From Pseudomonadales bacterium (GTDB lineage Bacteria; Pseudomonadota; Gammaproteobacteria; Pseudomonadales; Azotimanducaceae), in contig JANQKS010000094.1 in assembly GCA_028281005.1 (NCBI GenBank), positions 1 to 45,608 on the forward strand: 45,608 bases of DNA, read 5' to 3'. Each line of letters starts with the position of its first letter. Within the stretch, counting starts at the first letter, position 1. A program made the position numbers and the translations under genes. The notes under the pieces were generated by a model that worked only from the letters and a program-made list of their open reading frames with translations, was not told where the DNA came from and did not search any database. Shown in pieces: positions 1 to 45,608 of this stretch.

Positions 1-96
1 GGCGCTCTTGAAGAGGTGCCTACATTTCCTGCGAGCGCCGCCTTGCCAGCCCACGCGCCAGTGCCTCTGAGCTTTTGAGACTTATGCAGAGGCTCC
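1..96. repeat. Palindromic intergenic sequence at left window edge
   Basis: No gene is visible. Two perfect short inverted repeats lie here: GGCGCTC (1-7) pairs with GAGCGCC (33-39), and GCCTCTG (63-69) pairs with CAGAGGC (87-93), the latter just past the tsaE stop. Neither is followed by a T-run, so a classical terminator is unlikely. The word CCTTGCCAGCCC (41-52) is the reverse complement of a 12-mer at 45543-45554 at the other end of the window, in similar palindromic sequence. This may be one end of an interspersed repeat that continues outside the window. Confidence 0.35.
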
Positions 97-549
97 CTAG
101 CTAAAGACAATGACTGCCTCCCGGGACGGCGGCTGGGTACTGGCGTCGACAGCCAGGCGCACGTGCACCTGCGGCGGTGGCAACCACGTTTGTGCTTTCT
201 CCGCCCACTCAAACAGTTTCAATCCAGGTCCATCCACAATCTCGTCGAATCCAACAAACTCCAACTCTTGCGGGTCATTCACCCGGTAGAGGTCGAAGTG
301 GAATACTTCATGGCCCTCTATATTGTACGGTTCTAGCAGCGTATAGGTAGGGCTCTTCACCGTACCGCCATACCCCAACGCTTGTAACATACCGCGCACT
401 AAAGTGGTTTTGCCCGCACCCAATTGACCCTGCAAAAAAATGCTGGCGCGGCCCGCATAACGCTGCATGGTTTGCTCCCCCAGATAGGCGCCCAACGCCA
501 GGGTATCGGCTTCCGCCGCCAAGTGATGATGTTCCTCAGCATCGGTCAC
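97..549 (-). CDS. tsaE: tRNA threonylcarbamoyladenosine biosynthesis ATPase TsaE
   Basis: TsaE is the ATPase that works with TsaB and TsaD in the cytoplasm to complete the t6A modification at position 37 of ANN-decoding tRNAs. The 150-residue product is full length for the family. It has the P-loop GQLGAGKTT at residues 41-49, the SPTYTLLE strand at 66-73, HFDLYRV at 84-90 and EWAEKA near 114, all family signatures. The start is GTG at 549, eight bases after the nnrD stop, and no strong Shine-Dalgarno is visible, which suggests translational coupling to nnrD. The nnrD-tsaE order is conserved in gammaproteobacteria (yjeF-yjeE in E. coli). Assignment is secure. Confidence 0.96.
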   Translation of the reverse strand: MTDAEEHHHLAAEADTLALGAYLGEQTMQRYAGRASIFLQGQLGAGKTTLVRGMLQALGYGGTVKSPTYTLLEPYNIEGHEVFHFDLYRVNDPQELEFVGFDEIVDGPGLKLFEWAEKAQTWLPPPQVHVRLAVDASTQPPSREAVIVFS

Positions 550-557
550 GACAAAGA

Positions 558-2084
558 TTACCCGCGCAACAGTTTGGGTGCGGCATGGGTGACATCCGTT
601 GCCAGCAAAGAGCGCTGACCCACCTCTGCTGCCGCCAGGTCAGCTGCAGCGCTGTGCAGCGCCACCGCGCTCGCGAACATTTGATCGCAGGCTTCAGGCT
701 GCGCTGCAACGGCACCCAGTAAACCGCCAGCCATGCCGCTCAACACATCACCCATACCCGCAGTGGCCATACCCGGATTACCGTGCGCACAAATACTCAG
801 CCTATCACCGGCAAACACCACAGATCCTGCGCCTTTAAGTACACCCCGGCAGGCATATTTCGCCTGTAAAGCTTGGCTTGCCGCGAGGCGGTCGGCCTGG
901 ATGTCCTGCACCGAGGTCTGTAGGAGTCGCGCGGCTTCCGCAACATGCGGCGTGATCGACAGGTCCCCACCGTGCCAGGCGCCGTTGGCGGCAAGCCAGT
1001 ACAAGCCGTCCGCGTCTAACAACGTTGGTTTACCGCTGCGTTGCACCGCCGCATACAACGCCTCTCCCCAAGCGCCCCGGCCTAGGCCGGGACCTAAAAC
1101 AATCAGATCCGCGCGCTCGATGACCGCTGAGGTCTCCGCATTCAGCTCGGCCGGATGATCAGCCGCGTGATCAAATCCGCGCACCATCACTTCAGGGGTG
1201 CGCGCGATGATCGCGGCGCTGTGCTGTGCTTGCGTGACTGCCGTTACCATCCCAGCACCGACGCGCATGGCCGCTTCTGTAGCCATGGCAACTGCCCCGG
1301 GCATGCTGCTGTCCCCCCCGGCTACCACCACGTGGCCTTGCCGGTGTTTGTAGGTGTCCGGCGACAACAACGGTAAGCTCGCCGCGGACCAATGGAGCCA
1401 GTCTACCCCAGCGGACCTATACATCTGCGCTGGTACTGCCAAGTCGGCAAACTCCCGCACGCCGGCGCAGGACACACCCGCGCCGGTGTAGAGACCAATT
1501 TTCCGCGTGATAAAAGACACGGTGACCGCCGCCTGCACGGCACCACCATATACCGCCCCGGTCGATGCATTGACGCCTGAAGGAACATCGAGACTTAGCA
1601 CCGGTTTATGCATGTTATTGATGGCGGCGATACCCGCATCAAAGGGTGCACGCGGTGGGCCGCTCAACCCGGTGCCGAGCAAACCATCCACAACCACGTC
1701 CGCCTGGGGTGGTGTGGCAGGCATACCCAAGCTAATCGACACACCCGCATCCCGCGCAGCCGCGTAGGCCAGCGCAGCATCACCTTGCAAGTGCTGAGGA
1801 TCAATTAGGGCTACCACTTGAGTTTGCATGCCCAGGCGATGTGCGCGTTCAGCCACCAAGTAGGCATCACCCGCATTGTTACCCTTGCCACACCAAACGG
1901 CGACGCTACCGGTTCCTGGGAAGGCCTGCAGCAAACGATCGAACGCTGCGTCGGCAGCGCGCTGCATGAGAGCGAAACCGCTCACGCCTAAGTTCGCGAT
2001 GGCATAAGCGTCTATATCACGGCTTGCGGCAGCATCAAAAAGCTGCGTTTGTGCGGGGTGGGGGGTCGCCGGCGCCAAGGTCAC
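558..2084 (-). CDS. nnrD: Bifunctional NAD(P)HX epimerase/dehydratase
   Basis: This enzyme repairs hydrated NADH and NADPH: the N-terminal YjeF_N domain epimerises R-NAD(P)HX and the C-terminal ribokinase-like domain dehydrates S-NAD(P)HX using ADP. The 508-residue length fits the fused bacterial form. Visible signatures are GKGNNAGDAY at 66-75 and DVPSGVNASTG in the epimerase half, and VAGGDSSMPGA, VLGPGLGRG, LLDADGL and GNPGMATAGMGDVLSGM in the dehydratase half. A canonical TPHPGE segment reads TPHVAE here. The start is GTG at 2084; a consensus TATAAT lies upstream on the minus strand at 2120-2115. It heads an nnrD-tsaE unit and is divergent from queG. The symbol nnrD covers both activities (older name yjeF). 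Confidence 0.95.
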   Translation of the reverse strand: MTLAPATPHPAQTQLFDAAASRDIDAYAIANLGVSGFALMQRAADAAFDRLLQAFPGTGSVAVWCGKGNNAGDAYLVAERAHRLGMQTQVVALIDPQHLQGDAALAYAAARDAGVSISLGMPATPPQADVVVDGLLGTGLSGPPRAPFDAGIAAINNMHKPVLSLDVPSGVNASTGAVYGGAVQAAVTVSFITRKIGLYTGAGVSCAGVREFADLAVPAQMYRSAGVDWLHWSAASLPLLSPDTYKHRQGHVVVAGGDSSMPGAVAMATEAAMRVGAGMVTAVTQAQHSAAIIARTPEVMVRGFDHAADHPAELNAETSAVIERADLIVLGPGLGRGAWGEALYAAVQRSGKPTLLDADGLYWLAANGAWHGGDLSITPHVAEAARLLQTSVQDIQADRLAASQALQAKYACRGVLKGAGSVVFAGDRLSICAHGNPGMATAGMGDVLSGMAGGLLGAVAAQPEACDQMFASAVALHSAAADLAAAEVGQRSLLATDVTHAAPKLLRG

Positions 2085-2087
2085 TCA

Positions 2088-3230
2088 ATGTCTCTAATGA
2101 CTCACAACAAACACATTATACTCTTGTGCACCGCCACTTTTGATCCTGCTACTTTGTCCGATCCGCTGACCTCAGACCTGCCGCAACCAGACACCATTCG
2201 CCGCTGGGCCAAGGCGCTTGGCTTTCAACAGATCGGTATCACCGACGTCGACCTCAGCGAACATGCCCCATACGTGCGTGCTTGGCTGCAGGCTGGATTT
2301 GCCGGCGACATGGGCTATCTGCATCGCAATTTGGACAAACGCCTACAGCCGGAGCTGCTGGAGCCGCAAACTTGCCGGGTGATCAGCGCGCGTATGGACT
2401 ATCTGGCGGCAGATACACAGCCGCTTGAGATTCTTGAGGATGCCAGCAAAGCTTACATCTCGCGTTATGCGCTGGGACGCGACTATCACAAGGTGTTGCG
2501 CCGCCGCCTGGCCAAACTCGCCCAACAGATCAATGCGCAGCTTCCACACAATCAGTTTCGCGCCTTTACCGACAGCGCGCCGGTGCTGGAGAAAGCGCTG
2601 GCTGAAAAGGCCGGCCTCGGCTGGATCGGTAAACACACCCTGCTGTTGAATCAACAAGCAGGGTCGTGGTTCTTTTTAGGTGAGATATATACCAACGCTC
2701 CGCTGCGCCTCGATACGCAACCTACCGAAGATGCCTGCGGTAAGTGTCATGCCTGTATCACCGTATGCCCCACCAACGCGATTATCGCCCCGCACACATT
2801 GGATGCCAGGCGTTGTATCTCTTATCTGACCATCGAACACAAAGGCGTCATCGAAGAAAGCTTGCGCCCGTTAATGGGGAATCGCGTTTATGGGTGCGAC
2901 GATTGCCAGCTATTTTGTCCGTGGAATCGTGACGCGCCCACCGCCACAGAATCCGACTTTAAACCCCGACACGGTCTGGAACAGGCCGATTTAGAAGCGT
3001 TGTTTGCGTTAAGTGAAAGTGATTTTTTACGTATCACCGAAGGTTCCGCCCTACGGCGCATCAGTTATGAGCAATGGCAACGTAATCTCGCCATCGGCCT
3101 GGGTAATGGCCCCGCGACGGCGTCGGCTCAACGGCTGTTAGCAGAACGTCTACCGCAGGCATCAGCGATGGTGGCAGAACACATCCAGTGGGCGCTGAAT
3201 CGGCTGCAACAGCGCACATCCACAGACTAG
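2088..3230 (+). CDS. queG: Epoxyqueuosine reductase QueG
   Basis: QueG performs the last step of queuosine synthesis, reducing epoxyqueuosine to queuosine in the tRNA wobble position with a cobalamin cofactor and two 4Fe-4S clusters. The protein has the N-terminal corrinoid-binding region (AKALGFQQIGITD, SRYALGRDYHKVLR), a ferredoxin-like pair of clusters (CGKCHACITVCPTNAI and CDDCQLFCPWN) and a C-terminal helical repeat region. From ATG 2088 it would be 380 residues, close to the E. coli length. The start is uncertain: the first 25 residues are not conserved in the family and overlap a promoter-like box, so TTG 2154 (358 residues) is a serious alternative. Neither start has a clear ribosome binding site. 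Convergent with orn. Confidence 0.95.
   Translation: MSLMTHNKHIILLCTATFDPATLSDPLTSDLPQPDTIRRWAKALGFQQIGITDVDLSEHAPYVRAWLQAGFAGDMGYLHRNLDKRLQPELLEPQTCRVISARMDYLAADTQPLEILEDASKAYISRYALGRDYHKVLRRRLAKLAQQINAQLPHNQFRAFTDSAPVLEKALAEKAGLGWIGKHTLLLNQQAGSWFFLGEIYTNAPLRLDTQPTEDACGKCHACITVCPTNAIIAPHTLDARRCISYLTIEHKGVIEESLRPLMGNRVYGCDDCQLFCPWNRDAPTATESDFKPRHGLEQADLEALFALSESDFLRITEGSALRRISYEQWQRNLAIGLGNGPATASAQRLLAERLPQASAMVAEHIQWALNRLQQRTSTD
2115..2122. promoter_or_regulatory. Overlapping divergent -10 elements, nnrD/queG
   Basis: The bases ATTATACT read as a perfect TATAAT on the minus strand (2120-2115), about 30 bases before the nnrD GTG, and as TATACT on the plus strand (2117-2122). Neither side has a good -35 hexamer at 17 bases. 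The two -10 boxes share DNA, the symmetry known from bidirectional bacterial promoters. The minus-strand box is the better one. If the plus-strand box is used, queG must begin downstream of its first ATG. Confidence 0.45.
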
Positions 3231-3269
3231 GGCACCTCCCTTTATCTACAAGGCCTATTCACAAGGCCG

Positions 3270-3809
3270 CTAACTCATGCGGAAAAAGTGTTCTCGGTAG
3301 TGTTTAAGCTCGCCGATCGATTCACGTATGTCGGCTAAAGCGGTGTGTTCGTTCTTCTTAACAAAACTGTTAGCTACTTCCGGGCGCCAGCGTTTGGCCA
3401 GCTCCTTGACACTGCTCACGTCGATCATGCGGTAGTGTAGATAGGCTTCCAAGGTGGGCATGTAGCGGGATAAGAAACGCCGGTCCTGCCAAATGGTATT
3501 GCCACACAAGGGCGCTTCACCCGCCGCAACATGCTGCTCCAAAAAGTGTAACGTCATGGCTTCGGCTTCGGTTTCGCTGACCCCTTCCGCGGCTATCCGG
3601 TCGAGTAAACCCGAAGCGCTGTGGTGTGTCTGATTCCATTCATCCATAGCATCAAACAGAGCTTTTGGCTGTTTGATCGCCAATACCGGTCCTTCCGCGA
3701 TGGTGTTGAGCTCACTGTCCGTGACAATGGTAGCGATCTCTATAATGCGCTCTTCGTCAGGGTCGAGTCCGGTCATCTCCAAGTCTATCCAGACCATATT
3801 TGCGCTCAA
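3270..3809 (-). CDS. orn: Oligoribonuclease
   Basis: Orn is the DEDDh 3'-5' exonuclease that degrades two-to-five-base RNA fragments, including pGpG released from c-di-GMP. The 179-residue product shows the whole active site: WIDLEMTGLD (first Asp and Glu), CGNTIWQDRRF (second Asp) and HTALADIRES (His and last Asp). The start is TTG at 3809 and not the ATG at 3797, because AAGGAG sits six bases before the TTG and the resulting MSAN start matches E. coli Orn. A rare TTG start could keep translation low. It is convergent with queG and divergent from rhdA. The link to c-di-GMP turnover fits with fimX nearby, although that is inference. Confidence 0.97.
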   Translation of the reverse strand: MSANMVWIDLEMTGLDPDEERIIEIATIVTDSELNTIAEGPVLAIKQPKALFDAMDEWNQTHHSASGLLDRIAAEGVSETEAEAMTLHFLEQHVAAGEAPLCGNTIWQDRRFLSRYMPTLEAYLHYRMIDVSSVKELAKRWRPEVANSFVKKNEHTALADIRESIGELKHYREHFFRMS

Positions 3810-3824
3810 GTTTGTCTCCTTAAA

Positions 3825-3841
3825 GCCTGCGCGTGGCAGGC
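3825..3841. promoter_or_regulatory. Inverted repeat between orn and rhdA
   Basis: GCCTGC (3825-3830) and GCAGGC (3836-3841) form a perfect 6-base inverted repeat with a 5-base spacer, just upstream of GATAAT at 3849-3854, which could be the rhdA -10 box. It may be an operator or a small hairpin in the orn leader. Nothing ties it to a known regulator. Confidence 0.25.
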
Positions 3842-3897
3842 ACTTTCCGATAATATGCGCACCCTCTTATCTCAACTACTTCAACCAAGAGGCTTGC

Positions 3898-4713
3898 GTG
3901 AGTTTATCAACACACGTTGCAATGATCGAAGCCACGACGCTCAACGAGCGTCTGGAAGAAGACAATTTAGTGCTTATACAGGTCACTTCTGAAGAGACCT
4001 ATATACAAGCACACATTCCAGGCGCTCAGCTGGTAGTCCCCGGCGAACTGGTTTGTGGCATCCCCCCGGCCACTGGTCGATTGCCCAAAAACGCGGCGTT
4101 AGACACGCTTTTTTCCCGGCTGGGTTACACGCGGGATCAGCAGTTTGTGGTGTATGACGACGAAGGCGGCGGCTGGGCCGGGCGTTTCGCTTGGACCCTT
4201 GATGTGATTGGCCACAATGGCTGGAGCTACCTAAACGGTGGTTTGCATGCCTGGCATGGCGCCGGTTTGCCCCTGGACCAGGGACACGAGCCGTTGCCCC
4301 CACCGACCGCTGTGGAGGTCAGCATCGATACCGCTCCCATCGCAGAGATTGCCGATGTGCTGGCCGCGATCGGGGACCCTGACCAAGTGATTTGGGATGC
4401 GCGTTCTGCGGAAGAATTCGCGGGTGTGCGCCAAGCGGCCCAAAGGGTTGGCCACATCCCCGGCGCGGTCAATCTAGACTGGCTGCACGTGCAAGACCGC
4501 AACAATCAACTGCGCGTGGTGGACAACCTCGAAGCGCTCCTGGCGGCGAAAGGTATCAGTGGCAAAAGCGGCATCATCACCCATTGCCAGACGCATCATC
4601 GTTCCGGCTTAACCTACATGTTAGGACGCTTAATGGGGCTGCCGATACGCGCGTACCATGGCTCGTGGTCGGAATGGGGCAATCGCGAAGACACCCCCAT
4701 CGAATTACCATGA
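3898..4713 (+). CDS. rhdA: Thiosulfate sulfurtransferase RhdA (rhodanese)
   Basis: RhdA moves sulfane sulfur from thiosulfate to cyanide or other thiophiles through a persulfide on a catalytic cysteine. The 271-residue product has two tandem rhodanese domains; the second carries the active loop CQTHHRSG, the same CQTHHR loop known for Azotobacter vinelandii RhdA. The first domain is inactive, as usual. I place the start at GTG 3898, which has AGAGG about six bases upstream and gives MSLSTHVAMIEA; an open frame reaches back to 3673 but runs antisense through orn. The gene overlaps psd by ATGA, and the rhdA-psd pair is also found in Pseudomonas. Physiological sulfur acceptor unknown; identity is firm. 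Confidence 0.94.
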   Translation: MSLSTHVAMIEATTLNERLEEDNLVLIQVTSEETYIQAHIPGAQLVVPGELVCGIPPATGRLPKNAALDTLFSRLGYTRDQQFVVYDDEGGGWAGRFAWTLDVIGHNGWSYLNGGLHAWHGAGLPLDQGHEPLPPPTAVEVSIDTAPIAEIADVLAAIGDPDQVIWDARSAEEFAGVRQAAQRVGHIPGAVNLDWLHVQDRNNQLRVVDNLEALLAAKGISGKSGIITHCQTHHRSGLTYMLGRLMGLPIRAYHGSWSEWGNREDTPIELP

Positions 4714-5534
4714 GCCAGCTGTTTGCCGCCCTACAGCGGGTATTACCGCAACACGGATTGTCACGGCTGATGGGACGTATCGCAGCCAGCGAAACGCCGT
4801 GGCTTAAAGACATGCTCATTACCCAGTTTGCGCGCGCGTACAAAGTTGATCTTTCCGAAGCCGAGCGCGGCCAGGCGCGCGACTACCTCTCGTTTAACGA
4901 TTTTTTTACCCGTGGACTACAGCCAGGTAGGCGTCCCGTGGTTGCGGAAAGCGGCGCCATCGCTTGCCCGGCGGACGGTGTCGTCAGCCAACTCGGCGCT
5001 ATCCAGGACGGCCAGCTGATGCAAGCCAAGGGGCACAGTTACAGCATTTCCAGTTTGGCCGGCCGCCTGGCAGATGGCTTTGATCAGGGGACATTCTGTA
5101 CCATTTATCTGGCGCCACACGATTACCATCGGGTACACCTCCCCTACACTGGGACTCTCACCCGCACCTTAGCCGTGCCGGGGCAGCTGTTTTCGGTAAA
5201 CGGCGTCACTGAAAACGCGATAGAAGGGCTGTTTGCGCGCAATGAGCGCCTGGTGTGCCGCTTCGATACCGAGTTTGGACCCATGCTGGTGGTGTTGGTG
5301 GGTGCCATGATCGTGGCTTCCATCGCAACCGATTGGGTCGGACCCACCTCGCCCTATCAGCTTGAGGAGCTCAGTGAACACCACTTGGTTTATCAACGGG
5401 GTGAGGAGATTGGCCGGTTTTTGCTGGGTTCCACGGTTATCTGTTGCTTCCCGCCGAATAGCATAGCGCTGCGGGATGACCTGCAGGCGGGTCAACTTGT
5501 GCGTATGGGTGAAGCGCTTGGACACCGTCTATGA
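4710..5534 (+). CDS. psd: Phosphatidylserine decarboxylase proenzyme
   Basis: Psd converts phosphatidylserine to phosphatidylethanolamine, the major phospholipid, at the inner membrane. The 274-residue proenzyme ends in the LGST motif (Leu239-Thr242), where self-cleavage before Ser241 makes the pyruvoyl prosthetic group. Other family blocks are SFNDFFTRGL near 61-70, PADG at 87-90 and PHDYHRVHLP at 136-145. The start ATG at 4710 overlaps the rhdA stop (ATGA), so the two are translationally coupled. The protein lacks an N-terminal extension seen in some longer family members but has all catalytic parts. Convergent with epmA, 26 bases apart. Confidence 0.97.
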   Translation: MSQLFAALQRVLPQHGLSRLMGRIAASETPWLKDMLITQFARAYKVDLSEAERGQARDYLSFNDFFTRGLQPGRRPVVAESGAIACPADGVVSQLGAIQDGQLMQAKGHSYSISSLAGRLADGFDQGTFCTIYLAPHDYHRVHLPYTGTLTRTLAVPGQLFSVNGVTENAIEGLFARNERLVCRFDTEFGPMLVVLVGAMIVASIATDWVGPTSPYQLEELSEHHLVYQRGEEIGRFLLGSTVICCFPPNSIALRDDLQAGQLVRMGEALGHRL

Positions 5535-5560
5535 GCGCCTGAGATTTGTTCAACGCGTAG

Positions 5561-6394
5561 CTAAAGACGAAACGTAAGCACTTGCTCGATATGCTCAACG
5601 TCTAGCGCCAGCATCACCAGACGGTCTACGCCAAGCGCCACGCCGGCACAGTCCGGAAGACCGTGTTCCAAGGCCGCGAGAAAGGCTTGATCGACATCGT
5701 GTTCCAGTAGTCCGCGTGCTTGGCGCACACGACAATCTTCCGCAAAACGGCGCCGATGTTCTTCGACGTCGGTGAGTTCCCAATAGCCGTTGGCAATTTC
5801 AACCCCGTCAATCACCAGCTCAAAACGCGCCGCCACTGCGGGACGTTCAGGCTGCAGGCGCGCGAGTGCTGCCTGGTCAGCGGGGTAGTCCACCACAAAG
5901 AAGCGGCCGTTTAAACCCGCGCAGCGCTGCGCAAACACCAGGTCTAGCTGCTCACGCGGCCGTTCCAAGTCGCCGACGAGATCGGCATAACTTAGATAGT
6001 TGTACGGGGCGGGGCCCATCACCGCGTCACATAACTCGGCAACCTCTTGCATCAGATCTTTGGCTGTGAAGCCGAGGCGATACCATTCAAGCAAGGTGAA
6101 TTCGGGATTGTGTATGCGGCCTTGTTCGTCGTGGCGAAACACCGAAGCCATTTGATAACAGTCTCCGACTCCGGCCGCCAACAGACGTTTCATGAAATAC
6201 TCAGGCGAGGTTTGCAGAAAGCCGTATTCCGCCACGGCGATGCCTTCTACGTCTGGATCGGTCACCGTGGAGCGGCCCAGCAGCGGGGTCTGTACCTCAA
6301 GCACCCCGCGCTGACTGAAAAAACCGCGTATTTGCGCCAGCAGCGCCGCTCTGGCCTGCAACGTGGCGACCGTCGCCGCGGGCTGCCAAGACAC
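5561..6394 (-). CDS. epmA: EF-P--(R)-beta-lysine ligase EpmA (short form)
   Basis: EpmA is a class II lysyl-tRNA-synthetase-like enzyme without an anticodon-binding domain; it attaches (R)-beta-lysine to Lys34 of EF-P. Motif 1 (GFFSQRGVLEVQTPLL), motif 2 (FRHDEQGRIHNPEFTLLEWY) and motif 3 (GVALGVDRLVMLAL) are all present. At 277 residues it is about 48 shorter than the E. coli protein; roughly 30 of these are missing from the stretch between motif 2 and VDYPADQAALA, so the insertion region is trimmed rather than frameshifted. The GTG start at 6394 shares one base with the efp stop (TAGTG), so it is read after efp. Catalytic residues look intact and I expect activity. Confidence 0.93.
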   Translation of the reverse strand: MSWQPAATVATLQARAALLAQIRGFFSQRGVLEVQTPLLGRSTVTDPDVEGIAVAEYGFLQTSPEYFMKRLLAAGVGDCYQMASVFRHDEQGRIHNPEFTLLEWYRLGFTAKDLMQEVAELCDAVMGPAPYNYLSYADLVGDLERPREQLDLVFAQRCAGLNGRFFVVDYPADQAALARLQPERPAVAARFELVIDGVEIANGYWELTDVEEHRRRFAEDCRVRQARGLLEHDVDQAFLAALEHGLPDCAGVALGVDRLVMLALDVEHIEQVLTFRL

Positions 6395-6966
6395 TAGCGA
6401 ACTCGACTGACGTATTCCCCGGTGCGCGTGTCCACTTTCAACACATCGCCGATGTTTACAAACAACGGCACCCCTTTGATGGTCGCGCCGGTTGCAAGTG
6501 TGGCGGGTTTGGTGCCACCGGTGGCGGTGTCGCCTTTCAGCCCCGGGTCGGTCTCTGTGACTTCCAATTCAACAAAATTAGGCGGCGCAACGGCGATCGG
6601 ATCATCGTTCCACAATGTCACCTGACAAACATCTTGCTCCTTGAGCCATTGCGCGGCATCACCAATCGCAGCCTCCGCGGCAGCCACTTGCTCAAAACTG
6701 CCGTCGGTGCGCATGAAATGCCAAAACTCGCCATCGTTGTAGAGATACTCCATGTCCAAGTCCATGACGTCGGCGGCTTCGATGGATTCTCCGGACTTAA
6801 AGGTACGCTCCCACACCCGTCCGGATTTTAGGTTGCGGAACTTTACCCGGTTAAACGCCTGGCCTTTTCCCGGTTTAACAAACTCATTTTCTAAGATGGT
6901 GCAGGGGTCCCCTTCCAGCAGAACCTTCATGCCGGATTTAAATTCGTTGGTAGAATAGGTCGCCAT
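6394..6966 (-). CDS. efp: Elongation factor P
   Basis: EF-P binds between the P and E sites of the ribosome and rescues stalling at polyproline stretches. The 190-residue product matches the family length, with an N-terminal KOW-like domain and two OB domains. The modifiable lysine is Lys34, inside [11 protein letters not shown], the context used for beta-lysylation; P. aeruginosa EF-P instead has Arg32 for rhamnosylation. PPNFVELEV and the C-terminal GEYVSRVR are typical. I use ATG 6966 (MATYSTNEF) because it aligns with E. coli; the open frame extends to 7044 but that would overlap epmB. The gene is divergent from epmB, 33 bases apart, and overlaps epmA. Confidence 0.97.
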
Positions 6967-6999
6967 AACTATTGAGCATTCCAAACAGATAAGCGGCGC

Positions 7000-8013
7000 A
7001 TGATAACTCCGATTGAAACGGCTTGGGAGCCCGACCTGTGGCACAAAGAACTGCGTACTGCGATCCGCAGCAGTGTGGAGTTGCTCAGATTTGTGGGCCT
7101 TGACCCATCAGCGACCGCAGCGCTACCACTGCTACGTCAAGCAGAGCAAGATTTTCCTACCTTGGTACCGCGCGGATTTGCCGCGCGCATAACACCGGGT
7201 AATGCCAATGACCCGCTGCTGCTACAAGTGCTGGCTGATGCAGAAGAAAACCGCACAGTAGCCGGATTTACGGCAGACCCGCTGCAAGAAAACGCCGCAG
7301 CCCCTGCGCCAGGGCTCATCCAGAAATATCAAGGCCGCGCACTGCTGATCACCACCACCGGCTGCGCGGTACACTGCCGCTACTGCTTTCGCCGACACTT
7401 TCCATACGCGGCACATCGCCCCAGCTTACATGCCGAGGCGCTGGCTGAACTGCAAGCAGATGCAAGCATAAGGGAGGTAATTCTTTCCGGCGGAGACCCG
7501 CTGCTGCTTGAGGATACTGCGCTACTAACCCTACTACAGCAGATTGGCGAGATTCCCCACATCAAGAGGATCCGAGTCCACACGCGTATTCCGATCGTGC
7601 TGCCGCAACGCATCACCGCCGGCCTGCTGGACGTTTTGCGACAGAGCCCGGTGCCAGTGGTGATGGTGGTACATGCCAATCACGCGCAAGAACTAGACGC
7701 CCATACCGGACGTGCACTCACGCAGCTTGCGGGTGTAGTGCGTTTTCTATTGAACCAAGCGGTGCTTCTAAAAGGCATTAACAACAGCGTTACAAGCCAA
7801 ATCGCGTTGTGTGAAACGTTGTTTACTCAGGGCGCCCAACCCTATTACTTACATATGCCAGATCAAGTGGCGGGTACCCATCACTTTTATCTCGACGATG
7901 CAGACGCGCAGCCCATTTACCACGGTATGCAGGCTGCGTTACCCGGCTATCTGCTACCCAAGCTGGTGCGCGAAATCCCGGGGGATACGGCAAAAAACCT
8001 GCTGGCTTTTTAA
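7000..8013 (+). CDS. epmB: EF-P beta-lysylation protein EpmB (lysine 2,3-aminomutase)
   Basis: EpmB is a radical SAM, PLP-dependent lysine 2,3-aminomutase that makes (R)-beta-lysine, the substrate EpmA loads on EF-P. The 337-residue protein carries the radical SAM cysteine motif [15 protein letters not shown], the SGGDPLL block, and [16 protein letters not shown] near the C terminus. Its length matches E. coli EpmB and lacks the long extensions of clostridial aminomutases. It starts at ATG 7000, with only a weak ribosome binding site. It lies head-to-head with efp-epmA, so one short promoter region can serve both arms of the pathway. No epmC (EF-P hydroxylase) is in the window. Confidence 0.96.
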
Positions 8014-8057
8014 TCACAATTGCTACAGGTTTTCACAACAACTTAGAGCCGTTCACC

Positions 8058-8063
8058 TATACT
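8058..8063 (+). promoter_or_regulatory. -10 box seven bases before the 8071 ATG
   Basis: TATACT lies at 8058-8063. Transcription would begin about seven bases later, which is the ATG of the next gene, and no Shine-Dalgarno is present before that ATG. The transcript may therefore be leaderless. TTCACA at 8032-8037 is the nearest -35-like word but is spaced 20 bases away, so the box is only moderately convincing. Confidence 0.35.
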
Positions 8064-8070
8064 TCCCTTT

Positions 8071-9840
8071 ATGGCGGCTTCTCTTAATGTCAGGCTGGAA
8101 CCCCCCGAGACGACTCTTGGCGAACTGAGTTTTGCTGAGACCCACACGGCTGCCATCAACCAATGGGCCGCCGCCTTACCTGTCGTCAACATCGAGGAAA
8201 CCGGCGCTCAGCTGAAACTCGCCACCGCCGAACTGGGCCTGCTGGAAGCACCCGCCGCTGACAAATACGAGTACCTGGAGGCGGTGCGTCCGTTGCTGCA
8301 CTACATCGGTACGCGCCTCGACCGCGCCACCTTCAGCGCAGCCAAATCCGCCAACGAATCTCAAGCCCAACGGCTGCTGTTAAACCTTTGTAACGGCTAC
8401 AAGGGGGTGGTATTGGCCGCGGTGGACGACTTGGAGAACGACCGGTCAATAGACAAAGACCTGCTGCCGCTCGCCATTCACCGACTGATTTCCGACCTGT
8501 CTCGTGTGTTGTTACGCGCCATGCAGTTGTACCTGCAACCACCCCCAAATTTCTGGTGGGAGCTGAACGAACTGTACCGCCTCGCTGAGTCTTTGGGCGC
8601 CACTGATTTTCAGTGTAAAGACGACGAAAACCATAGCGGCGAGCCGCTTAGCATCGAACAAGCCTATCTACGTGCGCTGCTGTTGGCGTCATGCAAACCG
8701 AACCAACTGCAACAAGCGCAGTTGGCACAAGTGTTTAATGTGCTAGAAACCTGGACCGCACCGGTCACGCTGGCAAAGGACCGCAGCGACGCTCTGCTGG
8801 TCATCGATGTCGAAGGCAACGAAGGACCAGAGTTTAACAAAGGTGCGCACGCCCTCACCGCTCCCCGAGGGCTACACACCGAGGTCTTAGCCTATGAGAT
8901 CGAAGCGTTCCTAAAAGGCGTGGACGGCAGCATCGAGGTACCGTCCACTTTCCCAAGGCGCCTACTCCGACATCTGATGGATGCCTGGAGCCTGATGCAT
9001 CCGCGAGGTTTTAGCCGCTTCCCAACCAATGCTACGGTGCGAGTTGCGGTGGGGTTACGCGCCACCCACTACTTTTTGTCCGGCGGCTGCAACTTTAATG
9101 AACAAATCAGCAACACCGACGATCTCCTGCGCCGCGAAGTAAACCCATTTCTCGACGTGCACTATGAAGCCGCTCGAGGTGACGACCAGGATCCGTGGTC
9201 CCAAGCCCACGATCTGAAGGTAAAGATCCCTGAAAACCCCAACATTTCAGCGCCGGAACGAATCCTGTTGGAAAACGGCCAGCGCGACCCCACCGCCAAA
9301 CCTGCGTACGATCACTTTGAAACCGTCGCGGTCGACTCCAGCGCCGGAGGCTACCGTATGCAATGGTTGGATTCGGTACCCCCAAATGCCACCGTGGGTG
9401 AGCTTATCGCCCTGCGCGAGGAAAAAACGCCACGCTGGTGTGTCGCAGTGATTCGTTGGCTGCGCCAGGAGCACAAGCACATCAGCATGGGGGTAGAACT
9501 CATCTCCCCGCGCGCCATACCGGTGGCCGTACGGGCCATTCAAAAACGCGGTGGTCCCACCGACTTCGCCCGGGGTTTGCTGCTGCCGGCCATTAAAGGT
9601 CTCAATCAACCTGCGACATTGATCACACCCCGAGTGCCTTTTGAAGAGCGCCAGAAGGTACACATTCAACGTCAGGGTATCCAAACCACCGGCCAACTGC
9701 TGGAATCCCAACTAAAAACCGAAAGTTTTAACCAGTTCACATTCCGTATGTTGGATGGTTACTTGGAAAACGCCCGTACCGACAGCAACATTGACAGCCT
9801 GTCAGCTATGACTAGAGAGGACACTAGCCAAGGGTCCTAA
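8071..9840 (+). CDS. PilZ-like domain protein upstream of fimX (PA4958-like)
   Basis: A 589-residue soluble protein with no signal peptide or membrane segment. The first ~400 residues look mostly helical and I recognise no named domain. The last ~170 residues read like a PilZ beta-barrel: VDSSAGGYRMQW fits the D-x-S-x-x-G motif, followed by VGELIAL, WCVAVIRWLR and ISMGVELIS, strands typical of PilZ-like folds. The N-terminal RxxxR c-di-GMP-binding motif of PilZ is not visible, so nucleotide binding is doubtful. By order it corresponds to P. aeruginosa PA4958, next to fimX. The pairing suggests a role in c-di-GMP control of type IV pili; this is inference. Start ATG 8071 lacks a ribosome binding site. 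Confidence 0.75.
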   Translation: MAASLNVRLEPPETTLGELSFAETHTAAINQWAAALPVVNIEETGAQLKLATAELGLLEAPAADKYEYLEAVRPLLHYIGTRLDRATFSAAKSANESQAQRLLLNLCNGYKGVVLAAVDDLENDRSIDKDLLPLAIHRLISDLSRVLLRAMQLYLQPPPNFWWELNELYRLAESLGATDFQCKDDENHSGEPLSIEQAYLRALLLASCKPNQLQQAQLAQVFNVLETWTAPVTLAKDRSDALLVIDVEGNEGPEFNKGAHALTAPRGLHTEVLAYEIEAFLKGVDGSIEVPSTFPRRLLRHLMDAWSLMHPRGFSRFPTNATVRVAVGLRATHYFLSGGCNFNEQISNTDDLLRREVNPFLDVHYEAARGDDQDPWSQAHDLKVKIPENPNISAPERILLENGQRDPTAKPAYDHFETVAVDSSAGGYRMQWLDSVPPNATVGELIALREEKTPRWCVAVIRWLRQEHKHISMGVELISPRAIPVAVRAIQKRGGPTDFARGLLLPAIKGLNQPATLITPRVPFEERQKVHIQRQGIQTTGQLLESQLKTESFNQFTFRMLDGYLENARTDSNIDSLSAMTREDTSQGS

Positions 9841-9920
9841 CCACCTCGACATCGCCCTACATACCGCAGGATGCGAAAGGAAACAGGGGATATGGAAGGC
9901 ACCTTGGGGCGAAAAAGGAC

Positions 9921-12017
9921 ATGTCGGCACAGCTTTCTCAGCACGTAACAACACGCCTGTTGATTGCGGAAAAGTCAGAGAACGCGGCATTCGAGCTCGA
10001 CTCGGCGCTGCGTGATGCCGGTATCGCTACCAAACTGACCATCAGCGATGACCTAGCACACATTGGCCAATTGCTGGCCGCGGACGAGCTGGACGTTGTT
10101 CTGCTGACGGACAAACTCGACGGCCTCGACCAAGTTTTACCGCGCTATCGGGAACACGCGCCGCACACCCCTATTATTCTGTTGACCAGCGCTGAGGAAC
10201 CGGCATGGAGTGTGGCCGATGCGTTGGCGCTTGGCGCCACCGACTTAGTGCCCGCCGCACAAACCACCCAACTCAGCTTGGTGGTGAAACGGGAACTCCA
10301 CCATGTCTGCCAACGCGACGACTTCACTCGCGTGCGGCGCGCCTTGAAAGAAGCTGAATTGCGCTGCCAGCTGCTGCTGCAAGGCTCACGCGCCGCCATC
10401 GCGTATGTGCATGAGGGGATGCACATCCACGCCAACGAGGGCTATCTTGATCTGTTCGGCTACGCCGACGTCGATGACTTATGCGCGGTATCGCTGATCG
10501 ACATTCTGCGCAAAGACAGCGCAGACGAATTAAAAGCCCAGCTCAAGGCGCTGCGTAATGGCACCGAAGAGGTGGTCTTCAGGTTCATTGGCGAAGGGCA
10601 AAATGGCGATGTCATTGAAGGCTCGATGACACTCACCAACTCTCAGTACGAAGGTGAAGATTGCCTGCAGGTGACTGTGCGCACCGCAGACGAAGAACCG
10701 CCGGCAGCACCTGAACCGGCGGCGACCGAGCCGCACGTTGAATCCAGCGCTGAGAACGGCAACACCCTGGAACTGGCCGGGTTTGTGAAAGCCGCGGATG
10801 CACTGATACAGGGTGATAGCGGCGAAGCTTATATGTTGGTCGGCGGCCTGGACGGATACGCCGATTTACAAGCCGCCTACGGTTTGGTGGGCAGCGAAAC
10901 CATCTGCCGCCGGGTGTGGCAAGCCATCAACGAACTGATGCCGGATTTCCCCACCACGCGCATTGGTACACATCAATTTGCCGTCGCCATCCATGCGGAC
11001 AATCGGGATCAAGCCTGCCACATCGCTGAACGTATTCGCGCCGGCATCGATGAACTGATGTTTGAAGTGCACGACAAAACCGTGCGCCCCACGATCTCGC
11101 TGAGCGGCGTTTTTGTGGAACCCGAAGAGGGGTTAGGCGCCAGTAAATCACTGGACGCGGCCCACACGGGCTTCATACAACTGACCAACCAGGGCAAATC
11201 GAATGAGGTGCACATTCCCTCGTTTGCCGAAGAGTCAGAAGGTTGCAGCAGCGACGATGCGCGCGTGGTGTTGCGACACATTAACGACGCCATCGACAAG
11301 AAAAGTTTTGTGTTGTTGTTCCAGCCCATTATTAGCCTGCGCGGGGATTCCGACGAACACTATGAAGTGTTCTTACGCATGAAGGATCACAACGACGAGT
11401 TGATCCAACCCGCGCGTTTCCTGCAAACCGCCATCGACAACAACGTGGCCGGTAAGATTGACCGCTGGGTCATCCTGCAGGCGATCAAGATGCTGAGCGT
11501 ACATCGTGCCAAAGGCCACACCACGCGCTTAACCATCAACCTCACCTCCAACAGCGTCATGGACCCGGAATTCCTGCAGTGGCTGGGGGTAGCGATCAAA
11601 GCCGCGCGGCTACCCAGCGACGCGGTGATATTCCAAATCACGGAAAAAGACGCCACCACTTATCTGCGCCAGACCGGCGAGTTTGTGGACGGCTTGCGCA
11701 ACATGCACTGTCGCGCATCCCTATCACGCTTCGGGCTCATCGAGGAGCCGTTCGAAACCTTAAAACATCTGCCGGTGGATATGGTGAAGCTGGACGGTGC
11801 CAACCTCGATGAGATTGAGGAAGATAACGCCAAGAGCAATGCCTTGATTGAAACCATCAAGAAGCTGCAGGCGGCGGGCAAACTCACCGTGGTACCCATG
11901 GTGGAAAACGCCAATGTGCTGTCGACGTTGTGGCAGGCGGGGGCGAACTATATACAGGGGCACTATTTGCAGGAGCCTAGTACTGAGATGGACTACGACT
12001 TCAGTACTGAAGAGTAG
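9921..12017 (+). CDS. fimX: FimX-like degenerate GGDEF/EAL c-di-GMP effector
   Basis: FimX promotes type IV pilus assembly and twitching by binding c-di-GMP through its inactive EAL domain. The 698-residue protein has a receiver-like domain (about 10-125), a PAS domain (150-255), a Pro/Ala/Glu-rich linker (258-275), a GGDEF-like domain (285-435) and an EAL-like domain (445-690). The GGDEF signature is lost (RIGTHQF near 350). The EAL motif reads EVF (482-484) and the metal-binding DDFG segment reads SRFG (602-605), so phosphodiesterase activity is not expected, while QPI at 468-470 and EVFLR keep the nucleotide pocket. The receiver lacks a clean phospho-acceptor site. AAGGA lies just before ATG 9921. 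It follows the PilZ-like gene after 80 bases, as in Pseudomonas. Confidence 0.9.
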   Translation: MSAQLSQHVTTRLLIAEKSENAAFELDSALRDAGIATKLTISDDLAHIGQLLAADELDVVLLTDKLDGLDQVLPRYREHAPHTPIILLTSAEEPAWSVADALALGATDLVPAAQTTQLSLVVKRELHHVCQRDDFTRVRRALKEAELRCQLLLQGSRAAIAYVHEGMHIHANEGYLDLFGYADVDDLCAVSLIDILRKDSADELKAQLKALRNGTEEVVFRFIGEGQNGDVIEGSMTLTNSQYEGEDCLQVTVRTADEEPPAAPEPAATEPHVESSAENGNTLELAGFVKAADALIQGDSGEAYMLVGGLDGYADLQAAYGLVGSETICRRVWQAINELMPDFPTTRIGTHQFAVAIHADNRDQACHIAERIRAGIDELMFEVHDKTVRPTISLSGVFVEPEEGLGASKSLDAAHTGFIQLTNQGKSNEVHIPSFAEESEGCSSDDARVVLRHINDAIDKKSFVLLFQPIISLRGDSDEHYEVFLRMKDHNDELIQPARFLQTAIDNNVAGKIDRWVILQAIKMLSVHRAKGHTTRLTINLTSNSVMDPEFLQWLGVAIKAARLPSDAVIFQITEKDATTYLRQTGEFVDGLRNMHCRASLSRFGLIEEPFETLKHLPVDMVKLDGANLDEIEEDNAKSNALIETIKKLQAAGKLTVVPMVENANVLSTLWQAGANYIQGHYLQEPSTEMDYDFSTEE

Positions 12018-12041
12018 ACTCGCTTGATTAGCCGGCCTGGA

Positions 12042-12137
12042 TGGGTGATTGCCTGTTCGGGACCGCTGTGAACCCATCCTTGGGCGCTGGCGCTGCGCCG
12101 TCCTTGGCGCAGAGCCTCCCGAACAGGCAATCACCCA
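12042..12137. repeat. Composite palindromic element, copy A
   Basis: A perfect 21-base inverted repeat (12042-12062 with 12117-12137) encloses 54 bases. Inside are two smaller hairpins: CCCA-tcct-TGGG and TGCGCC-gtcctt-GGCGCA. The enclosed 54 bases match the core of the element at 16955-17047 at 47 of 54 aligned positions, but the outer stems are unrelated in sequence. It lies in the convergent gap between fimX and serB. No T-run follows on either strand, so it is not a plain intrinsic terminator, though it could still stop transcription or protect 3' ends. Confidence 0.85.
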
Positions 12138-12175
12138 CCCACGCCTACACCTTCCAAGATTCTGCAGCGTCTTCG

Positions 12176-13411
12176 CTAACTCTCTAAACCGGCGAGGGCT
12201 TGGCTGATGTCGCGGTCGGAGAAGCCGATCAGGTAGAGGACGGTGTCGAGGCCGAAGTTGGAGATGGCGTGTTGGGCGCTTTCGCGGACGACGGGTTTGG
12301 CGTGGAAAGCGACGCCTAAGCCGGCGCTGGAGAGCATCGGCAGATCATTGGCGCCGTCGCCGATGGCGATGGTCTGTTGTAAAGCGATGCCTTCGGCTTC
12401 GGCGATTTCGCGCAGCAACAACGCTTTGCGCTCGGCGTCGATGATGTCGCCGTGAACTTCGCCGGTCATCACGCCGTTTTTGATTTCCAGGGCGTTGGCG
12501 TGAACGTAGTCGATGCCAAGGGCTTGCTGCAGGTGGCTGCCGACATATTGGAAGCCGCCGGAAATGACGGCGGTTTTGTAGCCGAAGTGCTGCAAAGCGC
12601 GAATCAGGCGGTGGGCGCCGGCATTTAATTGTACGCTGCGGGCTACTTCGTCTAATACTGCTTCCGGCATACCCTGCAAGAGTTTGGCGCGGCGCCGAAA
12701 GCTCTCCTTAAAGTCTATTTTTCCGGCCATGGCGTCGGCGGTAATGGCAGCCACTTGCGTGCCGACACCGTGACGCGAGGCCAACTCATCAATCACTTCT
12801 TCGGTAATCAGTGTGGAATCCATGTCAAACGCCACCAAGCGTCGTGTGCGCCGAAACACGGTGTCTTGTTGCAAGCTGAAATCAAAGTCCAACTCTTCCG
12901 CCGCGCTCATCAACTCACCGCGCAACTGATTCAGGTCGGCCTCATCGCCGCGTAAACGCATCTCTACACACAGCCGCGAGGCGTTGTCGCTGCGCCGTTC
13001 GGCGGCGCGGTCGGTTAAACGCCGCACGGTATCGATATTTAGCCCAAACTCATGCGTTAACGAACTCACCGCATGCAGCGGACGGCTGCCATCCCCCGCG
13101 GTGAGCAGGGTGAGGATGTAACGGGTTTTACCCGAAGCTTCCACCCACAGCTGATGATTCGCTGCGCTGACGTTGGAGATGCGCACCGTGGATCCAGCGG
13201 CATTGGCGTCAAACATGATGTCTTTAATCATGCCGCCGGCCAATGCGCTGTCCACGGACACCAAGATACCCAAGGCCAAGTCGTCGTGTATCACTGCCTG
13301 ACCGATATCGAGGATGTGGGCTTGCGCGCGCGACAGAGTCGCCATGAGCAGCGACATGAGGCCTGGTTTGTCCTGCCCGGACACATTGATCAATATGAGT
13401 TCGTCAGCCAA
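12176..13411 (-). CDS. serB: Phosphoserine phosphatase SerB
   Basis: SerB removes phosphate from O-phosphoserine in the last step of serine synthesis. The 411-residue protein has an N-terminal ACT-like regulatory region (ISGQDKPGLMSLL-type start, here VSGQDKPGLMSLL) of about 180 residues and a C-terminal HAD phosphatase. HAD motifs are VAFDMDSTLI with the nucleophilic Asp, the AVISGGF serine motif, and AIGDGANDLPML for the metal-binding aspartates. The long ACT-bearing form is typical of Pseudomonas-like bacteria. It is divergent from the Smp-family gene, as serB and smp/ytjB are in E. coli. The start is the ATG/GTG-class codon at 13411 giving MADELILI; a clear promoter is not visible. Confidence 0.96.
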   Translation of the reverse strand: MADELILINVSGQDKPGLMSLLMATLSRAQAHILDIGQAVIHDDLALGILVSVDSALAGGMIKDIMFDANAAGSTVRISNVSAANHQLWVEASGKTRYILTLLTAGDGSRPLHAVSSLTHEFGLNIDTVRRLTDRAAERRSDNASRLCVEMRLRGDEADLNQLRGELMSAAEELDFDFSLQQDTVFRRTRRLVAFDMDSTLITEEVIDELASRHGVGTQVAAITADAMAGKIDFKESFRRRAKLLQGMPEAVLDEVARSVQLNAGAHRLIRALQHFGYKTAVISGGFQYVGSHLQQALGIDYVHANALEIKNGVMTGEVHGDIIDAERKALLLREIAEAEGIALQQTIAIGDGANDLPMLSSAGLGVAFHAKPVVRESAQHAISNFGLDTVLYLIGFSDRDISQALAGLES

Positions 13412-13561
13412 GGTTGCGTCAATCCGCGTTTTGCTTCACAGCGCTCTATTCTACTGTGTTCAAAGGCCTGTGGCGGGGATTTAAAACACGTTGGGCTCGG
13501 CCCGTGCCCCCGGATCTATGCTAGATTAGGCAGTCTTCTGTTGATTTATTCAGGTGCCACC

Positions 13562-14677
13562 TTGTCCTGGTGGAAGCGGTTCAAACCTAATCAAGCCACC
13601 TTACCCACCGCCTTGCTGGCCACGGCCATATGCGGGCTGGGTCTGCTGCTGTTGTGGACACGCAGCGACGCGACCGATACTAATATGCAGCGTTATGGAG
13701 ACGCGCTTGCACAATCTCTGGCACACGCCAATGCCGGGCGTTTGTTACACCAGGACCGCATCGAGCTGGCCCTCATCGCCAGCCAAATCAATCGCTTCGA
13801 CGCAGTGGCGGGGGTGGTGTTTTACAATGCGGCGAACGAAATTGTGGCGTTGAGCGGTAATACCGAACGTGGCAGTCATTTCACCGCATCCGCTGCCTTG
13901 GACGACACCATCACCGGCTATGTGAGCGTAGTGGTGGAGGATCAGGTTTTTGCACCCCCTGCGCGTATCGGGACTTGGTTGTTAAGCCTGCTCATCCTCG
14001 GCGCCACACCCTTTGTCACGCTGGGTATCCTGCAGCTGTCGGCGCGGGGCAATCGATCTTTACCCATTGTGTCGGTTCCCGACCCGGTGGCGAACACACC
14101 GCAACCTAGCTTTGCCCTGGCGGTCAACCTCCACAACCAATTGGCCTTGGACCGACCGCAACGCCAAGAAGCGGTGGCGGATGCCATGAGCATGGCGCAG
14201 GAAGTGTGCGCCATTCACCCGGGGATAGCGGTGGCGGTGCCGGAACGGGGCGTGATTTTGCTGTTTGACCAAGCCGGTGTAGACGCCGGCAATGCGGTGT
14301 GCGCCGCGTTTCTTGCCGCGCGTTTACTGCAAGAGTTTGAGACCGATGGTGAGTTTCGTTTTTACCTGGACATCACCGACAGCCCAGGGCCGCCTGGCGA
14401 GTTGCAGCAGTTGGCTTATGAGGTTCTCGAAACCGACACCGACATCGACAATCTAATGACCCTGGCCGCACTGGCCAAGGCCCAGACTGTGCTGATCGCC
14501 AGCGCTGTGCATGCCGCACTGGCGGAGTATGAGCGAGCTTGGGCAGCCCGATTTGTGCACCCCCTGCTCGAAGACATGGCCGACAGCGATATTTTTTGCA
14601 TCAGCGAATTACCCGACCAGCAGTCCGAGTTGATCGATAATCAAGCCAAACTGATATTGGGTTTTACTCCACGCTAA
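13562..14677 (+). CDS. Smp/AhpA-family inner membrane protein with extra C-terminal domain
   Basis: The N-terminal half resembles E. coli Smp (YtjB), a membrane protein of unknown function encoded next to serB: a membrane helix at about 13-32, a periplasmic domain with QNRF-like and [12 protein letters not shown] segments ending near VEDQVF (about 128), and a second helix at about 136-158. E. coli Smp stops soon after; this protein continues for about 210 cytoplasmic residues to 371 in total. That part ([25 protein letters not shown]) vaguely recalls a degenerate nucleotide-cyclase fold, which I cannot confirm. I place the start at TTG 13562 because AGGTG lies five bases before it. The 3' end overlaps parC by 14 bases, convergently. 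Confidence 0.75.
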
Positions 14678-16916
14678 GGCGATCAACCTTCTGAAAACCA
14701 CGCGGCAGTTTGCGCCCCCGCCTGGCCCGCTCGCCCACATAGTTCTCCAAGTCTTTGTGTTTCATGCGCAAGTGTCGCTGCCCGGCGTGCACCAGCAATT
14801 CTTGCTGTTCACCCAACACAACCGCTGAAATCATCTTCTCCTCTCCTGCCTTGAAGGCCGCCGTGGGTACGTTGATCAGCTTGTTGCCTTTACCCCGGGA
14901 GAGCTCCGGCACATCTTTTAAGGGGAACACCAGCATGCGTCCTTGGTCTGTGACCGCCGCCACCAAGGCGCTGTCCGGGTCAACGTCCGTCAGCGCACAG
15001 GGGGCTAACGCAGAGCCGCCAGCCGGCACGCTCAAGACGGCCTTGCCCGCTTTGTTTTTGGTCACCATGTCCGCCAAGGGACCAACAAAACCGAAACCGG
15101 CATTGGATGCCAGCAACACCTTGGTCTGACCGCCACCCATGGCCACCCCAACAAAACGCGTACCCGCCGGGGGTTTAAAGCGACCGGTTAACGGTTCACC
15201 TTGGCCGCGGGCGGAAGGCAGCGTGTGGGGTGCGACGTTGTAGGCACGACCGGCGGAATCCATAAACACCAGAATTTCATTGGTGCGACCACGCGCAGAC
15301 TGCAAAAACGCATCCCCGCTGCGATAGTTCAACTCTTGCGGGTCCATTTCATGACCTTTAGCGGCACGCGCCCAACCCTTTTCTGACAGTACCACCGTGA
15401 TCGGGTCGTTGGTTAACAGGTCTTCTTCACTGTAGGCGCTGGCTTCTTCCACCCCTTCGCCGAGACCTGAACGTCGCTCATCGCCATACTCTTCGGCGAT
15501 CGCCAGCAACTCTTTTTTAATCAGTGTCTTTAACCGCGCCTTGGAGCCGAGAATTTTCTCCAGTTCAGCTTTTTCCGCGCTCAGTTCATCCTGCTCGGTC
15601 TTTAGCTTGATCTCTTCAAGCTTGGCCAACTGCCGCAAACGCAAATCCAAAATGGCATTGGCCTGCACGTCGGACAATTTGTACTTCTTCATCAGCTCGG
15701 CTTTGGGATCATCCTCCTCGCGGATGATGCGTATCACTTCATCCAGGTTGAGGTAGGCAATCAGCAACCCTTCGAGGATATGCAGACGCTCGTTGATCTT
15801 CTCCAAGCGGTAACTTAAGCGGCGGGTCACCACATCCATGCGGTAGCTGAGCCACTCCTTGACGATCTGCACCAGGTTTTTCACCCCTGGACGCTGATCC
15901 AACCCGATCATGTTGAGGTTCACGCGATAGTTGCGTTCTAAATCGGTGGTGGCAAACAGGTGACTCATCAGACGCTCAACATCCACCCGATTCGAACGGG
16001 GCACCAACACCAGGCGGGTCGGGTTTTCGTGGTCCGACTCATCACGCAAATCAACCAACATGGGCAATTTCTTGGCGTGCATCTGTTGTGCAATCTGCTC
16101 CAGCACCTTGGCCGGCGAGGTTTGGTGCGGCAGAGCGGTGACCACGATTTCACCACCCTCCTTTTGATACACGGCCCGCGCCTTTATCGAGCCACGTCCG
16201 GTTTCATAGACCTCGCGAATTTCGGCCGGAGGGGTGATGATGGTGGCTTCGGTGGGAAAGTCCGGCGCCTTGATGTGAGTCATGATGTCAGCCACGCTGG
16301 CCTTCGGCGCATCCAACAAGTGCACACACGCGCTAATGACTTCATTGATGTTGTGCGGCGGAATGTCGGTGGCCATCCCCACAGCGATACCGGTGCTGCC
16401 GTTCAACAACACAAACGGCAGCTGGGCCGGCAGCAGCTGCGGCTCATTGGCGGTGCCGTCGAAATTGGGCATGTAGTCGACGGTTCCCTGACGAATTTCA
16501 CCCAGCAGCAGATCGGCATACCGCGACAGGCGCGCTTCCGTGTAACGCATGGCGGCAAACGACTTCGGGTCGTCGGGAGCACCCCAGTTACCCTGCCCAT
16601 CCACCAACGGATAACGGAATGAAAACGGCTGCGCCATATGCACCATGGCTTCATAACACGCAGAGTCGCCGTGGGGGTGAAACTTACCCAGCACATCACC
16701 GACCGTGCGAGCCGATTTGGCGAACTTGGCCTGGCTGTTCAGATTAAGCTCGCTCATGGCAAAGATGATGCGGCGCTGTACGGGTTTGAGGCCGTCCGCC
16801 AGATGGGGAAGCGCGCGGTCGTTGATGACGTACATGGAGTAGTCTAGGTAGGCGCGTTCGGTGTAGACGGCCAGGGGAATGCGTTCGATATCGGATTCTT
16901 GGGTTTCTTCTGTCAT
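14664..16916 (-). CDS. parC: DNA topoisomerase IV subunit A
   Basis: ParC is the DNA-cleaving subunit of topoisomerase IV, which unlinks daughter chromosomes. The 750-residue product has the winged-helix and tower region followed by a C-terminal DNA-wrapping beta-pinwheel. The catalytic tyrosine is Tyr125 in [11 protein letters not shown]. The quinolone-resistance region [12 protein letters not shown] keeps Ser85 and Glu89 (E. coli Ser80 and Glu84), the wild-type, drug-sensitive residues. The length and absence of a GyrA box (QRRGGKG) distinguish it from GyrA. It lies downstream of parE with a 237-base gap holding a palindromic repeat. No strong ribosome binding site is needed to choose MTEETQESD at 16916. 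Confidence 0.97.
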
Positions 16917-16954
16917 TTGGGTCTTTAAAAGTCAGTTTGTATGCGGCCCGGCGA

Positions 16955-17047
16955 CGGGGGTGGTTTGGTCAGGACCGCTGTAAACCCATCCATGGGCGCT
17001 GGCGCCTCGCCGTCCTGGCTCGGAGCCTCCTGACCAAACCACCCCCG
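16955..17047. repeat. Composite palindromic element, copy B
   Basis: A perfect 20-base inverted repeat (16955-16974 with 17028-17047) encloses 53 bases that are the same core as in the element at 12042-12137, in the same orientation: CCGCTGTAAACCCATCC starts both apart from one base. The small CCCA-tcca-TGGG hairpin is kept; the second inner hairpin is weaker here. The outer stem is rich in GGTGG/CCACC and shares no sequence with that of copy A except the last three base pairs. It sits between parE and parC, in the 237 bases before parC. The rest of that gap shows no gene. Confidence 0.85.
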
Positions 17048-17153
17048 CCACCGGTCCTGCGCATTCAGTCATTCCAGTGTTCCTCGACCCGCTCATTGTC
17101 AGCGAATCAGCGGCAGTATCCATCAGCACCCGCCAGCTTACGATCGATCGAGC

Positions 17154-19896
<2,743 letters not shown>

Positions 19897-19898
19897 GG

Positions 19899-20477
19899 TT
19901 AGAAAGCTACCGGGTTGTGACTGGCGCCGTGCTCCAGACACAAGGTGAGGAACTCGCTTAAGAACCGGTTCAGTTGCACTTTTTCGTCGCGCTGGCGCAT
20001 ACGTGTGTTGGGGTATTCATAGGAACTATGGAAGCGATTCTGTGCCTGATAAGACACCACTTCCGCACTGCGGGCATCGTGATAGATCCGCACCGTCATG
20101 GTTGGTGCGCCCACTTGGTTTATCCACGCTGGTGGGCTGTCAGAGTCTTGGCTGCCGTCGCGTCCATCCTGCACGTCAATTTGGACCAACGTGGTGTACG
20201 GACCCTTTTCCAAAACAGTAAACACCACCTGGGCATTTAAGGCTTGCAACGGCAAGTTGATCGTCTGATCGGATTTATCCCGTAGATCCGGAAAAAGACG
20301 CAGCAGCCGCACGTAGTTTGCATCACATTCAGCCATGTGGGCCGGCAGGTCAACGCTGTAACGACGGTCGTTGGCTTGACGCTGAGCGCGCTCCTGTGCA
20401 CGCCGCAAAGCAGAGCCGCTTAGCGCTTTGGAGCGGGAGAGGATGTCTCCATCGGTTTCTGGTCGTTTTTCCGTCAA
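19899..20477 (-). CDS. DUF1249 family protein (YqiB-like), long N terminus
   Basis: A small cytoplasmic protein of unknown function whose gene is usually found between cpdA and nudF. The conserved part starts at YSVDLPAHMAECDANYVRLLRLFPDL (about residue 40) and runs to QLNRFLSEFLTLCLEHG. Compared with E. coli YqiB this 192-residue protein carries about 40 extra, charged N-terminal residues with an alanine/arginine-rich helix. The TTG start at 20477 is supported by GAGG five bases upstream. Its stop lies two bases from the likely cpdA start. The neighbour nudF is absent. Product identity at family level is firm; function is unknown. Confidence 0.88.
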   Translation of the reverse strand: MTEKRPETDGDILSRSKALSGSALRRAQERAQRQANDRRYSVDLPAHMAECDANYVRLLRLFPDLRDKSDQTINLPLQALNAQVVFTVLEKGPYTTLVQIDVQDGRDGSQDSDSPPAWINQVGAPTMTVRIYHDARSAEVVSYQAQNRFHSSYEYPNTRMRQRDEKVQLNRFLSEFLTLCLEHGASHNPVAF

Positions 20478-20588
20478 TTTGACCTCAGTTATGTGTGGCT
20501 CGTCACCGTCAGATACTTACTGCTAGGCCGGCGACGCTCCAATATACCTAGAGGAAATTGCCGGGTCACCCGCAAAATTTGATGAAAT

Positions 20589-20605
20589 ACACATCCTTGA
20601 TGTGT
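20589..20605. promoter_or_regulatory. Perfect palindrome in the DUF1249/tolC divergent region
   Basis: ACACATC (20589-20595) and GATGTGT (20599-20605) are perfect inverted repeats with a CTT spacer, a shape typical of a dimeric repressor or activator site. It lies about 50 bases upstream of the likely tolC -10 box and 112 bases from the DUF1249 start. It could also form a small RNA hairpin in the DUF1249 leader. I do not recognise a regulator consensus. Confidence 0.35.
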
Positions 20606-20653
20606 TTGCCAAACCGTTTGCGCTGGTTCTACGACTTTATGCTTGCGCAAGTG

Positions 20654-20659
20654 TAGAAT
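20654..20659 (+). promoter_or_regulatory. Likely -10 box of tolC
   Basis: TAGAAT at 20654-20659 is followed by a GC-rich GGCGCGC stretch, a common arrangement around a sigma-70 start site. No good -35 hexamer lies at 17 bases. Between it and the tolC ATG at 20733 is a tandem 10-base duplication, ATATCCGCAA then ATATCCGCAG, at 20691-20710. Confidence 0.4.
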
Positions 20660-20732
20660 GGCGCGCTTAGAAAGACGTTCGACAACAAAGATATCCGCAA
20701 ATATCCGCAGTGATTGAGGCTTAAGACGGTCT

Positions 20733-22145
20733 ATGAAGTATGTATTGGGATGGCTACTTGGCCTCGGCATCGCTTTAACAGCACACCAAGCATGGGCAGA
20801 GAATCTGCTTGAGGTTTATGAAGCGGCGCTGGCCAATGATGCATCCTTGCGCGCCGCCCGGGCCGGGTACGCTGCCAGCGAGCAGGCTATCCCACAAGCT
20901 CGCTCGGCGCTGCTGCCGAGTCTGAGCGCCAGCGGACAGACCAGCTGGAACAAGCGCGATTTTCCCGGCTCCAGGGACATTAACCCCAACAGCCCGACCT
21001 TCGGCTTACCCATCCCTGATCAAGAATTTAACGACCACGGCTACAGCGCGCAGCTGCGCCAACCCATTCTGAATATGGAAAGCTGGTTTACGCTGTCCAG
21101 CGCCAAAGCTTCGGTGGACGCAGCGGAGTTTGACCTGCGTGCCGCCGAACAAAACCTGATCTTCCGTGTTGTGCAGGCCTACATGAACGTGCTGCGTGCA
21201 CAGGACTTTCTGGATTCCACCACCGCGGAAGAAGCCGCCGTGAAACGTCAGTTGGAGCAGGTGCAGCAACGTTTTGATGTAGGCTTGGTAGCGATCACTG
21301 ATGTTTTAGAATCCCAAGCGGCATACGACAGCGCGGTGGTACGTCGCATCCAGGCGGACGGCGACCATGACATTTTCTTCGAAAGCCTCGGCACGCTGTC
21401 TGGTATTTACTACGAACGTTTGGACCGCTTGTCGGAAAAACTGCCCATCGTGAACCCCAGCCCGCGGGACGAATCTGCCTGGGTAGAAGAAGCCATGCGG
21501 TCCAACCTTGGTATATTAGCCGCTCAACAACAGCTCACCGCAGCCAGCCGCAGCGTGCGGGCGCGAGCCTCGGGGCACCTCCCCACCATAGATGCCACCG
21601 TAACCCAAGCAAGATCGGTCACCGGCGCGCCCAACTTTTTTGGTGCCGATACCACGGACGTCACCATTTACGGTCTGCAGTTTAATATGCCAATTTACAC
21701 TGGCGGCTTGCTGCGCGCGCGCACCAAAGAAGCCACGGCGTTGAAACGCCAGGCGCAAGAATTGTTGTTAAACCAACAACGCACCGTGACGCGGGATGTG
21801 CGTAACCTCTATCAGGCCGTGGCCACAGATGTTGTGCGGGTAAAGGCGCGGCTAAAAGCCATTGAATCTTCGCGCTCGGCGCTGGACGCCACCGAAACCG
21901 GTTACGAGGTGGGGACGCGTAACATTGTCGACGTGCTGCAAGCGCAACAGCTGCTGTTCCGCTCCCAATTTGACTACGCTGACTCCCGCTACAATTACGT
22001 GCTCAACTTGCTTGCGCTAAAAGACGTAGCCGGCAGCTTAGTGGACGCTGACTTAGAAGAGCTCAACTCTTTCACCGATCCCAACGATCAGGTGATCCGT
22101 TTAACTTCCTTACAGCAATACAGCACGGATCCGGGTTCGCAATAG
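20733..22145 (+). CDS. tolC: TolC-family outer membrane efflux/secretion channel
   Basis: TolC trimers form the outer-membrane duct of multidrug pumps and type I secretion. The 470-residue precursor begins with a signal peptide ending AWA (residues 20-22), so the mature protein starts at Glu23-Asn-Leu-Leu-Glu. Two homologous OEP repeats follow, with the typical ENLLEVYEAALANDASLRAA start, QARSALLPSLSASG, and FDVGLVAITDVLESQA in the first half and YEVGTRNIVDVLQAQQLLF in the second. These helix segments are diagnostic. A short polar tail after about residue 440 is variable in the family. The last 36 bases overlap waaA convergently. Confidence 0.95.
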   Translation: MKYVLGWLLGLGIALTAHQAWAENLLEVYEAALANDASLRAARAGYAASEQAIPQARSALLPSLSASGQTSWNKRDFPGSRDINPNSPTFGLPIPDQEFNDHGYSAQLRQPILNMESWFTLSSAKASVDAAEFDLRAAEQNLIFRVVQAYMNVLRAQDFLDSTTAEEAAVKRQLEQVQQRFDVGLVAITDVLESQAAYDSAVVRRIQADGDHDIFFESLGTLSGIYYERLDRLSEKLPIVNPSPRDESAWVEEAMRSNLGILAAQQQLTAASRSVRARASGHLPTIDATVTQARSVTGAPNFFGADTTDVTIYGLQFNMPIYTGGLLRARTKEATALKRQAQELLLNQQRTVTRDVRNLYQAVATDVVRVKARLKAIESSRSALDATETGYEVGTRNIVDVLQAQQLLFRSQFDYADSRYNYVLNLLALKDVAGSLVDADLEELNSFTDPNDQVIRLTSLQQYSTDPGSQ

Positions 22146-23396
22146 TTCAGCCACCCGCGCGGTAGCTCCGCGATTCTCCCATAGCGCGTTAGCCGCGGCA
22201 GCGCCCGCCTGCTGACGTAGATCGGCATCGCTCAAATACAGGCAGACCACCTCGGCCAATTCATGCGCGTCCTGCACCGTACGCAACGCGCCGCGTTGCT
22301 GCAAATCCGCCATCACGTCGGTGAAGTTAAATTGCTCGGGACCGCTCACGATGGGTATGCCACACAAGGCAGGTTCCAACGGGTTATGGCCGCCAACGGG
22401 CACCAAGCTACCGCCGACAAAGGCAACATCAGCCAACCCATATAGCTGCAGCAGACTGCCCATGACGTCACCCACCACAATGTCCATGGTTTGGCTCGAC
22501 GCCTGCTGCAGGCACTCACTGTGCCGACTGACTGTAAAACCCGCCTCCAACACTAATTTGCAGACATCGTCGGCGCGCACCGGGTGGCGTGGCACCAACA
22601 ACAGACACGCGCTTGCGTGCTGCCGCCGAACCAGGCGGAAGGCCTCCAGCACTTGTTCGTCTTCTCCCGGATGGGTGGATGCGGCTATCCACACCGGCTG
22701 TTGTTGCAGGGCAAAAACTACCCGCAACTTAACAATATCGTCTTCAAAGCCTGGAGGTTCGGCAACATCGTACTTCACGCTGCCCATGGCCGTGGTGGTG
22801 TCAGGCGCGGCGCCCAGAGCAACAAATCGCTGCACATGATCGTCGCTCTGACAGGCAATGGCGTCTACACGTTGCAACATAGGGCGTGTGAGCCCCGCCA
22901 CGCGAGCATACCCCTTGGCTGACCTTTCCGACAAGCGGGCATTCACCAGAAGCACCGGCACGCCGCGCCGCGCCGCCTGCTCGATGAGATTGGGCCACAA
23001 CTCAGTTTCCATGAGGACTAATATTTTCGGCTGCACCCGCTCAAAAAAGCGTTTCACCGCAAAACCAAAATCATAAGGTGCATAACAATGTGCCACACAA
23101 TCCGCGAGACGCGCGGACACCTGTTCCGAACCCGTAGGCGTCATGGTGGTGACAAGAAAGGGAGTTTCAGCAAACTCATCTGCCAGCTGTTGGATCAACG
23201 GCGCCGCGGCAATCGTTTCGCCGGCGGAGACGGTGTGAAACCAAACACAGCCTCGCGGGATCTCTCCTGGTACGCAACCGAAACGTTCCGCGATACGCTG
23301 GCCATAAGCCGGTTCCCGACGCGCGCGCCAACGCAAGCGCAGCCAGACCACCGGCAGCGCCAGCCAAAGCACAAGTTGATAGAGCCCGGCAGCCAT
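22110..23396 (-). CDS. waaA: 3-deoxy-D-manno-octulosonic acid (Kdo) transferase
   Basis: WaaA transfers Kdo from CMP-Kdo to lipid IVA at the inner membrane, the first step of core assembly. The 428-residue protein has an N-terminal membrane anchor (LYQLVLWLALPVVWLRL), the catalytic glutamate in VSAGETIAAAPLI, the N-domain blocks LVTTMTPTGSEQV and LMETELWPNLI, and the C-domain CMP-binding blocks AASTHPGEDEQV, LVPRHPVRADDV and GGHNPLEPALCGIP. All are family signatures. It is divergent from the FAD oxidoreductase gene and overlaps the tolC 3' end by 36 bases. Whether it adds one or two Kdo cannot be told from sequence. Confidence 0.96.
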   Translation of the reverse strand: MAAGLYQLVLWLALPVVWLRLRWRARREPAYGQRIAERFGCVPGEIPRGCVWFHTVSAGETIAAAPLIQQLADEFAETPFLVTTMTPTGSEQVSARLADCVAHCYAPYDFGFAVKRFFERVQPKILVLMETELWPNLIEQAARRGVPVLLVNARLSERSAKGYARVAGLTRPMLQRVDAIACQSDDHVQRFVALGAAPDTTTAMGSVKYDVAEPPGFEDDIVKLRVVFALQQQPVWIAASTHPGEDEQVLEAFRLVRRQHASACLLLVPRHPVRADDVCKLVLEAGFTVSRHSECLQQASSQTMDIVVGDVMGSLLQLYGLADVAFVGGSLVPVGGHNPLEPALCGIPIVSGPEQFNFTDVMADLQQRGALRTVQDAHELAEVVCLYLSDADLRQQAGAAAANALWENRGATARVAELLRTRIRAVLL

Positions 23397-23434
23397 ATTT
23401 GCAGACTGCTAGGTCACCGTTAAACTGTCAACGA

Positions 23435-24595
23435 ATGCATGCAACAACCCCCCCTACGGTAGCAGTGGACGCGGCGATTATCGGCGGCGGCATCGCTGGT
23501 GCCTGGGCACTCAAGCTACTGTTGGCTAAAGGTTACAACGCCATCTTGTTGGAAGCCGACCGTCTTGGCAGTGCCCAAACCCTGGCTTCTCAGGGCATGA
23601 TCCACGGCGGTCTCAAATACGCCCTGGCGGGTAATGTGACCGGCGCTTCAGAAGCCATCGCGCAAATGCCGCAGCGGTGGCGTGCGTGTTTAGCCAACCA
23701 AGATGACGTTCCCCTGGCCGGTACCCGGCTGTTGTCCGAGCACTATTACATGTTTGCCGAACGCACCGCTTTAGGCCGCCTGACCACGTTTTTTGCGAGC
23801 AAAACGTTACGCGGCCGCATCGACAAACTTGCGCGGGAGCAATGGCCGGAAAGTTTTGCAGGTTTTAATGGCGTGGTTTATACGCTGAACGACTTTGTGC
23901 TGGATACTGCGGATTTAATAACCCAACTCACCCTGGGTCACGAACAGCGCATTTTCAAATTGCAAGCGGACGCGGCTACGCTCAGCCAGATCAACGGCGG
24001 CTACCAGGTGAAACTACTAGACACTACGGTCCACGTACGGCAACTGATCAGTTGTGCCGGTAACGGCAGCGAGGCATTGCTGCGGCAACTTCAGATTCAC
24101 GACATCGAAGTGCAACAGCGGCCTTTAAAGCAGGTCATTGTAAAACCTCAGCATGCGGTGCCGATGTTCGCACACTGTTTGACGGGCATCACCAGCAACG
24201 AACCGCGACTTACCATTACATCGCACTCGACCCGCGACGGGATGATTTGGTACCTGGGTGGACAACTGGCCACCAAGGGTGTGGCGCGCAGCGATACGGA
24301 ACAGATCCAGGCTGCTAAAACGGAACTACAAACCTGTGTGCCTTGGCTGGATTGGCAGCGTGCCGAGTACAGCCTGTTGAGCATCAGCCGTGCCGAACCC
24401 AAACAAGCCAGCGCACTTAAACCCGACCAAGCCTTTGTTAAGCGCGTGGGCAACTTTGTGCAGTGTTTTCCGACGAAGTTGACCTTGGCGCCCGACATGG
24501 GTGACCGCCTGCTGGCAGTATTGGATCCACCCTCTGCCTGCGATGTGCTGCATACCCAGCACCCCATCGCCACGTTGGGTAGCGCACCTTGGTGA
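23435..24595 (+). CDS. FAD-dependent oxidoreductase (DAO/GlpD-like), PA4991-like
   Basis: A 386-residue flavoenzyme of the DAO superfamily. The dinucleotide-binding fold is at the N terminus: IIGGGIAGAWALKLLL followed by the acidic end of strand two, LLEADRL. SQGMIHGGLKYA resembles the flavin-contacting region of glycerol-3-phosphate dehydrogenases. There is no membrane segment. The substrate is unknown. I use ATG 23435 (MHATTPPTV); a TTG at 23399 in the same frame is closer to the divergent waaA start and less likely. It overlaps the aldo/keto reductase gene by four bases (GTGA), so the two are co-translated. A matching pair next to waaA exists in P. aeruginosa (PA4991-PA4992, from memory). 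Confidence 0.85.
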   Translation: MHATTPPTVAVDAAIIGGGIAGAWALKLLLAKGYNAILLEADRLGSAQTLASQGMIHGGLKYALAGNVTGASEAIAQMPQRWRACLANQDDVPLAGTRLLSEHYYMFAERTALGRLTTFFASKTLRGRIDKLAREQWPESFAGFNGVVYTLNDFVLDTADLITQLTLGHEQRIFKLQADAATLSQINGGYQVKLLDTTVHVRQLISCAGNGSEALLRQLQIHDIEVQQRPLKQVIVKPQHAVPMFAHCLTGITSNEPRLTITSHSTRDGMIWYLGGQLATKGVARSDTEQIQAAKTELQTCVPWLDWQRAEYSLLSISRAEPKQASALKPDQAFVKRVGNFVQCFPTKLTLAPDMGDRLLAVLDPPSACDVLHTQHPIATLGSAPW

Positions 24596-25368
24596 CACCG
24601 TTGAGCCAGCGCGCCCTCGGCGACAGTGGGGTTTTTGTCGCGCCTTTAAGTCTCGGTACAGTGAAGCTGGGGCGCGACCAAGGTGTGAAATACCCCACAC
24701 CGGTAGCAATACCCGATGAGCGTGCCGCGCGCGAGTTGCTAGCCCGTGCCCAGGCATTAGGCATCAACACGCTGGACACAGCACCCGCCTATGGCGTCAG
24801 CGAAAGCCGACTTGGTCCGTTGATCGCCGCTGAACGGGAACGTTGGGTACTGTGCACCAAGGTAGGAGAAGAGTTTGAAGATGGCGTATCTACCTTTAAC
24901 TTCTCCCCGGAACACTGTCGCCACAGCGTGGAGCGTTCTCTGCGCCGCTTGCAAACCGACGTATTGGACATTGTTCTCATCCATTCCGACGGTAACGACC
25001 AGAATATCCTGCAACGTTACGGCACCTTACAGGCGCTGCAAACGCTGAAGCAGGAGGGCAAAATCCGCGCGGTGGGCATGTCACACAAATCTGCCACCGG
25101 TGGTGAACTGGCCGTGGCGCTTGGTGCCGATGTGATCATGGCAACCCTGAATAGAGACCACGCCGAAGAGCAAACTTTAATCGCCAACGCGGCCGCCCAG
25201 GGCTGCGGTGTACTGATTAAAAAAGCCTTGGCCAGCGGTCACGGCGAAGCACAAGACTTAGCCTACGTGGCAAAACACTTCGGCGTCCACAGCATTGTGG
25301 TGGGCACCACCAATCCGCACCACTTGCAACAAAACGTTCAGGTGCTCATCGAGGCGGGTTTGAGTTAA
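24592..25368 (+). CDS. Aldo/keto reductase
   Basis: A 258-residue member of the aldo/keto reductase family, NAD(P)H-dependent. The catalytic tetrad is recognisable: Asp and Tyr in NTLDTAPAYGVSE, Lys in VLCTKVG and His in IVLIHSDGND. The C-terminal GVHSIVVGTTNPHHLQQNV matches the cofactor-binding segment. It is shorter than typical 320-residue members, lacking some loop sequence, so the substrate pocket may be open. The GTG start overlaps the stop of the flavoenzyme gene, suggesting a shared two-step redox reaction; the substrate is not known. It is convergent with hldE across 49 bases that show no clear terminator. Confidence 0.87.
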   Translation: MTPLSQRALGDSGVFVAPLSLGTVKLGRDQGVKYPTPVAIPDERAARELLARAQALGINTLDTAPAYGVSESRLGPLIAAERERWVLCTKVGEEFEDGVSTFNFSPEHCRHSVERSLRRLQTDVLDIVLIHSDGNDQNILQRYGTLQALQTLKQEGKIRAVGMSHKSATGGELAVALGADVIMATLNRDHAEEQTLIANAAAQGCGVLIKKALASGHGEAQDLAYVAKHFGVHSIVVGTTNPHHLQQNVQVLIEAGLS

Positions 25369-25417
25369 CCCGTCTGCTGACCAGGGAACAAGCGCGAGCC
25401 AGCTCACTCAGCTTACG

Positions 25418-26872
25418 CTACATGTGCTCCTTGATACGCTCCACTATGGCAGTGGTGGAGACATCGGCGACTAAGCTCAATACCTGTACCTCACCGCCGT
25501 AGGCACGCACCAAGTCAGCCCCAACCACCTCGTCAGGACCATAGTCGCCACCTTTAACCAGCACGTCTGGCTTGAGAAGCTGTAACAGCGGTTCCGGTGT
25601 GTCTTCGTCAAAGTTCACCACCCAATCGACACACGCCAAACCCTCAAGCACACGACTGCGGCCTTCCACGGGTACCACGGGGCGACCTTCGCCTTTCAGG
25701 CGGGTGACCGAAGCGTCGTCATTAATGGCCACCACCAAACGGTCGCCCAACGCCGCCGCTTCTTCCAAGTAGGTCACGTGACCGGCATGTAAGATGTCAA
25801 AGCAGCCATTGGTAAATACCACCCGTTCGCCATTGGCCTGGGCGTCAGCCACCGCTGCCGCCAATTCCTCGCGGGTGGTCATGCCGCGGTCCGCCACTTC
25901 GCGGGACAACACAGTACGCAACTCCGGTCCAGTAACCGGGGCGGTACCGGACTTCGACACCACTATGCTGGCGGCAACGTTGGCGACGCGCGCACAATCG
26001 ATGAGCGGCCAGCCTAAACCCAAACCCAGAGCCAAGGTGGCAGCGGTGGTATCCCCAGCGCCGGTGACGTCAAATACCTCTACCGGCCGGGCCGGCACAT
26101 GCCGGACCGAGGTGCCGTCACAGACCTCCATACCGTCCCCGCCGCGGGTCACTACCATGCCTGCGAGCTGCAAATCACGGCACATGGCAACGGTCGCCTC
26201 GCCAATGTCTTTGGGGGGTCGTTGGCTACCCCCGCTCAACGCATGGGCAAACTCTTTTTCATTCGGCTTGATCACGGTGGCTTTGCTGTAGACGGACAGC
26301 GCCTTCATTTTAGGATCCACCAACACGGGGACATTGGCCGCGTTGGCCGCATGGATGAGGGCTTGAGGGTCTTCGACCGCACCTTTGTCATAATCTTCGA
26401 TGACAAACACATCAGCCTCACGCAGGTGTTTCTCGATCTTATTCTGCACCGTGCCGATGCGTTCACTGGCCCCATAGTCCGGCGGCAGCGCTTCAAAATC
26501 CGCCCGCATGAGCTGTTGTTTCTGCGCCAATAGCCGCAGCTTCACAATGGTCTGCCACTCGGGGACGGTGACAAAGTCGCACTCAACGCCCGCGGCGGTC
26601 AGGGTTTTGCGCAGCTCTTCTCCCGCTTCGTCGTCACCCACCAGACCCACCAACGTACACTGCGCGCCAAGACTGACCAGGTTAAGCGCCACGTTGGCGG
26701 CCCCACCCGGCCGATGTTCGGTTTGTTGGACGTTGATCACCGGCACCGGCGCTTCCGGTGAGACCCGATCCGCTGGGCCATGCCAATAACGGTCCAGCAT
26801 GATGTCGCCGATGACCAGGATACGAAGGTGGGAAACAGAAGGCAGGTCAGGGATAGCGGTGTGGACGCTCAA
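25418..26872 (-). CDS. hldE: Bifunctional heptose-7-phosphate kinase / heptose-1-phosphate adenylyltransferase
   Basis: HldE carries out two steps of ADP-L-glycero-beta-D-manno-heptose synthesis for the LPS core. The N-terminal ribokinase-type domain (about 1-320) shows GGAANVALNLVSLGA and the anion hole DVTGAGDTTAATLALG. The C-terminal cytidylyltransferase-fold domain (about 345-484) has FTNGCFDILHAGHVTYLEEA and KGGDYGPDEVVGA. The fused form is normal in gammaproteobacteria. The start is TTG at 26872 (MSVHTAIPD), with GGAATG just upstream as a weak ribosome binding site. A minus-strand TAACAT about 24 bases farther on may be its -10 box. It supplies WaaC and WaaF encoded 10 kb away. Confidence 0.96.
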   Translation of the reverse strand: MSVHTAIPDLPSVSHLRILVIGDIMLDRYWHGPADRVSPEAPVPVINVQQTEHRPGGAANVALNLVSLGAQCTLVGLVGDDEAGEELRKTLTAAGVECDFVTVPEWQTIVKLRLLAQKQQLMRADFEALPPDYGASERIGTVQNKIEKHLREADVFVIEDYDKGAVEDPQALIHAANAANVPVLVDPKMKALSVYSKATVIKPNEKEFAHALSGGSQRPPKDIGEATVAMCRDLQLAGMVVTRGGDGMEVCDGTSVRHVPARPVEVFDVTGAGDTTAATLALGLGLGWPLIDCARVANVAASIVVSKSGTAPVTGPELRTVLSREVADRGMTTREELAAAVADAQANGERVVFTNGCFDILHAGHVTYLEEAAALGDRLVVAINDDASVTRLKGEGRPVVPVEGRSRVLEGLACVDWVVNFDEDTPEPLLQLLKPDVLVKGGDYGPDEVVGADLVRAYGGEVQVLSLVADVSTTAIVERIKEHM

Positions 26873-26902
26873 GCTTTCATTCCGCAGCTTATATTGGAGC
26901 GA

Positions 26903-26908
26903 ATGTTA
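26903..26908 (-). promoter_or_regulatory. Possible -10 box of hldE
   Basis: The minus strand reads TAACAT here, preceded by TGTGC, with the hldE TTG about 30 bases downstream. There is no convincing -35 hexamer, so this is only a plausible site. Confidence 0.3.
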
Positions 26909-26970
26909 GCACACCTGAACTTGTGGCCCGTTGGAAGAACTGGCAGTGCGGATGTGTACCGAGGCGGTGG

Positions 26971-27094
26971 GGTGAAGGGTTGCGTAACGATCAAGCCCAA
27001 GCCGAGGGAGCAAAAAAGACTCGGCGAAGACGAGGCTTGTTTTGCGATAGAGGGTACCGCGGAGCGGCGCCGGGCTGTTACGCAACCCTTTACC
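26971..27094. repeat. Composite palindromic element C between hldE and lpxL
   Basis: This fills the 304-base gap (26873-27176), in which no gene is visible. A perfect 14-base inverted repeat (26975-26988 with 27077-27090) extends outward, with a few mismatches, to a stem of about 35 base pairs in total (roughly 26950 to 27110). The 88-base interior holds nested hairpins: CAAGCC (26992-26997) with GGCTTG (27034-27039), GCCGAG (27001-27006) with CTCGGC (27020-27025), and CCGC-gga-GCGG near 27057-27067. The design resembles elements A and B but the interior sequence is different. No T-run suggests simple termination. Confidence 0.75.
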
Positions 27095-27161
27095 GCATCG
27101 CCGTATGCACGAGTGACCGGAACAATTTGATCCACCGTTAGCCACACCCAGCTTGACTCGC

Positions 27162-27167
27162 TATGAT
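27162..27167 (+). promoter_or_regulatory. -10 box close to the lpxL-like ATG
   Basis: TATGAT is followed by CCGCGCCC, a sigma-70-like -10 with GC-rich discriminator. TTAGCC at 27138-27143 is a poor -35 at an 18-base spacing. The expected start site is two or three bases before the ATG at 27177, and no Shine-Dalgarno is present, so the mRNA may be leaderless. Confidence 0.4.
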
Positions 27168-27176
27168 CCGCGCCCA

Positions 27177-28115
27177 ATGGCTAAACGTAAGCGCATACGC
27201 ACACCACCGCCACCCTTGTGGTCACCCAAGCTGTGGCCAACGTGGCTGCTGCTGGGTGTGTGTTGGCTGATCGCGCGGCTGCCGCTGTCCTGGGTCTTCT
27301 GGCTGGGGCGTCGTCTCGGTGATGTGACTTATCGCTTGGGCCGTTCCCGCCGCTTGGTGGCGCAGACCAACATCGCGCGCTGTTTTCCGGAGCTGAGTGA
27401 GGCAGAACAGCAACAACTGGTCCGAGATAGTTTCCAAGCGTTAGGTATCGGTGCCGTGGAATTGATGATTCCTTGGCTCAACCCCAAGCGGGATTTGTCC
27501 GACCGTTTTGACGTGATTGGCAAAGAACACTTAGATCAGGCCATCGCCGAGGGCCGCGGCGTGGTGCTGATTGGCGGCCATTTTGCAGTAATGGACATGA
27601 TCAGTCAGCCGTTGGGTGATATGGGCTGCATCGACGTGATGTACCGTTACAACAAAAACCCCGTGTGGGAGCGCCTCCAAGTGAATGGGCGCAAACGTTA
27701 TTTCGAAGGCGTCATTGAACGCGACGACACGCGGCAGACCCTGCGGCGATTAAAACAGGGCCGCGCGATTTGGTATGCAGCCGATCAGGACTACGGACCG
27801 AAACACTCGATATTTGCGCCCTTTTTTGGCGTACCCGCTGCCACCATTGTGGCCGCGTCACGTTTCGCCCGCCTCAATAACTCTCCAGCCCTGTTCATGC
27901 GGCAAACCCGGAATGAAGCCAAGCAGCGTTGGGAGATCTGTTTTTCGCCGATACTCGAAGGCTTCCCCAGCGGCGACGACGAGCAAGATGCACAGCGCCT
28001 GAATGCGCTGCTTGAAGATCAGGTGCGGCTACACCCTGAGCAATACCTGTGGTTACACAAGCGCTTCAAAACCCGTCCACCCGGCGAGCCAGCGTTTTAC
28101 CCCGAAGAGGCTTAA
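27177..28115 (+). CDS. Lipid A biosynthesis acyltransferase (LpxL/HtrB-type)
   Basis: These inner-membrane enzymes add a secondary acyl chain to Kdo2-lipid IVA from acyl-ACP. The 312-residue protein has an N-terminal membrane segment (PTWLLLGVCWLIARLPLSWVF) after a basic, proline-rich start, and the catalytic HX4D motif in GGHFAVMD (His135 and Asp140). RYNKNPVWERL, AADQDYGPKHSIFAPFFG and EQYLWLHKRFKTRP near the end are typical of LpxL. LpxL versus LpxM or LpxP cannot be decided by eye. ATG 27177 is chosen; the frame is open from 27153, but that lies upstream of the probable -10 box. Convergent with the glycosyltransferase gene, four bases apart. Confidence 0.9.
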   Translation: MAKRKRIRTPPPPLWSPKLWPTWLLLGVCWLIARLPLSWVFWLGRRLGDVTYRLGRSRRLVAQTNIARCFPELSEAEQQQLVRDSFQALGIGAVELMIPWLNPKRDLSDRFDVIGKEHLDQAIAEGRGVVLIGGHFAVMDMISQPLGDMGCIDVMYRYNKNPVWERLQVNGRKRYFEGVIERDDTRQTLRRLKQGRAIWYAADQDYGPKHSIFAPFFGVPAATIVAASRFARLNNSPALFMRQTRNEAKQRWEICFSPILEGFPSGDDEQDAQRLNALLEDQVRLHPEQYLWLHKRFKTRPPGEPAFYPEEA

Positions 28116-28119
28116 CCCT

Positions 28120-29151
28120 TTAGGCGGCTTGAGTTTGCAGCAGGGGCCCAAGGGCTTCGGCCAACGCCGTTACCGAGAAGTATTGACGCACACGCGTCTC
28201 GGCTTGGGCTGCAAACGCTTCGCGATCCAATTGCGACGCCTGCAACAGTGCCCGCGAGAATCCGGCGGGGCTGTCTGCATCTGCATAACAACCCAGTGGA
28301 CCCATAACATAACCCGGACCCACCAGCGGCGCGCACGCCACCGGCACACCGGCCAGCAAGGCCTCCAACACAACCAACCCAAACGACTCGACACGCGCGG
28401 TGTGTAACAAAACGTCAAATGCCCTCATGTATTGCGCGGCTTGGGGGAGGAAGCCGGTGATGTGTACATCTTGATGCGCTGCTAATTCGGCGCTAGCCCC
28501 CTCCCCAACAAACACCAACCGTGCATGAGGTACTTCGGCCTTAAATTCAGCAAACGCGTCGGCGGCCAACTGCGGTCGCTTTTTGTAATGCAGGCGGCCT
28601 ACCACACCCACCACAAAGTCCTGCTCAGAGAGCCCCAGATGGGTACGCGCTTGCGCCCGCGATAACAACGCGGCTTGCGACCTTTCTATATTCACCACAT
28701 TCGGCAGCACCAAGGCGTGCCCTACGTGTGCAGCCAGTTCGTCAGCCACAGGTTGTGAAACACCGGCAAATTGAAATCCTGGCGCAAACAAGCGTCGCTT
28801 GAGACGTCGTTGCCAGCGTTCGAAAAAACCAAACTCATGTGCCAACACCACACATGGATTACGCGCCAGCCGAGTCCTCGCGACCGACCAGTAGGCGCGG
28901 TAGCGGTGGCAAATCACCAGATCCCACCGCTGCTGGGCATAGGCATCAAGCTGTCCGCGCAGCCGGGTTGTGTTGCTTAGATCTGCCGCGTGCAGATAGT
29001 CGGCGAAGTTGTGGGGTTCAGCAGCAGCAGCGCCGAGATACACCGTGGTCACCGTTGCGTCCAGCAAATCCGCGGCCTCAATAAAACGCGCGCAAACATT
29101 GTCGAACGGCGGCGTGTCGTGGGGGCAGATTTGCAGAATGCGCGGGTTCAC
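28120..29151 (-). CDS. Glycosyltransferase family 4, LPS core
   Basis: A 343-residue GT-B glycosyltransferase. The C-terminal sugar-nucleotide domain carries the E-x7-E motif in ESFGLVVLEALLAGVPV, VGVVGRLHYKKRP in the linker strand, and a short FVGEGASAEL block. No signal peptide or membrane helix. It is the last gene of the minus-strand core run, six bases after the carbamoyltransferase, at the place where P. aeruginosa has wapH. It therefore probably adds a hexose to the LPS outer core; donor and acceptor are unknown. The start is GTG 29151 (MNPRILQICPHD). Confidence 0.83.
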   Translation of the reverse strand: MNPRILQICPHDTPPFDNVCARFIEAADLLDATVTTVYLGAAAAEPHNFADYLHAADLSNTTRLRGQLDAYAQQRWDLVICHRYRAYWSVARTRLARNPCVVLAHEFGFFERWQRRLKRRLFAPGFQFAGVSQPVADELAAHVGHALVLPNVVNIERSQAALLSRAQARTHLGLSEQDFVVGVVGRLHYKKRPQLAADAFAEFKAEVPHARLVFVGEGASAELAAHQDVHITGFLPQAAQYMRAFDVLLHTARVESFGLVVLEALLAGVPVACAPLVGPGYVMGPLGCYADADSPAGFSRALLQASQLDREAFAAQAETRVRQYFSVTALAEALGPLLQTQAA

Positions 29152-29157
29152 GCGCCT

Positions 29158-30885
29158 TTAGTCATCCTTGGTGACTAACCAGTCTTCCAACACCAGGTAT
29201 TCCAGATCAGAGCCAAAAAACATGTTCAGCGCATCTGTAGGCGAGCAGACCATGGGCTCACCGCGACGATTCAACGATGTGTTCAGTAACACACCATTCC
29301 CTGTTCGCTGCTCCATGGCTTCCAGCAGGGCGTAGTAACGTGGGTTGCTTGACTCGTCCACCACCTGGGCGCGCGCGGTGCCATCTTCATGCACCACTTC
29401 CGGGATGCGCGTTTTCCACGCCTCGGCCACGTCGAAGGTAATGGTCATATACGGCGCTGGATGGTCAGTCTGCAGAATCTCCGGTGCAATTCGATCCAAC
29501 ATGCTTGGACAGAACGGTCGCCAGCGCTCGCGAAACTTGATCTGTTCGTTGATACGATCCGCAATCCCCGGTGAATTGGGGCACCCTAAAATGCTGCGCC
29601 CACCCAAGGCGCGCGGACCAAATTCCATGCGCCCGTGAAACCACGCCACCGGATGCCCCGCAGCTAATACATCCGCGGTCTCCGCAACGGGATCTGTCAT
29701 CTGCCGCCAACGGCATTGGCCTGTGTGCGCCTGCAAGGCAGCCAGGCATGCGTCGTTGTCGTAGCGCGGCCCAAGGTAGGCGTGCTGCATGGCCTGCACG
29801 TTGTCACCCTTTGTCACGGCAACGTAAGACGCAGCACCCAGGGCTGTGCCAGAATCCCCTGAAGCCGGCTGCACAAACAACTCGTCCAAATCATCACGCG
29901 CCAACAAACGCTGATTGAGCTTAACGTTGAGCGCGCCACCCCCGGCAAAAGCCAACTTGCCGGTTTCCGCCAGCACATCCGCCAAATACTCGTCGATGAG
30001 TTTTTGTACCCAGTGTTCAAATAGGTCTTGCATCGAGGCTGCGTAGTGAATGTAGGGGTCGTCTGCGGCGTCACCTACACGCCGCGGCCCTAGCCACTCA
30101 ATTAATTTATCGGTGAAGTAAAACGCTTGACCATCGTCTTTATGCCTACGCAACCCAACCACATTCGCATACTGGGTATTCACCGCAAAACCTTTGCCAC
30201 GCGGCTCTATCAGACGACTTAAGTCATACCTGCTGGGATCACCATAAGGCGCCATACCCATCACTTTGTATTCGCCGTCCAACATTTCAAAACCGAGGTA
30301 CTCGGTCATCGCACCGTACAAACCACCCAGGGAATGAGGGTCGTAGAACTCTTTGATCTTATGAATCCGCCCCTCTTCGCCGTAGCCAAAAAAGGTGGTG
30401 GCATATTCTCCTTTACCATCGACGCCAAGGATCGCGCATTTGTCTGTAAAGCCAGACAAGTGATAGGCGCTCGAAGCATGTGACAGATGATGCTCAACCG
30501 GTACAAACTCTGCCCGATCCCAGTCTATACCGAGGGATTCACCCAGACCGATCACGTTGCGCCGATGTGCGCGGAAGCGGCGGTTGCCGTTTAACAAGGC
30601 ATCCAACACACGGTCTGGCGCATACCAATAACCTCGGGAATACGCCCAGCGTGCAGGGCTGAAGATGCTGATGGGCGCATAAGGAAACGCCACATAGTCC
30701 ACGTCCGACGCTTTCACACCGGCGTACTCCAGGCAGAATCTGGCAGACTTTAACGGCAGACGGTCCTTGGCATGTTTGTCGCGTATAAAACGCTCTTCTT
30801 CGGCCGCCGCGACAATTTCGCCGTCAATCATCAAGGCGGCGGAGGGGTCGTGTTTCAGCGCGCCGGACAAACCCAAGACGATCAT
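29158..30885 (-). CDS. Carbamoyltransferase (NodU/CmcH family), LPS core
   Basis: This family transfers a carbamoyl group from carbamoyl phosphate via carbamoyl-AMP to a hydroxyl. The 575-residue protein has a Kae1-like N-terminal domain with the metal-binding HHLSHASSAY segment and GLSGALKHDPSAALM, a GGGALNVKLNQRLL block, and a C-terminal YrdC-like domain with GRMEFGPRALGGRSIL. Full length for the family. P. aeruginosa carries a homologue in the same place (PA5005), and its LPS heptose II bears an O-carbamoyl group, so this is the likely role here. ATG 30885 has AAGGA five bases upstream. A 102-base gap separates it from the upstream kinase gene. Confidence 0.9.
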   Translation of the reverse strand: MIVLGLSGALKHDPSAALMIDGEIVAAAEEERFIRDKHAKDRLPLKSARFCLEYAGVKASDVDYVAFPYAPISIFSPARWAYSRGYWYAPDRVLDALLNGNRRFRAHRRNVIGLGESLGIDWDRAEFVPVEHHLSHASSAYHLSGFTDKCAILGVDGKGEYATTFFGYGEEGRIHKIKEFYDPHSLGGLYGAMTEYLGFEMLDGEYKVMGMAPYGDPSRYDLSRLIEPRGKGFAVNTQYANVVGLRRHKDDGQAFYFTDKLIEWLGPRRVGDAADDPYIHYAASMQDLFEHWVQKLIDEYLADVLAETGKLAFAGGGALNVKLNQRLLARDDLDELFVQPASGDSGTALGAASYVAVTKGDNVQAMQHAYLGPRYDNDACLAALQAHTGQCRWRQMTDPVAETADVLAAGHPVAWFHGRMEFGPRALGGRSILGCPNSPGIADRINEQIKFRERWRPFCPSMLDRIAPEILQTDHPAPYMTITFDVAEAWKTRIPEVVHEDGTARAQVVDESSNPRYYALLEAMEQRTGNGVLLNTSLNRRGEPMVCSPTDALNMFFGSDLEYLVLEDWLVTKDD

Positions 30886-30987
30886 ATAATTCCTTTATTC
30901 TGCATACTCTGGATTCTCCGCCCTTCTAACCTGCATGCACAGCCGCGCATATAAGCAGCACCACCAACCCACACCCTTAGTTCGGCC

Positions 30988-32394
30988 TTAGCCGCTGTGA
31001 TACAAGCCGCGTTGCTCTAGGGCCTGTACCCATTGCTCATGCAGCTCCGGGTAATCGGTCCAATTGGCTAAAAACCGCGCGATATCTTTGTCTGCTGCCC
31101 CCGGTCGCAACGCATCGTAGTCGATTAACACCACCCGGTCTTGCGCCAACACAAAATTGGTGGCTTTGAGATCACCATGCTGCAGTCCCGCTGCGGCGAG
31201 AGATTGCAACACCGTCACGGTGTCGTCCACATATTTGTGACAATCTTGCGGATGGGTCGCCAGCTCTTGGGCTAGATTACGCTCGCCGCAATCGGGCATC
31301 ACCAGATAACACACGCCACGTAACCAGCCCCACTTCTGTTCTAACAGAGCTACCGGCTTGGCCGTGCTTATCCCCAAAAAGGCTAAATGGTGACCATTAC
31401 ACCAGGCGTCCCGCGGGCGCCGTTTGAACCAACGCCGCAGGCGATGAGAAAACGATTTCAAATTGTAGCGTTTGACGATATAGCTTTGGTCGTCTTCTAC
31501 ATAAACGCGCACCACCGTTGAGCTATTGCCAAGCTTCAAAGGTGTACCCTCACCGACCATGACTTCAGCGAACAGCATAAAACGCTGTAATAAATGCCAA
31601 TGCTGCCGGTCGCACAGGAAATTGTGATTAAACGACTTGTGCTGCACAAACTCAGTGCAGTCACGCTGAGTCTTTTTTAAGTAGCGGCGTACCCGCTGTT
31701 TACGCTGCTGCAAGGTGAGCTTGCGCAGCATTTGGGCCGAGCCCATGCGGTTAACATAGGCCCCGCGCGACGCGCTATAGACAGCCCACACTTCATCAAT
31801 TTCGCCGTCCATTAAGGGCGGGCGTTGTGCCAGTAACATGGCTAAATTCAGAAACTGCTGCCGTAAGAGATAAGCAGGCCGAATACCGTCCGCGTCGATG
31901 GCGTAGTAGTTACCGCTGCAGCGCAGGAAGTTAAATATATGCACGTCGGACTGCATCAGGTTGGCATCATGTAAACGCGCCAGTATCTGCACCGCGGCCA
32001 GCATGTCTTCGCTGTTGTCGTCGCGCAGGTTTTGCGGCTCTGACAAGGCTTCGAAAAACACAACAAACCCCGTACCGTCCGCGGTGGCGCCCTGATCGAG
32101 GAGCTGCGGCGTTTTGATACCCGCGTCGGCAATGCGCGCAGCACCGGCCAACTCTCTTTGCCAATAACGGCGCGCGCGTTTGCCATAAAACAGTTTGGCA
32201 AACACCTGCTGACCCTGATGTTGAGCAAATCCACTCACCCTGCGGCCGGGTAACACCCGTGCCACCGAAGTGAAGGTCAACTCCGTTACAAGTTGCGCGC
32301 CAACATCTTCTTTCGGGTCCAGGCACAACTCCACCACAAAGGGCGGCACGAGGTCGTGGCCAACAGCGGCCAAACCCGCGGGGGAAAACTTCAT
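30988..32394 (-). CDS. LPS-core kinase-like protein with two kinase folds (PA5006-like)
   Basis: A 468-residue protein with two protein-kinase-like folds of the WaaP/Kdo-kinase type. In the first half LHDANLMQSDVHIFNFL and YAIDADGIRP stand for catalytic-loop and metal motifs with an altered loop (SDVHIFNF). In the second half LQHGDLKATNFVL and LIDYDALRP are textbook kinase loop and DFG-like motifs. The C-terminal half is thus the probable active kinase; the first may be weak or structural. The start overlaps the waaP stop by ATGA. P. aeruginosa has PA5006 here. It probably phosphorylates an inner-core heptose, or helps WaaP; this is inference. Confidence 0.82.
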   Translation of the reverse strand: MKFSPAGLAAVGHDLVPPFVVELCLDPKEDVGAQLVTELTFTSVARVLPGRRVSGFAQHQGQQVFAKLFYGKRARRYWQRELAGAARIADAGIKTPQLLDQGATADGTGFVVFFEALSEPQNLRDDNSEDMLAAVQILARLHDANLMQSDVHIFNFLRCSGNYYAIDADGIRPAYLLRQQFLNLAMLLAQRPPLMDGEIDEVWAVYSASRGAYVNRMGSAQMLRKLTLQQRKQRVRRYLKKTQRDCTEFVQHKSFNHNFLCDRQHWHLLQRFMLFAEVMVGEGTPLKLGNSSTVVRVYVEDDQSYIVKRYNLKSFSHRLRRWFKRRPRDAWCNGHHLAFLGISTAKPVALLEQKWGWLRGVCYLVMPDCGERNLAQELATHPQDCHKYVDDTVTVLQSLAAAGLQHGDLKATNFVLAQDRVVLIDYDALRPGAADKDIARFLANWTDYPELHEQWVQALEQRGLYHSG

Positions 32395-33236
32395 GAGCGG
32401 TAAACACCTTTCACGACACGTTTGCGCAAACCTTCGTCGTAGAGTTTTTCCGCACGTTGCAACACGCTGCGCCAGAACGCTCCACGCTCAGCGAACTCTT
32501 GACGTAGAGAGCGGCCGCTGTAGAGACGCACAAAACGCAGCCAATCCCGGCGGCTGAAGCCGAGATCAAGACTTGAGAACAGCAAGGCGGCCAGATCTCG
32601 CCGTAACCAACGTTCCGGTACTTGATCAAAGTGGCGGGCACGGTGTAGATCCAAGACCGCCAGCTTAATTTCATCGTCGGCAAAACATGTATCGTTGGCC
32701 AGCAAGTGACAGATGTAAAAATCCCGATGCACAAACCCACGTTTGTGGAACTGCCGCGCAAAATTTGCCACCGCGTAGAGCATCCGCTGTTTTACAAGTG
32801 GTTCGGGAGGAGACTGTGGCCAGTTGTCGGTAAGGTCCTCCAGACTGGTATAACCCTCCAACTCGTCACACAGCACAAAAGACTGCCGCGACGCCAAACT
32901 ACCCTGAGAGGCCGCAAAAGCCGCCGCCACCGGCGCCGCTATGCCCGCCGCCAAGAGACCGCGACAGGCTTCAAACTCATTGGCAGCGCCGACCACCGGC
33001 TGCTTCAACTGTAACCAGTTCTTAAACACTTCACCCCAACCGACCCCGTAGTGCAGTTTGACAAAGTACGAGCGGTCACCCAGTTTCACCCGCATGGTGC
33101 GACGACCGGGGACATCGCGGAACACTTCACCTTGTAACTCAAATGCTTGCTGCAACACGTTCGCCGGCGTCCACAACGCGGCGATGTCTTCGCGTAGATA
33201 AAGACTCTCAGCGTCCAGCGGCCGCAGCTCAGTCAC
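32391..33236 (-). CDS. waaP: LPS core heptose(I) kinase WaaP
   Basis: WaaP phosphorylates heptose I of the LPS inner core, which lets divalent cations cross-link the outer membrane. The 281-residue protein matches E. coli WaaP along its length: GEVFRDVPGRRTMRV, SYFVKLHYGVGWGEVFKN, GFVHRDFYICHLL with the catalytic Asp, and LAVLDLHRARHFDQVP with the metal-binding Asp. RRDLAALLFSSLDLGFSRRD closes the domain. GTG 33236 overlaps the waaG stop (GTGA), and its own stop overlaps the next gene, so all three are coupled. The wapP and wapQ kinases that sit beside waaP in P. aeruginosa are not present. Confidence 0.95.
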   Translation of the reverse strand: MTELRPLDAESLYLREDIAALWTPANVLQQAFELQGEVFRDVPGRRTMRVKLGDRSYFVKLHYGVGWGEVFKNWLQLKQPVVGAANEFEACRGLLAAGIAAPVAAAFAASQGSLASRQSFVLCDELEGYTSLEDLTDNWPQSPPEPLVKQRMLYAVANFARQFHKRGFVHRDFYICHLLANDTCFADDEIKLAVLDLHRARHFDQVPERWLRRDLAALLFSSLDLGFSRRDWLRFVRLYSGRSLRQEFAERGAFWRSVLQRAEKLYDEGLRKRVVKGVYRS

Positions 33237-35533
33237 GGCGGGCTCTCCGCCAAGGGCGCACGCCGTTGTTCAATGTTGGCCTCAATGATCTGCAGGGCCT
33301 TCTGCGGCATGTTGTAGAGGTCTTCGTGTTGTTGCCCAAATGCGACACCATTGGCCTGCCAACGCTGACGCAAACCAACATCCCGCAACACCTCTTCCAC
33401 GGCTGCGTCCAACTGAGTTTGAACAAACGGTTCCGGCAGCACCATGCCAGCGTCCGCATCAGATATGTAGTGAGCAAAGCCGCAGGCACCGGAAGCGATC
33501 ACCGGCAAGCCGGCAATCACCGCCTCAATGAGCACCATGCCACCGCTTTCCATATAGGCAGGATGCACCATAAGATCCGCGGCCTGTAAAACCGCGGGAA
33601 TGTCATCGCGACCTTTTTGGATGATCAGTTTGTCAGCAACCCCCAAGGTTTTGGCTTGACGTTGAAACTGGCGCGGATTGTCTTGCCCGATGACCAGCAA
33701 GCGTACGTTTGCTGCTAAATCCTGCGGCAATCTGGCGAGTGTGTGCAGCACGCGGTCCAAACCTTTAGTGATGAACCCGCTGCCAATTAACACTAAGAGT
33801 TGGTCGGCATCTCCCAGCTCAAACTCAGCGCGCACCGCAGCGCGCAAATCCTGCCAGTTGTCCGGCCGCGCCCGGTCGCGGTTGACGCCGGGGGGCAGCA
33901 GCGAAAGACGTGTATCGTCGGTGTGGTAATACTGTTGATATTGACCACGTTGGCTGTCGGCAATAAGCATAATGTGGGTGTGTGACGCCGGGCCAAATAC
34001 GTCGCGCTCAAAGCCAGACATCACTTTGTATCTGTCCGTGCGCCGGTACAACGCCGTGCGCATGCTGTGTGCTTTGTGTTCGAAGCAAGAATCGGCGGCG
34101 TAATACAGATCTAGTCCAGGTAAACGGTTAAAGCCAATGACCGCGGCGGCTTGTCGCCACTTTGCATCTTCTTGCACAGCGCGCGCAAAACTTTCGTACC
34201 GGGTGTGATTGGACACCCCTGCCGACTCGACTTCGATGACACGAAACCCGTCGGGTATATCTGCCTGCCATTCCATGCAGTACACCAATATGTCATAACC
34301 CTGAGCCTGGGCAGTCAGCGCAATACGCATGAAATCGCGCTGTAAGCCGCCGTAAGGGAAGTATTTAAACAATATGAAGATCAACAGTGGGCGGCTACCG
34401 TGGGCAAAGCGCTCCAGATAGTCGACCGTATTCGGCACCAGTTGAAACAGTGTGGCTTGATGTTTCGCCGCTTTGCCATTGCGCTGCCATTCATCCCGCC
34501 GGGTTGAGGTAAGCACTTCCACCAGGGCCTGGTCGAGGGCTAGCTGGGAAAACGGTGTGGCTAACACAATGCCAGCGTCGTGCTCGGCGAGGTATTTGGC
34601 ATACCCACAGTTGCGCGTCACCACCGCGGGTAATCCCGCCAGCATGGCTTCTATAATGACCATACCTGCAGTTTCATCATAAGCCGGGTGCAACAAGGCA
34701 TCCGCCGCAAACAGAAAGCGCGGCACATCATCGCGGCCTTCGGTGAAAAACGTCACCTGCCCCGCTAATCCTAGGCGCATCGCCATGCGCTCAAACGCTT
34801 CACCTTTGTCTTTGCCAAGCACAAATAGGTGCGTACGGAGGCGCAACTCATCCGGCAGAGCCGCCACCGCACTCAAGGCCCTGTCCAAACCCTTTTTGAT
34901 AAAACCCGAGCCTATAAACAACACCACCAGGGCATCGTCGGCCAACTCAAACTCCGCACGGAAGCTGGCACGCACCTCTTCAGCATTGTCAGGCGCAATA
35001 CGATCCGGCTCAATGCCCGGCGGTAGCGGGTGAAAGCGTCCTGCCTGCGTCTGGTAGTGCAGGCGATAAAGCGGTTGCTCAACATCGGACAACATCAGGA
35101 TTTCGGTCGTGGAGTGTTTACCAAACACCGCCGCTTCAGCTTTATGGAAACTCTTAAACCTCGGTAACAGGCGATACCATGGGCTGCGTTGCGACAGCGC
35201 CTTGGCGATATAACAGGAGTCTCCTGCGTAATAAACATCCAGGCCGGGCATCTTGTTAAACCCCACCACCAGATCAAAGTCCGCATTGGCCACAGCAGTT
35301 TGCACGTGTTCGGCAAAATGTTCATATTGCGAATGGCGGTTTAAACCCGTAATCGGCGCCACCTCAACTTCCAAGTCCGCCAACTGCGGGTCATCCAAGG
35401 AGGGCGCGTTCCATCGCAAGGTGAACACTTTGACCTGGTGACCGCGGTTCAAACACTCACGCGCAACTTTCAGCATGTCACGCTGAATACCGCCGTATGG
35501 GAAGTACTTAAAAATGCAAAAAGCGAAGCGCAC
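33233..35533 (-). CDS. waaG: Tandem WaaG-type glycosyltransferase, two fused domains
   Basis: WaaG adds the first hexose to heptose II of the LPS core from a UDP-sugar. This 766-residue chain contains two complete WaaG-like GT4 units in series: residues 1 to about 380 and about 383 to 766. Each begins with a KYFPYGG-QRD motif, contains a GSGF-KGLDR donor loop, and ends with HPAY followed by an E-x7-E pair (ETAGMVIIE in the first, ESGGMVLIE in the second). Single WaaG is about 375 residues. Both halves look catalytically intact and have diverged well beyond a recent duplication. Start GTG 35533 shares a base with the waaC stop (TAGTG); an open frame to 35620 is less likely. It may add two consecutive sugars. 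Confidence 0.92.
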   Translation of the reverse strand: MRFAFCIFKYFPYGGIQRDMLKVARECLNRGHQVKVFTLRWNAPSLDDPQLADLEVEVAPITGLNRHSQYEHFAEHVQTAVANADFDLVVGFNKMPGLDVYYAGDSCYIAKALSQRSPWYRLLPRFKSFHKAEAAVFGKHSTTEILMLSDVEQPLYRLHYQTQAGRFHPLPPGIEPDRIAPDNAEEVRASFRAEFELADDALVVLFIGSGFIKKGLDRALSAVAALPDELRLRTHLFVLGKDKGEAFERMAMRLGLAGQVTFFTEGRDDVPRFLFAADALLHPAYDETAGMVIIEAMLAGLPAVVTRNCGYAKYLAEHDAGIVLATPFSQLALDQALVEVLTSTRRDEWQRNGKAAKHQATLFQLVPNTVDYLERFAHGSRPLLIFILFKYFPYGGLQRDFMRIALTAQAQGYDILVYCMEWQADIPDGFRVIEVESAGVSNHTRYESFARAVQEDAKWRQAAAVIGFNRLPGLDLYYAADSCFEHKAHSMRTALYRRTDRYKVMSGFERDVFGPASHTHIMLIADSQRGQYQQYYHTDDTRLSLLPPGVNRDRARPDNWQDLRAAVRAEFELGDADQLLVLIGSGFITKGLDRVLHTLARLPQDLAANVRLLVIGQDNPRQFQRQAKTLGVADKLIIQKGRDDIPAVLQAADLMVHPAYMESGGMVLIEAVIAGLPVIASGACGFAHYISDADAGMVLPEPFVQTQLDAAVEEVLRDVGLRQRWQANGVAFGQQHEDLYNMPQKALQIIEANIEQRRAPLAESPP

Positions 35534-36585
35534 TAGTCCACCTGAGCCATGGCCGGTAGCGCTTGCATCAGTTGTTGCGTTCGTTGCCACACTTGCTGCG
35601 GTGCCAACGTCGCAAAACAAGGCGGCTCAACGATATCGTCCTGCCAAAGCAATGGGTCACCTTGATAGTCACGGCAGCGCTTGGAGAGGCAGGGCGAGCA
35701 GTGGGTGGTGGTCTGGAGATAGTCAGCTTGCAGCCCACGGCAACCGGTTAGAGTTCCGCTGGTGGGCCCATACAGGCCCAGAGTTGGTGTACCTAACGCT
35801 GCGCTATAGTGGCACAACCCGGAATCCACACCAATCACCGCCGCCGCTTGGCGCAAAGCACTGCCCAGCTCGGACAGAGACATACGTTCGCGCACAATGG
35901 CGTTACCCGTGGCGGCAATCTGTTGTGCGCGCAGGCGTTCAGCTTCATCCCCCCAGGTCACCACAGGTTCATAACCGGCTGCATGGATAAGACCGGCCAG
36001 AGCCTGCCACATGGGGGTCGGCCAGTGTTTCGTCTGCCAAGTGGTGCCGTGTAACAGCCAAACTTCTGAGGAGCGCGGACCGTCATACTCCAAGCTGGTG
36101 ACCGCCGGCTGGTCGAGCGTATAACCCAAGGCCGACGCCAGTAACTGCCGCTGGCGGTCGATGGCATGCTGTGCCGCGTCCACCTTATGCCCGCGCCCAT
36201 AAGCAAAGGCCGACCAAGGCTCCCTGGCGCTGGTAAATGAAAAGCCGGTGCGATGCCCCTGCGCCAGGAGCGAGACCGCCGCACTTTTCAGCAAGCCTTG
36301 GGAATCGACGACCAGGTCGTAGCGAGTGTCGCGCAGCGCTTTACGAAAAGCGATCATCTCCCGGGTGGCGCTGGGCAAAGTTTTGCGCCAACGCCGCCAG
36401 GCGATAGGCAATACCCGCCGTACACCCGGATGAGCCGCCGGGATGTCGGCAAAAGCTTCTTCTACTACCCAGTCGATTTGCGCGCCATGTTGGGCTGCAT
36501 CGGTCACTGCCGGTAAGGCATGAATCACATCCCCTAGGGAGGACATTTTGATCAGCAGCACTTTGTCGACTTGAGGGCCGCTCAT
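35533..36585 (-). CDS. waaC: LPS heptosyltransferase I
   Basis: WaaC adds the first L-glycero-D-manno-heptose from ADP-heptose to Kdo. The 350-residue GT9 enzyme begins VLLIKMSSLGDVIHALPAVTDA, which matches WaaC (as opposed to WaaF), with the WVVEEAFADIPAAHP block and VIGVDSGLCHYSAALGTPT plus GLYGPTSGTLTG in the C-terminal nucleotide domain. The start ATG at 36585 overlaps the waaF stop (ATGA) and its stop overlaps the waaG start. Cytoplasmic face of the inner membrane. Confidence 0.94.
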   Translation of the reverse strand: MSGPQVDKVLLIKMSSLGDVIHALPAVTDAAQHGAQIDWVVEEAFADIPAAHPGVRRVLPIAWRRWRKTLPSATREMIAFRKALRDTRYDLVVDSQGLLKSAAVSLLAQGHRTGFSFTSAREPWSAFAYGRGHKVDAAQHAIDRQRQLLASALGYTLDQPAVTSLEYDGPRSSEVWLLHGTTWQTKHWPTPMWQALAGLIHAAGYEPVVTWGDEAERLRAQQIAATGNAIVRERMSLSELGSALRQAAAVIGVDSGLCHYSAALGTPTLGLYGPTSGTLTGCRGLQADYLQTTTHCSPCLSKRCRDYQGDPLLWQDDIVEPPCFATLAPQQVWQRTQQLMQALPAMAQVD

Positions 36586-37574
36586 CCCTGCAGTTGATCC
36601 AACACCAATTCCGGCTTAAGGGTACGCAGACAATCTAAGTGCCCCAATGGGCATGTCCGCTGGAAACAAGGCCTACACGCCAGTTCCAAGGCCACCACTT
36701 TAGCAGCATCCCCCAGCGGTGGGGTAAAGCCCGGTGAGGTCGAGCCGAACACGCCAACCGTGGGTCGACCCAGGGCGCAGGCGATGTGCATCAGACCAGA
36801 GTCGTTGCACACCACTTGATCACACAGGGACAATAGATCAACCGCCTCCAGGAGCTGGGTACGGCCGGCCAAATTGACGCAGCCCGGCGCTAACCCAGCT
36901 ATTTGCTCAGCATCGTCGGCGTCGTTCGGTGAACCCATGAGCCACACTTGCCCCCCCCGCTTAAGCAACTCGCGCGCCACCGCCGCATAATGTTGGGCTG
37001 GCCATTTTTTTGCCGCGCCAAACTCAGCGCCGGGACACAAGGCGGTGACTTGGCCGGTGTGCAGGCCAAATTTTTCGAGGCAGCGCGCTTGATTCGCTGC
37101 GTCCACTTGCAATGTTGGCAGTGGATAGGGTGTCGCGGGAAGGCGGCCGGCCTCGTCCGCCAACGCCATAAAACGCTCGATCATGAGAGGATAAGCGGAT
37201 TTGTCCAGCTTGCGGCGGTCATTTAGCAACACAAAACGCGCCTCTCCTTGCCACCCCACACGGCGCGGTACACCGGCAAACCAAGGCACCAGCGCGGATT
37301 TCCAACTGTTTGGCAGTACGTATGCCACGTCAAATTGGTGGCCGGCCAACTGCGCCCCTAACTGACGTCGTTTGCTCCAACCAAATTCACCGTGGGGAAA
37401 GTTGGCCGTATAGACCGCTTGGACCTCACTCATGCGTGAGGCCAGAGGTGCGGTAGCAGGCGGCGCCACGACATGCAGTTCCAGCTGATCGTGGCGCGCT
37501 GCCAGACACTGCACCAGAGTGTGGGCCATCACCATGTCCCCGACCCAGGCTGGCGCGATGATAAGCGCTTTCAC
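36582..37574 (-). CDS. waaF: LPS heptosyltransferase II
   Basis: WaaF adds heptose II to heptose I of the core. The 330-residue GT9 protein begins KALIIAPAWVGDMVMAHTLVQ, matches WaaF in PGAEFGAAKKWPAQHYA, and carries VCNDSGLMHIACALGRPTVGVFGSTSPGFTPP in the donor-binding domain. I take GTG 37574 as the start since it overlaps the ilvE stop (GTGA) and gives the family N terminus; GTG 37592 in the same frame lies inside ilvE. A conserved double-cysteine segment near the C terminus (CRPCFQRTCPLGHLDC) is seen in many WaaF proteins. Confidence 0.95.
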   Translation of the reverse strand: MKALIIAPAWVGDMVMAHTLVQCLAARHDQLELHVVAPPATAPLASRMSEVQAVYTANFPHGEFGWSKRRQLGAQLAGHQFDVAYVLPNSWKSALVPWFAGVPRRVGWQGEARFVLLNDRRKLDKSAYPLMIERFMALADEAGRLPATPYPLPTLQVDAANQARCLEKFGLHTGQVTALCPGAEFGAAKKWPAQHYAAVARELLKRGGQVWLMGSPNDADDAEQIAGLAPGCVNLAGRTQLLEAVDLLSLCDQVVCNDSGLMHIACALGRPTVGVFGSTSPGFTPPLGDAAKVVALELACRPCFQRTCPLGHLDCLRTLKPELVLDQLQG

Positions 37575-38503
37575 GCCACCAGAGTGTGCCACTGAGGATA
37601 GCTATCGCGTTGACCACGCACCTGCTCGAAGTAGGCACTCTGCAGCTGTTGCGTTATCGGTCCGCGCTGTCCGTTGCCAATGGTGCGGCCGTCTAACGAC
37701 TGTATCGGCAGCACTTCTGCCGCGGTGCCGGTAAAGAAGGCCTCATCGGCGATATACACCTCGTCCCGGGTGATGCGGCGCTCTTTGATGGTGAGCCCAA
37801 CATCCGCCGCCAGGGTAAACACCGTATCGCGGGTAATACCGGCAAGGCACGACGTCAGTTCCGGAGTGTGCAGCTCGCCGTTTTTGACGAGAAAGATATT
37901 TTCACCGCTGCCTTCCGCCACATAACCTTCATTGTCCAGCAACAGCGCTTCATCACAGCCGCTGTCCAGAGCCTCATGCAACGCCAGGATCGAATTGGTG
38001 TAGTTGCCGTTGGACTTGGCTTTACACATGGTGATGTTGACATGGTGCCGGGTATAGGAGGACGTGCGCACCTTGATGCCTTTTTCCCGGGCGTCCGCGT
38101 CCATGTAGTCCGGCCACGGCCAACACGCAATACTCAGGTGTACACTTAAACCCTGCGCACGCAGACCCATCGCTTCGCTGCCGAGAAACGCCATGGGCCG
38201 CAAATACCCCTCGTCTAATTGGTTGGCTTTGAACACCTCAATGTGCGCGGCGTTAACTTGCTCAGGCGTATACGGCATTTGCATGCTAAGAATGTGTGCC
38301 GAGTTAAACAACCGCTCGGTGTGCTCATTGAGGCGAAAAATACACGACCCGTTAGGGGTGTTGTAGGCACGCACGCCTTCAAAAACGCCCAGCCCGTAGT
38401 GCAGCGTGTGCGTTAGGACGTGAACGTTGGCGTCACGCCAAGGGACCAGTTCACCATCCATCCAGATCCAACCGTCACGGTCGGCAAAATTCGGATCAGT
38501 CAT
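37571..38503 (-). CDS. ilvE: Branched-chain amino acid aminotransferase
   Basis: IlvE is a fold-type IV PLP enzyme that makes leucine, isoleucine and valine from their keto acids. The 310-residue product has FEGVRAY near 41-47, MAFLGSEAMGL, the PLP lysine in CKAKSNGNYTNSILAL, EGSGENIFLV and the phosphate-binding GTAAEVLPI. It leads the waaF-waaC-waaG run through a GTGA overlap, the same unexpected amino-acid/LPS arrangement as in Pseudomonas. ATG 38503 has GAG seven bases upstream. A TACAAT box on the minus strand at 38541-38536 probably starts the operon. Confidence 0.96.
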   Translation of the reverse strand: MTDPNFADRDGWIWMDGELVPWRDANVHVLTHTLHYGLGVFEGVRAYNTPNGSCIFRLNEHTERLFNSAHILSMQMPYTPEQVNAAHIEVFKANQLDEGYLRPMAFLGSEAMGLRAQGLSVHLSIACWPWPDYMDADAREKGIKVRTSSYTRHHVNITMCKAKSNGNYTNSILALHEALDSGCDEALLLDNEGYVAEGSGENIFLVKNGELHTPELTSCLAGITRDTVFTLAADVGLTIKERRITRDEVYIADEAFFTGTAAEVLPIQSLDGRTIGNGQRGPITQQLQSAYFEQVRGQRDSYPQWHTLVA

Positions 38504-38535
38504 TAATTCTCATTCGGCGCTTGTCAAAACACGAT

Positions 38536-38541
38536 ATTGTA
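38536..38541 (-). promoter_or_regulatory. Likely -10 box of the ilvE-waa operon
   Basis: The minus strand reads TACAAT, 32 bases before the ilvE ATG, in a GCGC-TACAAT-A context nearly the same as that at argA. A CTTGTG word upstream could be a -35 but is 20 bases away, which is too far for a strong site. Confidence 0.45.
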
Positions 38542-38599
38542 GCGCGGCACACTGCGCGCAGCACAAGTCTGATGCAGGCGCGTCGGTCGGCGTTGGGTT

Positions 38600-40549
38600 T
38601 TATGAATCTTGAGACACCGGAGCGACGCGTAACACTTCGGCAATGGTGGTGAGCCCGGCACCCACTTTCTGCGCACCGGACAGTCGCAACGATCGCATGC
38701 CTTCGGCAAAGCCGGCTTTGCGAATCTCATCCAAATTGCTGGCTTCCGTCACCATGTTTTGGATTTTGCCGCTCATCGGCAGGATTTCGTAGATGCCCAT
38801 CCGGCCCAGATAACCGGTATCGCGGCACTCCAAACAGCCCACCGGGGCATATACCTTCGCCGGCGGTTTCACCTTGAACGGTCGCGTCAGCAGCTGCCAG
38901 GCTTCTTGGTCGAGTTCTTCCTCAGCCTTGCAGTGCGGGCACAGCGTACGCACCAGCCGCTGTGCCATGATGCCAAGCACCGTCGCCTTGATCATGTAAG
39001 GGGGCACCCCCAAATCCAACATACGGGTGATGGCGGTCGGCGCATCGTTGGTATGCAACGTTGAGATCACTAAATGACCGGTCAGTGCGGCTTGTATGGC
39101 CATCTCGGCTGTTTGCAAATCGCGAATCTCACCAATCATGATGATGTCCGGATCTTGACGTAACAGCGCGCGCACCCCGGAGGCAAAGGTGACATCAATG
39201 TTTTGCTGCACCTGCATTTGATTAAAACTCGGCTCCACCATTTCAATGGGATCTTCAATGGTGCAGACGTTCACTTCGTCGGTGGCCAGCTGCTTTAAGG
39301 TGCTGTAAAGGGTGGTGGTTTTCCCGGAGCCAGTTGGGCCGGTCACCAGCACAATGCCGTGCGCCGCATGGGTCATGCCATGCCAGCGTTTGTAATCGTC
39401 ACCGGACAAACCCAGCTCCTGGAAACTGCGGAGCAACACGTCAGGGTCGAAAACACGCATCACCATCTTTTCGCCGAACGCGGTAGGCAACGTCGATAGG
39501 CGCAATTCAATTTCATCACCGTCCTGGCTGACGGTTTTAACGCGTCCATCCTGCGGACGGCGTTTCTCCGCCACATCCATGCGGCCCAAAATCTTCAGCC
39601 GGCTGGTGACGGCGGCATTGACCAAGCTGGGTAACTCATAAACATGGTGCAAAATGCCGTCAATGCGAAAACGAATGAGGCCTTTGTCCCGGCGTGGTTC
39701 TATATGAATATCGCTGGCGCGCTGGTCAAAGGCGTATTGCAGCAGCCAATCAACAATGTTCACCACATGAGCATCGTTTGCCTCGGGTGACTTCATCGAA
39801 CCCAATTCGAGCATCTGCTCAAAGTTGGTGATGGTAGACACTTCCATGCCGGATTCTTCTGCCTTAGCGGCAGAGCGGGCAATGGTGTAGAACTCTAGCT
39901 GATAACGAGAGAGATCAGCGGGATTACAAATGACCCGGCGAATCCGCCGCCCACGCAAAGTCTGCGTCAGCATGGACTCCCACTGATACATGTACGGTTG
40001 ACCACTGGCGATGACGACATAGTCATCCGCCACCTCTATGGCGAGGATGTTGTGTCTCTGCGCAAACGCGTAGGACATCACTTCCGTGGCTGCATTAACG
40101 TTGATGCTGAGCGGATCAATGCGCACGTAAGGTTGATTGGTGCGCTGGCTCAGCCACAGTGTCATGGTTTCCAGGTCTAATGGTTTGCCGGCGTCGCGCC
40201 TGTTTTCCAGTTCCTTGGAGGCAATGATCTCAAGCGGATGCATGGACACTTCTTTACCGGTACGCGGCGCAATTAAGATGTCTTCCGCCTGGCGTTGGCT
40301 GATAAATTCATCTTCTACCAGGCCTTCCAACAACACCGGCAGGTCTAACAGCAGCTCCATGCCGTTGTCGAACACATTGCCGCCAAAACCGCGGCGCATG
40401 GTCAGCACCGGGCCCTGATCCGAGTCTTTTTTGACCGCAGGCGCAGCGGTCGGCACAGCCGCAGGTGTCGTCGCGCCCGCGTCGAGTTCAGCGGCGGTCG
40501 CGGCGGCAGGGGATTCGGTGGGTTTGTCTACTTGCGGCGAACTGGCCAC
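38600..40549 (-). CDS. PilB/GspE-type secretion or pilus ATPase (PA5210-like)
   Basis: A 649-residue hexameric motor ATPase of the type II/IV secretion superfamily. After an Ala/Pro-rich disordered start (about 1-55), it has an N-terminal MshEN-like domain (about 65-250), then the motor: GPTGSGKTTTLYSTL (Walker A), RASDIHIEPRRDKGLIRFRIDG, LLRQDPDIIMIGEIRD (Walker B), HLVISTLHTNDA (His box) and the zinc-binding CPHC...CLECRDTGYLGRMGIYEIL segment. All catalytic parts are present. No partner secretin, pilin or inner-membrane gene is in the window. P. aeruginosa has a similar orphan near argA (PA5210, from memory). It may work with type IV pili elsewhere in the genome; FimX binds PilB in related bacteria. 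Confidence 0.85.
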   Translation of the reverse strand: MASSPQVDKPTESPAAATAAELDAGATTPAAVPTAAPAVKKDSDQGPVLTMRRGFGGNVFDNGMELLLDLPVLLEGLVEDEFISQRQAEDILIAPRTGKEVSMHPLEIIASKELENRRDAGKPLDLETMTLWLSQRTNQPYVRIDPLSINVNAATEVMSYAFAQRHNILAIEVADDYVVIASGQPYMYQWESMLTQTLRGRRIRRVICNPADLSRYQLEFYTIARSAAKAEESGMEVSTITNFEQMLELGSMKSPEANDAHVVNIVDWLLQYAFDQRASDIHIEPRRDKGLIRFRIDGILHHVYELPSLVNAAVTSRLKILGRMDVAEKRRPQDGRVKTVSQDGDEIELRLSTLPTAFGEKMVMRVFDPDVLLRSFQELGLSGDDYKRWHGMTHAAHGIVLVTGPTGSGKTTTLYSTLKQLATDEVNVCTIEDPIEMVEPSFNQMQVQQNIDVTFASGVRALLRQDPDIIMIGEIRDLQTAEMAIQAALTGHLVISTLHTNDAPTAITRMLDLGVPPYMIKATVLGIMAQRLVRTLCPHCKAEEELDQEAWQLLTRPFKVKPPAKVYAPVGCLECRDTGYLGRMGIYEILPMSGKIQNMVTEASNLDEIRKAGFAEGMRSLRLSGAQKVGAGLTTIAEVLRVAPVSQDS

Positions 40550-40632
40550 GCATTTATCCGTTAATGCTTAAAAGTCGAATCTCAAAGTATGTGCTTAAGT
40601 CGCGGATTTGCAAGCGAAAACCCTTTCCCATT

Positions 40633-40644
40633 TGACCCAGGTCA
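40633..40644. promoter_or_regulatory. TGACC-CA-GGTCA inverted repeat upstream of argA
   Basis: A perfect 5-base inverted repeat with a two-base spacer in the 231-base divergent region between the ATPase gene and argA, about 60 bases upstream of the argA -10 box. It could be an operator half-site pair; it does not match the ArgR box. The rest of the region (40550-40780) holds only AT-rich promoter-like DNA. Confidence 0.25.
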
Positions 40645-40702
40645 CACTGTAAAAAACCTTTTCAATTAAACGACTTAGGTACATTTATCGGAGCCGTGCC
40701 GC

Positions 40703-40708
40703 TACAAT
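40703..40708 (+). promoter_or_regulatory. Likely -10 box of argA
   Basis: TACAAT in a CGC-TACAAT-ACGCGCCC context, with the GC-rich discriminator seen at other promoters in this window. No matching -35 hexamer is evident. The leader would be about 65 bases. Confidence 0.45.
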
Positions 40709-40780
40709 ACGCGCCCTTTTTGCCACCACCAAACCGCCGGGTGTGATGCAACCACCGCACCACAACGACATAAGCTAACC

Positions 40781-42070
40781 ATGGAAACGAACGCCTACGC
40801 CCGCTGGTTCCGCGGCTCGACCCCCTACATCAGCGCCCACCGCTACAGAACCTTCGTGGTGTTGTTAAGTGGGGAAGCGCTGCAACACGTCAATCTGACA
40901 AATATAGTGCATGACTTAGCACTGCTGCATGTTCTGGGTGTCCGTCTGGTATTGGTACACGGCGCGCGCCCACAGATAGAACAAGCCCTACCCGAGTCCT
41001 TTTATCACGAACATCGGCGCGTCACCGACGAGCCTGCCATGGGCGCCATCACCGCCGTGCACGGCCAACTGCGCGCACGACTGGAGGCATTATTTTCCAC
41101 CGGCTTGCCCAATTCTCCCCTGCACAACGTTAACATCGCCGTAGTGGGTGGAAATTTTGTCGTCGCCAAACCCATCGGGGTAGTGGACGGCGTCGATCAC
41201 CTGTTCAGTGGTGAAGTCCGCCGCGTGGAAACCGGTCGCATTCGCACCGCGTTGGACAACAACGCCTTGGTCTTGATCTCCCCGCTGGGATATTCGCCGT
41301 CCGGACAAGCCTTTAACCTCAATTCCGAAGATCTGGCCACGGCACTGGCGATAACGTTACAAGCCGACAAACTGATTGTGTTTGATGACATGCGCTTTGT
41401 CGCAGACGACCAGGGCCGACGTATCAGCACCCTGACACCGGGCGGCTTAGACAGCCACTTCAGCGACTTGGATACACCGAAACAAAATCGTTTGCGGCAG
41501 TTACAGCAGGCGGTTCGGGGCGGTGTGACCAAATCCCACCTGGTGTCATTCGAAGACGACGGCGCGTTGTTGGCGGAACTGTTCACCGCCGAAGGCATTG
41601 GCACGCAAATTGTTGAGCAACAAGGCCGTGGTATACGACCTGCACAACCGGAAGATGTGGCCGGCATCGTCGAGGTCATTCGCCCACTGGAAGAGTCCGG
41701 CGCCCTGGTACGCCGTGAGCGCGATCGATTGGAACAGGAAATCGGCAATTTCCTGGTGGCTGAATTAGACGGCATCGTGGTGGGTTGTTGCGCGGTTTAT
41801 CCGTTCGGCGAGCAGGCAGAGCTCGCCTGTGTAGGGGTACACGCCAACTACCAGCTGGGTAACGGCATTGGCCCAAGCCTGCTAGAAGCAGCCGAGCAAC
41901 GCGCAGCCGAGGGCGGCGCAACCCAGTTGTTTGCGCTCACCACCCAAGCGCGGGATTGGTTTGTGGAGCAGGGTTTCAGCGTCACTACTCCGGAGCATTT
42001 GCCGCAACAGAAACAGCGTCTGTACAACTGGCAGCGCAACTCCGTGGTGATGGTTAAACCCCTAAACTAA
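40781..42070 (+). CDS. argA: Amino-acid N-acetyltransferase (N-acetylglutamate synthase)
   Basis: ArgA makes N-acetylglutamate from glutamate and acetyl-CoA, the entry step of arginine synthesis and the point of arginine feedback. The 429-residue protein has an N-terminal amino-acid-kinase fold that binds arginine (VLLSGEALQHVNL, LVLVHGARPQIEQAL, NSEDLATALAITLQADKL) and a C-terminal GNAT domain (ACVGVHANYQLGNGIGPSLLEAAE, acetyl-CoA loop). This two-domain length is the classical gammaproteobacterial form. METNAYARWFRGSTPYI is the family N terminus, so ATG 40781 is right. Confidence 0.97.
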   Translation: METNAYARWFRGSTPYISAHRYRTFVVLLSGEALQHVNLTNIVHDLALLHVLGVRLVLVHGARPQIEQALPESFYHEHRRVTDEPAMGAITAVHGQLRARLEALFSTGLPNSPLHNVNIAVVGGNFVVAKPIGVVDGVDHLFSGEVRRVETGRIRTALDNNALVLISPLGYSPSGQAFNLNSEDLATALAITLQADKLIVFDDMRFVADDQGRRISTLTPGGLDSHFSDLDTPKQNRLRQLQQAVRGGVTKSHLVSFEDDGALLAELFTAEGIGTQIVEQQGRGIRPAQPEDVAGIVEVIRPLEESGALVRRERDRLEQEIGNFLVAELDGIVVGCCAVYPFGEQAELACVGVHANYQLGNGIGPSLLEAAEQRAAEGGATQLFALTTQARDWFVEQGFSVTTPEHLPQQKQRLYNWQRNSVVMVKPLN

Positions 42071-42145
42071 CTTGCGCGTGGCACTGGCTCTGACCGGCGT
42101 ATTTCGCTAACCTAATTTCCCGCCAAGTGAGCAGGTAGGCCAGCG

Positions 42146-42574
42146 ATGGACCGAGATCAACGCTTTTCCAAAGATGAAGTGAGTGACATCGTTCGCGAAG
42201 CGCTGCAAATGGAGCGCTCGGAAGCCGCATATTCTCTGAGCTACGCAGACCTAGAAGACGTCGCCAAGCAGTGCGGCGTACACCCAGATACTCTGCAGAA
42301 GACCCTAGAGCGGCGGGAAATAGAAGCAAAGAAACAGACCATTCGGCGCAGATGGCGACAGCGGGCGTTGTCCCAGCTGGCCTGGCCCGTTGGCGTCTGC
42401 ACAGCACTGGTCGCGCTGAACATCAACGGCGGCGGTTTTCCATGGGCGATCTTTCCAATTCTGTTCTGGCTGCTACCCGAACTGTCTAGTTGCCGCACCA
42501 AACTGTTTCCAACCGACGCTTCGCTGACCAAGACCGCGCTACGCCTCGAGGCAAGACAATCCCCCGCGCACTAA
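42146..42574 (+). CDS. 2TM-domain protein of unknown function
   Basis: A 142-residue protein. The first ~60 residues are a small helical domain (FSKDEVSDIVREALQM, LEDVAKQCGVHPDTLQKTLERRE) resembling a helix-turn-helix-like module that often precedes the 2TM domain. The second half has two close hydrophobic helices around PVGVCTALVALNI and GFPWAIFPILFWLLPEL, the 2TM pattern with FPW between them. The C-terminal tail is polar. I see no enzymatic motif. It starts the codirectional run of small genes after argA, which does not necessarily form one operon. Confidence 0.7.
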   Translation: MDRDQRFSKDEVSDIVREALQMERSEAAYSLSYADLEDVAKQCGVHPDTLQKTLERREIEAKKQTIRRRWRQRALSQLAWPVGVCTALVALNINGGGFPWAIFPILFWLLPELSSCRTKLFPTDASLTKTALRLEARQSPAH

Positions 42575-42593
42575 AGCTGCGGACTACGCTGCG

Positions 42594-42956
42594 GTGATCA
42601 CCTTCAAACGCATCGTGGCGATGGCCAAAGATCTCCCGGACATAGAGGTCAGTACCAGTTACGGCACCCCTGCCCTCAAGGTTCGTAAGAAGCTGCTGCT
42701 GCGCATGCACGACAAACAAGACGCCATTGTGTTGATGTTGGACTCAGTGGCTCAACAGCAAGAACTGATCGCACAGGATCCGATGGGGTTCTATATCACC
42801 GATCACTATACGGGGTACGCCGCGGTCCTGGTGCGCCCAACTGTGGAAGAGGCGTTGTTTAAAGAATTATTGCAGCGGTCCTGGCGGCGGGTGGCGAAAA
42901 AGTCCGACATCGCAGCTTTTGACGCCGCCCGCGCAAACGCCAGCCGTTCAGATTGA
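42594..42956 (+). CDS. YjbR/MmcQ-family protein
   Basis: A 120-residue protein that matches the YjbR/MmcQ (CyaY-like fold) pattern: LPDIEVSTSYGTPALKVRKKLLLRM, then ITDHYTGYAAVLVRP and an ending with a helical WRRVAKKSDIAAFDA. Family members are sometimes called DNA-binding, but their role is unclear. GTG 42594 begins close after the preceding gene. No catalytic residues can be assigned. Confidence 0.78.
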   Translation: MITFKRIVAMAKDLPDIEVSTSYGTPALKVRKKLLLRMHDKQDAIVLMLDSVAQQQELIAQDPMGFYITDHYTGYAAVLVRPTVEEALFKELLQRSWRRVAKKSDIAAFDAARANASRSD

Positions 42957-42965
42957 GGCAAAGAT

Positions 42966-43325
42966 ATGCAAACTACCAACGTGTTAGAACTGCTCGCACA
43001 ACACCCATCTGGTTCTTTTCTCGAATTTGGTGAGTTTAACGGCCGAAGTTTTGGCACCTGCGAGGTCACCGGCGTCTCACCGGTATGGGAGATGCACCCC
43101 GACACTGATGAATTTTTTTACGTCATCGAAGGTTGTGTGGAAATTACTCTGCTTGAGGCTGACACAGCCTCCCACTATGTGGCACCCGCAGGCACCTCCT
43201 TTGTGGTCCCGCAGGGTGTCTGGCACAAGCCGGGTGCGCCTGCAGGCGCCAAGTTCATTTACTTCACCCCCGGCCAAACGCTGCACTCTGGCGAAGCCGA
43301 TCCGCGCACAATAGAGCCTGCATAA
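42966..43325 (+). CDS. Cupin-domain protein
   Basis: A 119-residue single-domain cupin. PVWEMHPDTDEFFYVIEGCVEITLL carries the first cupin motif with His and Glu, and VVPQGVWHKPGAP the second with the last His, so a metal site is likely. Similar small cupins are metal-binding isomerases, dioxygenases or of unknown role; the substrate cannot be inferred. TGAGG lies ahead of ATG 42966 and the gene follows the YjbR gene after nine bases. Confidence 0.83.
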   Translation: MQTTNVLELLAQHPSGSFLEFGEFNGRSFGTCEVTGVSPVWEMHPDTDEFFYVIEGCVEITLLEADTASHYVAPAGTSFVVPQGVWHKPGAPAGAKFIYFTPGQTLHSGEADPRTIEPA

Positions 43326-43349
43326 ACGCGCCAAATTTTGGAGACCGTG

Positions 43350-43724
43350 GTGAGCAGATATTCACTGTATGCCATTCGGGTGTTCACCCTCCACTGGCCT
43401 GAGGCGCTGGCTTTTTACCGCGATGTTGTAGAGTTTCCAGTGGTATTTGCGGACGCGGACATGGGCTGGGCACAGTTTCAGCTGGGTGGCGCATATATCG
43501 GTTTGGAACACCTTGACCCTGGCGACCCCGAAGCTGCCGATTTGGTCGGCCGTTTTGTGGGGGTCTCCATCGAAGTTGAGGACATACAGACGCAATACAC
43601 CGCCTTGTGTAACAAGGGTGTGGACTTTGTCCAAGCGCCGCAAAAGCAACCCTGGGGAGGCACCCTGGCACACTTCAAAGACGTTGACGGCAACATCCTG
43701 ACATTGCTCGGGAACGCGCGTTGA
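43350..43724 (+). CDS. Glyoxalase/VOC superfamily protein
   Basis: A 124-residue VOC-fold protein, related to glyoxalase and bleomycin-resistance proteins. Two beta-alpha-beta-beta-beta units are readable (EALAFYRDVVEFPVVFAD... and GVSIEVEDIQTQYTALCNKGVDF) ending in FKDVDGNILTLLG, with the terminal Glu/Asp-type metal ligand region weak. Glu in YIGLEHLD could be a ligand. GTG 43350 is preferred over GTG 43347 and TTG 43338 because GGAG lies six bases before it. Substrate unknown. Confidence 0.82.
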   Translation: MSRYSLYAIRVFTLHWPEALAFYRDVVEFPVVFADADMGWAQFQLGGAYIGLEHLDPGDPEAADLVGRFVGVSIEVEDIQTQYTALCNKGVDFVQAPQKQPWGGTLAHFKDVDGNILTLLGNAR

Positions 43725-43767
43725 TCGCCGGGTTGACTGCCGTCTTGACCACGCAGACCGACTACCG

Positions 43768-44322
43768 ATGAAGCCTATCCACTCAGCGCAGGTCATTGCC
43801 GTTGCGCGCAGCGCCAAACATGCGTTCAGCAAGACCCCCACCCCCTCGATTGAACTGGCAGAGGGGATGGGCGTGGTAGGAGATGCCCACCAGGGCGCAA
43901 CGGTGCAGCACCGGTCACGCGTGGCCAAGGACCCTACGCAACCAAATTTACGCCAAGTTCACCTCATTCACGGCGAATTGTTAGATGCGCTGAATCGCCA
44001 GGGTTTTGCGTTATCACCCGGCGATTTGGGGGAAAACGTCACCACCCGCGGGGTTGATTTGCTGAGTCTCTGCCGGGGCTCGCAGCTGCGTTTTGCGGAT
44101 GGCGCGGTGGTCGAAATCACCGGCCTGAGAAATCCCTGTGCGCAGATCGAAAAGTTCCGCTCAGGCTTGTTGGCCGCCGTGTTAGACCGGGACGACAACG
44201 GAGAACTGATCCGCAAAGCCGGTGTGATGGGCGTGGTGACCCGCGCTGGATCCATCACCGTCGGTGATGCCATTGCGATCAGTGCGCCGCAAGGTGAACA
44301 GTTGCGCCTTACGCCGGTGTAG
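43768..44322 (+). CDS. MOSC-domain protein
   Basis: A 184-residue protein consisting of a single MOSC domain, a fold used to bind molybdenum-cofactor sulfur or sulfur carriers. GVVGDAHQGATVQHRSRVA, LSPGDLGENVTTRGVDLL and the conserved cysteine in GLRNPCAQIEKF match YiiM-like MOSC proteins, which in E. coli detoxify N-hydroxylated bases. YiiM is a little longer. Function here is not established. Confidence 0.85.
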   Translation: MKPIHSAQVIAVARSAKHAFSKTPTPSIELAEGMGVVGDAHQGATVQHRSRVAKDPTQPNLRQVHLIHGELLDALNRQGFALSPGDLGENVTTRGVDLLSLCRGSQLRFADGAVVEITGLRNPCAQIEKFRSGLLAAVLDRDDNGELIRKAGVMGVVTRAGSITVGDAIAISAPQGEQLRLTPV

Positions 44323-44393
44323 TGGCTGTCGCCAAACAGGGTTTGCCAAGGCACTTCAGGGTGTTTTAGGCTGGGTGCCGGGAGGTGCCTGAT

Positions 44394-44864
44394 ATGGCTT
44401 CAAGCAAAACACCTAGGCCGGCAAAAAACAAACCAGCCACAGAGGTTGCTGCGATATTCGACAGCTATCCGCCCACGGTGCGCGCAAAGTTACTGCAGCT
44501 GCGCGATATCATCCTCACCACCGCTGCGGCCACAGACGGCGTAGGGCCCATCACTGAGACTTTGAAGTGGAGCGAACCGGCCTACCTGACCGAAAAGACC
44601 AAAGCCGGCAGTACCATTCGCCTGGGTTGGAAAGCTAAATTTCCGGAACAGTACGCGATGTATTTCAACTGTCAGACGACGCTGGTCGACACCTTTCGCA
44701 CGCTGTTTCCGGAAATGACATTTGAAGGTAATCGAGCCTTGGTCTTCCAACAAGAACAACCTGTGCCCACCGCAGCAGTGAAGCACTGTGTCGAACTGGC
44801 GTTGACCTACCACCTCAACAAGAAAAACCACGCCAAGCAGGCGAAGGCGGTCACGCGTGGGTGA
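44394..44864 (+). CDS. DUF1801-family protein
   Basis: A 156-residue protein of the DUF1801 family, function unknown. The core starts at FDSYPPTVRAKLLQLRDIIL and includes ETLKWSEPAYLTEKTKAGSTIRLGW, then a beta-rich end. The N terminus is a basic, lysine/alanine-rich segment. ATG 44394 is chosen as GGAGG lies eight bases upstream; GTG 44385 is the alternative. Its stop overlaps the next gene by eight bases. Confidence 0.8.
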   Translation: MASSKTPRPAKNKPATEVAAIFDSYPPTVRAKLLQLRDIILTTAAATDGVGPITETLKWSEPAYLTEKTKAGSTIRLGWKAKFPEQYAMYFNCQTTLVDTFRTLFPEMTFEGNRALVFQQEQPVPTAAVKHCVELALTYHLNKKNHAKQAKAVTRG

Positions 44865-45498
44865 CCGCAGACCCATTGTTGATCGCAATACCTGGTTGGC
44901 TGAACGTATGGCGCTGTTACGCCGTGAAAAAGCTGTTACCCGAGAGTTAGATTTATTGGCGCTGGAGCGACAAAAACTACCCTGGGTTGCCGTCGACAAA
45001 TCCTACGAGCTGGAAACGGCCGACGGGGCCGTCTCTTTAGAGGATTTATTTGGTCCCTACCGGCAGTTGATTATCTACCACTTCATGTTCGGACCGGACT
45101 GGCAAGTCCCCTGTGATGGCTGCAGCGCCTGGGCGAGCGCGTTTAACGGCACGCTCGATCAAATTCAGCAACACGATGCGCAGCTGATTGCGGTGTCCCG
45201 CGCACCGGTTGAGAAGTTGGAGCAGGTTAAAAGGGAGCGTGGCTGGACATTCACGTGGGCGTCGTCATTCAACTCGGATTTCAACACTGACTTTCATATG
45301 TCCGCGCCAGCGGATTGCCAAGCCGTAACGCTTGGCGATGAACTTATCGCCTATGATCGCGGCGAGAGCGGCGGAATAAATGTGTTTGCGAAGCAAGATG
45401 GCGCGATTTTCCACACCTACACTGCATTTAATCGCGGCATACAGCAGATGAACGGGGCATTCGGCTACGTGGATCTATTGCCGTTTGGGGGGAACTAG
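44857..45498 (+). CDS. DUF899-family thioredoxin-like protein
   Basis: A 213-residue protein of the DUF899 (AhpC/TSA-related thioredoxin-like) family. The N-terminal helix (NTWLAERMALLRREKAVTRELD) is followed by a thioredoxin fold: YHFMFGPDWQVPCDGCSAWAS puts a Cys-x-x-Cys at the redox position, and RGWTFTWASSFNSDFNTDFHMS is the family block after it. The enzymatic activity is unknown; a redox or peroxidase-like role is inference. Starts at GTG 44857, overlapping the preceding gene by eight bases. Confidence 0.85.
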   Translation: MGDRRPIVDRNTWLAERMALLRREKAVTRELDLLALERQKLPWVAVDKSYELETADGAVSLEDLFGPYRQLIIYHFMFGPDWQVPCDGCSAWASAFNGTLDQIQQHDAQLIAVSRAPVEKLEQVKRERGWTFTWASSFNSDFNTDFHMSAPADCQAVTLGDELIAYDRGESGGINVFAKQDGAIFHTYTAFNRGIQQMNGAFGYVDLLPFGGN

Positions 45499-45533
45499 TG
45501 CTCAAACCACTTGAAAACTTAGGATCAGAGTTC

Positions 45534-45608
45534 GCCAGCTTTGGGCTGGCAAGGAAGCGTGAGGAGTAATATCTGGATATTGCGACGAGCAATGACGCAG
45601 TTAGCGTA
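45534..45608. repeat. Palindromic sequence at right window edge
   Basis: After the last gene there are 110 bases with no coding sign. GCCAGC (45534-45539) pairs with GCTGGC (45545-45550), and AATATC (45568-45573) with GATATT (45576-45581). GGGCTGGCAAGG at 45543-45554 is the reverse complement of 41-52 at the other edge. AGCGT (45556-45560) can also pair with ACGC (45595-45598). It is probably one end of an interspersed element that continues out of the window. Confidence 0.4.

Follow-up and report, generated by a model that had tools for sequence, protein, structure and literature searches.

Among described genetic elements, those closest to the one analysed here are the YPAL or RU-2 repeat of about 168 bp, the Rfam family TwoAYGGAY (RF01731), which is without known function, and Ysr224, the Yersinia sRNA 224 (RF02770). 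YPAL is mobile, with target duplications of 3–26 bp and targets that span or adjoin dyad symmetry, and its description, in the available passages, allows that it might affect how stable upstream transcripts are (PMC2229807). For TwoAYGGAY, the consulted part of the literature carries a proposal of CsrA binding (PMC4333381). A further point of reference is a process instead of a family: template switching homogenises the arms of inverted repeats and inverts their spacers, and in bacteria it favoured transversions, according to the passages available (PMC8604942).

The window (the whole stretch of DNA analysed, 45,608 nucleotides in length) carries two copies, A and B, which are members of a large family of folded repeats dispersed in gammaproteobacterial genomes (Table 1). 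As originally predicted, their cores agree, being identical at 47 of 54 alignment columns, and are closed by perfect stems of 21 bp in copy A and 20 bp in copy B; these extend to about 29 bp once mismatches and G·U pairs are permitted. The folding z-scores are −8.9 for copy A and −5.6 for copy B, and none of 200 shuffles folded as well in either case. The accompanying claim that the two stems are wholly different was too strong, with the same letter at 16 of 29 positions in the 29-nt arms of A and B. When copies of the genome that carries the window, hereafter the source genome, are compared in pairs, the 23 cores of 54 nt have a mean identity of 0.87; for the arms of 29 copies the corresponding mean is 0.74 over the inner 9 nt, 0.38 over the middle 15 nt (0.32 when shuffled) and 0.43 over the outermost 5 nt (0.33 when shuffled).

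Table 1. Features of copies A and B in window coordinates
Feature	Positions	Strand	Basis or remark
Copy A arm, 29 bp, 3′ arm on the minus (GGA) strand	12034–12062		perfect within 12042–12062
Copy A core, two minus-strand hairpins	12063–12116	minus	folding, alignment
Copy A loop AAGGAT, second minus-strand hairpin (CAAGGATG)	12076–12081	minus	sequence and pattern count
Copy A loop AAGGAC, first minus-strand hairpin (CAAGGACG)	12100–12105	minus	sequence and pattern count
Copy A arm, 29 bp, 5′ arm on the minus (GGA) strand	12117–12145		perfect within 12117–12137
Copy A, extent of covariance model R1	12030–12149	minus	124.3 bits; copy A in R1 seed
Copy A, weak match to Rfam RF01731	12026–12153	minus	
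Copy B arm, 29 bp, 3′ arm on the minus (GGA) strand	16946–16974		perfect within 16955–16974
Copy B core, two minus-strand hairpins	16975–17027	minus	folding, alignment
Copy B loop ATGGAT, second minus-strand hairpin (CATGGATG)	16988–16993	minus	sequence and pattern count
Copy B loop AGGAC, first minus-strand hairpin (CAGGACG)	17012–17016	minus	sequence and pattern count
Copy B arm, 29 bp, 5′ arm on the minus (GGA) strand	17028–17056		perfect within 17028–17047
Copy B, extent of covariance model R1	16942–17060	minus	113.2 bits; copy B in R1 seed

On the window's minus strand, the element folds into a stem of about 29 bp that closes two hairpins, whose loops take the form CANGGAYG or CAGGAYG (for example, CATGGATG, CAGGGATG, and CAGGACG). 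In all 29 parsed source-genome copies each of the two hairpins has a GGA loop, of the form ANGGAN or AGGAN; the two GGA loops are likewise present in all 93 copies parsed from Halovibrio and Halospina genomes, and the spacing between the loops is 23–24 nt in 120 of these 122 copies. Of 39 remoter copies, scored with a relaxed pattern, 32 have both loops and 7 are without one. In the alignment of 27 source-genome copies, both partners have changed at 27 of 30 stem pairs, covariation reaches 0.641 compared with 0.143 in shuffled alignments, and 93.9% of the cells of the whole structure pair (67.7% in shuffles). Positions 1–19 of the stem, counted outward from the core, are Watson–Crick in 544 of 551 pairs in the source genome, the defects being 4 G·U pairs and 3 other mismatches, and in 1715 of 1767 pairs in Halovibrio/Halospina, with 23 G·U pairs (18 of them at position 2) and 29 others.

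The strand on which these imperfections fall is informative. Over positions 1–29 of the GGA strand, G·U outnumbers A·C by 31 to 2 in the source genome and by 75 to 6 in Halovibrio/Halospina, and at positions 20–27 G·U is tolerated there and A·C hardly, with other mismatches occurring too. So one-sided an excess shows that selection acts on the folded GGA strand, whether as RNA or as single-stranded DNA, and that it does so at least in the outer 10 bp; strand-biased deamination on a transcribed strand could be an added source of the asymmetry. The original prediction, which took the paired stems as a sign that a structure and not a sequence is selected or copied, is borne out to this extent.

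The check that had been proposed with it, a covariance model searched against the genome and its relatives, likewise turned out in its favour. Stems were parsed in 29 of 41 source-genome copies, and alignment A1 took 27 of these, leaving out two with enlarged hairpins. Model R1, built from A1, finds the 41 copies at 74.9 bits or above on one strand of the source genome; the 27 seed copies match by construction, and the remaining rows of that search are reverse-strand echoes and two weak matches. BLAST of the same genome (5.1 Mb, 135 contigs) gives 46 matches at E ≤ 10, the strong ones mostly limited to the core and nearby arm. Farther afield, 22 of 116 other relatives match at E ≤ 0.001 and 43 of 273 other genomes in a class-wide sample at E ≤ 1e-6, both counts being lower bounds because these scans ran stricter filters. 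A pattern scan of named genomes returned 29 stretches, mostly from Halovibrio salipaludis, two records labelled Vreelandella utahensis, and Halospina denitrificans. Four Halovibrio/Halospina genomes hold 38 (G117), 44 (G118), 31 (FS, or G119), and 111 (G120) R1 matches, a total of 224 that may include a few reverse-strand echoes; the 93 copies analysed were drawn from these, with duplicate loci and two long-insert matches left out. Genome G087 has 30 reported matches. The generic core pattern had no match in the plasmid collection or the phage collection.

The RU-2/YPAL sequence printed in PMC2759123 carries the same core: the best source-genome core aligns to it with a local score of 32, where 300 shuffles reached at most 17. 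The two elements share a core of two GGA-loop hairpins, an internal rather than terminal inverted repeat and a dispersed distribution. In the four source-genome copies framed by a further outer palindrome the unit measures 156–172 bp, where that of YPAL is near 167 bp. They differ in their arms, which in the source genome vary between copies and are nearly perfect, whereas the stem printed for RU-2 is imperfect. If YPAL is taken to be a homogeneous 168-bp repeat, arms shared between copies would be expected of it, and in the source genome, to which the comparison of copies applies, the middle arm is hardly shared (0.38 vs 0.32 shuffled); the element is therefore filed as YPAL-like, not as YPAL. 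Core inversion and core swapping, described below, are not mentioned for YPAL in the available passages of PMC2229807 and PMC2759123.

Like TwoAYGGAY, all 29 parsed copies have two hairpins with AYGGAY-like loops under an outer stem, and the minus strand matches the full RF01731 model (1–168). The scores of copy A (33.8 bits) and copy B (22.5 bits) fall below the gathering cut-off of 43 bits; among 28 matches at E ≤ 10 in the source genome, two other copies exceed it (44.5 and 43.0), but neither they nor two related loci passed gathering when scanned against all of Rfam. Ysr224 matches copy A through the core at 29.2 bits (cut-off 70), but on the plus strand, opposite to the GGA loops. The kind of element is already known, and the present one is a YPAL-like, TwoAYGGAY-like variant with well-paired arms that drift in place. 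What is new, as far as our literature searches show, is the matching of arms in place, the flipping and exchange of cores, and the link between YPAL and CsrA; YPAL, TwoAYGGAY, and CsrA were not found joined in the titles and abstract openings searched, an incomplete coverage that is no proof of their being unpublished together.

Comparison of orthologous copies between genomes shows that the arms change in place and in matched pairs. At 28 loci, the inner 19 bp comprise 471 unchanged pairs, 52 changed on both sides with pairing kept, and 9 changed to unpaired, and the outer 10 bp comprise 222, 30, and 28, respectively. Each locus is represented by a single pair of copies, the one whose arms resemble each other most, and a locus was dropped if under 15 of its 29 arm pairs agreed or if the core registers differed, so these counts favour slowly changing loci. 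Ordinary hairpins in the same flanks (20 hairpins, 183 pairs), picked as perfect in one genome and shorter than the element stems, show 0 paired and 17 unpaired changes. The paired inner changes, 52 of 532 pairs (9.8%), accumulate at about the divergence of the aligned flanks, 5986 of 58,396 sites (10.3%, coding DNA included; 90% identical overall), and 29 of the 52 are isolated single base pairs. They comprise 21 transitions and 31 transversions, compared with 2987 and 2999 in the flanks. This ratio departs from the 2:1 expected of two independent hits under the flank spectrum (p = 1.6e-4), and is compatible with the 1:1 of one event under that spectrum (p = 0.21) and with the 1:2 of replacement by unrelated letters (p = 0.30). 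Arms within a genome are slightly more alike than column-shuffled ones (means 13.3–14.5 vs 12.5–13.4 of 21). The suggestion in the original prediction that the element rebuilds complementary arms when it moves came close in its idea of re-matching and missed the occasion, as the arms appear to be re-matched where they stand.

The core, too, is changeable at a fixed site. Its orientation is opposite at two loci with recognisably the same arms and flanks, namely FS L131 and H. salipaludis L176 versus DSM 3051 L160, and H. salipaludis L172 versus DSM 3051 L153; besides template switching, considered below, conversion or re-insertion in the other orientation could have inverted such cores. Both flanks were matched in 56 of the 59 cross-genome pairs, and in 10 of these comparisons (6 loci) the core is of another subtype, with core identity of 0.67–0.74. 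The left arms of DSM 3051 L150 and FS L140, for instance, agree at 25 of 25 letters, and their cores are 72% alike.

We consider it reasonably probable that these features have a joint explanation, in which a miniature non-coding element of the YPAL/TwoAYGGAY type undergoes template-switch matching of its arms, exchanges its cores and binds CsrA or RsmA. The replication polymerase would switch template between the arms and copy one onto the other, such that a mutation in either arm would spread to both or be erased, and the arms would drift while staying paired; some switches would flip the core. Template switching would account together for paired arm changes whose rate is close to that of the flanks, for the rarity of intermediates, and for core inversion. 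Core exchange calls for a second process: the core and innermost arm would pass between loci, most likely through ectopic gene conversion, and cores would in this way stay alike within a genome; the fall in identity from core to inner to middle arm fits conversion tracts centred on the core. The likeness to template-switch-homogenised repeats lies in arm homogenisation and spacer inversion; in the yeast repeats, the inverted spacers are a few bases long in the available passages of PMC8604942, unlike the structured spacer of about 54 nt in a dispersed repeat considered here. At many marked loci, the element would thereby preserve a natural archive of how arms are copied onto each other and spacers inverted, and covariation in such stems need not reflect stepwise compensatory selection, a point to bear in mind when covariation is used to discover RNAs among dispersed repeats.

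Stepwise compensatory mutation under pure selection for RNA structure, without any special DNA process, would draw on the excess of G·U over A·C on the GGA strand, above all at positions 20–29, and on the capacity of large populations to fix double mutants fast even where single mutants are harmful. As a full account we hold it unlikely, because G·U pairs are scarce in the inner 19 bp (4 of 551 and 23 of 1767, as given above), because 31 of the 52 paired changes are transversions, against the two-hit expectation, and because core inversion would be left unexplained. Paired changes could also arise if other copies converted the element in full, core and both arms together, by ectopic gene conversion. 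The differing core subtypes at 6 orthologous loci and the graded identity from core to middle arm agree with this, as does the transition-to-transversion ratio, which fits replacement by unrelated letters and leaves some room for conversion of whole arms from donor copies. Yet no clear donor arms were found among the 93 Halovibrio/Halospina copies compared, themselves part of the 224 matches, and the 29 isolated single-pair changes among the 52 also count against it; whole-element conversion likewise strikes us as improbable.

Other accounts concern how the element arrives and what it is for. According to one option of the original prediction, the core is inserted into existing palindromes such as terminators. 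A further, outer palindrome does surround 4 of 29 source-genome copies (scores 11–18, where random pairings reach 10 in 4 of 1500), YPAL targets are said to span or adjoin dyad symmetry (PMC2229807, in part), and in one same-genus genome, G009, the site of copy B is occupied by a long palindrome with a different sequence (L090, by eye). The inner arms, however, are borne by the element. Same-genus genomes aligned at the site of copy A (7) and at that of copy B (8) carry neither the element nor its arms, and several of these empty sites hold other hairpins; at site L103:5667, no long palindrome was seen by eye in two genomes without that copy; and none of the 93 Halovibrio/Halospina copies sits in a separate outer palindrome, the sole high score being a stem extension. 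Five near-identical copies in G367 (L217–L221) have identical arms, the common ends AGCAATTCCC...GGGAATTGCT (GGGAAGTGCT in one) and short target duplications of 8–9 bp, read by eye; here the element moved together with its arms. With arms that evolve in place, are identical in recent copies and are absent from empty sites, the inner palindrome is rejected as a target into which the core was inserted, and the option as a whole is very improbable; for the further outer palindrome, insertion within a target palindrome is plausible. Mobilisation of a REP/BIME-type element by a RAYT (Y1 transposase) would suit the frequent inverted pairs, all 6 source-genome pairs within 400 bp being divergent on the GGA strand by hand count, and PF01797 is present in 6 of 11 genomes searched, including FS (G119). 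It is nonetheless rejected, with a probability close to nil, on zero PF01797 matches in the source genome and in G117, G118, G120, and G111, the source genome holding 41 copies and G117, G118, and G120 having 38, 44, and 111 matches to R1. A main role as intrinsic terminator or mRNA 3′ stabiliser is favoured by the many copies near gene 3′ ends and by the possible effect of YPAL on upstream transcripts (PMC2229807, in part). We nevertheless judge it quite unlikely: no T-run follows the stem of copy A or B on reading of the sequence, as had been claimed, so that neither has the form of an intrinsic terminator, and a double-hairpin core with preserved GGA loops would be unnecessary for such a role. 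Nor does the claimed proximity to gene 3′ ends hold beyond some copies, since an open-reading-frame heuristic places 12 of 29 source-genome copies between two 3′ ends, 10 between a 3′ and a 5′ end, and 7 between two 5′ ends.

The twin GGA loops, a feature of CsrA-binding RNAs present throughout the 122 source and Halovibrio/Halospina copies and in most remoter ones, together with the CsrA genes of the host genomes, point to binding by CsrA or RsmA, in line with the proposal of Gardner and Eldai for TwoAYGGAY (PMC4333381). The spacing of the loops is one that a CsrA dimer could span, and the loop presumably matches the RsmA/RsmE consensus CANGGANG. CsrA genes occur in all 12 element-bearing genomes searched, and also in 4 of the 5 others searched, for which no element was reported. 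The GGA-strand RNA would bind a CsrA/RsmA dimer at its two loops, either as a transcript-borne site or as a sponge. The sponge RNAs CsrB, CsrC, and RsmXYZ likewise present paired GGA hairpin loops; they are single genes with many GGA sites, whereas here two sites per copy are spread over tens of dispersed copies. Relative to flanking genes, the GGA strand is sense at 35 and antisense at 23 flanks in the source genome, and sense at 80 and antisense at 103 in Halovibrio/Halospina, the latter excess of antisense giving no support for action in host-gene mRNA. More tentatively, and with the odds in our view rather against it, the element may be self-matching and self-flipping, with copies that switch the strand presenting the twin CsrA site and cores that spread, amounting to an orientation-switchable, distributed CsrA sponge. 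In either form, the proposal links YPAL, TwoAYGGAY, and a widespread gammaproteobacterial repeat, and offers one testable role, CsrA binding. Nine CsrA-family matches accompany the 30 element matches of G087.

Several observations concern individual sites. No common ends stand out in the source-genome flanks, and a conserved promoter-like or terminal motif there is rejected, the flanks showing only four weakly informative positions, at −10 and beside the stem. One copy appears to have been lost by deletion, leaving an arm remnant (L105 vs L100). The gene names serB, parC, and parE are presumptive. At the site of copy B, L090 (G009:C428:21400-21780) and L091 (G039:C173:49575-49940) hold a different palindrome centred on TGGGGTCTGACCCCA with dissimilar paired arms, by eye, which is possibly another family of fixed centre and variable arms. 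The source-genome copies L022:1250-1390 and L032:975-1112 have hairpins enlarged by an inserted palindromic stretch (CGCGAATC...GATTCGCG). The records NZ_JACHUZ010000013.1 and NZ_WMEX01000001.1, labelled Vreelandella utahensis, a name that now resolves to V. halophila, agree with Halovibrio salipaludis at about 84–93% across long parts of the compared loci and are possibly mislabelled.

In G357, loci L227/L235 contain a copy with a 49-bp perfect palindrome that ends 5 bp from an open reading frame, which we take to be lgt; the origin of the 49-bp arms of L227 was not found in the single other same-genus genome searched, which is 73–74% alike. Ten other copies parsed in G357 have arms of 28–40 bp, with 342 of 344 pairs Watson–Crick, and a stretch resembling TTGGTGGTTG recurs on the outer side of several. 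That the arms of this genome, 28–49 bp long, are near-perfect and mostly differ from one another may suggest that arm copying in places reaches into neighbouring host DNA. Close pairs are mostly divergent outside the source genome as well, with 11 divergent and 1 convergent within 400 bp among the matches listed for the four named genomes. Direct arrangements occur in G039 and G043, and G039:C56:6222-6854 and G039:C210:17449-17774 hold direct tandem copies with a period of about 207–258 bp, unlike the usual divergent pairs.
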